Of a stretch of DNA of 64,000 nt, positions 1 to 64,000 are shown in pieces. Each line of letters opens with the position of its first letter. The stretch's first letter is position 1. The notes beneath the pieces are model-generated. The model searched no databases. It was not told where the DNA came from and was given only the letters and a program-made list of their open reading frames with translations. A program made the translations under genes and the position numbers. The stretch spans positions 1-64,000 of the forward strand of contig NZ_QYRT01000005.1 of assembly GCF_004923255.1 (NCBI RefSeq), read 5' to 3'. The DNA comes from Subtercola vilae (lineage in GTDB: Bacteria > Actinomycetota > Actinomycetes > Actinomycetales > Microbacteriaceae).

Positions 1-131
1 ATCCTCCCTCCCCACCCCTTCCCGCCCGGAGAGGTACGGCTTTTGCCCGCTTCACGGGCGCCCAAGCGTGCAAAAGCCGACACCCAACGGAGAATGCGAG
101 GGCTGGGGCCCAGGCTGGGGCCCGGGCGACG

Positions 132-178
132 AGAACGGCGGCAGAGCGACCTCGTGGGAGGGGCTCTGCCGCCGTTCT
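132..178 (-). terminator. Hairpin terminator downstream of acnA
   Basis: A perfect 16-bp inverted repeat (132-147 paired with 163-178) with a 15-nt loop begins 16 bases after the acnA stop codon. No clear U-tract follows on the minus strand, which is common for actinobacterial terminators. The rest of 1-194 shows no convincing gene. Confidence 0.75.
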
Positions 179-194
179 GCGGGGCGGATGCGGG

Positions 195-3020
<2,826 letters not shown>

Positions 3021-3111
3021 GTACGTCTCTCCTTCGCTGACTACGTCAATCTTGGGCGTCTTGCGATACCTGTGGCTAGCAAGGGTTGCCTTACTCGAGA
3101 AGCCGCAAAAC

Positions 3112-3129
3112 TATCTTGACGTCGAGATA
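3112..3129. promoter_or_regulatory. Near-perfect palindrome upstream of acnA
   Basis: TATCTTGAC-GTCGAGATA is an 18-bp inverted repeat with one mismatched pair. It lies about 90 bases upstream of the acnA GTG and just after the ctpE-like stop. Its length and symmetry suit a dimeric repressor. The regulator is unknown. Confidence 0.5.
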
Positions 3130-3139
3130 ACTTTAGCAC

Positions 3140-5524
3140 TCATTCCCGGTCGACGACGAGACCACACCGCTTCGCGAACCGGTAGTACACCTCGATGCCA
3201 GAGGCCCCGGCCACGCCCACCGCCAGCGCGTAGAAGAACCACGGGCCGATGCTCACGTCGAGCACGAAGAAAGCCCGGGTGAACGGCAGCAGGTACGCCA
3301 GCGCGAAGGCCAGCGTGACGGAGAGCACCAGCACGACCCGGGGCCTCGAGAGCGGGCGGGCGAGCACCGAGACGATCCAGAGCGACACGATGAACAGCGC
3401 CATCGTGGCGAGGCTGCGAGCCTCGACTTGCGGCAGCGTGCCGCGCAGCGGCGCATACGCGACCAGGCACGCCGTCGCGCCGATGAGCCCCGTCGGTAAC
3501 GAGAACTTCAGTACCCGCGGCAGCACTCCGGCCCGGTAGCGGCGGCGGTTCGGAGCCAGCGCGAGAAAGAACGACGGCACGCCGATGGCGAGTGTCGACA
3601 CCAGGGTGAGCTGCCGGGGCAGAAACGGAAACTCCCACGCAAAGATGGCCGTGAACAGCGCCAGCACGATTCCGTAGACCGTCTTCGAGAGAAAAAGGTT
3701 CGACACCCGCTCGACGTTCGCGATCACGCGGCGCCCGAGCATCAGCACCTCGGGCAGACGGTCGAACCGGCTGTCGAGCAGTACCAGTCGCGACACGGCC
3801 CGCGTTGCCGGCGTTGCGTTGCCCATCGCGATGCCCAGGTCGGCGTCTTTGATGGCCATGGCATCGTTCACGCCGTCGCCGGTCATCGCCACCGAGCGGC
3901 CCTGCTGCTGCAGCAGCTTCACGATGCGCTGTTTCTGTTCGGGGGCGACCCGGCCGAAGACACCACCCGCGGCCAGTGCCAGGGTGAGCGATTCGTCGTC
4001 GACCAGCGTGCTCGCATCCACGGCCTCGTCGCCGAGGTTCAGCTGGCGCGCGATCGAACCGACCGTGTGCGGATTGTCGCCAGAGAGAATGATGACGCGT
4101 ACCCCTTCGGCCGCGAAGTAGGCCAAGGTTTCGGCGGCCTCCGGGCGAATGGTCTCTTCGAGAATGACGAAGCAGGCCGGCATCGCGTGCCCCACGAGTT
4201 CGGGTTCGTCGACGTAGCGCTCGGGCGCCTCGGCCGAGCGGGCCAGCACCAGCGTGCGGCGCCCGCTCGCGGCGATGGTGTGCGCCTCTGCGAGGGCTTC
4301 CGGATGCCCGACCAGCAGCCGCTCGGGAGCCCCCAGCAGCCACGTGACGGTGTCTGTGCCCGCGCTTGCCAGCTGCACGGCGCTGAACGCCCGCAGCGAG
4401 CTGAACGCCAGCCGCGCCTGCACCTCGGCCGAACCCAGCTCGAACTGGTTGGCGAGGGCGCGTGACGTCGCGTTGCCGGCGTCATCGGTCGACAGGGCGG
4501 CCAGCGCCGACCGGCAGGGCCCCAGATCGTCGTCTCGCCCCGGCAACTGCTGCAGCCCGTGAAACCCGATTGCCCCGGTGGTGAGGGTGCCCGTCTTGTC
4601 GAGGCACAGCACGTCGACTCGAGCCAGCACCTCGACGGCGGCCAGCTCCTGCACCAGAACCTTCTGCCGGGTCAGCCGAATCGCCGCCACGCCGAACGCG
4701 AGACTCGTCAGCAGCACCAGACCCTCGGGAATGATGCCCACCACGCTCGCGACCGCGTCGACGAGGGCGTGCCGCCAGCTCTGGTCGTTCGGGTCGGCCA
4801 GCGCGTGAAAACCTCCGTACGTCGCAATGCGCCCGAAGACGATGACAACGATGAGCGGCACCAGGATCCACGACAGGTACACCAGAATGCGGTTCGTCGC
4901 AGCGCGCAGTTCCGAGTGCACGAGGCTGTGCCTCTTGATCTCCGCAGTGAGCTTGCTGGCATACGAATTCGCGCCGACCGCCACCACCCGCGCCTCGGCC
5001 GTTCCCGACGTGACGAGCGAGCCCGACATGAGGCGGTCGCCGGGCTTCTTGGCTATCGGGTCCGACTCGCCCGTGAGCAACGATTCGTCGACGAACAGCG
5101 CGGTGGTCACGATGACATCGGCGTCGGCGGTGATCTGGTCACCCGGTCGAACGATCACCAGGTCATCCAGAACCACCTCACCGGGCTGGATGACCAGCAG
5201 AACGCCACCCCGCCGAACCGCCGTCTCGGGCGAGGCGAGCACCGCCAACCGGTCGAGTGCGCGCTTGGCCCGCAGCTCCTGCACAATGCCGATGAGGGCG
5301 TTGAACACCACAACGCCGAAGAAGAAGCCGTCACGCAGGTCGCCCAGCAGCAGCACCGCGATGAAGCACACGGTGAGAATGCCGTTGAAGAACGTGAAGA
5401 CGTTCTCGGCGAGAATGCTGCGGAACGTGCGGGAGGTGGGCGTCTCGACGACGTTCACGTCGCCCCGCGCGATGCGCTGCTGAACCTCGGTGGGGCTCAG
5501 GCCGGGGTCGGCCGGTGCGATCAT
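3140..5524 (-). CDS. Cation-translocating P-type ATPase, CtpE-like
   Basis: Membrane ion pump of about 794 aa. In order it shows the actuator motif TGES (about 151), the M4 motif PEGL (about 266), the phosphorylation site DKTGTLT with Asp309, and the hinge TGDGVNDAMAIKDAD. There are paired N-terminal and several C-terminal membrane segments. PEGL and overall length point to the P2/CtpE-like group; mycobacterial CtpE is linked to calcium uptake, but the substrate here is inferred. I chose the ATG at 5524, whose ATGA overlaps the stop of the DUF3159 gene by 4 bases. A longer reading frame extends upstream but is arginine-rich shadow sequence antisense in character and overlaps DUF3159. There is no N-terminal metal-binding domain. 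Confidence 0.88.
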   Translation of the reverse strand: MIAPADPGLSPTEVQQRIARGDVNVVETPTSRTFRSILAENVFTFFNGILTVCFIAVLLLGDLRDGFFFGVVVFNALIGIVQELRAKRALDRLAVLASPETAVRRGGVLLVIQPGEVVLDDLVIVRPGDQITADADVIVTTALFVDESLLTGESDPIAKKPGDRLMSGSLVTSGTAEARVVAVGANSYASKLTAEIKRHSLVHSELRAATNRILVYLSWILVPLIVVIVFGRIATYGGFHALADPNDQSWRHALVDAVASVVGIIPEGLVLLTSLAFGVAAIRLTRQKVLVQELAAVEVLARVDVLCLDKTGTLTTGAIGFHGLQQLPGRDDDLGPCRSALAALSTDDAGNATSRALANQFELGSAEVQARLAFSSLRAFSAVQLASAGTDTVTWLLGAPERLLVGHPEALAEAHTIAASGRRTLVLARSAEAPERYVDEPELVGHAMPACFVILEETIRPEAAETLAYFAAEGVRVIILSGDNPHTVGSIARQLNLGDEAVDASTLVDDESLTLALAAGGVFGRVAPEQKQRIVKLLQQQGRSVAMTGDGVNDAMAIKDADLGIAMGNATPATRAVSRLVLLDSRFDRLPEVLMLGRRVIANVERVSNLFLSKTVYGIVLALFTAIFAWEFPFLPRQLTLVSTLAIGVPSFFLALAPNRRRYRAGVLPRVLKFSLPTGLIGATACLVAYAPLRGTLPQVEARSLATMALFIVSLWIVSVLARPLSRPRVVLVLSVTLAFALAYLLPFTRAFFVLDVSIGPWFFYALAVGVAGASGIEVYYRFAKRCGLVVDRE

Positions 5525-6405
5525 GGCGTGGGCGACGCCGGATCGGAGGGTTCCGGAACCGTCTTCGACCCCTCGTGGCCGAACGCGGCACGCACCAACA
5601 GCCAGGTCACCCAGAGCATGCCCGCGTACAGCGGCACACCGAGAATCAGCTTCACTGAAGCGAGCGCCTCGGCCTGCCCTGCGAGGTACAGCGGCACTTC
5701 GACCGCGAGCCGCAGAGCGAACAGCCCGACCCAGCACCACGTAGCGATGAGCACCACTTTGAACTTGGCGGCGTCGCTCTTCCACGCGGCGGCGTCGCCG
5801 GTCAGCACACCGACAATCAGGCCGATCAGGGGCCACCGGGCCACGATCGAGCCGAGCAGCACGACCACTGAGACCGCATTGATGACGATACCGACCACGA
5901 AGTTGTCTTCGGCCCGGCCGGTGAACAGCGCCAGACCTGCCGACACTGCGACACCGATCAGCCCGGCGATGGCCGGCATCACGGGGCTGCGGGTGACGAG
6001 CCGCACCACGATGAACACGGCCGCCACCGCGAGCGGAGCGATCACGCTCGGTGTGAGATCTTTCGTGAGTGTGTAGATGACCAGAAACGCGAGCCCGGGC
6101 AGAATCGACTCGATCAGCCCGCGCACGCCGCCGATGGCCCGCAGCAGCGACGACACCGTGGGTGCCTCGCCGGGTGCGACCTGGCCGATACCCGACCGCT
6201 TGGCGGCCGCAGCGAACGCCGCGGAGAACGACAGCGGGGCCTCGCTCTCATCGGCACCGTTCACGCGCTGAGCAGCCTTGGCCTCGTTCGGCACCGGATG
6301 CCCGCTCCCCTGGTGTTCGCTCTGTTGCTGCCTGTTCCCCCGGCCTGCGCCACCGTGCTGCTCGTTCGGCGCCTGCCCACCCTGCGGCTGCTCGGCCCCC
6401 GACAT
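5521..6405 (-). CDS. DUF3159 membrane protein
   Basis: The 294-aa protein has a Gln/Gly-rich cytoplasmic N-terminus (about 1-60). A bundle of hydrophobic segments follows, from VIAPLAVAAVFIVVRLVT through VVVLLGSIVARWP to the last near residue 265. I recognise the actinobacterial DUF3159 family, whose function is unknown. It starts directly after the DUF3710 stop with no gap and overlaps the P-type ATPase start by 4 bases. It is therefore probably co-translated with the pump and may assist it; this is inference from position. Confidence 0.85.
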   Translation of the reverse strand: MSGAEQPQGGQAPNEQHGGAGRGNRQQQSEHQGSGHPVPNEAKAAQRVNGADESEAPLSFSAAFAAAAKRSGIGQVAPGEAPTVSSLLRAIGGVRGLIESILPGLAFLVIYTLTKDLTPSVIAPLAVAAVFIVVRLVTRSPVMPAIAGLIGVAVSAGLALFTGRAEDNFVVGIVINAVSVVVLLGSIVARWPLIGLIVGVLTGDAAAWKSDAAKFKVVLIATWCWVGLFALRLAVEVPLYLAGQAEALASVKLILGVPLYAGMLWVTWLLVRAAFGHEGSKTVPEPSDPASPTP

Positions 6406-7194
6406 CTAGAGCGTGCTCGACGGGTTTGGCGCCGCCGTGGTCTTCGGAATCGACAGCGGAATCAGGTCTCGCGGCGGCATGGGAGCACTGCCCCGCACCA
6501 CGACCACGCTGCGGAAGAGTTCTTCGACGGCCGCCCGTGAATCGTCGCTCTGCATGGCCTCGCCGGCGATCACGCCGCGAAGAAACCACCGCGGCCCGTC
6601 GACGCCGATGAAGCGCGCGAGGCGCGTGACGGGCTTGCCGTCGGGGCCGGCCGCCGGCACCTCGGCTATCAGCTCGGGGCCGAACACGCCGTCTTGCTCG
6701 ACGAGCGTGCCGCCCTGGCCGCCGATCTGCTCGCGGATCTGCGCGCGGATGTCGTGCCAGAGTCCGGTGGATCGGGGCGCCGCGAACGCCTGCACCTGCA
6801 GGGTCGAACCAGCGAAGTCGAGACCGACGGCAACAACACGGTTGGTTCCCTCTTCGACTTCGAGCCGCAGCTGCAGCCCTTCACGCGGCAGAATCTTGAC
6901 CCCGCCGAGATCGACATAGGGCCGAGCGGGGTTGGCTTCGTCGGCGTCGAACGGGCCTTCGCTGGCACGGTTCTCGGGGGCCGACTTCTCGTCGGAGCGC
7001 AGTTCGACGGCGTCAGCCGGCTCGCTGAGCTCGGCTTCGCTGAGTTCGGCTTCGCTGAGTTCGGCTTCGCTGGGCTCTGTCTCGACGGCTTCGATTTCTG
7101 TGGGGCTGGCCGCGGCATCACTGCCAGCGCTGTTGTTTCCAGCGCGGCTGATGCGCCCGCGCTTGTTCTTGACGGAATCGTTCTTGTCAGTCAC
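6406..7194 (-). CDS. DUF3710 protein
   Basis: The 262-aa protein belongs to the actinobacterial DUF3710 family of unknown function. The conserved domain runs from about RPYVDLGGVKI (residue 90) to the end. The N-terminal 85 residues are acidic and disordered-looking, with three exact SEAEL-type repeats encoded by a 15-bp tandem repeat. The start is GTG at 7194, overlapping the dut stop by 8 bases, so translation is probably coupled to dut. The stop is adjacent to the DUF3159 start. Confidence 0.86.
   Translation of the reverse strand: MTDKNDSVKNKRGRISRAGNNSAGSDAAASPTEIEAVETEPSEAELSEAELSEAELSEPADAVELRSDEKSAPENRASEGPFDADEANPARPYVDLGGVKILPREGLQLRLEVEEGTNRVVAVGLDFAGSTLQVQAFAAPRSTGLWHDIRAQIREQIGGQGGTLVEQDGVFGPELIAEVPAAGPDGKPVTRLARFIGVDGPRWFLRGVIAGEAMQSDDSRAAVEELFRSVVVVRGSAPMPPRDLIPLSIPKTTAAPNPSSTL
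7027..7071 (-). repeat. 15-bp tandem repeat, three copies
   Basis: Three consecutive 15-bp units (7027-7041, 7042-7056, 7057-7071) differ at one base and encode repeated SEAEL pentapeptides in the acidic N-terminal tail of the DUF3710 protein. Copy number may vary between strains. Confidence 0.9.
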
Positions 7195-7666
7195 TGACTT
7201 CGACTTTCTGTGAATTGGTGGCGCTCTGCGGTTCGTTGTAGCCGCTCGATCCGAAACCGCCTTCGCCCCGCACTGACGAGGGCAGGGTGTCGACCGGCAC
7301 GAACACCGCCCGGCTGACCGGCATCACCACGAGCTGGGCGATTCTGTCCCCGACGGCGATATCGTACGGCACCTGAGTGTCAGTATTCAGAAGAGCGACC
7401 CGAATCTCGCCTCGGTAGCCGGCATCCACCGTGCCGGGAGAATTCACGATGGTGATGCCGTGTTTGCTGGCGAGACCGCTTCGCGGCACCACGAACGCCA
7501 CGAAGCCCGCAGGCAGTGCGATCGAGACGCCTGTGCCGACGGTCTGTCGCTGGCCGGGCTGCAGGGTGAGTGCTTCGGCAGAGCGCAGGTCTGCACCGGC
7601 ATCACCGGGGTTGGCATAGCTGGGAATGTGCTCAGCTTTGATGAGAACTTCGACGCTTTCAGTCAC
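7187..7666 (-). CDS. dut: dUTP diphosphatase
   Basis: Hydrolyses dUTP to dUMP and pyrophosphate, keeping uracil out of DNA and supplying dTMP synthesis. The 159-aa homotrimeric-type dUTPase shows the expected motifs: ADLRSAE (motif 1), PRSGLASKHG (2), GTVDAGYRGEI (3, with the catalytic Asp), GDRIAQLV (4) and GEGGFGSSG (5, P-loop-like tail). It is first gene of the apparent dut-DUF3710-DUF3159-ctpE operon and is divergent from the DUF3093 gene. Confidence 0.97.
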   Translation of the reverse strand: MTESVEVLIKAEHIPSYANPGDAGADLRSAEALTLQPGQRQTVGTGVSIALPAGFVAFVVPRSGLASKHGITIVNSPGTVDAGYRGEIRVALLNTDTQVPYDIAVGDRIAQLVVMPVSRAVFVPVDTLPSSVRGEGGFGSSGYNEPQSATNSQKVEVSD

Positions 7667-7717
7667 GAGTCGAGGGTAGTGCAGATTGCCGGGCCGAATC
7701 TCTGATCGAATAGAGCT

Positions 7718-8170
7718 ATGTCGACCTACCGTGAACGCCTGAGCCCGTCGGGCCGCATCTACCTGTACCTGGTACTGCTGATTCCCGCCAGCATCGGGGT
7801 CTTCGCACCCATCAACATGACCGCCGGCATCGTCTGCGCCATCGTCTTGTACGGCGGCAGCGTCGGGGTGCTGCTCGTACTCTCGCCGGTCGTCTCCGTC
7901 GGCGACGGGATGCTCGTGGCCGGCAAAGCCCGCATTCCACTCGAACTCGTGGGCGAGCCCGTCGCCTTCACGGGTTCGGAGGCAACACTCGCCAGAGGGC
8001 AGCGTCTCGACGCCCGGGCATGGCTGTGCATCCGGGGATGGATCTCACCGGTCGTGCGAGTGAGCATTCACGATGCGAGCGACCCGGTGCCGTACTGGCT
8101 GATTTCGACCCGAAACCCAAACGAGCTCGTAGCCGCCCTTGAAAAGGCCAACCACGAGCTCGCACAGTGA
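7718..8170 (+). CDS. DUF3093 membrane protein
   Basis: The 150-aa protein has two N-terminal transmembrane segments (about 15-35 and 40-60) followed by a soluble domain ending in DPVPYWLISTRNPNELVAAL. This matches the actinobacterial DUF3093 family, of unknown function, usually found beside dut as here. Divergent from dut with a 51-base shared promoter gap. Confidence 0.85.
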   Translation: MSTYRERLSPSGRIYLYLVLLIPASIGVFAPINMTAGIVCAIVLYGGSVGVLLVLSPVVSVGDGMLVAGKARIPLELVGEPVAFTGSEATLARGQRLDARAWLCIRGWISPVVRVSIHDASDPVPYWLISTRNPNELVAALEKANHELAQ

Positions 8171-8229
8171 TGCGGTTCAGAGCACTGACTCAGTTCGTCT
8201 GACTCAGTGCATCGTTTCTACGTTGTCGC

Positions 8230-8523
8230 TCACATCTCGCATTCGATGCAGACGGGCCCAAGCTTCGTCTGGTGATCGATCTGCGAACGGTGCTTCACCA
8301 GGAAGCAGGTCACACAGGTGAACTCGTCTGCCTGCGGCGGAAGAACCACCACGTCGAGGTCGAGGTCTGAGAGATCTGCACCGGGCAGCTCGAAGCCACC
8401 GGGGTTGTCGGCGTCGTCAACGTCTACGACGCCAGACATCTTGTCTGGAACACGCTCTTTGAGCGCTTCGATCGAGTCGGAATCGTCGTCGGTCTTGCGC
8501 GGAGCGTCGTAATCGGTTGCCAT
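8230..8523 (-). CDS. DUF4193 protein, Cys-pair acidic protein
   Basis: Small acidic protein (97 aa from the ATG at 8523) of the actinobacterial DUF4193 family, function unknown. The C-terminus has two CxxC pairs (CVTC, CIEC) around a KHRSQ segment, a probable zinc knuckle. The ATG at 8523 is preferred over the longer in-frame start at 8556 because a GAGAAGTGG Shine-Dalgarno precedes it and family members begin MATDYDAPR. Confidence 0.88.
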   Translation of the reverse strand: MATDYDAPRKTDDDSDSIEALKERVPDKMSGVVDVDDADNPGGFELPGADLSDLDLDVVVLPPQADEFTCVTCFLVKHRSQIDHQTKLGPVCIECEM

Positions 8524-8725
8524 GCTTATCCACTTCTCATACGCCAGCTGAAACAAAATCGGCGGCGTTAGTTTGCATCATTCCAAGGGGAATAGCAAAC
8601 CGCCTTGAGGAGGCTTGCATCCCACGCCCGTAGCAACTTACGGCACGCCCTGAACATTCCCGTCTGTACGGGGTTTGTCATGGCATCCTTGCAGGGAACT
8701 CCAGACCAAGACGGGGCCCATCATC

Positions 8726-10120
8726 ATGCAAGATCTGACTGTCATAGGAATCGAGAACGGTTCCCTGCTCGTGGCTTCTGAAACAGGCGAGCGCTATCGC
8801 GTCGCCATCGACGAAGTACTGCAGTCGCGCCTGCGACAGAGCACCACCAGTGTCACCACGGGCGTGAAGGTGTCGCCGCGTGAGATCCAGTCGCAGATTC
8901 GTGCCGGCATGAGTGCTGAAGACGTCGCACGCGCCACAGGAGCCTCGCTCGAGTACGTCGAGCGCTTCGAGGGGCCCGTGGTCGCCGAGCGGTTGCACAT
9001 CGTCTCGTCGGCGCTGAAGGTGGCCGTGAAGGTGGCCTCATCGACCGACCCGCTGAGCGAAGACCAGTCGTCGACCTTCGGTGATGTCATCGAAGAGCGC
9101 CTCGCGGGCCTCAGCGCAACAGACCTGCGCTGGGCCAGCTGGAAAGAAGAGTCTGGCTGGATCGTCAAGCTCACATTCACCGCGAGCGAGATCGATCACG
9201 ACGCGCGCTGGCAGTACGACCCCAAGCGTCACTCGCTCTCGCCCCTCAACGCCGGCGCGGTGACGCTGTCGCAGCACGGTGAGATCTCCGATGGGCTCAT
9301 TCCGCGGCTGCGTGCCGTCGACCTGAACGCGCAGCTCGAGCGTGACAGCCGTCTCGCCCAGAGCAGTGGCCTGGGGCTCGACGAGCTCGACGCCATCGGT
9401 GCGCCCGGTGCCTCTGGTGCGGGTGCGTCCCGCTCGTCGGGTGATTCGGGTGCCTCGGGTGCTGCCGGGTCGGGCCTGTGGAACGATGGCGGGCCTGCCG
9501 TCGAACCGGTGCTCACGGAACCCACCCCCTTCAACCGCACGGCGCAGGAGTCGTCGCCCGCCGCCGCGGCCGCCGCCGTCAAACGGGCCGCCGTGCCCGT
9601 GGCCGCCCAGAACGAGACCGCCGACCTGCTCGAGGCACTGCGCCGCCGACGCGGTGAACGCGAATCTGCCTCGTTCCACCTCGGCACAGCCGACGACGAT
9701 GACGAGTTCGACACGCTCGCAGGGCGCCCGGGTGATCCGTCGCTCGCGTCAGGTCATCCCGCGCATCCCTCACACGCTGCCCCTGGCGCTCCGCGAACGC
9801 ACAACACGACTCCGGCCTCGCAGGCCGAGACGCGGCCGCTCGCGCATCTGCTGCGGCCCGCCACCACCCCGGCCCCGGCGTCGGCAGAGACGCCGCTCGA
9901 CGGTTTCGACGACGTCGACGCATCCGGCACCGGTACCGGCAACGGCACTGGTACCGGCAACGGCAACGCTCGCGCCGACTCGGCCACCCGGTCTGACGCC
10001 CCTGCCCGCGGCGACCAGCGCCAAACCGGCCCGCAGTCGCGCACCAAACGCGCTCGTACGGCAATGCCCAGCTGGGACGAGATCGTCTTTGGCGCCCGCA
10101 CCGACGACGACCTGAACTGA
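8726..10120 (+). CDS. sepH: Septation protein SepH
   Basis: SepH stimulates FtsZ assembly at the division septum in actinobacteria. The protein (464 aa from ATG 8726) begins MQDLTVIGIE, with a DUF3071 domain in the first ~170 residues including a helix-turn-helix-like segment (SPREIQSQIRAGMSAEDVAR). The C-terminal half is low-complexity Ala/Gly/Ser/Pro-rich linker, with GTGTGN repeats near 9930-9970, ending in a conserved MPSWDEIVFG motif. In-frame codons upstream of 8726 are not family-like. Function is assigned from family knowledge. Confidence 0.9.
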   Translation: MQDLTVIGIENGSLLVASETGERYRVAIDEVLQSRLRQSTTSVTTGVKVSPREIQSQIRAGMSAEDVARATGASLEYVERFEGPVVAERLHIVSSALKVAVKVASSTDPLSEDQSSTFGDVIEERLAGLSATDLRWASWKEESGWIVKLTFTASEIDHDARWQYDPKRHSLSPLNAGAVTLSQHGEISDGLIPRLRAVDLNAQLERDSRLAQSSGLGLDELDAIGAPGASGAGASRSSGDSGASGAAGSGLWNDGGPAVEPVLTEPTPFNRTAQESSPAAAAAAVKRAAVPVAAQNETADLLEALRRRRGERESASFHLGTADDDDEFDTLAGRPGDPSLASGHPAHPSHAAPGAPRTHNTTPASQAETRPLAHLLRPATTPAPASAETPLDGFDDVDASGTGTGNGTGTGNGNARADSATRSDAPARGDQRQTGPQSRTKRARTAMPSWDEIVFGARTDDDLN

Positions 10121-10224
10121 CCCGGCGTAGCCCGACCCGACCAGCGCGCCGGGAAGACGCAATCGGCACCATCGGCGACAGGCTGCGGCTCACCCGCCTC
10201 ACCAGCTGAGGTTCCGGCTTCGGG

Positions 10225-11412
10225 TCAGGGGCGTTCGAAGGCCCCGAACCCGAGCAGCGGAACGTACAGTTCGTCGTCGCTCCACGACCCGTGTTGGCCG
10301 ATCATCGTGCGCTTCGCCGCCGGGGTCGTGCGCGAGTCGTAGTACGCGATGTTCTTGCGCGCAGCCACAATGACGTCTCCGATCCGCGACCGGATGCCCG
10401 GCAGCACCGCTCCGAACCACCCCGCCTCGACGGCCTCATCGCCCGACAACACCCACGCTCGCTCCCCCTCGGCTTCGCGCCACGCCGCCAACAGTTCGGC
10501 AATCACCGCCTGCCGTTCGGCCTCTTTCGGGCCAGAACCCCCGGCCACGTGCAGCTGCAGGCACCGCGGGTCACCCGCCACGTGCGCGACTCCCCGCACC
10601 AGCGCCGGGTTCTCGTCGAACAGCACGTGCGACGTGGCCGGAATGTCGAGCATGCCGTGGTCGGCCGTCAGCAGCATGCCCTCGCCCTGACGCAGCCTCA
10701 GAGCGAACGCCTCGGTCTCGGCGTCGACCGTCTCGAGCGCAGCGGTGAACTTGTCTGACTGCCAGCCCGAGGCGTGGGCAGCCATGTCGAGCTCGGGAAT
10801 GTAGACGTAGACGAGCGCCTTCGACGACCTTGCTGCGGCCGAGTCGAGAACGGCACGGGCCGCCGCGAAACGGTCGGCGATGCTCTTGCCGGCCACGTAG
10901 TGGGCACCACGCAGAACCGCGTGGGTGAACCCGCTCGACGTGTAGCGCGGGGCACCGATGGCCGAGCATCCGATACCGGCTGCACTGGCCTGCTCGAACA
11001 GCGTGGGCTGTGCCTGCCAGGTGTCGGGCTGCATTGTCGGGCCCCAGCCGGTGAGCTGGTTCTTCACGGCGTCGGCTGAGGGCACGTAGGCGGTGTAGCC
11101 GACGAGGCCATGGGTTCCGGGTGAGACGCCGGTGGTGAGCGAGGCGAGAGCGGCCGCGGTGGTGGTGGGAAACCCGCTCGCGATGCGGGCACGCTTGGTG
11201 AGGCGGGCGGCGAGATGGCGAGCGTGGCCGCTGTTCGCGCGGAGCGCCGCCGCCCCGAGGCCATCGACCAGCACGACCACGGCACGGTCGACGGGCCGCA
11301 GCTCCAGCCTGTTGGCCGCGCCTCCCAGCGCTGCAATGCAACTCGGCAACACGTCTGTGAGGTGCGGGGCGGTGGGATCGAGGGCCGGTATTGTGGGGGG
11401 CATTATGCCCAT
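10225..11412 (-). CDS. Alkaline phosphatase superfamily / nucleotide pyrophosphatase-like protein
   Basis: The product (395 aa from ATG 11412) shows phosphodiesterase/NPP-type (PF01663) features: the metal-binding VLVDGLG near residue 43, the nucleophile Thr region FPTTTAAALASLTTG, TADHGMLD and a C-terminal GQHGSW with metal-ligand His. The substrate is unknown. The ATGs at 11412 and 11403 are both possible; neither has a strong ribosome binding site. The longer reading frame to 11502 would overlap parC and is unlikely. It is divergent from parC with a 34-base gap. Confidence 0.8.
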   Translation of the reverse strand: MGIMPPTIPALDPTAPHLTDVLPSCIAALGGAANRLELRPVDRAVVVLVDGLGAAALRANSGHARHLAARLTKRARIASGFPTTTAAALASLTTGVSPGTHGLVGYTAYVPSADAVKNQLTGWGPTMQPDTWQAQPTLFEQASAAGIGCSAIGAPRYTSSGFTHAVLRGAHYVAGKSIADRFAAARAVLDSAAARSSKALVYVYIPELDMAAHASGWQSDKFTAALETVDAETEAFALRLRQGEGMLLTADHGMLDIPATSHVLFDENPALVRGVAHVAGDPRCLQLHVAGGSGPKEAERQAVIAELLAAWREAEGERAWVLSGDEAVEAGWFGAVLPGIRSRIGDVIVAARKNIAYYDSRTTPAAKRTMIGQHGSWSDDELYVPLLGFGAFERP

Positions 11413-11446
11413 TCTGGCATGACCCGCATACCGAGAAACAGCTGGA

Positions 11447-14080
11447 ATGACACCGAGAACACCTGAGCCTGAGGCTGAGACGCCCGAGAACATCGAAGAC
11501 ATCGATGTGTCGAGCGAGATGCAGGGCTCGTTTCTCGAGTATGCCTATTCGGTGATCTATTCGCGGGCCCTGCCCGATGCCCGTGATGGTATGAAACCGG
11601 TGCAGCGGCGCATCCTGTTCCAGATGAGCGAGATGGGGCTCCGGCCCGACCGTGGGCACGTGAAGTCGGCCCGCGTCGTGGGCGAAGTGATGGGCAAGCT
11701 CCACCCGCACGGTGACGCGTCGATCTACGACGCCATGGTGCGCCTCGCGCAGAGCTGGACTCTCCGTTTGCCCCTCATCGACGGCCACGGCAACTTCGGC
11801 TCGCTCGACGACGGCCCGGCCGCGTCGCGCTACACCGAGGCCAGGCTCGCCCCCGCCGCCCTCGTGATGACCGACGGGCTCGACGAAGACGTCGTCGACT
11901 TCGTGCCCAACTACGACAACCAGTTGACCCAGCCCGACGTGCTGCCGGCGGCCTACCCGAACCTGCTCGTGAACGGCGCGAGCGGCATCGCAGTGGGCAT
12001 GGCCACGAACATGGCGCCGCACAACCTCATCGAGGTCGTCGCGGGTGCGCGCTACCTCATCACCCACCCCGAGGCCACGGTCGACGACCTGATGACCTTC
12101 ATTCCCGGCCCCGACCTGCCCGGCGGCGGCACGATCGTGGGGCTGGCGGGCATCCGCGACGCGTACCTCACCGGCCGCGGCAGCTTCAAGACCCGCGCCA
12201 AGGTGAGCGTCGAGACCCTCACCGCGCGAAAGGTGGGGCTCGTCGTCACCGAGCTGCCCTATCTGGTGGGCGCCGAGAAAGTCATCTCGAAGATCAAAGA
12301 CGGCGTGAACTCGAAGAAGCTGCAGGGCATCTCCGACGTCACCGACCTCACCGACCGCACGAACGGGCTGCGCTTGGTCATCGGCATCAAGACCGGTTTC
12401 AGTCCGGATGCTGTACTCGAGCAGCTCTACCGCCAGACCCCGCTCGAAGACTCGTTCAACATCAACAACGTGGCGCTCGTCAACGGGGGGCCGCAGACCC
12501 TCGGGCTGAAAGAGCTGCTGCAGGTCTACGTCGACCACCGCATCGACGTGGTCACCCGGCGTACCCGGTACCGGCTCACGAAGCGGCGTGAGCGGTTGCA
12601 CCTGCTGCTGGGGCTGCTCATTGCGATTCTCGACATCGACGAGGTCATCCAGGTCATTCGCAACAGCGACGACACCGATCAGGCCCGCGTTCGCCTCATC
12701 GATGTGTTCGATCTCGATGTGCTGCAGGCCGACTACATCCTCGAACTGCGCCTGCGCCGCCTCACGCGCTTCTCGCGCATCGAGCTCGAGACTGAACGTG
12801 ACGCGCTGCTGAAAGAGATCGAGTACCTCGAGGCGCTTCTCGCGAGCAAGGCGCTCATCCGCCAGGCCGTGTCAGAAGAGCTCGACGAGGCCTCCGATCG
12901 GCTCGGCACACCCCGCCGCACGTTGCTCACCGAGGGTCGACCCGCCCCGGCGTCGACGGCTGCCGCCCGACGGGAGCAGGTCTCGCTCGAGCTGGCCGAC
13001 ACGCCGTGCCGTGTGTTTCTCTCAACCACTGGCCGCACGATTCGTGTCGACCTCCCGCTGCCGAGCGACGATGCCGAGGCGACCGCCCAGACGGCCACCG
13101 GAGCCCCCTCCCGCCGCAGCAAACACGACGCCGTGCGCTCGACCGTGCTCACCAGCACCCGCACCGAGATCGGCGCTGTCACGTCGCTCGGGCGGCTCGT
13201 TCGCATGTCGGTGCTCGACCTGCCGGTCGCTCCGCTCAACTCGATCCAGCTCGCCGCAGGCGTGCGTATCGCCGACTACCTCGCCATCGATGCCAAGCGC
13301 GAACGCATCGTCGCGCTCGTGTCGCTCAGCTCGGAAGCGCCGATCGCGCTGGGCACACTGATGGGTACCGTGAAGCGCGTGACGCCGGGCGACTGGCCGA
13401 ACAAGCCCGACTTCGAACTCATCGCGCTGAAGCCCGGCGACCTGGTCGTCGGGGCGGAGCAGGCCGCCGAGACGGCCAACCTCGTCTTTGTGGCGTCGGA
13501 TGCCCAGCTGCTGCACTACCCGGCCGCCTCCGTTCGCCCGCAGGGGCGTCTGGCCGGGGGCATGGCGGGCATGAGCCTCGCGCCGGGGGCCAGTGTCATC
13601 GCGTTCTCGGCGGTCGACCCTGCGGCGGGTGCGGCGGCTGCGGCTGGCGAGGCGACTGCGGCTGGTGCATCTGGTACGGGCTCGACTGGTGGCGCGGGCG
13701 CGGCTGGTGCGGCAGGTGCAGCTGGTACGGGCGCGGCCGCTGGCACCGAAGCCGCTGCCGCTGCCGCCGGAATCGTCGTGGTCACGGTGGCCACAAACTC
13801 CTCGGCACTACCCGGCACCGACCTCGGCTCGGCCAAGGTGTCGGCGCTCAGCGAATTCCCCTCGAAGGGCCGGGCGACGGGCGGAGTTCGGGCGCACAGG
13901 TTCATCCGCGGCGAAGACGGCCTGCAGCTCGCCTGGGTGGGGCCGGCTCCGGCTCTGGCCGTAGGCTCTGACGGCGCCGTGCGTACGCTGCCCGGCTCGG
14001 GCGCGAAGCGCGACGCCTCAGGCACCGCGCTGGCCGCCGAAGTCGGTTCTGTCGGCTTCGCTCCGACGCTCGCCGGGTAG
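11447..14080 (+). CDS. parC: DNA topoisomerase IV subunit A
   Basis: Breaks and rejoins DNA as the A subunit of a type IIA topoisomerase with the nearby ParE. The 877-aa protein has the catalytic Tyr129 in AASRYTEARL and the quinolone-binding loop HPHGDASIYD, where the Ser83-equivalent (E. coli GyrA numbering) is Ala91 and the Asp87-equivalent is Asp95. The six-bladed C-terminal beta-pinwheel is interrupted by about 50 residues of Ala/Gly/Thr low-complexity sequence (13621-13770). I call it parC rather than gyrA because parE is next to it and because actinobacterial gyrA lies with gyrB near the origin. Confidence 0.92.
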   Translation: MTPRTPEPEAETPENIEDIDVSSEMQGSFLEYAYSVIYSRALPDARDGMKPVQRRILFQMSEMGLRPDRGHVKSARVVGEVMGKLHPHGDASIYDAMVRLAQSWTLRLPLIDGHGNFGSLDDGPAASRYTEARLAPAALVMTDGLDEDVVDFVPNYDNQLTQPDVLPAAYPNLLVNGASGIAVGMATNMAPHNLIEVVAGARYLITHPEATVDDLMTFIPGPDLPGGGTIVGLAGIRDAYLTGRGSFKTRAKVSVETLTARKVGLVVTELPYLVGAEKVISKIKDGVNSKKLQGISDVTDLTDRTNGLRLVIGIKTGFSPDAVLEQLYRQTPLEDSFNINNVALVNGGPQTLGLKELLQVYVDHRIDVVTRRTRYRLTKRRERLHLLLGLLIAILDIDEVIQVIRNSDDTDQARVRLIDVFDLDVLQADYILELRLRRLTRFSRIELETERDALLKEIEYLEALLASKALIRQAVSEELDEASDRLGTPRRTLLTEGRPAPASTAAARREQVSLELADTPCRVFLSTTGRTIRVDLPLPSDDAEATAQTATGAPSRRSKHDAVRSTVLTSTRTEIGAVTSLGRLVRMSVLDLPVAPLNSIQLAAGVRIADYLAIDAKRERIVALVSLSSEAPIALGTLMGTVKRVTPGDWPNKPDFELIALKPGDLVVGAEQAAETANLVFVASDAQLLHYPAASVRPQGRLAGGMAGMSLAPGASVIAFSAVDPAAGAAAAAGEATAAGASGTGSTGGAGAAGAAGAAGTGAAAGTEAAAAAAGIVVVTVATNSSALPGTDLGSAKVSALSEFPSKGRATGGVRAHRFIRGEDGLQLAWVGPAPALAVGSDGAVRTLPGSGAKRDASGTALAAEVGSVGFAPTLAG
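13621..13770 (+). repeat. Low-complexity Ala/Gly insert within parC
   Basis: About 150 bases of GCG/GGT-rich degenerate repeat encode an Ala/Gly/Thr tract in the ParC C-terminal domain. The reading frame is preserved on both sides, and pinwheel-like sequence (IVVVTVATNS) resumes immediately after. Confidence 0.8.
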
Positions 14081-14166
14081 CTGCCGGGCATGAAAAAGCG
14101 GCACCGTGCATCCGGAATCAGATGCTCGGCGCCGCTTCGACGCGAACGCGCCGTGAAGCTGTCGGG

Positions 14167-14193
14167 GCCTCGAAGCAGTCACTGCTTCGAGGC
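14167..14193. terminator. Bidirectional hairpin between parC and DUF7455 gene
   Basis: A perfect 12-bp stem (14167-14178 with 14182-14193) and TCA loop sit between two convergent genes. A second, weaker stem (14096-14102 with 14131-14137) lies just after the parC stop. They probably end both transcripts. Confidence 0.75.
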
Positions 14194-14201
14194 GGGGTGG
14201 A

Positions 14202-14438
14202 TCAGGAGCGGTGGTCTTCGAGGAGTCGGTCTGACTCGTCGTGCCAGTGCTTTGCAATGGGAGCAAGCTTGGCCTTGACCTCGCGGCCGTGGTGGGCGCA
14301 GAACAGCAGTTCGCCGCTCGCCATCTCGACACGGATGTAAGCCTGAGCGCCGCAGCTGTCGCAGCGGTCGGCACCAGTCAGTTGCCGATTCACTTCTCGA
14401 TCGCCTACCACGCTGGTCTCTGTTGCGATTGATTGCAT
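14202..14438 (-). CDS. DUF7455 small Cys/His protein
   Basis: The 78-aa protein (ATG 14438) has CDSCGAQAY in the middle and ELLFCAHHG further on, a CxxC...CxxH arrangement consistent with one zinc site. Small proteins of this type are conserved between parC and parE in many Actinobacteria; function unknown. The short form is chosen because AGGAG precedes 14438, whereas the upstream extension of this frame runs antisense through the parE 5' end. Confidence 0.85.
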   Translation of the reverse strand: MQSIATETSVVGDREVNRQLTGADRCDSCGAQAYIRVEMASGELLFCAHHGREVKAKLAPIAKHWHDESDRLLEDHRS

Positions 14439-14645
14439 TCTTTGGCTCCTCACGGGTCGATACCTCAGACAATCTCTGTAACCAATACAAGCATGACAAT
14501 GTTCCCTCCGCGCTACAAACCACTGTGTTTCACAGCGGGTTTCGCTGTGCGCGTACGCCCCGTTGACATTGGGGTGTCGGAGTCCGAGAGTGTCGGTGGT
14601 CAAAAGTAGTCTTGTGTGCGGCCCCCGACCCCCAGGAGTACTTCT

Positions 14646-16733
14646 ATGGCATCGTCTGACTATTCCGCCAGGCACCTCTCGGTTCTCGAGGGGCTCGAGG
14701 CCGTGCGCAAGCGCCCCGGAATGTACATCGGCTCGACCGGCCCGCGCGGCCTCATGCACTGCCTCTGGGAGATCATCGACAACTCGGTCGACGAAGCGCT
14801 CGGCGGCCACGGCAACGAGATCTCCATTGTGTTGCACCCCGACAACAGCGTCGAGGTTCGTGACCGCGCCCGGGGCATTCCGGTCGACATCGAGCCGCGC
14901 ACAGGCCTCAGTGGTGTCGAAGTGGTCTTCACGAAGCTGCACGCCGGTGGCAAGTTCGGTTCGGGCTCCTACGCGGCCTCGGGCGGTCTGCACGGCGTGG
15001 GCGCTTCGGTGGTCAACGCACTCAGCGAACGGCTCGACGTCGAGGTAGACCGCGACGGCAAGACGTGGGCCATGTCGTTCCACCGCGGCGAGCCCGGCAA
15101 CTTCGCCGATGCCGACCCGAAGAACCCCTCCCCCTCGGCCGCTTTCACCCCCTTCGAGAAGAAGAGCGAACTGCGGGTGGTGGGCAAGGTCGCCCGCGGG
15201 GTCACGGGCACGCGCATCCGGTACTGGGCAGACCCGCAGATCTTCACCGAGCAGACCCAGTTTCAGACCAGCGAGCTCATCGACCGTGCCCGGCAGACCG
15301 CTTTTCTCGTGTCAGGGCTCGCGCTCGACATCACCGACAACCGCGGCGAAGAGCCGCTGCACGAGGCATTCAGTTACGAGGGCGGGCTGGCTGAGTTCGT
15401 CGATTTTCTGGCACCGGATGCCCCACTCACCGACACCTGGCGCCTCGAAGGCTCTGGCACCTTCACCGAGACCGTTCCCGTGCTGAGCGATGCGGGCGCC
15501 ATGGTGCCCACCGAACTCACCCGCGACTGCTCGGTCGACATCGCCCTCCGCTGGGGAACCGGCTACGAGACCGAGCTGAAGACCTTCGTCAACATCATCT
15601 CTACGCCGAAGGGCGGCACCCACCTCGCGGGCTTCGAGGCCGGGCTGCTGAAGTTCTTGCGCAAGACGGTCGAAGACAACGCTCGGCGTCTCAAGGTCGG
15701 TAACGACAAGCTCGACAAAGAAGACGTGCTCGCCGGCCTCACTGCCGTGCTCACCGTGCGCCTACCCGAGCCGCAGTTCGAAGGCCAGACCAAAGAGATT
15801 CTCGGCACCCCGGCCGTGCGCAACATCGTCACGGCCGTCGTGACCAAGACCCTCACCGAACGCTTCTCGTCGACCAAGCGCGACGACAAGACCCAGACCG
15901 CCCTGGTGCTCGACAAGGTCGTCGCCGAGATGAAGTCACGGCTGTCTGCCCGCGCCCACAAAGAGACGCAGCGCCGCAAGAACGCGCTCGAGAGTTCATC
16001 GCTGCCAGCGAAGCTCGTCGACTGCCGTTCGAGCGACGTTGTGAGTTCAGAGCTGTTCATCGTCGAGGGCGACTCGGCGCTCGGCACCGCCAAGTTGGCG
16101 CGCAACAGTGAGTTTCAGGCGCTGCTGCCCATTCGGGGCAAGATTCTGAACGTTCAGAAGGCCTCGGTGGCCGACATGCTGTCGAACAGCGAGTGCGCGT
16201 CGATCATCCAGGTGCTCGGGGCGGGGTCGGGCCGGTCATTCGACCTCACCAGTGCGCGGTACGGCAAGATCATTCTGATGAGCGACGCCGACGTCGACGG
16301 TGCGCACATCCGCACCCTCCTGCTGACGCTGTTCTTCCGCTACATGCGGCCGATGATCGACGCGGGCCGGGTCTTCGCGGCCGTGCCGCCCCTTCACCGC
16401 GTGGTGGTCATGAACCCGGGCACGAAGCCCAACGAGACCATCTACACGTACTCCGAGAACGAGTTGAACGGTGTGTTGGCCGGCCTCAAGCGCACCAACA
16501 AGCGCTATCAAGACCCCATCCAGCGTTACAAGGGTCTCGGCGAGATGGATGCCGACCAGCTCGCGCTCACCACCATGGACAAACGGCACCGCGCCCTCCG
16601 CCGTGTTCGCGTCACCGATGCCGTGGCCGCCGAACGCACCTTCGAGCTGCTCATGGGCGACGACGTGGCCCCCCGTAAAGAGTTCATCATCGCGGGCTCG
16701 GCCGACCTCTCCCGCGATCGCATCGACACCTGA
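14646..16733 (+). CDS. parE: DNA topoisomerase IV subunit B
   Basis: ATP-binding subunit of the type IIA topoisomerase partnering ParC. The 695-aa protein begins MASSDYSARHLSVLEG. It shows the GHKL ATPase elements (EIIDNSVDEAL, GLHGVGASVVNALS), the transducer domain, and a TOPRIM domain with EGDSALGTAKLAR (about residue 472) and the metal ligands DADVDGAHI. EGDSALG instead of EGDSAGG is, as I recall, the usual ParE variant in this phylum. ATG 14646 has AGGAG eight bases upstream and is preferred over the in-frame GTG at 14616. Confidence 0.94.
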   Translation: MASSDYSARHLSVLEGLEAVRKRPGMYIGSTGPRGLMHCLWEIIDNSVDEALGGHGNEISIVLHPDNSVEVRDRARGIPVDIEPRTGLSGVEVVFTKLHAGGKFGSGSYAASGGLHGVGASVVNALSERLDVEVDRDGKTWAMSFHRGEPGNFADADPKNPSPSAAFTPFEKKSELRVVGKVARGVTGTRIRYWADPQIFTEQTQFQTSELIDRARQTAFLVSGLALDITDNRGEEPLHEAFSYEGGLAEFVDFLAPDAPLTDTWRLEGSGTFTETVPVLSDAGAMVPTELTRDCSVDIALRWGTGYETELKTFVNIISTPKGGTHLAGFEAGLLKFLRKTVEDNARRLKVGNDKLDKEDVLAGLTAVLTVRLPEPQFEGQTKEILGTPAVRNIVTAVVTKTLTERFSSTKRDDKTQTALVLDKVVAEMKSRLSARAHKETQRRKNALESSSLPAKLVDCRSSDVVSSELFIVEGDSALGTAKLARNSEFQALLPIRGKILNVQKASVADMLSNSECASIIQVLGAGSGRSFDLTSARYGKIILMSDADVDGAHIRTLLLTLFFRYMRPMIDAGRVFAAVPPLHRVVVMNPGTKPNETIYTYSENELNGVLAGLKRTNKRYQDPIQRYKGLGEMDADQLALTTMDKRHRALRRVRVTDAVAAERTFELLMGDDVAPRKEFIIAGSADLSRDRIDT

Positions 16734-16792
16734 TCAAGCTTTAGCCCCTCGATCCGAAACCGACAGGAGAGCGGGCGGCCACGCGCGGGAAG

Positions 16793-17614
16793 CTACTCGC
16801 TGAGGGGCGCGGCGGCGATAGTGGCGCGAGCCTCGGCAGCGCGGCGGTCGATCTCGACGAGGTCGGGGGTGGCCGGCGGCAGGGCTGTGGATGCCCGACG
16901 AGCGAGCGCCGTTTCAAGCAGCCAGTCAGCGAGGGCGGGGTTGTTCGCGAGCACCGGCCCGTGCAGGTGGGTGCCGATGAGGTTGTCGACCCAGAACCCT
17001 TCGACCCGTGCATCCGGAGCCACCAGCGTGGCACCCGTCGACGAACCGTCGGAGGCCGCCGCAGCGGCCGCACTCGCGCCCGCGCCTGGGCCTGACGCCG
17101 CGAGATTGCCGCGACCGTACACCACGTGCCCGATGGGAGCAGCGTCGCCGATGTCGATGTACGAACCTCGGTTCTCGAAACCCACGAGGGTTCCGAGGCG
17201 GGATTCGACGACGAAGTCGCCCACGACACGCTCGCCCGCTATGACGGTGCGAACCGGAAAGACGCCCGCTCCGGCCAGAACCGTTCCATCAGCAAGCGTC
17301 ACGGTCTCGCCGAGCAGCTGAAAGCCGGCGCCCACCGCGAGGAAAGGAACGCCCTGCTGTGCCAGCAGCCGGAGCCCCGGAGCAACGTCGGCGACACCCG
17401 GATGTGCCTGCACCTCTGCCGAGACAGGCCCACTGCCGATGAACACGAGGTCGACCTGCAGCGGCACGGCCACGCCGGGCTCGAGACGGGTGATCTCGAC
17501 GGCGATGCCACGCGATGAAGCCCGGCGACGCAAGATGTCGACGTTGCCGCTCTCGCCGTTCATGCCCAGGGTACGCGGGAACAGGTGCAGGATGCGCAGT
17601 GTCAGATCGCTCAT
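16793..17614 (-). CDS. gatD: GatD-like type 1 glutamine amidotransferase lacking the catalytic Cys
   Basis: GatD normally releases ammonia from glutamine for MurT, which amidates the D-Glu of lipid II. This 273-aa homologue has the family fold: LFPRTLGMNGESGNV at the N-terminus, a nucleophile-elbow region FLAVGAGFQLLG, and GTHLHGP with the catalytic-type His (about 218). The nucleophile position is Gly95 where the canonical motif is (I/V)CGG, and the whole protein has no cysteine. An Ala/Gly/Ser insert occupies about residues 172-195. ATG 17614 overlaps the murT stop by one base (TGATG), and a strong AGGAGGGGG precedes it. Glutaminase activity is therefore unlikely; it may be structural or regulatory for MurT. 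Confidence 0.85.
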   Translation of the reverse strand: MSDLTLRILHLFPRTLGMNGESGNVDILRRRASSRGIAVEITRLEPGVAVPLQVDLVFIGSGPVSAEVQAHPGVADVAPGLRLLAQQGVPFLAVGAGFQLLGETVTLADGTVLAGAGVFPVRTVIAGERVVGDFVVESRLGTLVGFENRGSYIDIGDAAPIGHVVYGRGNLAASGPGAGASAAAAAASDGSSTGATLVAPDARVEGFWVDNLIGTHLHGPVLANNPALADWLLETALARRASTALPPATPDLVEIDRRAAEARATIAAAPLSE

Positions 17615-18894
17615 CACTGGCCCCCTCCTTCGAGCTCTTTGAAACCCAGAATCTTGCGAATCGACATCATCTGCTCATAGTTCAGAATCATGGTCTTTCG
17701 ACCCATGGTCGGGCGAGGAAGCGCGAGGAACAGCTTCAACGCCTCGCGCACGTCGAGGTCGACGGTGCCGACCGGAATGTCGGCGTACCCGAATCGCGTG
17801 GCGAACTGCCAAGCCTTCGAGCCCGTAATCACGTCGATGTGGTCAAGATTCGACAGGTCGATGTCGTAGATCCACGACGGATCGGGCGTGCCCTCATCAA
17901 CCGCCATGAAGACCTGCTCGGGAGCCGACTGCAGCGAATCGAGGTTCAACTGCAGGCTCGCCGGGTTCTTCATCATGATGATCTCGATCGACTCGTCGCC
18001 CACCTGCAGCAACTCGCCGCGGCCGTAGACGGTCGACAGGCCACCGAGAGCAGCAGTGACGAGCCCCGGGCGAAACGTGTCACCGAGAATTGCTTTGGCC
18101 GTGGCCGTGGCTCCCGCGGCATCCAGAGCGTAGTGCAGCCCCCGTGCAGGCAGTCGAACGGCCACATCGCGCCCGTCGATCGCAAGCACAGCCTGCAGGT
18201 CGCCCACATCGGTGACAGTGACCTCGGCCTCCCGCGCACCGGCATCGATGTGACCCTCATCGAATCGGTCGGCAGAGGCCACACCGTGGGCCGCACCAGA
18301 AATGAGCTCGGGCGAAGCGCCGAAGAAGGTGACCTCGCGCGTGCCGGGCAGCCGCTTGTCGAGGTCAACCAGGTGGTTGTCATCGCGGTTCAGAATCAGC
18401 GCGCGGGTCGACGAACCGGCGACCTGTTCGAGCATTCGAACAACGCGGTCGGGCTCGTGATAGCGGTTGAGCTGGTCGATCTGAATGTTCAGCAGCAGCA
18501 CCGTCGTGGGCTTCAGCATCTTCGTGATCTTGGGCCCATAGCCCTCGTCGACCTCGAGGATGGCAATGTCGGCGTCGAGCACGCCCGTCACCGACACGCT
18601 GGCCAGCACCGCCGACGCAATGCCCTGTGGCAGGTTGCCGCCCGAGGGATTGGTGAACACCTTCAGACCGTGCTCGCGGAGAATCGCCGCCAGCATGTTC
18701 GTGGTGGTCGATTTGCCGTTCGAGCCAGAGACGGCCACCACGCCCAGTGGAATGCGCGAGATGGTGTCTTCGAGAAAGGTGGGCGCTATTTTGAGCGCAA
18801 TCGTGCCGGGTATCGCTGAGCCGCCGCCGCGCAGACGCGCGGCGACACGAACAGCGCGACCGACAAGAATGGCCGTCGCGGTACGGAATCCCAC
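17614..18894 (-). CDS. murT: MurT-like Mur ligase family protein without zinc ribbon
   Basis: MurT is the ATP-dependent ligase of the MurT/GatD lipid II amidotransferase. The 426-aa protein has the Mur ligase P-loop SGSNGKSTTTNM (about residues 56-67), the central-domain ILEVDEGYGP and LLLNIQIDQLNRY, and a C-terminal DUF1727 domain with PSWIYDIDLSNLDH. Canonical MurT has a four-Cys zinc ribbon inserted in the central domain. Here the corresponding stretch (after LNRDDNHLV) contains no Cys, and the protein has none at all. The GTG start lies one base after the rpoD stop, so it is probably coupled to rpoD. The D-Glu region activity could be retained with a different amine donor; see findings. 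Confidence 0.85.
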   Translation of the reverse strand: MGFRTATAILVGRAVRVAARLRGGGSAIPGTIALKIAPTFLEDTISRIPLGVVAVSGSNGKSTTTNMLAAILREHGLKVFTNPSGGNLPQGIASAVLASVSVTGVLDADIAILEVDEGYGPKITKMLKPTTVLLLNIQIDQLNRYHEPDRVVRMLEQVAGSSTRALILNRDDNHLVDLDKRLPGTREVTFFGASPELISGAAHGVASADRFDEGHIDAGAREAEVTVTDVGDLQAVLAIDGRDVAVRLPARGLHYALDAAGATATAKAILGDTFRPGLVTAALGGLSTVYGRGELLQVGDESIEIIMMKNPASLQLNLDSLQSAPEQVFMAVDEGTPDPSWIYDIDLSNLDHIDVITGSKAWQFATRFGYADIPVGTVDLDVREALKLFLALPRPTMGRKTMILNYEQMMSIRKILGFKELEGGGQ

Positions 18895-18895
18895 G

Positions 18896-20365
18896 TTACT
18901 CGAGGTAGTCCCGAAGAGACTGCGACCGCGAGGGGTGACGCAGTTTGGCCATGGTCTTCGATTCGATCTGGCGAATACGCTCGCGGGTGACCCCGAAGGT
19001 GTCGCCGATCTGGTCGAGGGTCTTGGGCATGCCGTCGCCCAAGCCGAAGCGCATGCGAATGACGCCGGCTTCGCGCTCGGAGAGCGAGTCGAGAAGCGAC
19101 TCGAGCTGCTTCTGCAACATCGTGAAGCCCACCGCATCGGCCGGAACGACCGCCTCGGTGTCTTCGATCAGGTCACCGAACTCGCTGTCGCCGTCTTCAC
19201 CCAGAGGAGTGTGCAGCGAGATGGGCTCGCGGCCATACTTCTGCACCTCGACGACCTTTTCAGGGGTCATGTCGAGTTCGCGTGAAAGCTCTTCGGGCGT
19301 GGGCTCGCGACCGAGGTCTTGCAGCATCTGGCGCTGAACGCGGGCCAGCTTGTTGATGACCTCGACCATGTGCACCGGAATACGGATGGTACGAGCCTGG
19401 TCGGCCATAGCACGCGTGATGGCCTGACGGATCCACCACGTGGCGTAGGTCGAGAACTTGAAGCCCTTGGTGTAGTCGAACTTCTCGACGGCACGGATGA
19501 GCCCGAGGTTTCCCTCTTGGATCAGGTCGAGGAACTGCATTCCGCGGCCGGTGTAACGCTTTGCAAGCGATACCACGAGGCGAAGGTTCGCGCCCAGCAG
19601 ATGACTCTTCGCTCGCTGGCCGTCTTTGGCAACCCAGAGAAGCTCACGCTTCAGCTGCGGGGTCATGCCTTCGGAGTTCGCCAGCTTGTCTTCGGCGAAC
19701 AGGCCCGCCTCGATGCGCATGGCGAGCTCGACCTCTTCGGCCGCGTTCAGCAACGCGACCTTGCCGATCTGCTTCAAATAGTCTTTGACCGGGTCGGCCG
19801 TGGCGCCGGTGATGGCGCTCGAGTAGACGGGCACATCGTCGTCGTCGTCGACCAGCGAGAGCACGAGCGCGCCCGTGGGCAGGTTCTCGGCCGATGCCGG
19901 TTTCACCTTGTCGTCGTCAGTGTCGCTGTCGTCGTCGGCAGCGCCGTCGGCGGAGGCCTCAGGAACGGCGACGACCACGAGGGTTTCGGTCTCGTCGTCG
20001 TCGGTCTCTTCGATGTCGACGGCGTCTTCGTCGTCTGCGTCGATGTCGTCGTTCGCCTTGCTGGCGGTTGCCTTGCCCTTGGTTGTCGCCTTGGGGCCGG
20101 TCTTTGCGGCCGTGGCCGCCTTCTTTGCGGGCGCAGCTTTGGCAGCAGGCGCCTTAGTAGCGGCCGCCTTAGTGGCAGGCGCCTTAGTGGCAGGCGCCTT
20201 AGTGGCGGCTGGCTTCGTTGCAGCCGACTTCGTTGCAGCTGGCGTTGTTGCAGCCGACTTCGTTGCAGCCGGCTTTGTCGCAGCCGATTTTGTGGCTGGG
20301 GTCTTTGCAGCGGCAGCTGTGGCTGCGACTGGCTTGGTTGCGGCGGGAGCCTTCGTGGTGGCCAT
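18896..20365 (-). CDS. rpoD: Principal RNA polymerase sigma factor
   Basis: Primary sigma-70 (SigA/HrdB type), directing RNA polymerase to housekeeping promoters. The 489-aa protein contains region 1.2 ([20 protein letters not shown]), regions 2.1-2.4 ([34 protein letters not shown]), region 3 and the region 4 helix-turn-helix ([14 protein letters not shown]). The first ~90 residues are an Ala/Thr/Lys repeat followed by an acidic stretch, a disordered extension typical of actinobacterial primary sigma factors. ATG 20365 has an AAAGGTGAT Shine-Dalgarno and is preferred over 20389. Downstream on the same transcript are murT and gatD. Confidence 0.96.
20150..20345 (-). repeat. Degenerate ATK/AATKP repeats in rpoD 5' end
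   Basis: Tandem imperfect 12- to 15-bp units encode [14 protein letters not shown]-like repeats in the SigA N-terminal extension. The lysine-rich tail is likely unstructured and its length may vary among strains. Confidence 0.8.
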
Positions 20366-20423
20366 ACGATCACCTTTCACACCGGTCAAGATGACGGTTC
20401 GAAGCGGTGTGCGCCCCGCGCCA

Positions 20424-20468
20424 ATGTCAACCAGAGTTGTTTTTTGACATTACTAAGACCCATGTCAA
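20424..20468. promoter_or_regulatory. Three TTGACAT copies upstream of rpoD
   Basis: TTGACAT occurs on the minus strand at 20424-20430 and 20462-20468 and on the plus strand at 20444-20450. The latter two form an inverted repeat with an 11-nt spacer. Each includes a consensus -35 TTGACA, but I could not pair any of them with a convincing -10 at 16-18 bp, so promoter versus operator is unresolved. Confidence 0.4.
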
Positions 20469-20579
20469 GTGCTGGGTGTGTGCGTGGCCGGTTTGCCGAC
20501 CACCCCAATACAAGAACGGGTCTCTACCTACAATTATTGCACGGTTTGCCTGTGGCGGCCGACCGTACTGAGAGTGGTC

Positions 20580-21893
20580 TCAACCGCGCCTTCGCGTGAT
20601 CGCACCAGAGAGTGCAACCCACAGGGGGCCCACCGATATTCCCTCGTCTTCTTCAAGTTGGCGCCTGGCTCGCTTGCGGGCACGGAGGAGGAACAGCACA
20701 CCGGTGCCGATCACGATGTACTGAATGGCAAATGCAATGCGAAAAGCACCGACGTCATAGAGGTTGGCACTCCAGCCGAGGTTGTGCTGAGCATCCAGAA
20801 GCACACCGATGACGAACATCATGACGAAACTGGCCGTGAATCCGCCCACATTCACGACGCCGTTCGCCGAACCCAGGGTGCGCGGCGGGTTGAAAGTTCG
20901 AGCGAAGTCGAAGCCGATCATCGAGCCGGGGCCGCCGATTCCGAGGGCGACCAGCAGGATGACGATCAACCAGAGGGGTGGGGAGCCCGGCCAGAGCAGT
21001 ACTGCACTCCACGCCACTGCCATCATGACCACGATGCCCAGCACGAGGTTCGACCGGCGCGTGGGGAACCTCGCCGTGAGCAACCCCAGTACCGGGCCGG
21101 AGACAAGGCCCACCAGAACGATGACGACAAGCAGCGCGGAGGCGAGGCTGGGGTCGTACCCGAGAGCCGACACCATGAACGGAAACCCCCAGAACAGGCT
21201 GAACACGGTTCCCGACGATTGGGTGACGAAGTGCGACCAGAAACCCAGCTGCGTGCCGGGCCGTCGAAGAGTGGGGCCAAGCCGGGCGAACACCTCGGCA
21301 AAACTCGGCCGCGGCTCAGACGCCGTGCTCGCCGGTCGGTCGCGCAGCACGAGAAGGCCGAGAACGCACGCCAGCAGGGCCACCGATGCGGCCGAGGTGA
21401 AGGCAGCCGACCATCCGGCCTGGTGCAGAATGATGGCGAACGGTACGGCAGACAGAATCTGGCCCAGGGCACCGAGGTTGCCCATCCATTGCGACAGCTG
21501 TGGCACGATCCGGCCGCTGAACCACGAATTCACGAGCCGGATGACCGAGATGAAGATTGCCGAATCGCCGGCACCCACCAGCACTCGCCCCACGATGGCC
21601 GCGCCGATATCGGGCGAGAAGGCAAGTGTGAGCTGCCCGGCCACCATCACTGCTGTGCCCGCGACGATGAGCCATTTCGGGCCCACCCTGTCGATGAGTA
21701 CGCCGTTCGGAATCTGCAGGGCCGCGTAGATGATGAGCTGAACCACGGCAAGGCTCGACAGAATCGCCGCAGAGGTGTGAAAACGGTCGGCTGCCGACAC
21801 CCCCGCGACACCCAGCGAGGTGCGTTGCAGAACCGCTGAGATGTAGGCGATCGCCGCGACCGCGAATATCACCCACGATCGCTTCGAATTCAC
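20580..21893 (-). CDS. MFS transporter
   Basis: The 437-aa integral membrane protein shows twelve hydrophobic segments. The loop 2-3 signature of the major facilitator superfamily appears as NGVLIDRVGPKWLIVAG, with a second-half equivalent at LLTARFPTRRSNLVLG. The segment IGDSAIFISVIRLVNSWF-like (actually VGAGDSAIFISVIR) resembles the nitrate/organic-anion and sugar-phosphate MFS groups, but the substrate cannot be read from sequence. GTG start at 21893, weak ribosome binding site. Flanked by rpoD upstream region and the PAC2 gene on the same strand. Confidence 0.85.
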   Translation of the reverse strand: MNSKRSWVIFAVAAIAYISAVLQRTSLGVAGVSAADRFHTSAAILSSLAVVQLIIYAALQIPNGVLIDRVGPKWLIVAGTAVMVAGQLTLAFSPDIGAAIVGRVLVGAGDSAIFISVIRLVNSWFSGRIVPQLSQWMGNLGALGQILSAVPFAIILHQAGWSAAFTSAASVALLACVLGLLVLRDRPASTASEPRPSFAEVFARLGPTLRRPGTQLGFWSHFVTQSSGTVFSLFWGFPFMVSALGYDPSLASALLVVIVLVGLVSGPVLGLLTARFPTRRSNLVLGIVVMMAVAWSAVLLWPGSPPLWLIVILLVALGIGGPGSMIGFDFARTFNPPRTLGSANGVVNVGGFTASFVMMFVIGVLLDAQHNLGWSANLYDVGAFRIAFAIQYIVIGTGVLFLLRARKRARRQLEEDEGISVGPLWVALSGAITRRRG

Positions 21894-21982
21894 TCGACCA
21901 AGTCTAGGGCGAGCACCCGACCGGGTGACGGCCGCATGTCATTCGCTCGGGTGCACACCGCAGCGACCGGCCCGCAGGCGGC

Positions 21983-22918
21983 TTACAGGCCGCCGAACCC
22001 CGGGCCCGAATTGTCGCCGCGGCGCTTGATGGCCAAGAAGTTCTCGAGTTCGGCCGCAATCTCATCGGCAGACGGCAGCTCGCCGTCTTCGTCGGTGAGG
22101 GGCGAACGCACGCCGGCGTTCTGCATATAGCTGTCGTGGCGCTCTTCGAGCGTGCCGACCAGTTTCTCGAGTTCGGCGTTCGCGGCGACCTGCTGGTCGA
22201 TCTTCACCAGGAACTCACGCCCCTCTTCACGCAACCGGTCGGTGGGAAAGATGAGCCCGGTGGCCGCGCTGATGCTTTCGAGCGACGCGACGGCGGCCGA
22301 CGGGTACTCGGTGTCGGCGAGGTAGTGCGGAATCAGCAGTACGAAGCCGGTGACCGGATGCCCGAGCTGTTGCAACCGGTACTCAACGAGGTGCAGCGCA
22401 TTCGAGGGCACCTGGGTGTGTGGCCGCCACACCGACATGGCGTCGGTGAGCTCTACCCGGTTGCCGCTCACGGTCACACCGATGGAACGGGTGTGGGGCA
22501 CCGGCATGGGGATGGCGTGCACCCATGTCGTGGTCTTGACCTGGAAGCGGTCGATCAACTGAAGCACGGCAGCGGTGAACTGTTCCCAGCGAAAGTCGGG
22601 TTCGAACCCGTGCAGCAGCAGGAACTGCTGCCCCAGTTCATCGCTCACAAGGTAGAGCCTCAGCGTCTGCGGCTGGTAGTCGGTGAGGTGGTCTTGATCG
22701 AAGTAGATGATGGGGCGGCGGGCCCGGTAGTCGAGCAGGGCATCGGTGTCGAATTCGGCGACTACGCGATTGTTCAGCGTGTCGAGAAGGTAGTCGCCGA
22801 GCTGGCTGACGGCGCCCCCGGCGTCGGTGAAGCCAGTGAGCGCAGCGACGAGCGGCAGGCCCTCGGGGATCAGGTCGACCTCGTCTGCCAATTCGTAAAC
22901 TTCAGTCGGATCCTTCAT
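21983..22918 (-). CDS. PAC2 family protein
   Basis: The 311-aa cytosolic protein of the PAC2 (proteasome assembly chaperone 2-like) family is common in Actinobacteria. Recognisable pieces are LVAALTGFTDAGGAVSQLGD at the N-terminus, a YRARRPIIYFD segment, PHTRSIGVTVSG and the C-terminal FLAIKRRGD. The biochemical role of bacterial members is not established. I chose ATG 22918, with an AGAGTGG Shine-Dalgarno, over a 22-codon upstream extension. Divergent from pepA. Confidence 0.85.
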   Translation of the reverse strand: MKDPTEVYELADEVDLIPEGLPLVAALTGFTDAGGAVSQLGDYLLDTLNNRVVAEFDTDALLDYRARRPIIYFDQDHLTDYQPQTLRLYLVSDELGQQFLLLHGFEPDFRWEQFTAAVLQLIDRFQVKTTTWVHAIPMPVPHTRSIGVTVSGNRVELTDAMSVWRPHTQVPSNALHLVEYRLQQLGHPVTGFVLLIPHYLADTEYPSAAVASLESISAATGLIFPTDRLREEGREFLVKIDQQVAANAELEKLVGTLEERHDSYMQNAGVRSPLTDEDGELPSADEIAAELENFLAIKRRGDNSGPGFGGL

Positions 22919-22995
22919 GCGTTCCACTCTACTTCGACCTCCGGGTTGAACCCCTGTTGGCACAACTGCCCAGAGCGAACGCAATACTTAACACC

Positions 22996-24537
22996 ATGAC
23001 CTTCCCCGATATTTCCGTCACCGCCCAGACTCCCGCCGAAACGACGGCCGACGTGCTCGTTCTCGCCGTGGCCAGGGTGGGCGACCAGCCCACACTGATC
23101 CGCCCCGCTGCGCTCGACGAAGCGGCCGCCGACACGCTCGAGGCGATGTTCGACGGTCTCGGCTTCGGCGGGAAGAAAGACGAAGTTCAGCGGGTGCCCG
23201 GCGTCACGGGTGTTTCTGCCTCTGTGATCGCTCTTGTGGGCCTCGGCTCTGGTGCCGTCACGCCTGACGTGCTTCGTTACGCCGCAGGGGCTGCCACGCG
23301 CAAAGTGCGGGGCGCGGGTTCGCTGGCCTTCGCGTTTCCCGTCGCGAGTGCGGCCGACGTCACGGCTGTGCTCGAGGGCGCGGCAATGGGTGCCTACGAC
23401 TACCTCACGTATCGGGCGACGTCACTGGATGCCCGCCCTCTGCCCGCCGCGAGCATCCAGTTGCTCCTCGACCAGGCCTCCCCCGATGCCTCGTCGCCAG
23501 ACACAGCGAGCGTGGAGCGTGCCGTGACGGTCGCCAGTGAGACGGCGCGAGCCGTCTCGCTCGTGCGCGACCTCGTGAACGAGTCGCCGCTCGACCTGTA
23601 CCCGCAGTCGCTGGTGGAGCGGGCCGAGGCCGCCGCAGAGGGCCTTCCGGTGACGCTGACGGTCTGGGACGAGCAGCGGCTCGCGGCTGACGGTTTCGGC
23701 GGCATTCTCGGGGTGGGGCAGGGCTCGACGCGGCCCCCGCGACTCGTCAAGGTGGCCTATGAGCCCCGAGGGGCATCCCGGCACCTCGCGCTTGTCGGCA
23801 AGGGCATCACGTTCGATTCGGGCGGACTCTCACTGAAGCCGCCGGCTTCGATGATCGGTATGAAGAACGACATGACGGGGTCGGCCACGGTTCTGGCCGT
23901 CGTACTCGCCGCAGCCGCGCTCGAACTGCCGGTGCGCGTCACGGCGTGGCTCTGCATTGCGGAGAACATGCCGTCAGGGTCGGCGATCCGCCCCGGTGAC
24001 GTGCTCACGATGCACGGCGGGCGCACGGTTGAGGTGCTGAACACCGATGCCGAGGGCCGACTGGTTCTCGCCGACGGTCTCGTGGCCGCGAGCGACGAAC
24101 AGCCCGACGCGATCATCGACGTCGCCACGCTGACGGGTGCCGCTGTGACAGCGCTCGGAAACCGCTACGTGGGCACAATGGGCGACGATGACCTCGTTTC
24201 CCTCGTGGTGGATGCTGCCAGCTCGGTGGGCGAAACCCTCTGGCCCATGCCGCTGCCGGCAGAGCTGCGGCCGCTGCTGAACTCCGACATCGCCGATCTG
24301 CAGAACATCAAACCGGGCAATACGGCCGGCGGCATGCTGATCGCGGCGACCTTCCTGCAGGAATTCATCGGGCAGAAGGCCGACGGCTCCGGACCGATCG
24401 CGTGGGCGCACCTCGACATCGCCGGTGCTGCCGTGAATGGCGCCGATGGCTACGGCTACACGCTCAAGGGCCCGACGGGAGTCACGGTTCGTACGCTTCT
24501 CGAAGTGGCGGAGCGGCTGGGCCACGAGTCTGCGTAG
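22996..24537 (+). CDS. pepA: Leucyl aminopeptidase (M17)
   Basis: Removes N-terminal residues from peptides in the cytosol using two metal ions. The protein (513 aa from ATG 22996) carries the M17 signature NTDAEGRL (about residue 349-356), the KGITFDSGGLSLKP metal/active site, and KNDMTGSATV. Length is normal for the family. The TTG at 22957 would add 13 residues; ATG 22996 has no clear Shine-Dalgarno but gives the family-like start. Confidence 0.95.
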   Translation: MTFPDISVTAQTPAETTADVLVLAVARVGDQPTLIRPAALDEAAADTLEAMFDGLGFGGKKDEVQRVPGVTGVSASVIALVGLGSGAVTPDVLRYAAGAATRKVRGAGSLAFAFPVASAADVTAVLEGAAMGAYDYLTYRATSLDARPLPAASIQLLLDQASPDASSPDTASVERAVTVASETARAVSLVRDLVNESPLDLYPQSLVERAEAAAEGLPVTLTVWDEQRLAADGFGGILGVGQGSTRPPRLVKVAYEPRGASRHLALVGKGITFDSGGLSLKPPASMIGMKNDMTGSATVLAVVLAAAALELPVRVTAWLCIAENMPSGSAIRPGDVLTMHGGRTVEVLNTDAEGRLVLADGLVAASDEQPDAIIDVATLTGAAVTALGNRYVGTMGDDDLVSLVVDAASSVGETLWPMPLPAELRPLLNSDIADLQNIKPGNTAGGMLIAATFLQEFIGQKADGSGPIAWAHLDIAGAAVNGADGYGYTLKGPTGVTVRTLLEVAERLGHESA

Positions 24538-24629
24538 TAGGCTCTAACGGGCGAAAAAATAACTCGCCATCAAGACACCTGCTGATCGGGCGGGGTCTCA
24601 CAGATGTTGATGCACAAAGGAGTCTCTTA

Positions 24630-26003
24630 GTGTCAGACCAGAATTTTGACATCGTCGTTCTCGGCGGGGGCAGCGGCGGTTACGCGGCAGCTCTCCGGGC
24701 CAGCCAATTGGGTTTCACCGTGGCACTGGTCGAGAAAGACAAGCTCGGCGGAACGTGCCTGCACCGCGGGTGCATACCCACGAAGGCGCTGCTGCACTCG
24801 GCTGAAGTGGCCGATGTCTCACGCGAGTCGAGCAAGTACGGCGTCAAGACCACGTTCGACGGCATCGACATTCAGGCCGTGACCGCCTACCGCGAGGGAA
24901 TCGTCACCAGCAAGTTCAAGGGCCTCGAGGGCCTCATCAAGGCCCGCGGCATCACCGTTGTGCGGGGTGAGGGCAAGCTCGTCGGCCCGAAGACTGTTCA
25001 GGTGGGCGACGATCGCATCACCGGCAAGAACGTCATTCTCGCCACCGGTTCGTACTCGCGTTCGCTGCCGGGCCTCGAGATCGGCGGCCGGGTCATCACG
25101 TCTGAGGCGGCTCTGGCTCTTGACTACATTCCCAAGAAGGTTGCCATCCTCGGCGGCGGCGTCATCGGCGTCGAGTTCGCGAGTGTGTGGAGGTCGTTCG
25201 GCGCCGACGTGTCGATCATCGAAGCGCTGCCCCACCTCGTTCCGAACGAGGAAGAGTCGATCTCGAAGCAGTTCGAGCGTGCCTACCGCAAGCGCGGCAT
25301 CGAGTTCTCGCTCGGTATTCGCTTCAAGAGCGTGACACAAGACGACCAGGGTGTTGTCGTCACGCTCGAGAACGGCACTGTCATCGAAGCAGAGCTTCTG
25401 CTCGTCGCCGTGGGCCGCGGCCCCGCGACTGCCGGTCTCGGCTACGAAGAGGCTGGCCTCACCATCGACCGCGGGTTCGTCATCACCAACGAGCGCCTCG
25501 AGACCAATCTCCCGGGCGTGTACGCCGTGGGCGACATCGTTCCCGGCCTGCAGCTTGCCCACCGCGGCTTCCAGCAGGGCATCTTCGTGGCTGAGGAGAT
25601 CGCCGGCCTCAACCCGCAGGTCGTCGAAGACGTCAACATTCCCAAGGTCACGTACTCCGACCCCGAGGTTGCCTCCGTCGGCTACACCGAGGCGAAGGCG
25701 GTCGAGAAGTTCGGCGCAGACAAGGTGTCGTCGTACGACTACAACCTCGCGGGCAATGGCAAAAGCCACATCATCGGCACCTCGGGTTCGGTGAAGGTCG
25801 TTCGGGTGAACGACGGGCCCGTCGTCGGTATCCACATGATCGGCGCTCGCGTCGGTGAGCTCATCGGCGAAGGCCAGCTCATCGTCAACTGGGAGGCCTA
25901 CCCCGAAGACGTCGCATCGCTGATCCACGCGCACCCCACCCAGAACGAGGCACTGGGCGAGGCCCACCTCGCGCTGGCTGGCAAGCCGCTGCACGCGCTC
26001 TAG
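24630..26003 (+). CDS. lpdA: Dihydrolipoyl dehydrogenase (E3)
   Basis: Reoxidises the lipoyl groups of 2-oxoacid dehydrogenase complexes with FAD and NAD+. The 457-aa protein has the FAD-binding VVLGGGSGGYAAALRA, the redox disulfide GGTCLHRGCIPTK, the NAD-binding LGGGVIGVEFA and the C-terminal active-site HAHPTQNE, where His acts with the partner subunit. The GTG start at 24630 is set by AAAGGAG eight bases upstream; the long in-frame extension overlaps pepA and is rejected. sucB follows 50 bases later. Confidence 0.97.
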   Translation: MSDQNFDIVVLGGGSGGYAAALRASQLGFTVALVEKDKLGGTCLHRGCIPTKALLHSAEVADVSRESSKYGVKTTFDGIDIQAVTAYREGIVTSKFKGLEGLIKARGITVVRGEGKLVGPKTVQVGDDRITGKNVILATGSYSRSLPGLEIGGRVITSEAALALDYIPKKVAILGGGVIGVEFASVWRSFGADVSIIEALPHLVPNEEESISKQFERAYRKRGIEFSLGIRFKSVTQDDQGVVVTLENGTVIEAELLLVAVGRGPATAGLGYEEAGLTIDRGFVITNERLETNLPGVYAVGDIVPGLQLAHRGFQQGIFVAEEIAGLNPQVVEDVNIPKVTYSDPEVASVGYTEAKAVEKFGADKVSSYDYNLAGNGKSHIIGTSGSVKVVRVNDGPVVGIHMIGARVGELIGEGQLIVNWEAYPEDVASLIHAHPTQNEALGEAHLALAGKPLHAL

Positions 26004-26053
26004 CCTAAAATCAATATCAACAACTGAACTGTTTCTGAAGAGGAGACACACTG

Positions 26054-27517
26054 ATGAGCGAATCCGTCAACCTTCCAGCACTCGGCGAGAGTGTAACCGA
26101 GGGAACGGTGACCCGCTGGCTCAAGAACGTCGGGGACCGCGTCGAGGTCGACGAGCCCCTTCTCGAAGTGTCAACGGACAAGGTCGACACCGAAATCCCG
26201 TCTCCCATTTCGGGAATCATCGAGCAGATTCTCGTTCAAGAAGACGAGACCGTCGAGGTGGGCACTCCGCTCGTCACAATCGGCGACGGTTCGGGGGCTG
26301 CTGCTCCTGAAGCGGCTGCGCCGGCTGCTGAGGCCGCGCCGGCCGAAGTTGTGCCTGATGCGCCCGTTCAGGTCACGTCTGACGCCCCGGCTCCCGATGC
26401 ACCGGCTGACGCTGCCGAGGTGCCGTCGACCGACGCTCCCACTGAGGCCGCTGCGCCTGCCCCCGCCGCCCCTGAGCCGGCTCCCGCGGCTGCTGTGCCG
26501 GCCCCGGCTGCTGCCGCCCCCGCGCCAGCTGTCGCCGCTCCGGCTGCAGCACCGGCGGCTCCTGCTGCTGCTCCTGCTGTCGCGGCACCCGCTGCTTCGA
26601 ACAGCAACGCCGGGTACGTCACTCCGCTGGTACGGAAGCTCGCACACGACAACGGCATCGACCTGACCACCGTGAGCGGTTCGGGCGTCGGCGGTCGCAT
26701 TCGCAAAGAAGACGTTCTGGCGGCTGTCGAGGTCAAGGCATCTGCTTCGACCAGCTCGGCCTCGGCGGTTTCTGCAGCTCCTGCACCGCTGGCTGTCTCG
26801 CCCCTTCGTGGCACCACGGTCAAAATGTCGCGCCTCCGCAAGGTCGTCGCCGAGCGCGCCGTCATCTCGATGCAGACGAGCGCCCAGCTCACCTCTGTGG
26901 TCGAGGTCGACGTCACGAAGGTCGCGGCCTTCCGCGGAAAGGTGAAAGACACCTTCCTTGAGAAGACCGGTACCAAGCTGTCGTTCCTGCCGTTCTTCGC
27001 CATGGCAGCTGCCGAGGCGCTGAAGGCGTTCCCGATCATCAACGCCACCATCGACGGCGACTCGATCGTGTACCCCGAGCACGAGAACATCAGCATCGCG
27101 GTCGACACCGAGCGCGGCCTGCTCACTCCGGTCGTACGCAACGCCGGCGAGCTCGACCTGGCGGGCCTTGCCAAGGAAATCGCCGACCTCGCCGAGCGCA
27201 CCCGCGACAACAAGCTGAAGCCCGACGAGCTCGGTGGCGGTACGTTCACGCTGACCAATACCGGTTCGCGCGGCGCGCTGTTCGACACGCCCATCGTCTT
27301 CCTGCCGCAGGTCGCCATTCTGGGCACTGGCATCGTGACCAAGAAGCCCGTCGTCGTGACGGTCGACGGGTCTGACGCCATCGCCATTCGTTCGACCGTC
27401 TACCTCGCGCTGAGCTACGACCACCGCATCGTCGACGGTGCAGACGCTGCGCGGTTCCTCGTGGCAATCAAGAACCGCCTCGAGGGTGGCGACTTCGCCG
27501 GCAACCTCGGGTACTGA
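26054..27517 (+). CDS. sucB: Dihydrolipoamide acyltransferase (E2), SucB/DlaT type
   Basis: Transfers acyl groups to CoA in a 2-oxoacid dehydrogenase complex. The 487-aa protein has one N-terminal lipoyl domain with lipoylated Lys43 in STDKVDTE. A long Pro/Ala linker (about 80-190) follows, then a peripheral-subunit-binding domain ([17 protein letters not shown]) and the catalytic domain with [11 protein letters not shown] (His about 457). Mycobacterial DlaT has two lipoyl domains; here there is one. In Actinobacteria this E2 often serves both pyruvate and 2-oxoglutarate complexes. Good RBS GAGGAG. It follows lpdA and probably shares its transcript. Confidence 0.95.
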
Positions 27518-27531
27518 TTCACCGGGTTCTC

Positions 27532-29157
27532 TCATGAGCCCGCTTCGTGGGCGATGAAGATCTCCCGCAGACGCCAACCGGCCTCGCCCTTCAGCAGAAG
27601 GAGCGGGGCCGGTTTTCTGTCGGCCCACACCGTGACCAGGGCTGCGTCGCCGACCCGCTGCGCCGCTGCCCCGTCGCCGAGGTCGGGCAGTACTGTCGGC
27701 GACAGCGTCACGAAGGGTGTGCCCGAGCGCACAAGATCGAAAAATGCGCGCTGGTCGACGGCCAGTGCGGCAGAGCCGGGTTCGTCGACGTCATCGAAGC
27801 AGGCTGCTGACGAGCCGTCGTAACAGTGGCTGCGACGCGCGAGCAGCACACCGAGGGCTACCAACGGATCGTCTTCCCCGACGGCCGCCGCGCTCGCGCT
27901 GTCGCTGAAGCTCCCGCTGTCGGGATCGCTAGGAACCGTGGCTGACATCGTAGACGGCGCAGTTTCGCCCGGCCCAGTCGTCGCACCCGGCCCAGTCGTC
28001 GGTGCCGATGAAGGCATCGTGGTCGTTGACGGTTGCGTTGGCGGGTGTGCCGACGGTTGTGCTGATGGTTGCGCTGACGGGTGCGTGGACGGGTGTGCCG
28101 TGGCGCCCGGCGGCACGCTGAGGAGGGCCCCGGTGACGGCACCGGCCGCCACGATCGCACCGACGACGACGGTCTTGAGGTGGCGCCGATGGGTGAGCAC
28201 GGTACGAATGGTCGCTCCGCGCTCGTTCACGAACGAGGGAAGGCGCGACAGTAGCCGGAGAGCGCGTACCTCGGCCCGGTTGAAGCGGCGCTCGCGTTCG
28301 ACGATCACAGCAACATCGGTCTCGATGCGGGCGAGTTCTCGGCCATCTCCCCTGCCCCAGGCCGATTGCGGCTCAACGCTCATCGGCTCGACCGCCGACG
28401 TCGGCGCGAGTGCGGGTGCAGGCGCGGGTGCGGATGCAGACTCGGGTGCGGATGCAGACTCGGGTGCGGGTGCAGACTCGCGTGCGGATGCAGAGCGCAT
28501 CTCTACGCGGCCAGATCTGGCGGGCTGGGCACCCGCGAGAGCGACTATGGAAGTCGGCGCCGTGGCGAATTCGGGCCCGGCGAGCGGCTCGGGTTCGGCC
28601 AGGGCGAAGAGATGGTCTTCGCAGCAACGCACCCACCGTGCACGGTCGTGCAACACCAGCTGCGGGTCGAACAGCTCGCACGCCAGAACCGCAGCCAGAT
28701 CGTGTTGGAGTAGCGACGCAATCGGCATAGTGGACGCGAGGGGCGCAGTGGACGCGATGGGCGCAGCGGACGCAGTAGGCGCGATGGGTGCAGTGGGCGC
28801 AGCGGGATCAGTGCAATCAGTGGGCGCAATGGCGGCGAAGACCTCACCGATGAGCGCGGCGAAGTCGGCCAGGTCTCGAAACACCGCTGCCCCGTGCAGC
28901 TCGCCTGCCGGCGCAACGGGCGGTGGGCCAAGGCGTGCGCAACCGTCGGCGTCGAGGGTTACCGCCGTCGACGAGACACCCCCGTGAGAAAGACGGTCGG
29001 TGTGAAACTCGTCGAGTGCGTAGAGGAGCGGCACGAGGAGGGTGAGGGCCTCGCCCGGGGAAATGCTGCGCCGGCAGAGCAGCTGGGCGAGTGAGACGGG
29101 AGACGGAAGGGGCTCGGGAACGGTGCGGCGGCCGAGACGGCGAAGAACAGAGGTCAT
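27532..29157 (-). CDS. Kinase-like (degenerate) single-pass membrane protein
   Basis: The 541-aa protein has no clear family. The N-terminal ~90 residues resemble the catalytic-loop part of a Ser/Thr kinase: LLYALDEFHTDRLSHGGVS, then VTLDADGCARLG. The usual HGD is HGG and the following Asn is Ala, so catalysis is unlikely. An Ala/Pro/Ser-rich repeated region follows, then a basic juxtamembrane segment (THRRHLK), one membrane helix (about 329-349) and a Pro/Thr/Ser-rich extracytoplasmic stalk. The C-terminal globular domain, with two Cys, ends LLLLKGEAGWRLREIFIAHE, resembling the tail of NTF2-like or mycobacterial kinase-associated domains. ATG 29157 is one of several possible starts. Convergent with sucB. 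Confidence 0.6.
   Translation of the reverse strand: MTSVLRRLGRRTVPEPLPSPVSLAQLLCRRSISPGEALTLLVPLLYALDEFHTDRLSHGGVSSTAVTLDADGCARLGPPPVAPAGELHGAAVFRDLADFAALIGEVFAAIAPTDCTDPAAPTAPIAPTASAAPIASTAPLASTMPIASLLQHDLAAVLACELFDPQLVLHDRARWVRCCEDHLFALAEPEPLAGPEFATAPTSIVALAGAQPARSGRVEMRSASARESAPAPESASAPESASAPAPAPALAPTSAVEPMSVEPQSAWGRGDGRELARIETDVAVIVERERRFNRAEVRALRLLSRLPSFVNERGATIRTVLTHRRHLKTVVVGAIVAAGAVTGALLSVPPGATAHPSTHPSAQPSAQPSAHPPTQPSTTTMPSSAPTTGPGATTGPGETAPSTMSATVPSDPDSGSFSDSASAAAVGEDDPLVALGVLLARRSHCYDGSSAACFDDVDEPGSAALAVDQRAFFDLVRSGTPFVTLSPTVLPDLGDGAAAQRVGDAALVTVWADRKPAPLLLLKGEAGWRLREIFIAHEAGS
28410..28500 (-). repeat. 18-bp tandem repeats in the kinase-like gene
   Basis: Imperfect repeats of gggtgcggatgcagactc type encode ESAPAPESASAPESASAP in the cytoplasmic linker. 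A second repeat block at about 28726-28800 encodes PIA(P/S)TA-type units. Confidence 0.8.
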
Positions 29158-29297
29158 GAAGCGAGGGTGGCCCGCAGGGGTGCCGCCGGGCATCCGGGGC
29201 CCCAGATCTGTGCAGTGTTCGCCCACAGCCGACGAAGTGAGCGAGGAGATACCGGCGGACGACCGCCGGAGTCGGCGCAACTCGGTACCATGGAGTC

Positions 29298-30011
29298 ATG
29301 GCACGCAACAAAGAAAAAGCACCGAAGAAGCCGAAAGAAGACGGCCGCATCAAACAGATGTGGCAGGTCTTTCAGATGACCCGTCGGTACGACAAGAACA
29401 TCGTGCCCTTTTTGTTGCTGAGCCTGCTCGGTCCGGTGGCCGTCGGCCTCATCTTGGCGCTCATCTTCGGCGAGGGCAACGGCTTCGTCATTGCGATGTG
29501 GATCGTCGCCGGTCTGCTCGCCGGCTTCCTGGTGGCGCTCATCGTTCTCGGTCGCCGTGCCGAAGCGGCCGCGTACGGCCAGATCGAAGGCCAGCCCGGC
29601 GCGGTCGGTGCGGTGCTCCGCAGTTCACTGAAGCGCAGCTGGCGCGGCAGCGAGATGCCCGTGGCGGTCAACGGCAAGTCGCAAGACGCGGTCTACCGCG
29701 CGGTGGGCCGGGGCGGCGTGGTGCTGATCGGTGAGGGCCCGAAGTCACGAACCACTCGCATGCTTGAAGACGAGCGTCGCAAAGTTCTGCGTGTTCTGCC
29801 GAACGTTCCGGTGACCTTTCTCTACGTCGGCCCCGACCCCGATTCGCTCTCGCTCGCCAAGGTGCCGGCGAAGCTGAATCGTTTGAAGCCCAGCCTGACG
29901 AAGCCGGAGGTTCTGGCCGTGAGCAACCGCCTCACCTCCCTCGGCGCAGGAAACCTGCCGATTCCGAAGGGTGTCGACCCGATGAAAGCGCGCCCGCAGC
30001 GCGGTCGCTGA
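29298..30011 (+). CDS. DUF4191 membrane protein
   Basis: The 237-aa protein has a Lys-rich N-terminus, two transmembrane helices (about 36-57 and 63-85), then a soluble domain with GAVGAVLRSSLKRSW and GEGPKSRTTRMLEDERRKV. This is the actinobacterial DUF4191 family of unknown function. In many relatives it sits after lipA and before glnA; here no lip gene is adjacent, and a GSIII gene separates it from the RDD and glnA genes. Confidence 0.88.
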   Translation: MARNKEKAPKKPKEDGRIKQMWQVFQMTRRYDKNIVPFLLLSLLGPVAVGLILALIFGEGNGFVIAMWIVAGLLAGFLVALIVLGRRAEAAAYGQIEGQPGAVGAVLRSSLKRSWRGSEMPVAVNGKSQDAVYRAVGRGGVVLIGEGPKSRTTRMLEDERRKVLRVLPNVPVTFLYVGPDPDSLSLAKVPAKLNRLKPSLTKPEVLAVSNRLTSLGAGNLPIPKGVDPMKARPQRGR

Positions 30012-30076
30012 GCGGGCTTTCGCACACACCACCACCCCCGAAAGCGGGGTGCGTCAGTCGTTTTGCGCACGAGACC

Positions 30077-30092
30077 GTCACGAGCCCGAAAC
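30077..30092 (+). promoter_or_regulatory. GlnR-type box upstream of GSIII
   Basis: GTCAC-N6-GAAAC matches the actinobacterial GlnR consensus gTnAC-N6-GaAAC exactly. It lies 85 bases before the glnN ATG. A possible -10 (TAGATT, 30114-30119) would place the -35 at about 30091-30096, so the box overlaps the upstream edge of the promoter, as expected for an activator site. Confidence 0.65.
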
Positions 30093-30176
30093 ATTCCCGC
30101 CACAGCGTGTTCGTAGATTTGCCCCAGAGGTTACGCAAACAGTTGCGAGCCAGTATGCCGGGTCAAAGGGGCACTA

Positions 30177-32354
30177 ATGAGTGGAAATACCGTACGCCTG
30201 AACGCGATCAAAGATGTCGAGGCGTACGTGCCTCCGTCGGCCAGCTTCACCGACTCTGAAGCGCCCGGCGAGATCTTCGGAGAGAACGTCTTCAGCCAGG
30301 TCGTCATGCAGAAGCGTCTGCCGAAGTCGGTGTACAAATCGGTGATGGCCACGATCGAACACGGTGCGATGCTCGACCCCCTCGTCGCCGACGCGATCGC
30401 CAGCGCAATGAAAGACTGGGCCCTCGAGAAGGGTGCCACCCACTACGCCCACGTGTTCTATCCACTGACCGGCCTCACGGCCGAGAAGCACGACAGCTTC
30501 TTCGAGCCGATGGGTGACGGCACGGCCCTGGCCGAGTTCGCCGGCAAAACACTGACGCAGGGCGAGCCCGACGCATCGAGTTTTCCGAACGGTGGCCTCC
30601 GCAACACGTTCGAGGCCCGCGGCTACACCGGCTGGGATGTCACGAGCCCCGCCTATGTGCTCGAGAACCCGAACGGCAACACCCTGTGCATCCCGACCGT
30701 CTTCGTGTCGATGACCGGTGAAGCACTCGACCACAAGACACCCCTGCTGCGCTCACAGCAGGCTATGGGCACTCACGCCGAGCGCATTCTGCGCCTCTTC
30801 GGTCACGAGAACCCCGACCATGTGGTGGCCTACTGCGGCCCCGAGCAGGAGTATTTCCTTGTCGACCGTCACTTCTTTCTCGCTCGCCCCGACCTGCTGA
30901 ACGCAGGTCGCACCCTGTTCGGAGCGAAGCCGCCCAAAGGCCAGGAGTTCGACGACCACTACTTCGGCGTGATTCCCGAGCGCGTGCTCGGTTTCATGAT
31001 GGACACCGAGCGCGAACTGTTCAAGCTCGGAATCCCTGCCAAGACCCGCCACAACGAAGTAGCCCCCGGCCAGTTCGAGATTGCGCCGATGTTCGAGCGC
31101 GGAAACCTCGCGGCCGACCACCAACAGCTTCTGATGTCGACGTTCAAGACGATCGCCAAGAAGCACGGCATGGAGTGTCTCTTTCACGAGAAGCCCTTCC
31201 AGGGCGTCAATGGCTCGGGCAAGCACGTCAACTTCTCGCTCGGCAACGCGCAGGTGGGCAGCGTCTTCGTTCCCGGCGACACCCCGCACGAGAACGCCCA
31301 GTTCCTGGTGTTCTGCGCCGCCGTCATCCGCGGCGTGCACAAGTACGCGGGCCTCCTTCGCGCATCCGTCGCATCGGCCACGAACGACCACCGGCTCGGT
31401 GCCAACGAGGCTCCCCCGGCCATCATCTCGATTTTTCTCGGCGACCAGCTCGCCGACGTGTTCGAGCAGATCGCAAAAGGCCCGGCGACCTCGTCGAAGG
31501 GCAAAGGCACGATGGTCATCGGCGTCGACACACTGCCGGTGCTGCCCACTGACCCGGGCGATCGCAACCGCACCAGCCCGTTCGCATTCACGGGCAACCG
31601 CTTCGAGTTCCGCGCTCCGGGATCGATGCAGACCGTCGCCGGCCCGATGACCACGATCAGCACGATCATGGCCGAGTCGCTCGACTACATCGCCACCGCG
31701 CTCGAGACGGCCGTCGCCGACGGAACCGACTTCGATGAGGCCGTTCAGGCTCTGCTGACCGAGATCATCAACGAGCACGGCGCAGTGGTGTTCAACGGCG
31801 ATGGGTACGCCGACGCGTGGCCCATCGAAGCCGAGAAGCGTGGTCTCGCCAATCTGAAGACGACTCTGGATGCCCTGCCCGAGCTCATCACCGAACCCGC
31901 GATGGAACTCTTCGAGAACTACAAGGTGTTCAACCACCGCGAGATGCACAGCCGATATGAGATCGGCCTCGAACAGTACGCGCTGACCATCGGCGTCGAG
32001 GCACGCCTTACTCTCGAAATCGGTTCGACGGTCATCCTGCCTGCCGCTGTTCGGCATCAGACCGAGATCGCGCTGAACATCGGTGCGCTGAAAGCCGCGG
32101 GCGTGGAGGCCGAGACGGCTCCCCTCAACGAGGTCTCTGTGCCCATCAACGCTCTGCGCAGTGCCCTGGCGACGCTGAAGGATGCCCTGGCCACCGACAC
32201 CGGCCACGAAGCTCTCGGCGAGGCCGAGCACGCCCGCGACGCCTTGCTGCCCGCCATGGCGGCGGTTCGCCTCGCGGCCGACGCACTCGAAGAGATCGTG
32301 GCAGACGACCTGTGGCCGCTGCCGACGTACCAGGAGATGCTCTTCATCCTGTAG
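30177..32354 (+). CDS. glnN: Glutamine synthetase type III
   Basis: ATP-dependent synthesis of glutamine from glutamate and ammonium. The 725-aa length and N-terminal domain ([20 protein letters not shown], then [12 protein letters not shown]) are those of GSIII. Catalytic-domain signatures include [31 protein letters not shown] and [15 protein letters not shown] is larger than and remote from GSI, and is not regulated by adenylylation. ATG 30177 has AAAGGGG eight bases upstream. It lies between DUF4191 and RDD genes that normally adjoin glnA, which suggests insertion into an ancestral block. An exact GlnR-type box precedes it. Confidence 0.95.
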
Positions 32355-32370
32355 AACTCACACATCACAC

Positions 32371-32410
32371 AGAAAGGGCCGCCCGGGCATCCTCCCGGCC
32401 GGCCCTTTCT
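32371..32410. terminator. Terminator between glnN and RDD gene
   Basis: An 11-bp stem (32371-32381 with 32400-32410, agaaagggccg / cggccctttct) lies 16 bases after the glnN stop and 5 bases after the convergent RDD stop, so it can serve both. Confidence 0.75.
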
Positions 32411-32415
32411 CCGTT

Positions 32416-32841
32416 TCAGCGACGAACGAGTACCGTTCCGGCGAAGACGTCGTGCAGCCCGCGCTGGTCTGAATCCCAGATGAGCGCGGGAATCGTGAGG
32501 ATCAGAAATGCGGTGCGAATGATCGGCCGCCACCACCCCGCGTACATTCCGTTCACTTTCACTACGCGCAGGCCCGTCACGAGGTGACCGAAGCCGCCAC
32601 CGGTGAGAGCGATCAGCACGATCTGCTCGACCGCGAAGATGATGGTGGACGCCCAGGCGTTTCCGAAGAAGAATGCGGCATACACAACGAAGCAGACCGC
32701 CCAATCGATGAGCAGCGCACCGATGCGCCGCCCCGGTCGCGCCACGGAGCCCCGACCCTCTTGGGGAAAACCCAGCCTCTCACCCGGCCATTTGCTCGGT
32801 GCAGCACCAGACCAGCGTGAAGGAGACTGTGGGTTTGACAC
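32416..32841 (-). CDS. RDD family membrane protein
   Basis: The 141-aa protein has a short cytoplasmic N-terminus, then PGRRIGALLIDWAVCF (the RDD family Arg-Asp helix), a second helix around IIFAVEQIVLIAL, GGGFGHLVTGLRVV and a third helix with the second Asp nearby (RGLHDVFAGT). RDD proteins are of uncertain function. They accompany glnA in many actinobacteria. GTG start at 32841, divergent from glnA. Confidence 0.85.
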   Translation of the reverse strand: MSNPQSPSRWSGAAPSKWPGERLGFPQEGRGSVARPGRRIGALLIDWAVCFVVYAAFFFGNAWASTIIFAVEQIVLIALTGGGFGHLVTGLRVVKVNGMYAGWWRPIIRTAFLILTIPALIWDSDQRGLHDVFAGTVLVRR

Positions 32842-32934
32842 CGCGTCAGTCTAAGCGACGCTGCTTCGTGCCGGCTTCGCGCTGGCTTCGTGCCGGCTCG
32901 GTCTGCTAGTCGGGCACCTGCGATGTAACTGCAC

Positions 32935-32950
32935 GTAACATGCTCGAAAC
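32935..32950 (+). promoter_or_regulatory. GlnR-type box upstream of glnA
   Basis: GTAAC-N6-GAAAC matches the GlnR consensus exactly and is preceded by another GTAAC at 32925-32929. It lies 107 bases before the glnA ATG in the divergent RDD/glnA gap, as expected for a nitrogen-regulated glnA promoter. Confidence 0.7.
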
Positions 32951-33056
32951 AACGGCGACACGACCGAGTAATGGCATACCGATACCCTGACGGGTAGTTG
33001 CGATTGCGACCGAACAGTTTTCAGCCATTCAGTACCAACCATTTGGAGTCTCTCAA

Positions 33057-34481
33057 ATGTTCAGTGATTCTTCCGAGGTGCTCAAGTTCATCAAGGACAC
33101 CGACGTCAAGTTCCTTGATATCCGCTTCACCGACCTCCCCGGTGTGCAGCAGCACTTCAACATTCCCGCCTCGACCGTCGACGAAGAGTTCTTCTCCGTC
33201 GGCCAGATGTTCGACGGTTCCTCCATTCGCGGCTTCGCCTCGATTCATGAATCCGACATGCAGCTGATTCCCGATGTGTCGACCGCGTACATCGACCCGT
33301 TCCGTATCGAGCGCACGCTCATCATCATCTTCGACATCTACAACCCGCGCAACGGCGAGATCTATCACCGCGACCCGCGCCAGGTTGCCAAGAAGGCCGA
33401 GAAGTACCTCGCCTCGACCGGCATCGCCGACACCGCGTTCTTCGCCCCCGAAGCCGAGTTCTACATCTTCGACGACGTGCGCTACGAAGTGAAGCAGAAC
33501 AGCAGCTTCTACTCGGTCGACTCCAGCGAAGGCGCCTGGAACTCGGGCCGCGAAGAGCCCGGCGGCAACCTCGCCAACAAGACGCCCTTCAAGGGCGGCT
33601 ACTTCCCCGTCTCCCCCGTCGACCAGCACGCCGACCTTCGCGACGACATCTCGCTGAAGCTCATCGACGCCGGCCTGATCCTCGAGCGCGCCCACCACGA
33701 AGTCGGCACCGCCGGCCAGGGTGAGATCAACTACCGCTTCGACACCATGGTGCACGCGGCAGACGACATCCTCAAATTCAAGTACATCGTGAAGAACACG
33801 GCTACGCAGTGGGGCAAGACCGCCACATTCATGCCGAAGCCGCTCTTCGGCGACAACGGGTCGGGCATGCACACCCACCAGTCTCTGTGGAACAACGGCG
33901 TGCCGCTGTTCTACGACGAGGCCGGCTACGGCGGTCTCTCCGACCTCGCCCGCTGGTACATCGGTGGCCTCTTGAAGCACGCCCCCGCGGTTCTCGCGTT
34001 CACGAACCCGACCGTCAACTCGTACCACCGCCTGGTTCCGGGCTTCGAAGCTCCCGTGAACCTGGTCTACTCGGCCGGTAACCGTTCGGCGTCGATCCGT
34101 ATCCCCATCACGGGAACGAACCCGAAAGCCAAGCGCATCGAGTTCCGGGCTCCGGATGCCTCGGGTAACCCGTACCTCGCATTCGCGGCGCAGCTCATGG
34201 CCGGCCTCGACGGCATCCAGAACCGCATCGAGCCGCACGAGCCGGTCGACAAAGACCTGTACGAGCTGCCGCCCGAAGAAGCGAAGAACATCCCCCAGGT
34301 TCCCGCTTCGCTCGGCGAAGCACTGCTGGCCCTCGAAGCCGACAACGAGTTCCTGACCAAGGGAGGCGTCTTCACGCCCGACCTGATCGAAACGTGGATC
34401 GAGTACAAGCGCGAGAACGAGATCAAGCCGATCGCCCAGCGCCCGCACCCGTTCGAGTTCGAGCTCTACTACGGGGTCTAG
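33057..34481 (+). CDS. glnA: Glutamine synthetase type I (GlnA)
   Basis: Main ammonium-assimilating enzyme, a cytosolic dodecamer. The 474-aa protein has GSI signatures: [43 protein letters not shown] and RSASIRIP. The adenylylation loop carries Tyr402 in [10 protein letters not shown], so GlnE (37707-40703) can switch it off. The RBS is GGAG. Strong nitrogen regulation is implied by the GlnR-type box 107 bases upstream and the strong terminator downstream. Confidence 0.98.
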
Positions 34482-34538
34482 CATTCATCCCGCTTGAACA
34501 CTGGGTTGTCGCCTGAATAACCAGGCTTCCGTCCGCTC

Positions 34539-34599
34539 CGAGTCCGCAAGAACTGCGAGATCTGCACACAGTGCAGCTTCCGCATCTCTTGCGGACTCG
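34539..34599 (+). terminator. Terminator of glnA
   Basis: A perfect 13-bp outer stem (34539-34551 with 34587-34599) encloses a smaller hairpin (ctgca/tgcag, 34562-34576). It is followed by TCTGTTTT, an intrinsic-terminator layout. Confidence 0.8.
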
Positions 34600-34604
34600 T
34601 CTGT

Positions 34605-34826
34605 TTTCGGCTGTATGCGTACCGCGCAAGATCGCATCGCCACAACCGTTGGCCTGATCCGCCCATTCATATCCGCCAAAACCTTCATCAGGTTCACAGT
34701 CTCCCTCAGGCGCCGACCGCGCCGATACACGGCAAAATCAGAGGGTATGACGGCACGATTGTGTGCGCCGCCCAGCTCGAACAACCACTTCGTACACCGA
34801 TCCATTCATCTCTGCCGCCCGAGAGG
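34605..34826. other. Gap between glnA terminator and BNR gene
   Basis: About 220 bases without a convincing gene. It probably holds the promoter of the BNR protein, but I saw no clear -35/-10 pair or palindrome. The in-frame GTG at 34761 is an alternative start for the next gene. Confidence 0.5.
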
Positions 34827-36515
34827 ATGCCCGCCATCACCGCTTCACGCCGACACCGCTCGCGGTGGCAGCGGTTCGCGCTTGTTCTGGGCGCGGCCGG
34901 GCTTCTCGGAACGGCATTGGTCGGAGCGGCGTTGGTGGGAGGGGCCGGCAGCGCTACCGCAGCCGAGGCCGAACCGAACACGCTGATCTGCACACCAGCA
35001 TCCGGTGACAGCAGCTACACCCTGCCGGTGGCGCCCGCGCAGCAGGTGGTCGGCGAGAGCCAGGTGGGCACCACGTGGTCGGGCCACTTCGTGCAGCAGG
35101 CACTGGTCACCGACGGAGACGACCAGTACGTGGGGTTCTACGACGCGAACCGTCGGCTCACAGTGGCGCACCGCACTCTCGGCTCGAGCTCGACCAGCTG
35201 GCAGACCTACGCGCTACCGAGCGACCAGGCGGTGACCGGGTGGGATTCGCACGACTACATCGCCCTCGGCGTCGACTCCGTCGGCCAGCTGCACGTCGCC
35301 GGCAACATGCACGACTCCCCTCTGGCCTACTGGGCGACTACGAAAGCGCGCGACGTGAGCTCGCTCACGAATGTGCCGATGCTCACCGACAAGGCCGTGG
35401 AGACACGCGTGACCTACCCGCAGTTTCTGCACGGAGCGAACGGCGACCTCGTGTTCAGCTACCGGCAGGGCGGCAGTGGCGACGGCGACAGCTACCTCGA
35501 CGACTACGACGCCGGCACGAAGACCTGGTCTCCCCTGCTCAGCACGGCTCTGTTCAGCGGCGCGTCGGGCGCGGTCAGCCGCAGCGCCTACTTCACCGTC
35601 AGCTCGCACGCCGACGCAGCCGGCTACTACGAGATGACCTGGGTGTGGCGGAGCACTGCCGATGTGGCGACGAACAGCCGCCTGTCGTACATGCGGAGCC
35701 GCGACCTCGTGCACTGGCAGACGGTCACCGGCGCGCCCGTGAACCTGCCGGTCACCTACGACACACCCGGCGTCGTGGTCGACGACATGCCAGAGAACAG
35801 CGGCGTCTTCAACAACCAGGAGCGAGTTGGTGTCGACGCGAACGGATCGCCGACCGTCAGCTACTCGAAGTACGACAGTGCGGGGTCGAACCAGCTGTTC
35901 GTCGCCCATCTCAACGGCTCGAATCAGTGGATTTCGACGCAGATCACCCACTGGGTGGGCGCCTGGCGCGTGGCCGGCGTCAGCACCCTTTCTGCGCAGG
36001 TCGGTGTTGGCGGCACCGCGAGGCTGCCCGACGGCAATCTTCGCCTGAACTTCAGCTGCGCCGGCAGCACGCCCGCCAGCGCAGTGATCGTTCTGAACAG
36101 CACCACATTCGAGCCGGTGGCCCAGGTGCCGAACACCCCCACGCCCATCCCCGCGCAGGTCACTGCCGCAACGAAGACAGACCCCTCAACGAGCGTGCGC
36201 TTGGTCTACGCGCCGACGACCGGCGCCGACTACGTTCTGAAGTGGCAGTCGCAGTACCTCAACCAAGACATGCCGGTTCTGCAGACTCCCTCGCCGCAGC
36301 CTTTGGTGGTCTACACGCTGGCCTCGCCCCCGGCCGCGACGCCGAGCCCTACTCTGCCTCCATCACCCCGTACGCCCGAGGCCTCGGCACCGGATGCCGC
36401 ACTCACCCTCATCGCCAGTATCGGCCTCCTCGTGGTACTCGCCGTCGGCCTCGCGGTGGGCCTCTGGATTCTGCTCCGCCGCCGCCGCGATCCGCCTACT
36501 GCTGGTTCTGCGTGA
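34827..36515 (+). CDS. Secreted, membrane-anchored BNR-4 repeat protein
   Basis: Predicted cell-surface protein of 562 aa. It has a signal peptide (basic residues, hydrophobic core about 16-43, cleavage after ATAAEA) and a seven-bladed propeller-like BNR-4 domain, including WDSHDYIALGVDS, GNMHDSPLAYW and VTYPQFLHGANGDLVFSYRQ. A Pro/Ser/Thr linker, one C-terminal membrane helix and an RRRR stop-transfer follow. BNR-4 domains occur in polysaccharide lyases such as PL24/PL25 ulvan lyases; the His of SHDY and NMHD match residues expected in that group, but a lyase activity is only inferred. The start is uncertain (ATG 34827 or GTG 34761). The 3' end overlaps the convergent YbjQ-repeat gene by 20 bases. 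Confidence 0.75.
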   Translation: MPAITASRRHRSRWQRFALVLGAAGLLGTALVGAALVGGAGSATAAEAEPNTLICTPASGDSSYTLPVAPAQQVVGESQVGTTWSGHFVQQALVTDGDDQYVGFYDANRRLTVAHRTLGSSSTSWQTYALPSDQAVTGWDSHDYIALGVDSVGQLHVAGNMHDSPLAYWATTKARDVSSLTNVPMLTDKAVETRVTYPQFLHGANGDLVFSYRQGGSGDGDSYLDDYDAGTKTWSPLLSTALFSGASGAVSRSAYFTVSSHADAAGYYEMTWVWRSTADVATNSRLSYMRSRDLVHWQTVTGAPVNLPVTYDTPGVVVDDMPENSGVFNNQERVGVDANGSPTVSYSKYDSAGSNQLFVAHLNGSNQWISTQITHWVGAWRVAGVSTLSAQVGVGGTARLPDGNLRLNFSCAGSTPASAVIVLNSTTFEPVAQVPNTPTPIPAQVTAATKTDPSTSVRLVYAPTTGADYVLKWQSQYLNQDMPVLQTPSPQPLVVYTLASPPAATPSPTLPPSPRTPEASAPDAALTLIASIGLLVVLAVGLAVGLWILLRRRRDPPTAGSA

Positions 36516-37656
36516 GCGTGACCCCGTACGAGGCCTCGGCGGTGTTGAAGAACGTGTCGCGGTCGCGCACGATCGCCTGCGGCGGCAACTGTTCTGACCT
36601 CGTTGTTGCCGCGCTCGTGCGCTTCACGGCCGTGCCGATGGCCAGAAACTCGATGAGCCCGCCGCCGAGGTCGTAGACGTAGGTCTTGATGCCGATGACA
36701 TCGTCGGCAGCGATGGCCGTGGCCTGCTGCCGCACCTTGCCGAGCGACTCTTCGCGGGCGCCGTAGATGAGCTGCGTGAGTTCGTTGATCTCGCCTTTCA
36801 CGAAGTTCTTGAACGCCGACGTGATGTTGCCCACGAGCCCGAGCGAGTACACCGAGGTGCCCATCACGAGCTTCATCGGCGCGTAGCCGATGCGCGCAAG
36901 GCTCCACATCTCTTCGGCGGTGAGATCGCTCGTCACCACACCCATCGCCGCCAGGGCCGGGTCGCTGATCTCGTGCCGAGACGCCGTACCGACCATCAGC
37001 ATCTCTTGAACGGCGCTGCCGCCGAAGGGCAGGATGTTCGTGGTGATGCCCACCACCGCATTGGCCCCGACCGACTGCGCCTCTCCGACGATGCGCTGAA
37101 GGGCCAGGTTTCTCGTCTGCGCGAACAGATCGCTGTACTCGCGCACCTCGCCTCGCGCCATTTGGCGAAACGCCCCGGTGATGCCCCGGCCCACACCAAT
37201 GGAGTAGGCGACATTGCCCATCACGAACGAGACCGGCTGGTACCCCGCGTCGACCTGGCAGTACAATTCTTGCCCGTCGCTCGACGATGTGAACGCCGTG
37301 GCCGGTACCCCCACCTTCTGGTGCACGGTCGACGCCACCGACAGAAACTCGATGTTCTGAGCGTGAAAGATGAGCTCTGTCGTGACGCTCGTCGCCCCGT
37401 GGCCCTGGTTCTGCTGCATCTCGCCGATGAGCCGCTGCATCGAGAGATGACGCCCCTGCGTGATCATCTCGGTGACCGCCGTGAGCTCGCCGCCGACCAT
37501 TCCCCTGAAGCCGGCGCTCAGCGACCCGAGAAACCCGCGCGAGAACACGCTGTTGCCCACCAGCAGGTTGCCGGGGTGGTAGCCGAGCAGGTCGATGCAG
37601 TACATCTCGTTGCCGCTCAGCCCGCTGAGCACAGACTGCCTGCGCTGATCCGTCAT
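36496..37656 (-). CDS. Protein of three tandem YbjQ/UPF0145-like domains
   Basis: The 386-aa protein consists of three similar ~100-residue units, starting near residues 15, 128 and 248. Each has a pattern of (E)xxxxxxGYxPxxLVMGxxxYSxGxxGxxxxAF, an Arg-rich helix, an IGI/VTTxI strand and EFLxVGTA. This resembles the YbjQ (heavy-metal-binding, PF01906) family, whose single-domain members form homo-oligomers. A fused trimer would form the ring from fewer chains. The function is unknown. ATG 37656 with GAAAGAAG upstream. A palindrome at 37683-37697 precedes it, and glnE lies upstream on the same strand. Confidence 0.7.
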   Translation of the reverse strand: MTDQRRQSVLSGLSGNEMYCIDLLGYHPGNLLVGNSVFSRGFLGSLSAGFRGMVGGELTAVTEMITQGRHLSMQRLIGEMQQNQGHGATSVTTELIFHAQNIEFLSVASTVHQKVGVPATAFTSSSDGQELYCQVDAGYQPVSFVMGNVAYSIGVGRGITGAFRQMARGEVREYSDLFAQTRNLALQRIVGEAQSVGANAVVGITTNILPFGGSAVQEMLMVGTASRHEISDPALAAMGVVTSDLTAEEMWSLARIGYAPMKLVMGTSVYSLGLVGNITSAFKNFVKGEINELTQLIYGAREESLGKVRQQATAIAADDVIGIKTYVYDLGGGLIEFLAIGTAVKRTSAATTRSEQLPPQAIVRDRDTFFNTAEASYGVTLTQNQQ

Positions 37657-37682
37657 TGCACCAACTTCTTTCTTCGATTTAA

Positions 37683-37697
37683 GTGAGGTAACCTCAC
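37683..37697. promoter_or_regulatory. 15-bp palindrome upstream of YbjQ-repeat gene
   Basis: GTGAGGT-A-ACCTCAC is a perfect inverted repeat with 7-bp arms and a single central base, 27 to 41 bases before the ATG. It lies where a promoter would be. One-base spacing makes an RNA hairpin unlikely, so a dimeric DNA-binding protein is the better explanation. Confidence 0.55.
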
Positions 37698-37706
37698 TCT
37701 ACCGGT

Positions 37707-40703
37707 TCACAGCGAGCCGTAGAAGTCCTTCTCGAACACCGCACGCGACCGCCGGGTCACCCCGAGGTAGTCTTCCTCGAGCTCGGTGGCCGAGTCGGGT
37801 GGGTATTCGAGCAGACGGGCCACGCCTTCGAGCTGACGCCGGTCGACCGGCAGCACATCGGTGGTGCGCGTTGTCCAGAGCGTCATGGCCGAGCGGGCTC
37901 GCGACGCGAAGATCCACGCATCGTGCAGCTTCTGGGCATCGGCCGCCTCGACGAAACCGGCCGCGACCTCGGCTTCTAGGGCATCCAGTGTCGATGTCGT
38001 TCTGAATTCCGGATGCTCGGCGCCGTGCTCGAGCTGCAGAAGCTGCACGTACCATTCCACGTCGCTCAGCGACCCGCGGCCGAGCTTGAGGTGACGTGCC
38101 GGGTCAGCACCCTGCGGCAACCGCTCCTTCTCGACGCGGGCCTTGATGCGCTTCACTTCACGCACGGCCTGCGGTGCGATCTCTACGGGGTAGCGAACGC
38201 TGTCGGCCAGCTCTTCGAAGTCGTCGATGAGCGCCTGATCGCCGGCGACCCCGCGCGCGCGGAGCAGAGCCTGGGCCTCCCAGGTGAGCGACCAGCGCTC
38301 GTAGTACGCGCGATACGAGTCGAGCGAGCGCACCACAATGCCGTTCTTACCCTCTGGCCGCAGGTCGATATCGAGGTCGAGCGGCAGTCGGTGGTCTTCA
38401 GTGAGGCGCACGAGCTCGTTGACGATGAAGCGTGCGACCGACTGTGCCGTCTCTTGGTTCACCGACCTGGCCCGGTAGACGTACATCACGTCGGTGTCAC
38501 TGCCGAAACCGATCTCGCGGCCGCCATAGCGCCCCATGCCGATGACGGCGAACTCGATGCCGTCGCCCGACGAGATGGCCGACGACTGTCGAATGACGCC
38601 GAGTGTGCCCTGCAGCAGCACTGTGGTCACGTCGGTCAGGCCGCGCGCGAGTTCTTGCACGGTGACGAGACCGAGGATGGCGGCGAAAGCCAGCCGCAGC
38701 ACCTCGCGGCGGCGGGCTGTGCGCAGAGCGGCTGCCGCCGCATCCGGAGTGTCGTGCCGGGCGATGATGGCGGCGGTCTCACCCGAGAGCACCTCGAATG
38801 ACCGCGGCGCGAGGTCGTGGTCGTTCTCGAGCCAGGCGGCGGCTTCTGGAATGCGTTCGAGCAGCTCGGCGGCGTATCTCGAGCCCGAGAGCACTTGGGT
38901 GAGGCGAAAGGCAGCGCCCGATGAGTCGCGCAGCATGCGAAGGTACCAGTAGGTCTCACCGAGGCGGTCGCTGAGCCGGCGGAACGCAAGCAGCCCGTAG
39001 TCGGGGTCGGCGCCGGCCGCGAACCACTGCAGCATGACGGGAAGAAGGTGCCGCTGGATGGCCGCGCGCCGGGAGACTCCCGCCGTCATCGCGGCGATGT
39101 GGCCGAGCGCACCCTTGGGGTCACCGAAACCGATGGCAGCGAGGCGGGCAACGGCCTGCTCACTGGTCAGCCCGATCTCATCGGTGCCGAGCGCGGCGAC
39201 GGCGGCCAGCAACGGCCGGTAGAACAGCCGTTCGTGCAGCGATCTGACGCGACTCTTGATTCCGTTCCACAGCTCGAGCAGTGCCACCGCGCTCGGCGCC
39301 AGCTCGGTGGCGCGAGCGAGCACCCGTTGCTCGAACTCATCGCGGGGAACAAGGTGGGTTCGGCGCAGTTCCCGCAGTTGCAGGCGGTGCTCCATGAGCC
39401 GCAGCACTCGATAGTCGTGCGAGAACTCCTGCGCCTCGACACGACCGATGTACCCCTGGTCGGCCAATGCCACCAGCGCTTGGAGCGTGGCGGGCTGCCG
39501 AACGAGCGGGTCGTTCTGCCCGTGCACGAGTTGCAACAGCTGCACCGTGAACTCGACGTCACGCAGGCCCCCGGGGCCGAGTTTCAGCTGGTAGTCGACC
39601 TCATCGCCCGGAATGTTGTCGGTGACACGCTGGCGCATCTTCTGTACCGATTCGACAAAACCGTCTCGCGACGCGCTGCTCCACACCTTCGGCCGCACGG
39701 CGTCGACATAGCGTTCACCCAATTCGAGGTCGCCGGCGAGCGGGCGCGCCTTCAGCAGTGCCTGGAACTCCCAGCTCTTCGCCCACCGCTCGTAGTACGC
39801 GATGTGCGACTCGAGCGAGCGCACCAGGGCCCCGGCCTTGCCCTCGGGCCGGAGGTTCGGGTCGACCTCCCAGAGAGACGGCTCCATGCCGGGCTCGGAG
39901 ATGGCGTGCATCATCATCATGGCCAGTGCGGTGGCGATGTCGATGGCGCGCGCCGTGGCGAGACCGGCCTCGTCGTCGCCCTCCCCCACGAAGATCACGT
40001 CGACGTCGCTGACGTAGTTCAGCTCCTGGGCGCCCGCCTTGCCCATACCGATGATGGCGAGCTTCGTCGCCGCCACCTCGTCGTGCCCGAAGAGCCACCG
40101 ACTCTGCCCGCGAGTGGATGCCCGGGCCCTCGCGCACGCCAGCGCAGCGTCGAGCGCCGCCGACGCCAGATCGGCCAGCGTGTCGGCGATCGAATCGATG
40201 CCCGCAACCGGGTCGCGCTGCTCGAGGTCGAACGCCGTCACCTGGGCGAGGATACGCCGATACCGCACGCGCAGCAGGGTGTATGCGGCGTCACCGTCGA
40301 TCGTGGCGAACCCGTCGACCGCACCCACAGAGTCGAGCAGTGCGCCGGTGAGTTCTGCCAGGGTCGGCAGGGTGATCAGCCGTTCGCTGAGTGCGGCCAG
40401 CTCTTCGGGGTGCCGAAGAAAGAAGTCACCGAACCCACGTGAAAGGCCCACCACGCGCAGCAGCCGGGTGCGGGAGGGCTCGGCACCCAGAAGCCCGACG
40501 GCCGGCGTGGCCGGCAGGCGCAGCAGCCGCACGAGGTACGACAAAGCCTGGTCGGGGTCGGCGGTCAGCCGGAGCGACGCGAGGAGATCATCCGGAGCCA
40601 CCGACCCGAGCTGCACCGCGAGCTCGAGGTCGTCGGCAGCGCGCCCGAGGTCGGAGAACCCGATGCGTGCAAGGTCAGTCAGCGTCGTCTGAACTCGTGC
40701 CAT
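37707..40703 (-). CDS. glnE: Bifunctional GlnE adenylyltransferase/removase
   Basis: Adenylylates and deadenylylates glutamine synthetase in response to nitrogen status. The 998-aa length is typical. There are two nucleotidyltransferase domains: the N-terminal one with GMGKAGAQELNYVSDVDVIF and the C-terminal one with GMGRYGGREIGFGSDTDVMY, each followed by its helical GlnD/GlnE linker region with VEFTVQLLQLVHG and VEWYVQLLQLEHG. ATG 40703 is 8 bases after the glnA2 stop, so the two genes are probably cotranscribed; an extension overlapping glnA2 is rejected. Confidence 0.96.
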   Translation of the reverse strand: MARVQTTLTDLARIGFSDLGRAADDLELAVQLGSVAPDDLLASLRLTADPDQALSYLVRLLRLPATPAVGLLGAEPSRTRLLRVVGLSRGFGDFFLRHPEELAALSERLITLPTLAELTGALLDSVGAVDGFATIDGDAAYTLLRVRYRRILAQVTAFDLEQRDPVAGIDSIADTLADLASAALDAALACARARASTRGQSRWLFGHDEVAATKLAIIGMGKAGAQELNYVSDVDVIFVGEGDDEAGLATARAIDIATALAMMMMHAISEPGMEPSLWEVDPNLRPEGKAGALVRSLESHIAYYERWAKSWEFQALLKARPLAGDLELGERYVDAVRPKVWSSASRDGFVESVQKMRQRVTDNIPGDEVDYQLKLGPGGLRDVEFTVQLLQLVHGQNDPLVRQPATLQALVALADQGYIGRVEAQEFSHDYRVLRLMEHRLQLRELRRTHLVPRDEFEQRVLARATELAPSAVALLELWNGIKSRVRSLHERLFYRPLLAAVAALGTDEIGLTSEQAVARLAAIGFGDPKGALGHIAAMTAGVSRRAAIQRHLLPVMLQWFAAGADPDYGLLAFRRLSDRLGETYWYLRMLRDSSGAAFRLTQVLSGSRYAAELLERIPEAAAWLENDHDLAPRSFEVLSGETAAIIARHDTPDAAAAALRTARRREVLRLAFAAILGLVTVQELARGLTDVTTVLLQGTLGVIRQSSAISSGDGIEFAVIGMGRYGGREIGFGSDTDVMYVYRARSVNQETAQSVARFIVNELVRLTEDHRLPLDLDIDLRPEGKNGIVVRSLDSYRAYYERWSLTWEAQALLRARGVAGDQALIDDFEELADSVRYPVEIAPQAVREVKRIKARVEKERLPQGADPARHLKLGRGSLSDVEWYVQLLQLEHGAEHPEFRTTSTLDALEAEVAAGFVEAADAQKLHDAWIFASRARSAMTLWTTRTTDVLPVDRRQLEGVARLLEYPPDSATELEEDYLGVTRRSRAVFEKDFYGSL

Positions 40704-40711
40704 GGTGCGGC

Positions 40712-42049
40712 TTAGAGCATCTCCAGGTTGGTTCGCAGCTCGAACGGCGTGACCTGGTCGCGGTAGGCGGCCCACTCTTGCCGCTTGTTCAGCAGAACGT
40801 AGTTGAAGACGTGCTCACCGAGGGTCTCGGCGACGAGTTCGCTTCGCTCCATCTCGACGATGGCCTGGTCGAGGCTGGTGGGCAGCGCGTTGTAGCCGAG
40901 CGCCTTGCGCTCGGAGTCGCTGAGGCTCCACACGTTGTCTTCGGCCTCAGGCGGAAGCTCGTAGCCCTCTTCGATGCCCTTCAGCCCGGCCGCGAGCAGC
41001 AGGGAGTAGGCGAGGTACGGGTTCGCAGCGGAGTCGATGGCGCGGTACTCGATGCGCGAGCTCTGGCCCTTGTTGGGCTTGTAGAGCGGCACGCGCACGA
41101 GCGCCGAGCGGTTGTTGTGGCCCCACGTCACGAAGCTGGGGGCCTCGTCGCCACCCCAGAGACGCTTGTACGAGTTCACGAACTGGTTCGTGACCGCGGT
41201 GATCTCGGGGGCGTGCTTCAAGAGGCCCGCAATGAACTGGCGGCCGATCTTCGACAGCTGGTACTGCGCACCGGCCTCGAAGAACGCGTTCGAGTCGCCC
41301 TCGAAGAGCGAGAGGTGCGTGTGCATGCCCGAGCCCGGCTGGCCCGAGAGCGGCTTCGGCATGAACGTGGCGTAGACGCCCTGCTCGATGGCGACCTCTT
41401 TGATCACCGTGCGGAAGGTCATGATGTTGTCGGCCGTCGTGAGCGCGTCGGCGTAGCGCAGGTCGATCTCGTTCTGGCCGGGGCCGGCCTCGTGGTGGCT
41501 GAACTCAACCGAGATGCCGAGGTCTTCGAGCATGCGCACCGAACGGCGACGGAAGTCGTGCGCGGTGCCACCGGGAACGTTGTCGAAGTAGCCGGCCTTG
41601 TCGACCGGCTCGGGGCCGTCGGGGCCGAACTGCGACGACTTCAGCAGGTAGAACTCGATCTCGGGGTGTGTGTAGAACGAGAAGCCGCGGTCGCCCGCTT
41701 TGGCGAGCGTGCGCTTCAGAACGTTGCGCGGGTCAGCCACGGCCGGCTGGCCGTCGGGCGTGGTGATGTCGCAGAACATGCGTGCGGTCGGGTCGACTTC
41801 GCCCCGCCACGGCAGGATCTGAAAAGTGGTGGGGTCTGGATGCGCGAGCACATCGGCCTCGAACGACCGGGTGAGACCCTCGATGGCCGAGCCGTCGAAG
41901 CCCAAGCCTTCGGCGAACGCACCCTCGACCTCGGCGGGAGCTATGGCCACAGACTTCAAAGTGCCGATGACATCGGTGAACCAGAGCCGCACGAACTTGA
42001 CTCCGCGTTCTTCAATGGTGCGAAGAACGAAATCACGCTGTTTATCCAT
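40712..42049 (-). CDS. glnA2: Glutamine synthetase-like GlnA2
   Basis: The 445-aa GSI-fold protein has LWFTDVIGTLK, GFDGSAIEGLTR, FYTHPEIEFYLL, GSGMHTHLSLF and SALVRVP. It is closest to the actinobacterial GlnA2 group, some of which are gamma-glutamylpolyamine synthetases instead of true glutamine synthetases (family knowledge). Tyr363 sits in EGYELPPEAED, so an adenylylation-like Tyr is present. ATG 42049 has AAAGAGG upstream; the TTG at 42055 is less likely. Upstream of glnE, probably the same operon. Confidence 0.9.
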   Translation of the reverse strand: MDKQRDFVLRTIEERGVKFVRLWFTDVIGTLKSVAIAPAEVEGAFAEGLGFDGSAIEGLTRSFEADVLAHPDPTTFQILPWRGEVDPTARMFCDITTPDGQPAVADPRNVLKRTLAKAGDRGFSFYTHPEIEFYLLKSSQFGPDGPEPVDKAGYFDNVPGGTAHDFRRRSVRMLEDLGISVEFSHHEAGPGQNEIDLRYADALTTADNIMTFRTVIKEVAIEQGVYATFMPKPLSGQPGSGMHTHLSLFEGDSNAFFEAGAQYQLSKIGRQFIAGLLKHAPEITAVTNQFVNSYKRLWGGDEAPSFVTWGHNNRSALVRVPLYKPNKGQSSRIEYRAIDSAANPYLAYSLLLAAGLKGIEEGYELPPEAEDNVWSLSDSERKALGYNALPTSLDQAIVEMERSELVAETLGEHVFNYVLLNKRQEWAAYRDQVTPFELRTNLEML

Positions 42050-42064
42050 CGACAATCCGAACCT

Positions 42065-42080
42065 CTTTCCGGCACGTAAC
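42065..42080 (-). promoter_or_regulatory. Near-match GlnR box before glnA2
   Basis: On the minus strand, GTTAC-N6-GAAAG differs from the GlnR consensus only in the last base. It overlaps the glnA2 ribosome binding site, so it would more likely repress or be coincidental. Confidence 0.3.
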
Positions 42081-42103
42081 CTGCCGCTATTAGGCTAGTG
42101 GAC

Positions 42104-43852
42104 ATGCCGAGACTTCGCTTAGCGTTGGCCCAAACCAACCCCATTGTCGGTGACCTCGGAGGCAACTCTGCCGAGATCGTCGCTGCTGTACGCCGTGCCC
42201 GTGATGCCGGAGCAGACCTGGTCGCCTTCGGTGAGATGGCGCTCTCGGGGTATCCGATCGAAGACCTCGCGGGTCGCCCATCGTTTCTGGCCGCGTGCCG
42301 GCGGCGGGCCAGAGGGCTCGCGAAAGAGCTCGACGAGGCAGGCCTCGGTGACGTGGTTGTCGTGGTCGGGCATCCGGATGGCCCCTTCGAACCGCGCCGG
42401 TTCACCACCTCGAACGCGCCAACGGCGATCGCCCAGAACGTGGCCTCTGTCATGCAGAACGGCGAGATCAAGGCGCGGTACGCGAAGCACCACCTGCCGA
42501 ACTACTCGGTGTTCGACGAGTACCGCATCTTCATCGCCGGCGACGAGCTGCTCGTGCTGCGCATGCGGGGGGTAGATGTCGCACTCATCATCTGCGAAGA
42601 CCTCTGGCAAGACGGCGGGCCGGTGAACAGGGTCGCTTCGGCCGATGCCGGGCTGCTGCTGGTGATCAATGCCTCGCCCTATGAGCGCGACAAGAACGAG
42701 GTTCGACTGCCGTTGGTCACCCGACGGGCGCGCGAGAACGACACGATGGTCGCCTACGTGAACATCGTGGGCGGCCAAGACGATCTGCTCTTCGACGGCG
42801 ACAGCGTGGTGGTCGACCGCACGGGTGCCATAGTGGCGCGTGCGCCGCAGTTCGTACCGCATCTTCTCGTGGTCGACATCGACCCTGAGGCGGCAACGCT
42901 CACCGACCTGCCCGAGAACGTGGCGCGGATCGAACTCGCGCTGCCCGCCACCGGGTCGGAGTCCGGCGATCTGAAGCCGCTCGCCGCCGACATTGCGGTG
43001 GTGCCCGACGAACTCGAGCAGGTGTGGAACGCACTGGTGCTGGGGCTCGGCGACTACGTGCGAAAGAACGGCTTCGGTTCGGTCATTCTCGGGCTGTCGG
43101 GCGGCATCGACTCCGCCGTCTGCGCGGTGCTCGCGGCCGACGCCATCGGGGCGAAGAAGGTGTTCGGGGTGTCGATGCCGAGCAAGTGGTCGTCGGGGCA
43201 CTCGCGCTCCGACGCCGACGATCTGGCCGAACGGGTGGGGCTCGACTTTTCAACGCAGGCGATCGCCACCCTGGTCGACCCGATCGAAGAACAGCTGAAG
43301 CTCGACGGTGTCGCGGCCGAGAACCTGCAGGCGCGCATCCGGGGCATCATTCTGATGGGCCTGTCGAACCAGTCGGGGCACCTGGTGCTCACCACGGGCA
43401 ACAAGAGCGAGCTGGCGGTGGGCTATTCGACCATCTACGGCGACTCGGTGGGCGGGTTCGCGCCGTTGAAAGACGTGCCGAAGATGCTGGTGTGGGAGCT
43501 GGCGCGCTGGCGCAACTCGTTCGCAGCGCGTCGGGGCGAGACCCCACGCATCCCCGAGAACTCCATCTCGAAGCCGCCCTCGGCCGAGCTGCGGCCCGAT
43601 CAGACCGACCAGGATTCGCTGCCAGAGTACGACGTGCTCGACGCGCTGCTCGAGCAGTACATCAACGGCGGGCTCGGCCGCGATGAGCTCGTGGAATACG
43701 GGTTCGACGCCGCGGTGGTCGACCGCATCATCGGCCTCGTCGACCACTCGGAGTGGAAGCGGCGCCAGTCGGCCATCGGCACGAAGATCTCGCGCACGGC
43801 CTTCGGTCGCGACCGCCGTCTGCCCATCACCTACCACCCCACCGACATCTAG
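42104..43852 (+). CDS. nadE: Glutamine-dependent NAD+ synthetase
   Basis: Converts nicotinate adenine dinucleotide to NAD+. The 582-aa two-domain protein has an N-terminal nitrilase-type glutaminase with Glu (FGEMALSG), Lys (KHHLPNY) and Cys (ICEDLW). A C-terminal ATP pyrophosphatase domain has the PP-loop GLSGGIDSA and ITTGNKSELAVGYSTIYGD-like NKSE. The start could be the GTG at 42098 or the ATG at 42104; ATG is chosen. It faces away from glnA2. Confidence 0.96.
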   Translation: MPRLRLALAQTNPIVGDLGGNSAEIVAAVRRARDAGADLVAFGEMALSGYPIEDLAGRPSFLAACRRRARGLAKELDEAGLGDVVVVVGHPDGPFEPRRFTTSNAPTAIAQNVASVMQNGEIKARYAKHHLPNYSVFDEYRIFIAGDELLVLRMRGVDVALIICEDLWQDGGPVNRVASADAGLLLVINASPYERDKNEVRLPLVTRRARENDTMVAYVNIVGGQDDLLFDGDSVVVDRTGAIVARAPQFVPHLLVVDIDPEAATLTDLPENVARIELALPATGSESGDLKPLAADIAVVPDELEQVWNALVLGLGDYVRKNGFGSVILGLSGGIDSAVCAVLAADAIGAKKVFGVSMPSKWSSGHSRSDADDLAERVGLDFSTQAIATLVDPIEEQLKLDGVAAENLQARIRGIILMGLSNQSGHLVLTTGNKSELAVGYSTIYGDSVGGFAPLKDVPKMLVWELARWRNSFAARRGETPRIPENSISKPPSAELRPDQTDQDSLPEYDVLDALLEQYINGGLGRDELVEYGFDAAVVDRIIGLVDHSEWKRRQSAIGTKISRTAFGRDRRLPITYHPTDI

Positions 43853-43862
43853 AATGAGCCTC

Positions 43863-44681
43863 ATGACGGAGCAGTCCCCTCGCAAGCGCGTTCGAACGCG
43901 TCACTTTCAGAACGCCAAGGAGCAGGGAATCCCCATCGTGGGCCTCACCAGCTACGAGCAGCTGTCGGCGGCCATCTTCGACGCGGCCGACATCGACTTT
44001 CTGCTGGTGGGCGACTCGGCCGGCAACAACGTCTTCGGCGACGAGACAACGCTGGCCGTCACTGTCGACCAGCTCATCCCTCTCACCCGTGCCGTGGCGC
44101 GCGCGGTGAGTCGCGCGCTGGTGATCGCGGATATGCCGTTCGGTTCATACGAGGGCGGGCCCGACGACGCGCTGCACACGGCGGTGCGGTTCATGAAGGA
44201 GTCGTACGCCCACGCCGTGAAACTCGAGGGCGGGGTTCGAAGCGCACCGCAGATTCGGCGCATCGTCGACGCGGGCATTCCGGTCATGGGGCACATCGGC
44301 TTCACGCCGCAGAGCGAGCACGGGCTCGGCGGGCACATCATCCAGGGGCGAGGCGCAGGGGCAGAACAGCTGCTCGCCGATGCGCATGCCGTCGAGGATG
44401 CCGGGGCTTTCGCCGTCGTACTCGAGATGGTTCCCAGCGACATTGCCGGTCGCATCACGAAAGAGCTGCGCATCCCCACCATCGGCGTGGGCGCCGGCCC
44501 CCAGGTCGACGGCCAGCTCATGGTGTGGACAGACTTCGCCGGTTTCTCGATCGGCCGTGTTCCCCGTTTCGTGAAACAGTACGCGAACCTCAGCCAGGTG
44601 CTGGGCGACGCCGTCGGCGCCTATCGCGCCGACGTGGCATCCGGTGCCTACCCGGCACCCGAGCACGAGTACGAGGGCTAG
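43863..44681 (+). CDS. panB: 3-methyl-2-oxobutanoate hydroxymethyltransferase
   Basis: First step of pantothenate synthesis, making ketopantoate with methylene-tetrahydrofolate. The 272-aa protein has the metal-binding VGDSAGNN, ADMPFGSYEG, KLEGG, GHIGFTPQ and the catalytic Glu in VLEMVPSDI; all are typical. It starts 10 bases after the nadE stop (ATG 43854, giving MSLMTEQ, is also possible). Neighbouring nadE suggests cofactor biosynthesis. Confidence 0.95.
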   Translation: MTEQSPRKRVRTRHFQNAKEQGIPIVGLTSYEQLSAAIFDAADIDFLLVGDSAGNNVFGDETTLAVTVDQLIPLTRAVARAVSRALVIADMPFGSYEGGPDDALHTAVRFMKESYAHAVKLEGGVRSAPQIRRIVDAGIPVMGHIGFTPQSEHGLGGHIIQGRGAGAEQLLADAHAVEDAGAFAVVLEMVPSDIAGRITKELRIPTIGVGAGPQVDGQLMVWTDFAGFSIGRVPRFVKQYANLSQVLGDAVGAYRADVASGAYPAPEHEYEG

Positions 44682-44686
44682 GGCCG

Positions 44687-45538
44687 GTGGCGAAGACACG
44701 TCGAACTGTTCGAAATGCCCGCGTGCTGATCACGGGTGCCGCTGGTGGAATGGGCCAGCTCTATGCCGAGCGCGCCGTGGCCGAGGGCGCCAGTGACGTG
44801 GTGCTCTGGGATCGCAATGCCGACCGGCTCGCCGTGATCGCCGATCGGCTGAACACGCTGCCCGGCACAACCCGCGTTCACACCGACCGTGTCGACGTGA
44901 GCGACGCCGAGAACATCGCAGCCGCCGGGCTGCGCGTACGCACTGAGATCGGCGTGCCCGACATCCTCATCAACAATGCCGGCATCGTGCGCGGCAAGTA
45001 CTTCTGGCAGCACGAGACCGCCGACACCGTCGACACGATGGCCATCAACGCCGTGGGGCCCATGCTCGTGACAAGCGAGTTTCTGCCCGCCATGATCCAG
45101 GCGACAGGGCGCCCCGCGCGCATCGTGAACATCGCCTCAGCGGCCGGGCTCATCTCGAACCCCCGTATGAGCGTGTACGCCGCCTCGAAGTGGGCCGTCA
45201 TCGGCTGGAGCGACTCGGTTCGCCTCGAATTGGCGCAGCAGGGGCACGACCACGTGAAGGTGACCACGGTGGCGCCGAGCTACATCTCGACCGGCATGTT
45301 CGAGGGCGCCAAGGGGCCCGTCATGACGCCCATTATGACGCCCGAATACGTGGTCGACCAGGTCTGGAAGGCCATGCTCGCGGGCAAGCCGCTGCTGCTC
45401 ATGCCACGGAGCGTGCACATCGGCAAGGTGGCCAAAGGCCTGCTGCCGACGGCCGTGTGGGATCAGATGGCCGACCGCGTCTTTCACCTCTACTCGACCA
45501 TGAGCGAGTTCACCGGTCGCACGCCTGGCCCGCGCTGA
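44687..45538 (+). CDS. Short-chain dehydrogenase/reductase
   Basis: The 283-aa classical SDR has the cofactor motif TGAAGGMGQLYAE and NNAG at the expected spacing, and the catalytic SxxN... YAASKWAVIG (Tyr-x-x-x-Lys). No substrate is readable. The N-terminal basic stretch is typical of membrane-associated retinol-dehydrogenase-like SDRs, though no membrane helix is visible. GTG 44687 follows the panB stop by 5 bases, with AGGG upstream, so co-transcription with panB is likely. Confidence 0.85.
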   Translation: MAKTRRTVRNARVLITGAAGGMGQLYAERAVAEGASDVVLWDRNADRLAVIADRLNTLPGTTRVHTDRVDVSDAENIAAAGLRVRTEIGVPDILINNAGIVRGKYFWQHETADTVDTMAINAVGPMLVTSEFLPAMIQATGRPARIVNIASAAGLISNPRMSVYAASKWAVIGWSDSVRLELAQQGHDHVKVTTVAPSYISTGMFEGAKGPVMTPIMTPEYVVDQVWKAMLAGKPLLLMPRSVHIGKVAKGLLPTAVWDQMADRVFHLYSTMSEFTGRTPGPR

Positions 45539-45614
45539 AGCTGCGGCTGGCCGGCGGGGGTGAGCGCGCGGCGCACTCAGCAGAGAGCGCGTCGAGCGTC
45601 AGTCGTTGGCTGCT

Positions 45615-45800
45615 TCAGTCGTTGGCTGCGTCTTCTTCGGCCCATTTGGCCGAATTGGCTCGCAGGGTCTCGAGGGCGTGCTCTGCCTCGAGCTTGGTCT
45701 CGAAGGGGCCGACCCTGTCGGGTGACGGCGATACGTAGCCGAGCTCTACGGCGCCGGTGTTGATGTTGTACCAGTACTGCTTCGACGGGTCGCCCGACAT
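45615..45800 (-). CDS. Small SPOR-like protein
   Basis: The 61-aa protein begins KQYWYNINTGAVELG and continues GPFETKLEAEHALETLRA, with the Tyr/Trp-rich strand and helix of small actinobacterial proteins annotated as SPOR-like. It is divergent from map, an arrangement common in this family. The function is unknown. Confidence 0.8.
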   Translation of the reverse strand: MSGDPSKQYWYNINTGAVELGYVSPSPDRVGPFETKLEAEHALETLRANSAKWAEEDAAND

Positions 45801-45844
45801 GTGTACTCCCAGGGTGGTTTCGGTGCTGAACTACGATAGATCTT

Positions 45845-46711
45845 ATGCCCAAGCTCCCCAACGGCCAGCTCAGCGCCGGCCGCATCTCAGCGCTCCGCTC
45901 GGTGCCCGCGACCATCGAACGCCCCGAATACGTGGGGCACGCTGAGCCCAACGAGGGCGGGGCCAGCGATGTGTATTCGGCACCGCGCATCGCCGACATC
46001 CGGGAGTCGTCGCGCATCGCCGCAGCGGCACTGGCGTGGGTGGGCGAGCATGTGAAGCCCGGCGTGACGACCGATGAACTGGATGCCCTGGGTCACGACT
46101 TTCTCATCGCCAACGGCGCCTACCCGTCGACCCTCGGGTATCGCGGCTTTCCCAAGTCGCTCTGTACGAGCGTGAACGAGGTCATCTGCCACGGAATTCC
46201 CGACAACACCGTTCTCGAGAGCGGCGACATCGTGAACGTCGACATCACCGCGTACAAGAACGGGGTGCACGGCGACACGAACGCCACGTTCTTCGTCGGC
46301 GAACCGAGCGAAGAGGTGCGTCTGCTGGTCGAGCGCACGGCGGAGGCCATGAACCGCGGCATCAAGGCGGTGGCCCCTGGGCGTCAGGTGAACGTCGTCG
46401 GGCGCGCCATCGAGTCGTACGCGAAACGGTTCGGCTATGGGGTCGTGCGCGACTACACCGGCCACGGCGTGGGCGAGCAGTTCCATTCGGGGCTCATCAT
46501 TCCGCACTACGACTCAGCTCCCCGGTTCGACGACGTGATCGAGGTGGGAATGGTCTTCACGATCGAGCCAATGCTCACGCTCGGCTCGCAAGACTGGGAG
46601 ATGTGGGCCGACGACTGGACAGTGGTGACCCGCGACCGCTCGATCACCGCTCAGTTCGAGCACACTCTCGTGGTCACCGAGCGCGGCGCAGAGATACTGA
46701 CGGTTGTCTAA
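45845..46711 (+). CDS. map: Methionine aminopeptidase type I
   Basis: Removes the initiator methionine from nascent proteins. The 288-aa protein has metal ligands in the expected order: Asp ([11 protein letters not shown]), Asp (HGDTNATF), His (GHGVGEQFH), Glu (FTIEPML) and Glu (FEHTLVVT). The ~40-residue N-terminal extension ([20 protein letters not shown]) is of the type seen in actinobacterial MapB-like enzymes. Confidence 0.96.
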
Positions 46712-46800
46712 ATGCGGGTGTCTGGGCACTGCCCCGAGCATGCGGTCACAATAGACTCGAACCTGCCTCGCTGCGGAGGCCGAGACACAAAGGAAGACGA

Positions 46801-47628
46801 ATGAGCGACGAAAAAGCCTCCCCCATTGCCATCGGCATCGACATCGGCGGCACCGGCATCAAGGGTGCCATTGTCAACACTGAGACGGGCGAACTACTGA
46901 GCGACCGCATCAAGCTCGACACCCCCGAGGGCGGCAAGCCCAAAGACGTCGTGAACACGGTCGAGACACTGCTTTCAAAGCTCTCGGATGCCCCGGCCAA
47001 TGCTCCCATCGGCATCGACTTTCCTGCCGTGGTGCAGAACGGCAAGACCATGTCGGCCGCGAACGTGTCTAAGAAGTGGATCGGGCTCGAAGCCGAGAAA
47101 CTGTTCGAAGACGCCCTGCACCGCGACATCACGTTCGTGAACGACGCCGATGCCGCCGGGTACGCCGAGGTGCGCTTCGGTGCCGCGAAAGGCAAGAACG
47201 GCCTGATCATCATGACCACGCTCGGCACAGGCATCGGCACCGCGATCATCTACAACGGCGTTCTGATTCCGAATGCCGAGCTCGGGCATATCCAGATCGA
47301 CGGCGGCGACTACGAGCACAAGGCCTCCTACGCCGCCAAAGAGCGTGAAGACCTGAACTGGACCCAGTGGGCAGCCCGCCTGCAGACCTACTACGCCGAG
47401 CTCGAGAAGCTGCTCTGGCCCGACCTGTTCATCGTGGGCGGGGGCGTCTCGAAGAGCTACGAAGAGTTTCTGCCGAAGATCTCGATCGACACGCCGATGG
47501 TTCCAGCGACGCTCCGCAACAACGCCGGAATTCTGGGAGCAGCCTCGCTGGCCCTCGAGCCGAAGGTGCTGCCGAATGCGAGCCAGCTCGTGGGCGACCC
47601 CGGCGAGAGCGCGCACAGCGTGCGCTGA
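46801..47628 (+). CDS. ppgK: Polyphosphate glucokinase
   Basis: Phosphorylates glucose, using polyphosphate (and often ATP) as donor; an actinobacterial ROK-family enzyme. The 275-aa protein has the phosphate-binding IGIDIGGTGIKG, TFVNDADAAGYAE with the catalytic Asp, and TTLGTGIGTA. ATG 46801 with AAAGGAAG upstream is chosen; the longer frame overlaps map. A TAGACT -10 element is plausible at 46752-46757. Confidence 0.95.
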   Translation: MSDEKASPIAIGIDIGGTGIKGAIVNTETGELLSDRIKLDTPEGGKPKDVVNTVETLLSKLSDAPANAPIGIDFPAVVQNGKTMSAANVSKKWIGLEAEKLFEDALHRDITFVNDADAAGYAEVRFGAAKGKNGLIIMTTLGTGIGTAIIYNGVLIPNAELGHIQIDGGDYEHKASYAAKEREDLNWTQWAARLQTYYAELEKLLWPDLFIVGGGVSKSYEEFLPKISIDTPMVPATLRNNAGILGAASLALEPKVLPNASQLVGDPGESAHSVR

Positions 47629-47663
47629 GCCGCCTCTGGTCACTGGGGGGCGCTGCGGTAGTG

Positions 47664-48069
47664 CGAGTGGGCCGGCTGTTACGCCGGGTTCTGTCTTGGG
47701 CCGAACCCGTGAGGGTTCAGGCCCATGGACGGCCATCTATCTACGACGTACGTTGCCGCACGCCTCCAGCGGTCTACCCGAAGACACGGCGAGCAGCCGT
47801 ATCGCCTTCTGTCTGACCTTGCTCCGGGCGAGGTTTACCTAGCCGGCCGTGTCACCACGGCGGCTGGTGGTCTCTTACACCACCGTTTCACCCTTACCTC
47901 AGGCACCCGAAGGCGCCCGTGGCGGTCTGTTCTCTGTGGCACTGATCTCTCGGGTTACCCCGGGTGGGTGTTACCCACCGCCCTGCTCTCTGGAGCCCGG
48001 ACGTTCCTCGGTGACCCGCACACCCTCACGGATGCCCGACCCAACGCGACCGTCTTGCCGACCCATTCG
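47664..48069 (-). ncRNA. rnpB: RNase P RNA
   Basis: Catalytic RNA of RNase P, transcribed on the minus strand. Signature pieces in order are GAACGTCCGGGCTCC near the 5' end, an AGAGAGCAGGG region, the GAGCAAGGTCAGACAG core, AGATAGATGGCCGTCC and ACAGAACCCGGC near the 3' end. The ends pair in a 13-position P1 helix (48057-48069 with 47664-47676) with one mismatch and one G-U, which sets the boundaries. About 406 nt, bacterial type A by core motifs. Downstream of the cdsZ-like gene and convergent with ppgK. Confidence 0.93.
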
Positions 48070-48121
48070 CGCCCCCAGCCTACAGGTTCTGGCGCGGTAG
48101 CTCAGGCGCGCGCGGCCTGGC

Positions 48122-48856
48122 TCAGAGCCCCGACTCCTCGGTACGCACCAGGATGCAGCTGCTGTCAGGGTCGAGTACCACGTCGTCGGGTTCAGCGAGC
48201 CTGATCTTCGCGAGATCGGACTCGTGCAGCTTCACGTTGCTGCCCATCGAGATGCCCCGCGTGAGAAGCGCGGCACCGATGCCATAGCGGGCGCGCTGGC
48301 GGTCGTAGAGGGCGAGTAGCTCGTCGCCCACCCCGCCGGCAATGAGGTCGCGGTTGACCTGTACACCACGGCGCTCAGAGTTGATCTCTGCGAGTTCGGC
48401 GTCACGCGAGACCAGCAGTTCGTCACGCTCGGCCGCGAGTGCACCGAGTTCTGACTCGACAACCTGCAGTCGGCCGGAGATCTCGTCGGTGCGCTCCATC
48501 ACGGCGAGTTCGATGTCTTCAAGGTCGGAGCGTCGCTTCTCGAGCGACACAATCTCGTGTTCGAGGGCCTGGATGTCTTTGGTCGACGAGCTCACCTCGA
48601 GCCGCTCGCGGTCACGGCTGAGGCGCGTGGCCACCACCTGAACGTCGGATTCGACCCGGGAGATCTCGAGCTGCGCGTCTTCGAGCTCGCCCCTGACGGT
48701 GGCGAAGGTGCGCGAGACGGCGCCGGCGAGTGCCGCCAGCTCGTCGAGGCGTTTCTGCTGCGGCAGCGTCTTGGCGCGGTGCCCCAGCTGGGCGAGCCGG
48801 TTGTCGGCAGCTTGCAACTCGAGCAACGACCGCTGTTCTGAGACGGGTGCTTTCAT
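48122..48856 (-). CDS. CdsZ-like coiled-coil protein lacking zinc-ribbon cysteines
   Basis: The 244-aa protein is a long alpha-helical coiled coil (residues 15-170) followed by a C-terminal domain homologous to the C4 zinc ribbon of CdsZ-type proteins. In the canonical domain the ligands are CGGC and CEECG. Here the first position reads RGISMGSN and the second DPDSSC, keeping one Cys (about 234), so zinc binding as usual is not possible. The helical hairpin and the ILVRT ending are retained. The family has been linked to cell-division or RNA-related roles in mycobacteria and corynebacteria; the function is uncertain. Follows nif3 by 77 bases. Confidence 0.75.
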   Translation of the reverse strand: MKAPVSEQRSLLELQAADNRLAQLGHRAKTLPQQKRLDELAALAGAVSRTFATVRGELEDAQLEISRVESDVQVVATRLSRDRERLEVSSSTKDIQALEHEIVSLEKRRSDLEDIELAVMERTDEISGRLQVVESELGALAAERDELLVSRDAELAEINSERRGVQVNRDLIAGGVGDELLALYDRQRARYGIGAALLTRGISMGSNVKLHESDLAKIRLAEPDDVVLDPDSSCILVRTEESGL

Positions 48857-48933
48857 GGTTCAATCCTTACAGTTGTGGCTGTTTGTCGGGTGCAGCCGAA
48901 GATGTTTTGTGCGTCTGGCGGTGAGTACGAGCC

Positions 48934-49752
48934 TCACTGCGTGACGACGAAATCCCAGGGGTCGGTGCGCAGGTCACTGACTGTCACGCTCACTCCCGGA
49001 AGCGCGTGCCGCAGCTCTGCGGCAGCAACCTCGAGCCAGAGCCATTCGCTGGCCCAGTGCGAGACGTCGATGAGGGCGGGGCCGTTGCCGAGCTCGGCCT
49101 GCTCCCTGGCCTCAGACGCGGGGTGGTGACGCAGGTCTGACGTGATGTACACGTCGGCGCCCCGCACCTCGGGTTCGCCGAGCAGCGAGTCGCCTGCTCC
49201 CCCGCAGAGCGCCACGCGTGAAACCGGTGTGTCGTAGTGCCCGGCCACCCGGATGCCCGTGGCCGTGGCCGGCAGCACTTCGGCCAGAATGAGTGCGAGG
49301 CGCCCGAGTGTGACGGGTGCCGGCAGATCTCCTGCCCGGCCGATTCCGGTGCCGGGCACCGCGCTCGGCGTGAGCGGCACGACGTTCTCGAGCCCCAGTC
49401 GGCTGGCGATGACGGCAGACACACCGTTCTCGACGATGTCGGCATTGGTGTGCGCCGCAACGAGGGCGCACCCCGCTCGGATGAGCCTCGCCAGCATCGC
49501 CCCTTTATAGGTGTTCTCAGCCACCGTGGTCACCCCGCGTAGCAGCAGCGGGTGGTGCACGAGCAGCAGGCCGGCGCCGAGGGCAATGGCCTCGTTCACC
49601 GTGTCTGACACGGCGTCGACAGCCAGGTGGATGCTCGTCACCTCAGCCGCGAGCGACCCCGTCACGAGCCCCGGCGAATCCCACTGCTCGGCGTTCTCGA
49701 CAGGCCAGAGCCGCTCGATCACCTCATTGACTTCGCGAACCGTTACTGACAC
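48934..49752 (-). CDS. Nif3-like dinuclear metal-centre protein
   Basis: The 272-aa protein of the NIF3/YqfO family is also annotated as GTP cyclohydrolase I type 2. It has AEQWDSPGLVTGS, HHPLLL with the metal His pair, AHTNAD, and the C-terminal HYASEWLWLE-like HWASEWLWLE. The in vivo role is unsettled. The gene lies 9 bases downstream of the methyltransferase gene. Confidence 0.88.
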   Translation of the reverse strand: MSVTVREVNEVIERLWPVENAEQWDSPGLVTGSLAAEVTSIHLAVDAVSDTVNEAIALGAGLLLVHHPLLLRGVTTVAENTYKGAMLARLIRAGCALVAAHTNADIVENGVSAVIASRLGLENVVPLTPSAVPGTGIGRAGDLPAPVTLGRLALILAEVLPATATGIRVAGHYDTPVSRVALCGGAGDSLLGEPEVRGADVYITSDLRHHPASEAREQAELGNGPALIDVSHWASEWLWLEVAAAELRHALPGVSVTVSDLRTDPWDFVVTQ

Positions 49753-49761
49753 AGCCCCAGC

Positions 49762-50904
49762 CTAGTTGTCTCGAGTGCGCGGGGCGGGCTTCGTCGAGAC
49801 GGTCACGGTGAACTTACTGTTCTGCCCGAGCACGGTGGTCGGGCCCACGATTCGCCGCAGGTCGGGCTGGTACGCGAGGTGGGAGTTGAACACGGTGAAG
49901 AGAGAACCGCCCGGAGCCAGAACCCGTGCGGCGTCGCGGAACAGGGCGAGGGCTGCCCCGGTGTGCACCGAGCTACCCACGTGGAATGGCGGGTTGCAGA
50001 CGATCACGTCGGCGTGGGCATCCGGTTGCTGGGAGAGGCCATTGTCGCGCACCACGGTGACGCGCTCGAGACCGTTGGCGAGCAGCGTGGCGCGCGCCGA
50101 GGCGACGGCGATCGCCGACTGGTCTGTCGCGGTGACGGCAAGGTTCGGCAGGCGCTGGGCGAGGGCCGCGGCGAGAATGCCGGTTCCGCAGCCGAGGTCG
50201 ATGGCGACGCCCGCGTCGGGGCTGACCCGGTCGAGAAAGCCGAGCAGGTAGCGCGTTCCGATGTCGAGGCCGGTGGCGGCGAACACACCGCCGTGCCCCG
50301 CGACAGTGAGGCCGAGCTCGGGGTGCTCTTCGAACCGGGGGTAGGGCGGGGCATCCGTCGGTCGCAACGCACCTCGCGCGATGAGCACGCGCGACTTCTG
50401 GCGCGCCCGTGTGGCGTGCACCTCGCCGAAGAACCGAGCGAGCACGTCATTCATGGCGAGCGTGAGGTGCTTGATGCGGCCGCCGGCGAACACCGCGACG
50501 CCTTCGTGGGCGTACCTGGCGATGGCGTCGGCGATCTCCTCGAGTTCGGCGAGCGAGCGCGGCAGCTGCAGCAGCACGACACGCGCCCCGGTGAGCAGGC
50601 CCGCATCGAGCGCGTGCGAGGAGTAGACCCCGGCCAGCCCCGCGGCGTCGGCATTCGAGGCCAGAGCCTGCTCACCGGTGAGGGCATCCTGGAACACCCG
50701 GATGCCCGTCAGCTCGTGCTCGGCCGCAGCCCCCAGCGTGAGTGCGCCATACCGGTCGCCCAGCACGACCACCTCGCCGGAGCCCGCCTCCCCCAGCGCT
50801 TCGCGCGCTTCGTCGAGAATCAGCCGATCGCTCGCGTCGAACGCGAACAGGTTGGGAGATTCGACGTCGGGTCGGCGGCGCAGGGTTTCGAACGAGAAAG
50901 TCAT
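49762..50904 (-). CDS. RlmG/RsmC-like class I methyltransferase
   Basis: The 380-aa protein has an N-terminal domain without the SAM motif and a C-terminal Rossmann methyltransferase with VAIDLGCGTGILAAALA (SAM motif) and VCNPPFH, the base-flipping NPPF motif of guanine N2 methyltransferases. This two-domain layout matches RlmG (23S rRNA m2G1835) and RsmC (16S m2G1207). Sequence alone does not choose between them. It starts 20 bases after the membrane partner of SatD. Confidence 0.85.
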   Translation of the reverse strand: MTFSFETLRRRPDVESPNLFAFDASDRLILDEAREALGEAGSGEVVVLGDRYGALTLGAAAEHELTGIRVFQDALTGEQALASNADAAGLAGVYSSHALDAGLLTGARVVLLQLPRSLAELEEIADAIARYAHEGVAVFAGGRIKHLTLAMNDVLARFFGEVHATRARQKSRVLIARGALRPTDAPPYPRFEEHPELGLTVAGHGGVFAATGLDIGTRYLLGFLDRVSPDAGVAIDLGCGTGILAAALAQRLPNLAVTATDQSAIAVASARATLLANGLERVTVVRDNGLSQQPDAHADVIVCNPPFHVGSSVHTGAALALFRDAARVLAPGGSLFTVFNSHLAYQPDLRRIVGPTTVLGQNSKFTVTVSTKPAPRTRDN

Positions 50905-50924
50905 GGTCTCCGGGGTTTCGGGTA

Positions 50925-51695
50925 TCAGTGGGGCTGTACCGACAGCCAGAGCAGGCCGGCGGCGGCGATGGCCACCGTCCAGCTCACAAGGCTGCCGACG
51001 AGAAAGTATTCGGCCTTCGAGCCGGCGACGCCGTCGCGGGAGATCTCGGGGAACCGCACGATTCCCTTGGCGGCGATGAGGGCAGCGACGATGGCGTACG
51101 AACCAGAGAGGGTGAGGGCGACGATCAGCAGACGCTCGAGCGGGCCGATGAGGCGGCCGCCCCGCAGATCGGCCGAAGGGCTGACTACTGACGAGTCATT
51201 CTCCGCCAGTTCGGCACGCTCGCCTGGCTCGGGGACCGGCTCGGGCACGCGCGGATGCAATGCGGTGCGCACCACGATATTGCCACTCTCTGTCAGGAAC
51301 ACGATGGCGGCCAGGGCCAGAGCGAGGGTGGGCAGGCTGAGGGTTCGCAGGGCGCCGGCGGGGGCATCCGCATGCCAGTCGACAACGAACCCCGACAGCG
51401 AGCTGCCGGTGCGGTCGAAGGCCAGGGCGAGCACCACCGCCGCCACGAGGCCGGCCACTGGCCAGAGCCCCGCCGACTGCCGCAGCTGTTCGCGCGAGGT
51501 AGTGGTGAGAAGCCACGCCCCGGCCAGCACGACAGCTATCGCCGCGGCCCAGAACGGCACACCGCAGCCGACGCACGCGAGCACCACAAGCAGGAGCCAG
51601 ACCACGGCGATGATCTGTGCGGCCGAGCGCCTGGCGCGGCGCGGGCGCACGAGGTCGGCCGACCCGATGAGCAGAAGCAGCAGTGCGGCCAGCAT
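50925..51695 (-). CDS. Membrane partner of SatD, DUF3307-like
   Basis: The 256-aa protein has about six transmembrane segments: residues 2-18 and 26-48, a pair at 53-95, 120-138, and two C-terminal ones. The final third, GRLIGPLERLLIVALTLSG, ALIAAKGIVRFPEIS and GSKAEYFLVGSLVSW, resembles the C-terminal part of DUF3307 proteins, which frequently pair with SatD. The N-terminal half is less familiar. ATG overlaps the satD stop by one base (TGATG), so the two are translationally coupled. Function unknown. Confidence 0.7.
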   Translation of the reverse strand: MLAALLLLLIGSADLVRPRRARRSAAQIIAVVWLLLVVLACVGCGVPFWAAAIAVVLAGAWLLTTTSREQLRQSAGLWPVAGLVAAVVLALAFDRTGSSLSGFVVDWHADAPAGALRTLSLPTLALALAAIVFLTESGNIVVRTALHPRVPEPVPEPGERAELAENDSSVVSPSADLRGGRLIGPLERLLIVALTLSGSYAIVAALIAAKGIVRFPEISRDGVAGSKAEYFLVGSLVSWTVAIAAAGLLWLSVQPH

Positions 51696-52372
51696 CAGAG
51701 GGCACCACCTTTCAGGGCATCGAGCGACGACAGCAGCGACGAACCGCCCGAATTTCTCATCGCCTGCGAAATGGCCGACTGCGAGACCTTCTCGTCAGCC
51801 GCGAGTTCACTCTGCGACCTGCCGAGCGCTGTGCCGAGTGTGACACGCCGGGCCCGGTCGTTCATGGTGCTGATGAGGTGGTCGCGGGTCAACAGGTAGG
51901 CGTTCACCACCGACTCGTACGCGGGTTCGAGACGGGCTCCGGATGCCCCGCCCTCGTCTGTCGCTGCACGAAACCAGCTGCGCAGGGTGGGGTTTCGCAG
52001 CTTCTCGCGCGTGTGCGCCTCGTTGATGGCCTCCCGGGCGAGCCACCAGCCCGGACCATCCTGCAGGCGCCCCGCCATTCCCTCCCCCACCGTCTCAATG
52101 GCGCCGCTGCCGATACCGAACCGGCAGTCAAGGCCTGACGGTAGCGCCAGCCGGGTGAGAAGCGTGGCCTCGAGAGCGTCACCCAGGGTGCTGAACACGC
52201 CCTGAAACTCATCGCCGATGGTGGCCCTGATGGGTTGCACGGGGTTCACCCGCCCGTTGACGAACCCGAACGTGTCTTCGATCAGGGGTTGCGCCTCGGC
52301 TCGCGACGCGATCTGGCGCGAGCGTACGAGGTCGACGATGACCGCTACCGGCGACGACACAAGGAAAGGCAT
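51695..52372 (-). CDS. SatD family protein, cyclase-fold-like with C-terminal HTH
   Basis: The 225-aa protein of the SatD family (satABCDE operon of streptococci) is of unknown biochemistry. The N-terminal two-thirds resembles a class III nucleotidyl cyclase fold: VIVDLVRSR with a potential metal Asp, then TIGDEFQGVF with the second, and GIGSGAIET. The last ~50 residues form a helix-turn-helix (GRSQSELAADEKVSQSAISQAM). The gene has no Shine-Dalgarno, and the palindromes at 52376-52420 sit directly upstream, so the mRNA may be leaderless and autoregulated. The in-frame extension upstream is AT-rich and unlikely to be coding. Confidence 0.8.
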   Translation of the reverse strand: MPFLVSSPVAVIVDLVRSRQIASRAEAQPLIEDTFGFVNGRVNPVQPIRATIGDEFQGVFSTLGDALEATLLTRLALPSGLDCRFGIGSGAIETVGEGMAGRLQDGPGWWLAREAINEAHTREKLRNPTLRSWFRAATDEGGASGARLEPAYESVVNAYLLTRDHLISTMNDRARRVTLGTALGRSQSELAADEKVSQSAISQAMRNSGGSSLLSSLDALKGGAL

Positions 52373-52375
52373 TTC

Positions 52376-52392
52376 ATAAGCATACTGCTTAT
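52376..52392. promoter_or_regulatory. SatD operator candidate 1
   Basis: ATAAGCA-TAC-TGCTTAT is a perfect 17-bp palindrome (7-bp arms) 4 to 20 bases before the satD ATG. It shares the ATAAG-N7-CTTAT pattern with the site at 52404-52420 and overlaps TATGCT, a possible -10 for leaderless transcription. Confidence 0.65.
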
Positions 52393-52408
52393 ATAACGTA
52401 TATATAAG
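52388..52408. promoter_or_regulatory. AT-rich inverted repeat between operators
   Basis: CTTATATA (52388-52395) and TATATAAG (52401-52408) form 8-bp arms around ACGTA, joining the two ATAAG-N7-CTTAT sites into one symmetrical region of about 45 bases. Confidence 0.5.
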
Positions 52409-52420
52409 CCTAAGACTTAT
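52404..52420. promoter_or_regulatory. SatD operator candidate 2
   Basis: ATAAG-N7-CTTAT (52404-52408 and 52416-52420) repeats the pattern of candidate 1 exactly. The two sites are 28 bp apart, centre to centre, near an integral number of helical turns (about 2.7). Confidence 0.6.
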
Positions 52421-52568
52421 ATTCGGCATAAAGAAGCGGGAGGCTTATCGGCAGCCGATAGTCGGCGGTCATCATCACATCGATGTAGGCCGAGTTACCC
52501 CCATCGACTGATTCGCCGCGCCAGACATGCTGGCTACCGTGAAGAGTACCCACAAGAAAGAGGCGCAG

Positions 52569-53324
52569 ATGAGTGAGACACCCGCAAAGGTCGCCGCCAG
52601 GGCGGTCGACGTCAGCAAGGTCTACGGCACCGGAGACAGCGCCACCACCGCACTCGATACCGTCACCCTCGACATCCACAGCGGCACGCTGACCGCCATC
52701 ATGGGGCCGAGCGGGTCAGGCAAGTCGACGCTCATGCACGTGTTCGCGGGCCTCGACACGGCCACGAGCGGCTCGGTCAGCATCGGCGACACCGATATCA
52801 CACACCTCGACGACGATGCTCTCACCCTGCTGCGCCGCCGCCATCTCGGCTTCGTCTTTCAGGCCTTCAACCTCGTGCCCACCCTCTCGGTGCTCGGCAA
52901 CGTGACCCTGCCATTCGAGCTCGACGGCCGCAAGCCCAGCACCGACGAACTCGCCTGGGTGCGTGTGCTGCTCGGTCGCCTCGGCATCGGGATGCTCGAA
53001 GAGCGTCGCCCGCACGAACTCTCTGGGGGGCAGCAGCAGCGCGTCGCGATCGCCCGGGCCCTCGCCATGCGCCCCCAACTCATCTTCGCCGACGAACCGA
53101 CCGGAAACCTCGACTCGAAGTCGAGCCGCGAAGTACTCGGACTGCTTCGCGACCTCACTCGTGAATACCAGCAGACCGTCGTGCTCGTCACCCACGACCC
53201 CGTCGCCGCCTCACACGCCGACCGGGTCATCTTCATCGCCGACGGGGCCATCGCGCACGATGTCGGGGCGAGCGACGCGAAGACGCTCTCCGACATCATT
53301 TTGAACCTCGAGGTCGCATCGTGA
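52569..53324 (+). CDS. ABC transporter ATP-binding protein, LolD/MacB type
   Basis: The 251-aa ATPase has Walker A GPSGSGKST (about residue 48), the Q-loop, signature LSGGQQQRVAIARAL, Walker B LIFADEPTGNLDS and the H-loop His in VTHDPVA. It is the MacB/LolD-type ATPase used with FtsX-like permeases for export or lipid-linked cargo. ATG 52569, with AAAGAGG, is chosen over 52527. The stop overlaps the permease start by 4 bases (GTGA). Confidence 0.93.
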   Translation: MSETPAKVAARAVDVSKVYGTGDSATTALDTVTLDIHSGTLTAIMGPSGSGKSTLMHVFAGLDTATSGSVSIGDTDITHLDDDALTLLRRRHLGFVFQAFNLVPTLSVLGNVTLPFELDGRKPSTDELAWVRVLLGRLGIGMLEERRPHELSGGQQQRVAIARALAMRPQLIFADEPTGNLDSKSSREVLGLLRDLTREYQQTVVLVTHDPVAASHADRVIFIADGAIAHDVGASDAKTLSDIILNLEVAS

Positions 53325-54745
53325 GAGCCCTCGCCTTTCGCGAGCTCTGGCACGGCGGCCGCCAACACACCTCCAGTCTGCTCGTAGCGTTCATCACCTC
53401 GGTGTTCGCCACCATGATGATCGAGATGGATGTGGTGCTGCGCGTTCAGTCGATCGGTGGCAAGTTCATCCAGCACGGGTACGTCGTGGCACTGCTCGAC
53501 GTGCTCGATCTGCTGTTCTTCTTCATCGCGGTGTTCGTGGCCTGCATCGTCACCGCCAACACCTTCGGCATCATCATGGCCGGCCGAGCAAAACACATCG
53601 CACTCATGCGGCTGCTCGGTGCCTCGGCGAAGACCCTCCGCGGCGCGATCGCCATCGAAGGCGCGGTGGTGGGCTTTGTCGGTTCGGCTCTCGGGTTGGT
53701 CGTCGGTCTGCTCGTGACGCAGATCGCGTATGGCGCGCTCGTCTCGTCGGGAACTTTCGTCGCGGTGTCGATCAACACGCTGTCACCACTGCTGGTCGCG
53801 CCCATTCTCGTGGGTGTCGTCAGCACCACGGGCGCAGCCTGGTTCGGTTCGCGAAAGATTCTCGGCGTCTCGCCGATCGAGGCGACCGGTGCCACCCAGG
53901 AGCCCCCGGTCGTCACCGTCTCCGAAATGCCGAAGCGACTCCGAAGCCTTGTCATCGCAGCCTTCGTCGGCGGCATCGTGCTGCTCGTGGCCGGTGTTGC
54001 TCTCGGGCTCAAGACGCCCCTCGGTCTGCTCGTCGCAGCACCCGGCGGCGCCCTGAGCTTCGTCGGCTTCGTGCTCGGCTCGAGCTTCTTCATCCCGGCG
54101 TTGCTCACCGTTGCAGGGCGCCTCACCGGCTCGTCGACCCCGAGCGTGCTGGCCAGTGCGAATGCGCTGCGATACCCTGCCCGCTCGGCTCGATCGACGA
54201 TCGGCTTGGTCATCGGCGTCACGCTCGTCACGATGTTCTCGGTGGCCGGCCAGTCGTTTCTCGCCCAGACGGGCCCCGTTGCGGCCGGTGCCAGTGCCGC
54301 AGACGAAGCGGGCGACCAGGCATTCCTGCAACTGACCATGGGCATTCTCGCCGTTCTGATCGGGTTCTCGCTCGTGATCGCCGCGATCGGGCTGGTGAAT
54401 TCGCTCTCGCTGAGCGTGATTCAGCGCCGACGCGAGATCGGCCTGTTGCGCGCCCTCGGTTTCACGAAGAAGCAGGTTCGCACGATGATTCTGGCGGAGA
54501 GCATCCAGCTGACCGTCGTCGGCGGCGTCGCCGGGCTCGTTCTCGGAGTGTTCTACGGCTGGGCCGGTGTGCTCGCCGCCATTGCCAGCGACCACCACAT
54601 CGGCGGATTCTTCTGGCCCACGATCGCGCCGTGGATCATCATCAGCATCGTCGCCGGCGCCGTTGTTCTCGCCGTGGTCGCGTCGGCCGTGCCGGCACGT
54701 TCGGCCGTGCGTGTGTCGCCTGTCAGAGCGTTGGCCATCGAGTGA
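53321..54745 (+). CDS. FtsX-family ABC transporter permease
   Basis: The 474-aa permease has about eight transmembrane helices in two FtsX-like halves. The first half has the NTFGIIMAGRAKHIALMRLLGAS-type coupling region; the second has INRRREIGLLRALGF-type (SVIQRRREIGLLRALG) and the C-terminal PVRALAIE. GTG start overlaps the ATPase stop by 4 bases, and its own stop overlaps the DedA start by 4 bases (GTGA), so the three genes form a tight unit. The cargo is unknown. Confidence 0.9.
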   Translation: MRALAFRELWHGGRQHTSSLLVAFITSVFATMMIEMDVVLRVQSIGGKFIQHGYVVALLDVLDLLFFFIAVFVACIVTANTFGIIMAGRAKHIALMRLLGASAKTLRGAIAIEGAVVGFVGSALGLVVGLLVTQIAYGALVSSGTFVAVSINTLSPLLVAPILVGVVSTTGAAWFGSRKILGVSPIEATGATQEPPVVTVSEMPKRLRSLVIAAFVGGIVLLVAGVALGLKTPLGLLVAAPGGALSFVGFVLGSSFFIPALLTVAGRLTGSSTPSVLASANALRYPARSARSTIGLVIGVTLVTMFSVAGQSFLAQTGPVAAGASAADEAGDQAFLQLTMGILAVLIGFSLVIAAIGLVNSLSLSVIQRRREIGLLRALGFTKKQVRTMILAESIQLTVVGGVAGLVLGVFYGWAGVLAAIASDHHIGGFFWPTIAPWIIISIVAGAVVLAVVASAVPARSAVRVSPVRALAIE

Positions 54746-55392
54746 GCCTTCTGCACAGCGCCGGTTCCCTCGTCAGCGCAAGCCACATGGTCAGCGCCAG
54801 CATTCTCGACCCCACCTCGCTTCTCGAAGGGGCGGGGCCGTGGGTGCTGGTGGTCGTGATGGCCATCATCTTCGTCGAGACCGGGCTCTTGTTTCCGTTT
54901 CTGCCGGGCGACACTCTCGTCTTCACTGCTGCGATTCTCGCTGCGCCTCTCGGCCTGACACTGCCCGTGCTCGTCGTCTGTGTGTCGATCGCGGCAATTC
55001 TCGGCGACCAGACGGGCTACCACATCGGGCGGCGGTTCGGCCCGAGGCTGTTCAAACCCGATGCGCGCCTCTTCAAGACCCGGTATCGCGACCAGGCCGA
55101 CGAGTTCTTTGTGCGCTACGGCGGGCGGGCACTCGTGCTGGCACGGTTCGTACCCGTGGTGCGAACGTTCGTTCCGCCCACCGTGGGAATGTCGAAGCTG
55201 CCGTTCAGGTCGTTCGTGTTGTGGAACACCATCGGGGGTGTCGCATGGGCTCTCATACTGACGCTCGCCGGCTACTTTCTGGGCGGAATCCCGTTCGTGG
55301 CCAACAACATCGAGATCATCGCTGTGCTGATCGTGATCGTGTCGGTGCTGCCGATCGCCATCGACATCCTCCGCCGCCGACGCAGGGCGTAG
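54742..55392 (+). CDS. DedA family membrane protein
   Basis: The 216-aa DedA/SNARE-associated (VTT) membrane protein has FVETGLLFPFLPGDTLVF, GDQTGYHIGRRFGP, FVRYGGRALVLARFVPVVRTFVPP and LWNTIGGVAW, all family signatures. DedA proteins act in membrane lipid and proton-motive-force homeostasis; some are undecaprenyl-phosphate transporters. It is translationally coupled to the FtsX permease (GTGA), and FetB follows by 9 bases. Confidence 0.9.
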   Translation: MSLLHSAGSLVSASHMVSASILDPTSLLEGAGPWVLVVVMAIIFVETGLLFPFLPGDTLVFTAAILAAPLGLTLPVLVVCVSIAAILGDQTGYHIGRRFGPRLFKPDARLFKTRYRDQADEFFVRYGGRALVLARFVPVVRTFVPPTVGMSKLPFRSFVLWNTIGGVAWALILTLAGYFLGGIPFVANNIEIIAVLIVIVSVLPIAIDILRRRRRA

Positions 55393-55401
55393 TCTGCCGC
55401 T

Positions 55402-56154
55402 GTGGAAGTGATGAGCGGGCTCGTTCCGACGATCGTCGCTCTGGTGCTGCTGGCGGCCATCGCCGTAGCCGGTCTCAGTGCGGCACGGGTGCCCCGGGCA
55501 TCCGCCCCCGTGTGGGCGATTCTGCGGGGCACGCTACAACTCGCGGCGCTCAGCCTGGTGCTCAGCGGCATCATCGGCAACCCCGTGTGGGTGGCCGTGG
55601 GGCTGCTGGTGATGTTCACGGCGGCGGTCTACACGGCCTCGCGGCGCATCCACGCCGACCGGCGACAGACGATGGCGGTGGGCCTGTCGATGCTCGCGGG
55701 CAACGCTGCCGTGCTTGTCATCGTCTTCACGACCGGGGCGATCGAGTTCTCGCCGCGCTACGCGCTCGCCATCGGCGGCATCATCGTCGGCAACACCATG
55801 AGCATCGCCACGCTCACCGGCAGAACCTTTCGCGCATCGGTGCGCGACCACTGGAGTGAAGTCGAGGGCTGGCTGGCCCTCGGCGCTCGACCCATCGAGT
55901 CGACCAGACAGCTGGCGCGCAGCGCGATCTACTCGGCCATGGTGCCCTCCATCGACCAGACGAAGACCACCGGAATCGTGGTGTTGCCGGGGGCATTCGT
56001 CGGCGCCATCTTCGGGGGCTCGTCACCACTTGAGGCGGGCCGTTTTCAGATCGTGGTGCTGGCGGGCATCCTCGCCGGCGCCACCATCACGGCGACGCTG
56101 CTGGTGCGCCTGATTGGGTCTGTCGCACAGAGGCCCGACGAGGAGACGCCCTGA
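55402..56154 (+). CDS. FetB-like (UPF0014) membrane protein
   Basis: The 250-aa UPF0014/FetB family membrane protein has ILRGTLQLAALSLVLSGI, GIIVGNTMSIATLTGR and VVLPGAFVGAIFGGSSP. In E. coli FetB is the permease of the FetAB iron exporter. No FetA ATPase is adjacent here, unless the upstream LolD-type ATPase serves it. GTG at 55402 or ATG at 55411. It starts 9 bases after the DedA gene, so co-transcription is likely. Confidence 0.85.
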   Translation: MEVMSGLVPTIVALVLLAAIAVAGLSAARVPRASAPVWAILRGTLQLAALSLVLSGIIGNPVWVAVGLLVMFTAAVYTASRRIHADRRQTMAVGLSMLAGNAAVLVIVFTTGAIEFSPRYALAIGGIIVGNTMSIATLTGRTFRASVRDHWSEVEGWLALGARPIESTRQLARSAIYSAMVPSIDQTKTTGIVVLPGAFVGAIFGGSSPLEAGRFQIVVLAGILAGATITATLLVRLIGSVAQRPDEETP

Positions 56155-56223
56155 GCTGGGGTCATTTCGAACAGGAGGCAGGCCGGGGCATCACTCGGCG
56201 GCACACCTGACAGAATTGAGCGC

Positions 56224-56445
56224 ATGAGCGAATTCGTGACCGGCCGCTACCGCCACTTCAAAGGCGGCCTCTATCACGCGATCGGCACGGCCACAGATTC
56301 GGAGACGCTCGCCGAGATGGTGATCTACCGGGCCGAAGTGTTGGAAGGCCTCTGGGTCAGGCCGCGGCACATGTTCGAAGAGATCGTCGAGATCGAGGGC
56401 GCGACGGTGTCGCGTTTCACCCTTCTCGCCGAGCCCGAGGCGTAG
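56224..56445 (+). CDS. DUF1653 protein
   Basis: The 73-aa protein GRYRHFKGGLYHAIGTATDSE, with EGLWVRPRHMFEE, matches the DUF1653 family, a small beta-barrel protein of unknown function. It starts 69 bases after the FetB stop. A strong ribosome binding site is not evident. Confidence 0.88.
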   Translation: MSEFVTGRYRHFKGGLYHAIGTATDSETLAEMVIYRAEVLEGLWVRPRHMFEEIVEIEGATVSRFTLLAEPEA

Positions 56446-56526
56446 ACACCCGGCCAAAGTTTCGGCGGGTAGGGTGATCCGAGCACCAATCGCCACGCTC
56501 GAAGGAGATCCCCCAGGCCCACAACA

Positions 56527-57609
56527 GTGACCGGCGTCATCGCCCGATCCAAGGGCTCGCCCGTCGAACTCGTCTCAATCGTCGTGCCCGATCCCGGGCC
56601 GGGCGAAGCGGTTGTCGACATCGAGACCTGCGGGGTGTGCCACACCGACTACCACTACCGCGAGGGCGGCATCAGCGACGACTTTCCCTTTCTGCTCGGC
56701 CACGAGGCCGCGGGCAGAGTCAGCGCCATCGGCGACGGTGTCACGAATGTGAAGGTCGGCGACTTCGTCGTGCTGAACTGGCGCGCCGTCTGCGGCGAGT
56801 GCCGCGCCTGCGTGCGCGCCGAGCCGTGGTACTGCTTCAACACGTTCAATGCGACCCAGAAGATGACGCTCGAAGACGGTACCGAGCTGAGCCCCGCTCT
56901 CGGTATCGGCGCGTTCGCCGAGAAGACGCTCGTGCACTCGAAGCAGTGCACGAAGGTCGACCCGGCCGCCGACCCCGCTGCGGTCGGCTTGCTCGGCTGC
57001 GGCATCATGGCGGGCCTCGGTGCCGCGATGAACACCGGCAACGTGGGGCGCGGCGATTCGGTCGCCGTGATCGGCTGCGGTGGCGTGGGAACAGCCGCCA
57101 TCGTCGGCGCCGAACTGGCTGGTGCGAGCACCATCATCGCCATCGACCGCGACCCGAAGAAGCTCGTCACCGCCCAGAGACTCGGCGCCACCCATGTCAT
57201 CGATTCGAGCAGTCTCGACGAGGCCGGGGTCGTCGCCGCAGTGCAGGCGCTCACCAATACCTTCGGCGCCGACGTCGTGATCGATGCGGTCGGCCGTCCC
57301 GACACCTGGCGTCAAGCGTTCTACGCCCGCGACCTCGCTGGCACGGTGGTGCTCGTGGGCGTGCCCACGCCCGACATGATGCTCGAGATTCCCCTGCTCG
57401 ACGTCTTCGGCCGCGGCGGCTCGCTCAAATCGAGCTGGTACGGCGACTGCCTGCCCGAACGCGACTTCCCGATGCTCACCGACCTGTTTCTGCAGGGCCG
57501 CCTGCCGCTGGGCGAGTTCGTGTCTGAGCGCATCGCGATCACCGACATCGAGCAGGCCTTCACGAGCATGGCGCGCGGCGACGTACTGCGCTCGGTGGTG
57601 GTGATCTGA
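56527..57609 (+). CDS. mscR: S-(hydroxymethyl)mycothiol dehydrogenase
   Basis: Zinc-dependent class III alcohol dehydrogenase family enzyme. It oxidises the formaldehyde-mycothiol adduct and may also reduce S-nitrosomycothiol (family knowledge). The 360-aa protein has catalytic-zinc [13 protein letters not shown] and GHEAAG, structural-zinc [15 protein letters not shown], and the NAD motif IGCGGVG. The start is GTG at 56527; an AAGGAGA lies 17 bases upstream, further than usual. It implies mycothiol as the cell's thiol, which supports an actinobacterial host. It overlaps the next gene by one base. Confidence 0.9.
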
Positions 57610-58238
57610 TGACCGCCCGCATCGAGAACCTCGTGACGAACGGCACCTTCAGCCTCGACGGCGGCACCTGGAACGTCGACAACAACGTCTTCATCATCGG
57701 CGACAACACCGAGTGCATCGTCATCGATGCGGCACACGACGCGGCGGGCATCCTCGCGGCCGTCGGCAACCGTTCGCTGAAGGCAATCCTGCTGACCCAT
57801 GCGCACGACGACCACATCGACGCGGTCGCCGCGGTGAAGGCTGCAACCGGCGCACCAGTACTGTTGAACGACGGCGACCGGATGCTCTGGCACGCGGTCT
57901 ACCCCGACACCGAGCCCGACGCCGCCCTCGTCGACGGCGAGATCGTCACCGTAGCCGGGGTCGACATCGAGGTGCTGCATACCCCCGGGCACTCCCCCGG
58001 TGCCGTGTGCTTCTACGCTCCCAGCCTCAACACCCTGTTCAGCGGCGACACCCTCTTCAACGGCGGACCGGGGGCAACCGGCCGCTCGTACAGCGACTTT
58101 CCCACAATCATCGAATCGATCACGACACGGTTGCTCACGCTCCCCGCCGGCACCGTCGTGCTCACCGGGCACGGCGACTCGACAACCATCGGCAGCGAGT
58201 CACCTCACCTCGACGAGTGGATCGCCCGCGGGCACTAA
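57609..58238 (+). CDS. Metallo-beta-lactamase fold hydrolase partner of MscR
   Basis: The 209-aa metallo-beta-lactamase fold hydrolase has THAHDDHID with two metal sites, TPGHSPGA, FSGDTLF and GHGDSTTI. In Actinobacteria such an enzyme often follows mscR and is thought to hydrolyse the thioester or S-formylmycothiol produced. The ATG overlaps the mscR stop by one base (TGATG), showing coupling. Its end overlaps the convergent TetR gene by 4 bases. Confidence 0.88.
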   Translation: MTARIENLVTNGTFSLDGGTWNVDNNVFIIGDNTECIVIDAAHDAAGILAAVGNRSLKAILLTHAHDDHIDAVAAVKAATGAPVLLNDGDRMLWHAVYPDTEPDAALVDGEIVTVAGVDIEVLHTPGHSPGAVCFYAPSLNTLFSGDTLFNGGPGATGRSYSDFPTIIESITTRLLTLPAGTVVLTGHGDSTTIGSESPHLDEWIARGH

Positions 58239-58942
58239 CCCCGAACACCCGCGCTGAGCGCCAACCCGGTGAGGAGAGCCGCCAAGCCGTCTTCGAAGGT
58301 GTGCTCGGCCGCAACGTTGTAGTCGGCCGAGCGATAGTGCCCGACCGCCCGGCTGAACACCGGCGCGTCTGCCGACAACTCGCCGGGGTCGAGCAGTGAT
58401 TCGGGTGCCTGCGCGTCGAACGCCGACCCGTAGATGAACGACTCGATCGCGATGATCGCCGGCACGATGCGCTCAAGTGGCCATCCGCCGGCGAGCAGGC
58501 CCGCCGCCACCGCTTCATACATGGCGATGGTCTGGGGCGCGCCGCCGATGGGGGTCTTCGCGATGGCTTCGACGAACTGGTTGTTGTCTCGCATGACGCG
58601 CCAGTAGTTTCGCGCCCACACGATCGTCGCCGAACGCCAGTCGATCTCGCCAAAGGCACTCACGTCGATCATCTGCATCAGCCGGTCTTCGACCCAGCGC
58701 AGAATCATGTTCTTCGAATCGGCGTGGTTGTAGAGGGCTGCGGCAGAAACCCCGAGCGCACTGGCGAGGCCGGCCATCGTCAAGCCATCGGGGCCCTTGC
58801 TTCGAATCAGGCGCATCGCCGCATCAGTGATGCGCTTGCGGTTCAGCAGCGCGGTCGCCGGTCGACCGGCGCCCCGGTGATGGTCGACAGGATGCACGTC
58901 ATTCCTTTGTTCGCTGTTCAACATTAACTTGCAATCGTGCAT
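58235..58942 (-). CDS. TetR family regulator
   Basis: The 235-aa TetR-type repressor has an N-terminal helix-turn-helix (RKRITDAAMRLIRSKG, LTMAGLASALGVSAAALYNH) and a C-terminal ligand domain of the TetR_C group with FIYGSAFDAQAP. It is divergent from the putrescine-oxidase-like gene. The gap holds a TetR-like operator candidate at 58961-58979. ATG 58942 has TGGAG five bases upstream, and 58924 is an alternative. The ligand is likely an amine or its aldehyde, by context. Confidence 0.85.
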   Translation of the reverse strand: MHDCKLMLNSEQRNDVHPVDHHRGAGRPATALLNRKRITDAAMRLIRSKGPDGLTMAGLASALGVSAAALYNHADSKNMILRWVEDRLMQMIDVSAFGEIDWRSATIVWARNYWRVMRDNNQFVEAIAKTPIGGAPQTIAMYEAVAAGLLAGGWPLERIVPAIIAIESFIYGSAFDAQAPESLLDPGELSADAPVFSRAVGHYRSADYNVAAEHTFEDGLAALLTGLALSAGVRG

Positions 58943-58960
58943 CTGCTCCAGTACTTTGCT

Positions 58961-58979
58961 AAATTAACGCCGTTTATTT
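58961..58979. promoter_or_regulatory. Operator candidate between TetR and oxidase genes
   Basis: AAATtAACG-c-CGTTtATTT is a 19-bp palindrome with one mismatched pair (lower-case t opposite t) and a single central base. AACGCC (58966-58971) and GGCGTT (58982-58987) add another inverted repeat with a 10-nt spacer. Confidence 0.5.
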
Positions 58980-59008
58980 TAGGCGTTGGATCTTAAGGAG
59001 GAGATCGA

Positions 59009-60367
59009 ATGGTCACCGAGATACGTGAAGTCGACGTTGTGGTTGTGGGTGCCGGTGTAACCGGGCTCACCGCGGCCACCGAATTGAGTCGGTCGGGCCA
59101 GCGTGTGCTCGTTCTCGAGGCCCGAGACCGAGTGGGCGGCAGAGTCTGGACCGACACCGTCGACGGCCAGCTGTATGAGATCGGTGGCCAGTGGGTCTCA
59201 CCCGATCAGACCGCTCTTCTTGAAACGCTCGACACCCTCGGGCTCGAGACGTACTCCCGCTACCGCGAGGGTGAGAGTGTCTACATCGGTACTGACGGCG
59301 AAGCGCGGCGGTTCACCGGCGAGATCTTTCCGGCAAGCCAGCACACCCGTGACGAGATCGAGCGCCTCATAATTCTGCTCGACGAGCTGACGGCGGCGAC
59401 CGACCCTGCCGCACCGTGGTCACAGCCGCGGGCCGCAGAGTTCGATCACGTCTCGTTTCTGAGCTGGCTCGAATCTCAGACCGACGATGCAGAGGCCCGG
59501 GCCAACATCGCGCTCTTCATCGCCGACGCCATGCTCACGAAGCCGGCGCACGCCTTCTCGCTGCTCCAGGCGCTGCTGATGGCGGCAAGCGCCGGCTCGT
59601 TCAGCAACCTGGTCGACGCCGACTTCATTCTCGACAAGCGCGTCATCGGAGGCCTGCAGCGGGTGCCCCTCTCGCTCGCTGAACGGCTCGGCGAGGGCGT
59701 CGTTCTTCTCGGCCAGCCGGTGCGATCGATCGCCTGGCAGAACGACTCGGTCATCGTCTCGACCGACACCCTCGAGGTGCGTGCCGCCCACGTGATCGTT
59801 GCAGTGCCGCCGAACCTCTACTCACGCATCGACTACATTCCGGCGCTGCCCCGGCTTCGCCAGCAGGCAGCCCAGCATCAGTCGCTCGGCTTGGTCATCA
59901 AGGTTCACGCAAGCTACGAAACTCCGTTCTGGCGCGACAAAGGCCTGTCGGGAACGGCGTTCAGCCCGTACCAGATCGTGCACGAGGCGTACGACAACTC
60001 GAACTACGGAGAGACCCGAGGCACGCTCGTCGGCTTCGTCTCCGATGAGAAGGCCGACCGCATGCTCACCCTCGACGCCGAAGACCGCCGAGCCCAGATT
60101 CTTGCTTCGCTGGCCGCATACTTCGGCCCAGAAGCCCTTGCTCCGGCCGTCTATTTCGAGAGCGACTGGGCGGCAGAAGAGTGGACCCAGGGCGCCTACG
60201 CCACCAGTTTCGACCTGGGTGGGCTCACCCGTTACGGCGCCCTGCAACTCGAGCCTGTCGGCCCCATCCGTTTCGGGTCGAGTGACCTGGCCGCAGAGGG
60301 ATACCAACACGTCGACGGCGCCATTCGTGTGGGCCGCCGCATCGCCGCCGAGATTCTTAGCCAGTAG
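59009..60367 (+). CDS. Putrescine oxidase-like flavin monoamine oxidase
   Basis: The 452-aa FAD amine oxidase has the dinucleotide fold VVVVGAGVTGLTAATEL, the RDRVGGRVWTDTVDG signature, GGQWVSPDQT and a C-terminal FAD segment with DGAIRVGRR. Length and N-terminus resemble actinobacterial putrescine oxidases of Rhodococcus and Kocuria, which convert putrescine to 4-aminobutanal with H2O2. Cysteine-linked FAD is not expected, and no such Cys is present. TAAGGAGGAG eight bases upstream is a strong ribosome binding site. Substrate is inferred from similarity and the nearby permease and gabT. Confidence 0.82.
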   Translation: MVTEIREVDVVVVGAGVTGLTAATELSRSGQRVLVLEARDRVGGRVWTDTVDGQLYEIGGQWVSPDQTALLETLDTLGLETYSRYREGESVYIGTDGEARRFTGEIFPASQHTRDEIERLIILLDELTAATDPAAPWSQPRAAEFDHVSFLSWLESQTDDAEARANIALFIADAMLTKPAHAFSLLQALLMAASAGSFSNLVDADFILDKRVIGGLQRVPLSLAERLGEGVVLLGQPVRSIAWQNDSVIVSTDTLEVRAAHVIVAVPPNLYSRIDYIPALPRLRQQAAQHQSLGLVIKVHASYETPFWRDKGLSGTAFSPYQIVHEAYDNSNYGETRGTLVGFVSDEKADRMLTLDAEDRRAQILASLAAYFGPEALAPAVYFESDWAAEEWTQGAYATSFDLGGLTRYGALQLEPVGPIRFGSSDLAAEGYQHVDGAIRVGRRIAAEILSQ

Positions 60368-60407
60368 AACCCAGCCAACAGATCACAAAGGAGTGACCAT
60401 CAAACGC

Positions 60408-62015
60408 ATGACGAACAACACGGTGCCCGCATCATCGTCGACGGGTATGGATGCCCCCCTCGACTCGAGTTCAGACGGGCTGGCCGGCAAGGGGCTCTCG
60501 GCCAAAGGCCTGTCTGCCGGCACAATCGGCATTCTCGGGGCGACCGTCATCGGTATCTCGTGCATCGCTCCGGCGTACACGCTCACCGCGTCGCTCGGGC
60601 CCACCGTGGCCGTCGTCGGAACTCAGATGCCGGGCATCTTTCTCGTCGGCTTTCTGCCGATGCTGCTCGTCGCCCTCGGCTACCGCGAACTGAACCACGC
60701 CATGCCCGACAGCGGCACCTCGTTCACCTGGGCAACCAGGGCGTTCGGCCCCTGGGTGGGGTGGCTCGGCGGCTGGGGCCTCATCGTCGCAACGGTGGTG
60801 GTGCTCTCGAACCTCGCGGGCGTCGCCGTCGACTTCTTCTATCTGGCGCTCGCTCAGATCTTCGGCAACCCCAGCCTGGCTGACCTCGCGCTGAATCTGC
60901 CCCTCAATATCGTGACCTGTCTGGCCTTCATGGTGGCCGCCTGTTATGTGGCCTATCGCGGCATGGAGGCGACGAAGGCCGTTCAGTACTGGCTCGTGGG
61001 CTTTCAGCTCATTGTTCTCGTCTGGTTCACGGTGGCGGCGATCGTGCACGTCTCGAACGGCTCAGCCTTCGACGCGACATCGTTCAGTCTCGACTGGTTC
61101 AACCCATTTGCCGTGCCGACCTTCTCGGCCTTCGCGGCCGGAGTCTCGCTCTCGATCTTCATCTTCTGGGGGTGGGACGTGACCCTCACCATGAACGAAG
61201 AGACGAAGAACCCCAAAACCACCCCCGGCCGCGCTGCCACCCTCACGGTCGTCATCATCTTCGTTCTCTACGTGGCCGTCGCCGTAGCAGCGCTGATGTT
61301 CTCCGGTATCGGCGCCGGGGCGCTCGGCCTCGGCAACGCCGACATTTCAGGCAACGTCTTGGCGGCCCTCGCCGGCCCGATCATGGGCCCCTTCGCCATT
61401 CTGCTGTCGCTGGCCGTGCTCTCGAGTTCGGCGGCATCGCTGCAGTCGACGTTCGTCGGCCCGGCTCGCACCATGCTGGCCATGGGTCACTACCAGGCCT
61501 TCCCCAAGCGATTCGCGTCGATCACCCAGCGCTACAAGTCGCCCGGCTTCGCCACCGTGGTTGCAGGGGCGGTGGCCTGGGGCTTCTACGCCGTCATGCG
61601 GGTGCTGTCTCAGAACGTGCTCACCGACACGATCCTCACGCTCGGCATGATGATCTGCTTCTACTACGGCGTGACGGCATTCGCGTGCGTCTGGTACTTT
61701 CGCCGAAACGCATTCGAGAGCATCCGTTCGTTCTTCTTCAAATTCCTGGCGCCGCTCGTGGGGGGCGTCATTCTGGCGGTGATCTTCGTGACCACTCTCA
61801 TCGACTCGGCGAACCCCGACTTCGGCAGCGGTTCGAATGTCGCCGGGCTCGGCCTGGTGTTCATTCTGGGCATCTGCCTTCTGCTGGCCGGAGTCGTTCT
61901 GATGTTCGTCATGCGGGCGGTGAACCCCGCGTTCTTCACCGGCCAGACGCTGACCCGCGATCTCTCACCCGCCACCGAGCGACCGGCCGAGACTCCAGCA
62001 GGTCAGACGTCATAG
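60408..62015 (+). CDS. APC family amino acid/amine permease
   Basis: The 535-aa integral membrane protein has about twelve helices. TM1 has GATVIGISCIAPAYTLTASLG with the broken-helix GIS motif, and TM6 has GVSLSIFIFWGWDVTLTMNEETKNP. This is the amino acid-polyamine-organocation superfamily; amine or GABA uptake fits the neighbours. ATG 60408 is chosen, though AAAGGAG at 60387 is 14 bases away; the GTG at 60393 would overlap it. It lies 40 bases after the oxidase stop, so co-transcription is likely. Overlaps the convergent PucR gene by 13 bases. Confidence 0.88.
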   Translation: MTNNTVPASSSTGMDAPLDSSSDGLAGKGLSAKGLSAGTIGILGATVIGISCIAPAYTLTASLGPTVAVVGTQMPGIFLVGFLPMLLVALGYRELNHAMPDSGTSFTWATRAFGPWVGWLGGWGLIVATVVVLSNLAGVAVDFFYLALAQIFGNPSLADLALNLPLNIVTCLAFMVAACYVAYRGMEATKAVQYWLVGFQLIVLVWFTVAAIVHVSNGSAFDATSFSLDWFNPFAVPTFSAFAAGVSLSIFIFWGWDVTLTMNEETKNPKTTPGRAATLTVVIIFVLYVAVAVAALMFSGIGAGALGLGNADISGNVLAALAGPIMGPFAILLSLAVLSSSAASLQSTFVGPARTMLAMGHYQAFPKRFASITQRYKSPGFATVVAGAVAWGFYAVMRVLSQNVLTDTILTLGMMICFYYGVTAFACVWYFRRNAFESIRSFFFKFLAPLVGGVILAVIFVTTLIDSANPDFGSGSNVAGLGLVFILGICLLLAGVVLMFVMRAVNPAFFTGQTLTRDLSPATERPAETPAGQTS

Positions 62016-63517
62016 AGATTGAGCGATGAGAGCAGGGCCCACAACTCAGCCCGGTCTTGAAAGCGTTCCAGGTCGAGCCCGACGAGCTGGCCGAGCTCGG
62101 CCATGCGCGCCTTCAGGCTGTGGCGGTGAATGTGAAGCTCCCGGGCGGCCGGATCCCAGGCGGCGTTGTGGCCGAGCCAGACCACCGCGTCGGTGAGCAG
62201 AGCAGAGCCGTGGGCCGACGCCCGCAGCACCGAAAGCCGGGCATCCGCGATTTCGGCCACGCTCGACGAGGCGAGCAGCCCGAGAAAGCTGGCTGACACG
62301 AGTTCGCTGAACTGCGTCGCCTCACCCGGGTTCGTGCGCTCGAGCGCCCGCCGGGCCTGAACGACGCCGATGGCAAGACTCTGCCAGCCAATGGCGTCAG
62401 AGACCCCCGCGCTTCCCCCTCGACGACGGATGAACGCCGCCAGATCAGGCCAGTACGACGGCTCAATGAGCAGCGTGAGCCGCGTGGGGCCGCCCGTAAT
62501 GAACAATCGATTGTGGGGTTCGGATGCCCGGCGTTCGAGTGCGTCACGAAGCGCCGGGCGGCTGAGGTCGAGACGCACCTCGACCACTCGTAAGCGCTCC
62601 CCCGGCATGCCGGCCGCAATCGCTTCGATGGCACGGCGAACCTCGACGACACGACCGTCACGCAGCAGCAGGAAGAGCTGCTCCATCAGAGCCCGAAGGC
62701 TCACCCGCAGGCTCTGCCGGTGTTCGAGCGAGACTTCGGCGAGGGCAACCAGAGTGGTCACCACCGAGAAGTCCGCCGAATCGAAAGGTTCGGCGCGGCT
62801 GAGTACCAGCGCGCCGGTGAGCGATCCGGTGCTGCCCAGCGTCTGCACGGTGACGAATGCACCTGCCACCACACGATCGCTGCGCGAGCGATGCTGGGCG
62901 CCGAGCAGCCGGCCGAGGTGCGCCACGACTTCGTCGGGAACCGTGCTGTGGCCGATTCCGGATGCCGCTGCAGCATCGGTGAGTTCGGCATCGGCATCGA
63001 ACAGGGCGATCTCACACGCGAGGTGGTCGGCCGTTTTCTGAATCGCGGCCCGCACGCCGCCGGCGCCGAGGGCCGCCACCGAAACCGCGTTCTGCGTGGC
63101 GAGAGCCCAGTCGACGCGGCTGCGGGCCTCTGCGGCCTGAACGCCCGCCACCCACTGGCTGATCGCGATGAACGGGGTGCGATACGGCACTTCGACCAGC
63201 GGCAGGTCGGCGCTCCGGCAGGCGGCCTCGAGGGCAGCGGGGGTTCCGGCACGAATGACCTCAGTGCCGAACCCCAGCGCCACGACTCCGGCTCGTACCA
63301 GGCGTTCGACGTAATCGCTGTAATACAGCTCGCTGTCGTTGTCAGGAAACTGGCGGCCGGTCGTGAGGAGCATCTGGCCGGGCGAGAGAAAGGGCGACGG
63401 GTCTTCGAGGTCTGAACTGTGCACCCAGCCGATGACGGCAGCGCTTTCGTCGTGCGGAGACCGCTCGGTGACACCGAACGCGTCGTGATCGACGAGCGAT
63501 CGGAGTGTTGCGGGCAT
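62003..63517 (-). CDS. PucR family transcriptional regulator
   Basis: The 504-aa regulator has an N-terminal PucR-like sensory domain (IGWVHSSDLEDPSPFLSPGQ, MLLTTGRQF), a middle GAF-like region (residues 140-265) and a C-terminal HTH_30 helix-turn-helix (ELHIHRHSLKARMAELG). PucR-type regulators respond to nitrogen-source metabolites. Located between the amine permease and gabT, it probably controls GABA or polyamine use. GGAGGG precedes the ATG at 63517. The palindrome at 63556-63570 lies in its divergent gap with gabT. Confidence 0.88.
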   Translation of the reverse strand: MPATLRSLVDHDAFGVTERSPHDESAAVIGWVHSSDLEDPSPFLSPGQMLLTTGRQFPDNDSELYYSDYVERLVRAGVVALGFGTEVIRAGTPAALEAACRSADLPLVEVPYRTPFIAISQWVAGVQAAEARSRVDWALATQNAVSVAALGAGGVRAAIQKTADHLACEIALFDADAELTDAAAASGIGHSTVPDEVVAHLGRLLGAQHRSRSDRVVAGAFVTVQTLGSTGSLTGALVLSRAEPFDSADFSVVTTLVALAEVSLEHRQSLRVSLRALMEQLFLLLRDGRVVEVRRAIEAIAAGMPGERLRVVEVRLDLSRPALRDALERRASEPHNRLFITGGPTRLTLLIEPSYWPDLAAFIRRRGGSAGVSDAIGWQSLAIGVVQARRALERTNPGEATQFSELVSASFLGLLASSSVAEIADARLSVLRASAHGSALLTDAVVWLGHNAAWDPAARELHIHRHSLKARMAELGQLVGLDLERFQDRAELWALLSSLNLYDV

Positions 63518-63555
63518 AGCGCCCTCCGTTCTGCCAGTGTGGCATCAGCCTCGAG

Positions 63556-63570
63556 ATACTGAACCAGTAT
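63556..63570. promoter_or_regulatory. Palindrome in the pucR/gabT gap
   Basis: ATACTG-AAC-CAGTAT is a perfect inverted repeat with 6-bp arms, about 40 bases from the PucR start and 68 before the gabT ATG. It is a candidate PucR operator. Confidence 0.45.
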
Positions 63571-63637
63571 GGCACTGTGTCGGTGAGCATCCGGAAGCCA
63601 GACTGGTTCCCTGACCACCTGATGCGATTGGACAATA

Positions 63638-64000
63638 ATGACGTTGACCACCGAGGCCACAGAGCCTCTACAGCTCGGCGGGCCACAGCTGGCGCAGCGC
63701 CGCAACCTCGTCACCGAGATTCCTGGGCCGCGTTCGCGCGCTCTCACGGCACGCAAGACTGCGGCCGTGGCACGGGGCGTGGGCGTCACCCTGCCGATCT
63801 ACGTGCAGGCGGCCGGCGGCGGCGTGGTTCTCGACATCGATGGCAACACATTGATCGACCTCGGATCGGGCATTGCTGTCACCGGCGTCGGCAACGCGGC
63901 CCCAGCGGTGGTTGCCGCTGTCACCCACCAGGTGGCGCAGTTCACCCACACCTGCTTCACTATCACCGGGTACGAGGGCTACGTCGAGGTGGCCGAACTG
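63638..64000 (+). CDS. gabT: 4-aminobutyrate aminotransferase, truncated by window end
   Basis: The first 121 codons of a class III aminotransferase. The segment includes TEIPGPRSRALTARKTAAV, LPIYVQAAGGGVVLDIDG, IDLGSGIAVTGVGNAAPAV and FTHTCFTITGYEGYVEVAE, all characteristic of GabT (GABA to succinate semialdehyde). The PLP lysine lies beyond the window. ATG 63638 has no strong Shine-Dalgarno. With the oxidase and permease it completes part of a putrescine-to-GABA route; aldehyde dehydrogenases may lie just outside. Confidence 0.93.
   Translation, partial: MTLTTEATEPLQLGGPQLAQRRNLVTEIPGPRSRALTARKTAAVARGVGVTLPIYVQAAGGGVVLDIDGNTLIDLGSGIAVTGVGNAAPAVVAAVTHQVAQFTHTCFTITGYEGYVEVAEL

Follow-up and report, generated by a model that had tools for sequence, protein, structure and literature searches.

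In the canonical MurT/GatD system, ammonia derived from GatD attacks an acyl phosphate that MurT is presumed to form on the alpha-carboxyl of D-Glu in lipid II. In type B walls this D-Glu alpha-carboxyl bears the cross-bridge amino acid, and group B peptidoglycan is said to have been classified by Schleifer and Kandler in 1972. The bridges of type A walls are built by FemABX aminoacyl-tRNA transferases and by the ATP-grasp D-Asp ligase, which add the bridge amino acids to a lipid-linked or nucleotide precursor; their folds are unrelated to MurT/GatD, and instead of the D-Glu alpha-carboxyl they modify the residue 3 side chain. We know of no enzyme assigned to the attachment of the type B bridge to the D-Glu alpha-carboxyl, and no prior assignment was found in the open-access literature, with subscription papers and preprints outside that scope. 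The ligases MurC-MurF and the archaeal pMur ligases have the same fold as MurT and also add amino acids to a carboxyl in an ATP-dependent manner, but their precursors are UDP-linked, they work without GatD and they carry another C-terminal domain. The MurT relatives of pseudomurein archaea are not bound to an active glutaminase, and they lack a GatD partner (PMC11915815). The peptidoglycans of the family Microbacteriaceae are B-type and contain, variously, Dab, Orn or Lys, and that of Rhodoluna lacicola yields D-Ala-D-Dab (PMC4156110, PMC7033078).

The locus described here lies in a window of 64,000 nucleotides (the whole stretch of DNA that was analysed) from a Subtercola-like genome of the Microbacteriaceae, whose closest named relative is S. 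boreus (84% MurT identity). It consists of two genes, placed in a slot between rpoD and parE:

14616..16733, plus strand: parE, topoisomerase IV B subunit, the convergent border of the slot downstream
16793..17617, minus strand: gatD*, glutaminase-dead GatD homologue of 273-274 aa, starting with ATG at 17614 or GTG at 17617
17614..18894, minus strand: murT*, Mur-ligase-like subunit of 425-426 aa, with a GTG start at 18894 and the stop at 17614
18896..20389, minus strand: rpoD, primary sigma factor, the border of the slot upstream

Only 1 nt separates the rpoD stop from the MurT start and gatD overlaps murT through ATGA, so rpoD-murT-gatD looks like a single operon. The interval between parE and gatD contains no racemase gene here. 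In Pfam, MurT matches Mur_ligase_M (PF08245, E=3.9e-11) and MurT_C (the former DUF1727, E=2e-7), and GatD matches GATase_3 (E=7e-16). The NCBIfam equivalog scores of the pair are far under the cut-offs (109.8 against 450 and 113.9 against 800); a canonical, Cys-containing Leifsonia pair also scores under them. The best PDB matches of both AF2 models are MurT and GatD from S. pyogenes, S. aureus and S. pneumoniae: the MurT model (pLDDT 87) has MurT 9sq9/6gs2/6fqb as top matches, and the GatD model (pLDDT 89) has S. aureus GatD 6gs2_A, with a TM score of 0.85 normalised by target. The translations of both genes contain no Cys. The initial annotation had described a tightly coupled, cysteine-free pair with Gly95 at the catalytic Cys of GatD and with the His, the P-loop, the DUF1727 domain and the GatD fold kept, and sequence, Pfam and AF2 all bear this out. 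It had also counted a second, canonical pair, which would make this one redundant, as evidence against its reading; a profile search of the genome gave a single MurT_C match, the slot MurT, and found no second MurT/GatD pair.

With the canonical pairs of S. aureus, S. pneumoniae, S. pyogenes, Mycobacterium and Corynebacterium, the slot pair shares the two-gene order, the folds, the MurT P-loop, the DxSW Asp and the GatD His, and probably also the D-Glu alpha-carboxyl as acceptor. Unlike them, it sits in the rpoD-parE slot, where many relatives carry racemase-like genes alongside. We propose that the slot pair is probably a MurT/GatD without glutamine hydrolysis, now serving type B peptidoglycan as an amino-acid ligase that acts on the D-Glu alpha-carboxyl. 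Among the Cys-less pairs, class 1 was found in all named Leifsonia, Clavibacter, Subtercola, Herbiconiux and Pseudoclavibacter, the walls of which contain Dab, while class 2 has the GatD motifs FLFTHNALEV and GTSLIGP and class 3 the motifs VVFGTSVAL and WTNLLGP.

The case for the loss of glutamine hydrolysis is found in GatD, where three positions are of interest:

17330..17332, minus strand: GatD Gly96 (Gly95 from the ATG at 17614), codon GGC, aligned with the catalytic Cys94 of S. aureus and Cys107 of S. pneumoniae
16961..16963, minus strand: GatD His219 (GTHLHGP), the catalytic His, kept here and lost in Clavibacter, Planctomonas and others
17558..17560, minus strand: GatD Asn20, which in the alignment replaces the invariant Tyr corresponding to Tyr30 of S. 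pneumoniae GatD

The catalytic stretch aligns as PFLAVGAGFQLLG here against LTICGGYQFLG in S. aureus GatD. Across the slot loci the Cys site is occupied by Gly (79), Ala (31), His (10), Ser (7), Asn (4) or Thr (2), and by Cys in 0 of 133. Two further differences from canonical GatD accompany this loss. In all or nearly all class-1 loci the GGG of the oxyanion loop has become GSG and the next Asp is gone (GSGP for the canonical GGGxD), and position 20 is Asn in 63 of 63 family class-1 loci of the named-genome scan, against Tyr in 32 of 32 Cys-containing relatives; in S. pneumoniae GatD, Tyr30 plugs the ammonia passage between the GatD site and MurT (PMC6085368). What is diagnostic of the class is the loss of the GatD Cys only, which is often joined by that of the oxyanion loop and the Tyr plug and sometimes by that of the His. 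Judged by these residues, the slot GatD is very probably unable to act as a glutaminase. Such a GatD could still support a working MurT, because in S. aureus the GatD exchange C94G abolished the use of glutamine and left the NH3-dependent ligation by MurT unaffected, the GatD protein still being needed (PMC3266927). The Cys-to-Gly change of that mutant is identical to the one seen here, and the NH3 reaction and the need for GatD were both kept; it differs in being a single laboratory change in an enzyme whose natural substrate is still ammonia (PMC3266927).

In MurT, conserved and class-specific positions stand side by side:

18703..18726, minus strand: MurT P-loop GSNGKSTT, residues 57-64, the ATP site being intact
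17881..17883, minus strand: MurT Asp338 of DPSW, kept, equivalent to Asp355 of S. pneumoniae MurT, which faces the GatD active site (PMC6085368)
17806..17817, minus strand: MurT Lys360-Gln363 (KAWQ), class-specific, where canonical MurT has an invariant R..D

Class-1 MurT keeps the P-loop, EVDE and DPSW in the alignment, and the ATP site is invariant throughout the aligned rows. Against the Cys-containing relatives, the switches S86G, R90Q, R139I, D143N, G313S, R360K, D363Q and T407E are complete or nearly so. These fixed changes are located in the C-domain and around the acceptor, and Asn85 of S. pneumoniae MurT, an essential residue, is close to this region (PMC6085368). An unchanged ATP site together with switched residues is the pattern expected if the acyl-phosphate step were kept and the nucleophile changed; as a sign of amino-acid binding, the substitutions are only suggestive. 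The missing zinc ribbon of MurT, once put forward as a signature of the pair, is indeed absent here, but it has no special meaning and was rejected as a class marker: Cys-containing relatives lack it as well, cysteine-free MurT also partners Cys-containing GatD in other families (L340, L357), and the four-Cys tetrad is itself reported in 'some Actinobacteria' only (PMC6085368).

The loss of the GatD Cys follows the slot. Among the sampled Microbacteriaceae it is missing in 133 of 133 slot pairs, a count that covers only loci with flanks and includes several loci from the same species, and because no sampled slot locus has it, its absence is not a matter of chance or error. Family pairs outside the slot have the Cys in 9 of 11 cases; one of the two that lack it is a class-3 pair beside a CofE-like gene (L215). 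In other families it is present in all 21 pairs. In the named-genome scan, every Microbacteriaceae locus with a readable GatD lacked the Cys and had Gly, Ala, Ser or Asn instead, and the canonical pairs of Corynebacterium and of the order's other families kept it. Four named Leifsonia, including L. aquatica DSM 20146, have two pairs. In L. aquatica DSM 20146, L. virtsii and L. shinshuensis a Cys-less slot pair is accompanied by a fully canonical pair elsewhere, and the motifs of the second Leifsonia pair are canonical throughout (VCGLYQL, GTYLHGP, NVYGD and GGGGQD). This coexistence argues for a split of function. The initial annotation had regarded Cys-containing pairs in type B relatives as evidence against its idea, and such pairs do exist in this family (L. 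aquatica DSM 20146; nine sampled family loci), but they lie outside the slot, and the Leifsonia genomes that have them possess the Cys-less pair as well. At the level of the family the slot pair does occur in type B organisms, and its Cys loss is fixed throughout; the loss tracks the rpoD-parE slot and not simply type B peptidoglycan, since in some family genomes that slot contains CofE-like and ATP-grasp genes or is empty.

In a maximum-likelihood tree of MurT, all 27 class-1 slot rows form one clade with a support of 100/100, which falls on the side of most canonical actinobacterial MurT. Classes 2 and 3 belong to a separate Cys-less MurT lineage, which they share with Oscillospiraceae. The same rpoD-parE slot houses classes 1 and 2 as well as one of the two class-3 loci. 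Since class 1 and classes 2 and 3 stand in separate MurT lineages, on this tree the Cys was lost more than once, and the resulting pairs came to occupy a single slot within a single type B family.

Not every family genome has a MurT/GatD pair in the slot. The matches in 37 sampled family genomes were all weak and fit ordinary Mur ligases and FolC; of the slots of 20 of these genomes, 17 held a CofE-like protein and 3 were empty. The CofE-like slot protein belongs to a ligase family (PF01996), is about 232 aa long and scores far under the F420 CofE cut-off. Its gene usually occurs with that of an ATP-grasp protein, ATPgrasp_ST (PF14397), and mostly also with racemase-like genes (slot cassettes L299-L312, L314-L316, L320 and L216); in L216 it lies beside a class-3 pair, and class-2 pairs often adjoin an ATP-grasp protein. 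Three near-complete Microbacteriaceae genomes (L313, L317, L318) had neither a MurT/GatD pair nor a CofE-like cassette in the slot that could be found. The slot is empty in some members of the family, many of them with a canonical pair elsewhere, and from these ligase-free slots it follows that other wall-making routes must exist, or that the walls are different. The Cys-less MurT/GatD as a universal type B enzyme of the family was rejected, given the 37 sampled genomes without it and the CofE-like protein in 17 of the 20 fetched slots.

Racemase-like genes adjoin 54 of the 133 slot pairs but no canonical pair. The two subunits of alanine racemase share each active site, one contributing the Lys and its partner the Tyr. 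Of the slot subunits, a has lost the PLP Lys (usually Lys to Arg) and kept the Tyr of SYG, and b has kept the Lys and is missing the Tyr segment; because the alanine racemase site draws on both subunits, a and b would form one composite site. Exactly one a and one b were found in 54 of the 66 loci with such genes, CofE-like cassettes included, and a complete racemase in none, which suggests an obligate heterodimeric racemase. Examples of a+b pairs are L060:6006-8074, L049:3687-5419 and L029:6001-7760, with about 50 further loci. In Microcella the racemase genes overlap gatD, by four bases in Microcella putealis. No racemase genes are adjacent to the slot pairs of Subtercola, Herbiconiux and Clavibacter. 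In the present genome, two complete tandem alanine racemase genes were located on contig 60 (131148-133006, L235/L236), downstream of a glmS-like gene, and one of them may be a D-diamino acid racemase and supply this genome.

In some relatives the slot also holds other genes. At L319 the order is Rac-Dat-GatD-MurT-RpoD, with a class-1 pair and a Dat gene (ectB/dat, 948-2243) over the NCBIfam cut-off, and the diaminobutyrate aminotransferase gene (ectB/dat) also occurs within CofE-like cassettes (L311:4402-5670, L316:5445-6767 and L320:6642-7898). Between the CofE-like and ATP-grasp genes of another slot cassette lies murJ, encoding the lipid II flippase (L301:2829-4418, over the equivalog cut-off). 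The flanks of 20 canonical loci from other families of the order held no racemase-like, Dat, CofE-like, ATP-grasp or MurJ genes. Only this physical linkage told anything: genome-wide co-occurrence of dat (TIGR00709) with the pair was uninformative and was set aside, dat being over the cut-off in 58 of 300 family genomes, pair-less genomes among them, without a clear pattern. In this genome no dat over the cut-off was found. The slot may be an interchangeable cassette for the type B cross-bridge, whose ligase would be of one of two kinds, a glutaminase-dead MurT/GatD that was taken up from separate lineages on at least two occasions, or a CofE-like homologue of the F420 ligase with an ATP-grasp protein, both fed by an obligately heterodimeric D-diamino acid racemase with a composite site; we regard this wider model as evenly balanced between right and wrong.

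For the slot pair itself, we infer substrate, reaction and product as follows. Like the canonical enzyme, MurT would bind ATP and phosphorylate the D-Glu alpha-carboxyl of the lipid-linked precursor, and the acyl phosphate would be attacked by the amino group of the cross-bridge amino acid, which replaces ammonia. GatD would have no catalytic part but would remain indispensable, giving shape to the side where the amine enters. MurT would still depend on this partner and draw its amine from solution, since the C94G enzyme of S. aureus behaves in this way (PMC3266927). Gene context points to D-diamino acids and to lipid II, and the addition of a D-diamino acid is the best-supported proposal because the racemase halves, Dat and MurJ are found in the slot of relatives. 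The likeliest substrate in Subtercola-like genomes would be D-2,4-diaminobutyrate, with other D-diamino acids in other genera. The earlier suggestion of an amino-acid ligase for the D-Glu alpha-carboxyl is strengthened by a GatD that appears dead as a glutaminase, by the fixation of the loss and by the fitting context; its choice of amino acid is now revised to a D-diamino acid on account of the linked racemases and Dat. Several findings count against the ligase reading: only 54 of the 133 slot pairs have adjacent racemase genes, dat is over the cut-off in a minority of family genomes and not in this one, the slot of many family genomes has no ligase, and kindred Cys-less pairs are present in two further actinobacterial families and in Oscillospiraceae.

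The sharing of slots by two types of ligase, that is CofE-like protein with class-3 MurT/GatD (L216), CofE-like protein with ATP-grasp, and class-2 MurT/GatD with ATP-grasp, raises the question whether the pair makes another bond of the cassette (the second bridge residue, glycine as the first, or a bond at another precursor carboxyl), with D-Glu charged by another enzyme. B1 bridges do consist of two residues. Class-1 pairs, however, are usually the sole ligase in their slot, and since the D-Glu alpha-carboxyl is already the target of canonical MurT, a change of nucleophile is the simplest step; we consider this alternative unlikely, though it keeps more weight than those that follow.

Less probable still is an ammonia-dependent amidase, in which D-iso-glutamine would be made as before, from free NH3 rather than glutamine. 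An amidated D-Glu alpha-carboxyl would, on general grounds, block type B cross-linking, and Leifsonia would then possess two amidases; the racemase halves, Dat, the CofE-like replacement and the fixed changes on the acceptor side would also be left unexplained. In its favour are the intact fold and ATP site and the NH3-dependent amidation retained by S. aureus GatD C94G, seen in vitro at pH 8.5 (PMC3266927). A decayed or regulatory pseudo-enzyme without ligase activity, to which the free drift of the glutaminase residues and the loss of the His in some genera would be suited, is highly improbable in view of the purifying selection on both genes (dN/dS of 0.05-0.17 for MurT and 0.13-0.35 for GatD), the invariant ATP site and the single conserved clade and slot across the family. 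Comparison of the genes documents a Cys loss with the ATP site kept under purifying selection, with residues fixed in the class and with a slot and partner genes of its own.

If the preferred reading of an amino-acid ligase is true, the slot pair would show clearly how an amidotransferase can become an amino-acid ligase through the loss of its glutaminase, and many Microbacteriaceae annotations as 'isoglutaminyl synthase' are probably misnamed. The two-gene ligase, the substitute ligase set and the dedicated racemase are testable candidates for the type B bridge step.

Some minor observations concern the Cys-less proteins more widely. The GatD of this genome has an insert rich in Ala, Gly and Ser (16996-17104, about residues 172-207) that is absent from the GatD of Herbiconiux and Leifsonia, and the confidence of the AF2 model is low within it, at residues 177-200. 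Cys-less GatD of the FTGNAPEV, ATWIIGP type was seen outside the class in two further actinobacterial families (L382-L391), and L387 has a CofE-like neighbour. Furthermore, in Oscillospiraceae UBA3851 two convergent and highly divergent MurT/GatD pairs adjoin each other (L068:3929-8193); both GatD lack the Cys, and the pairs are similar to classes 2 and 3 of the family.
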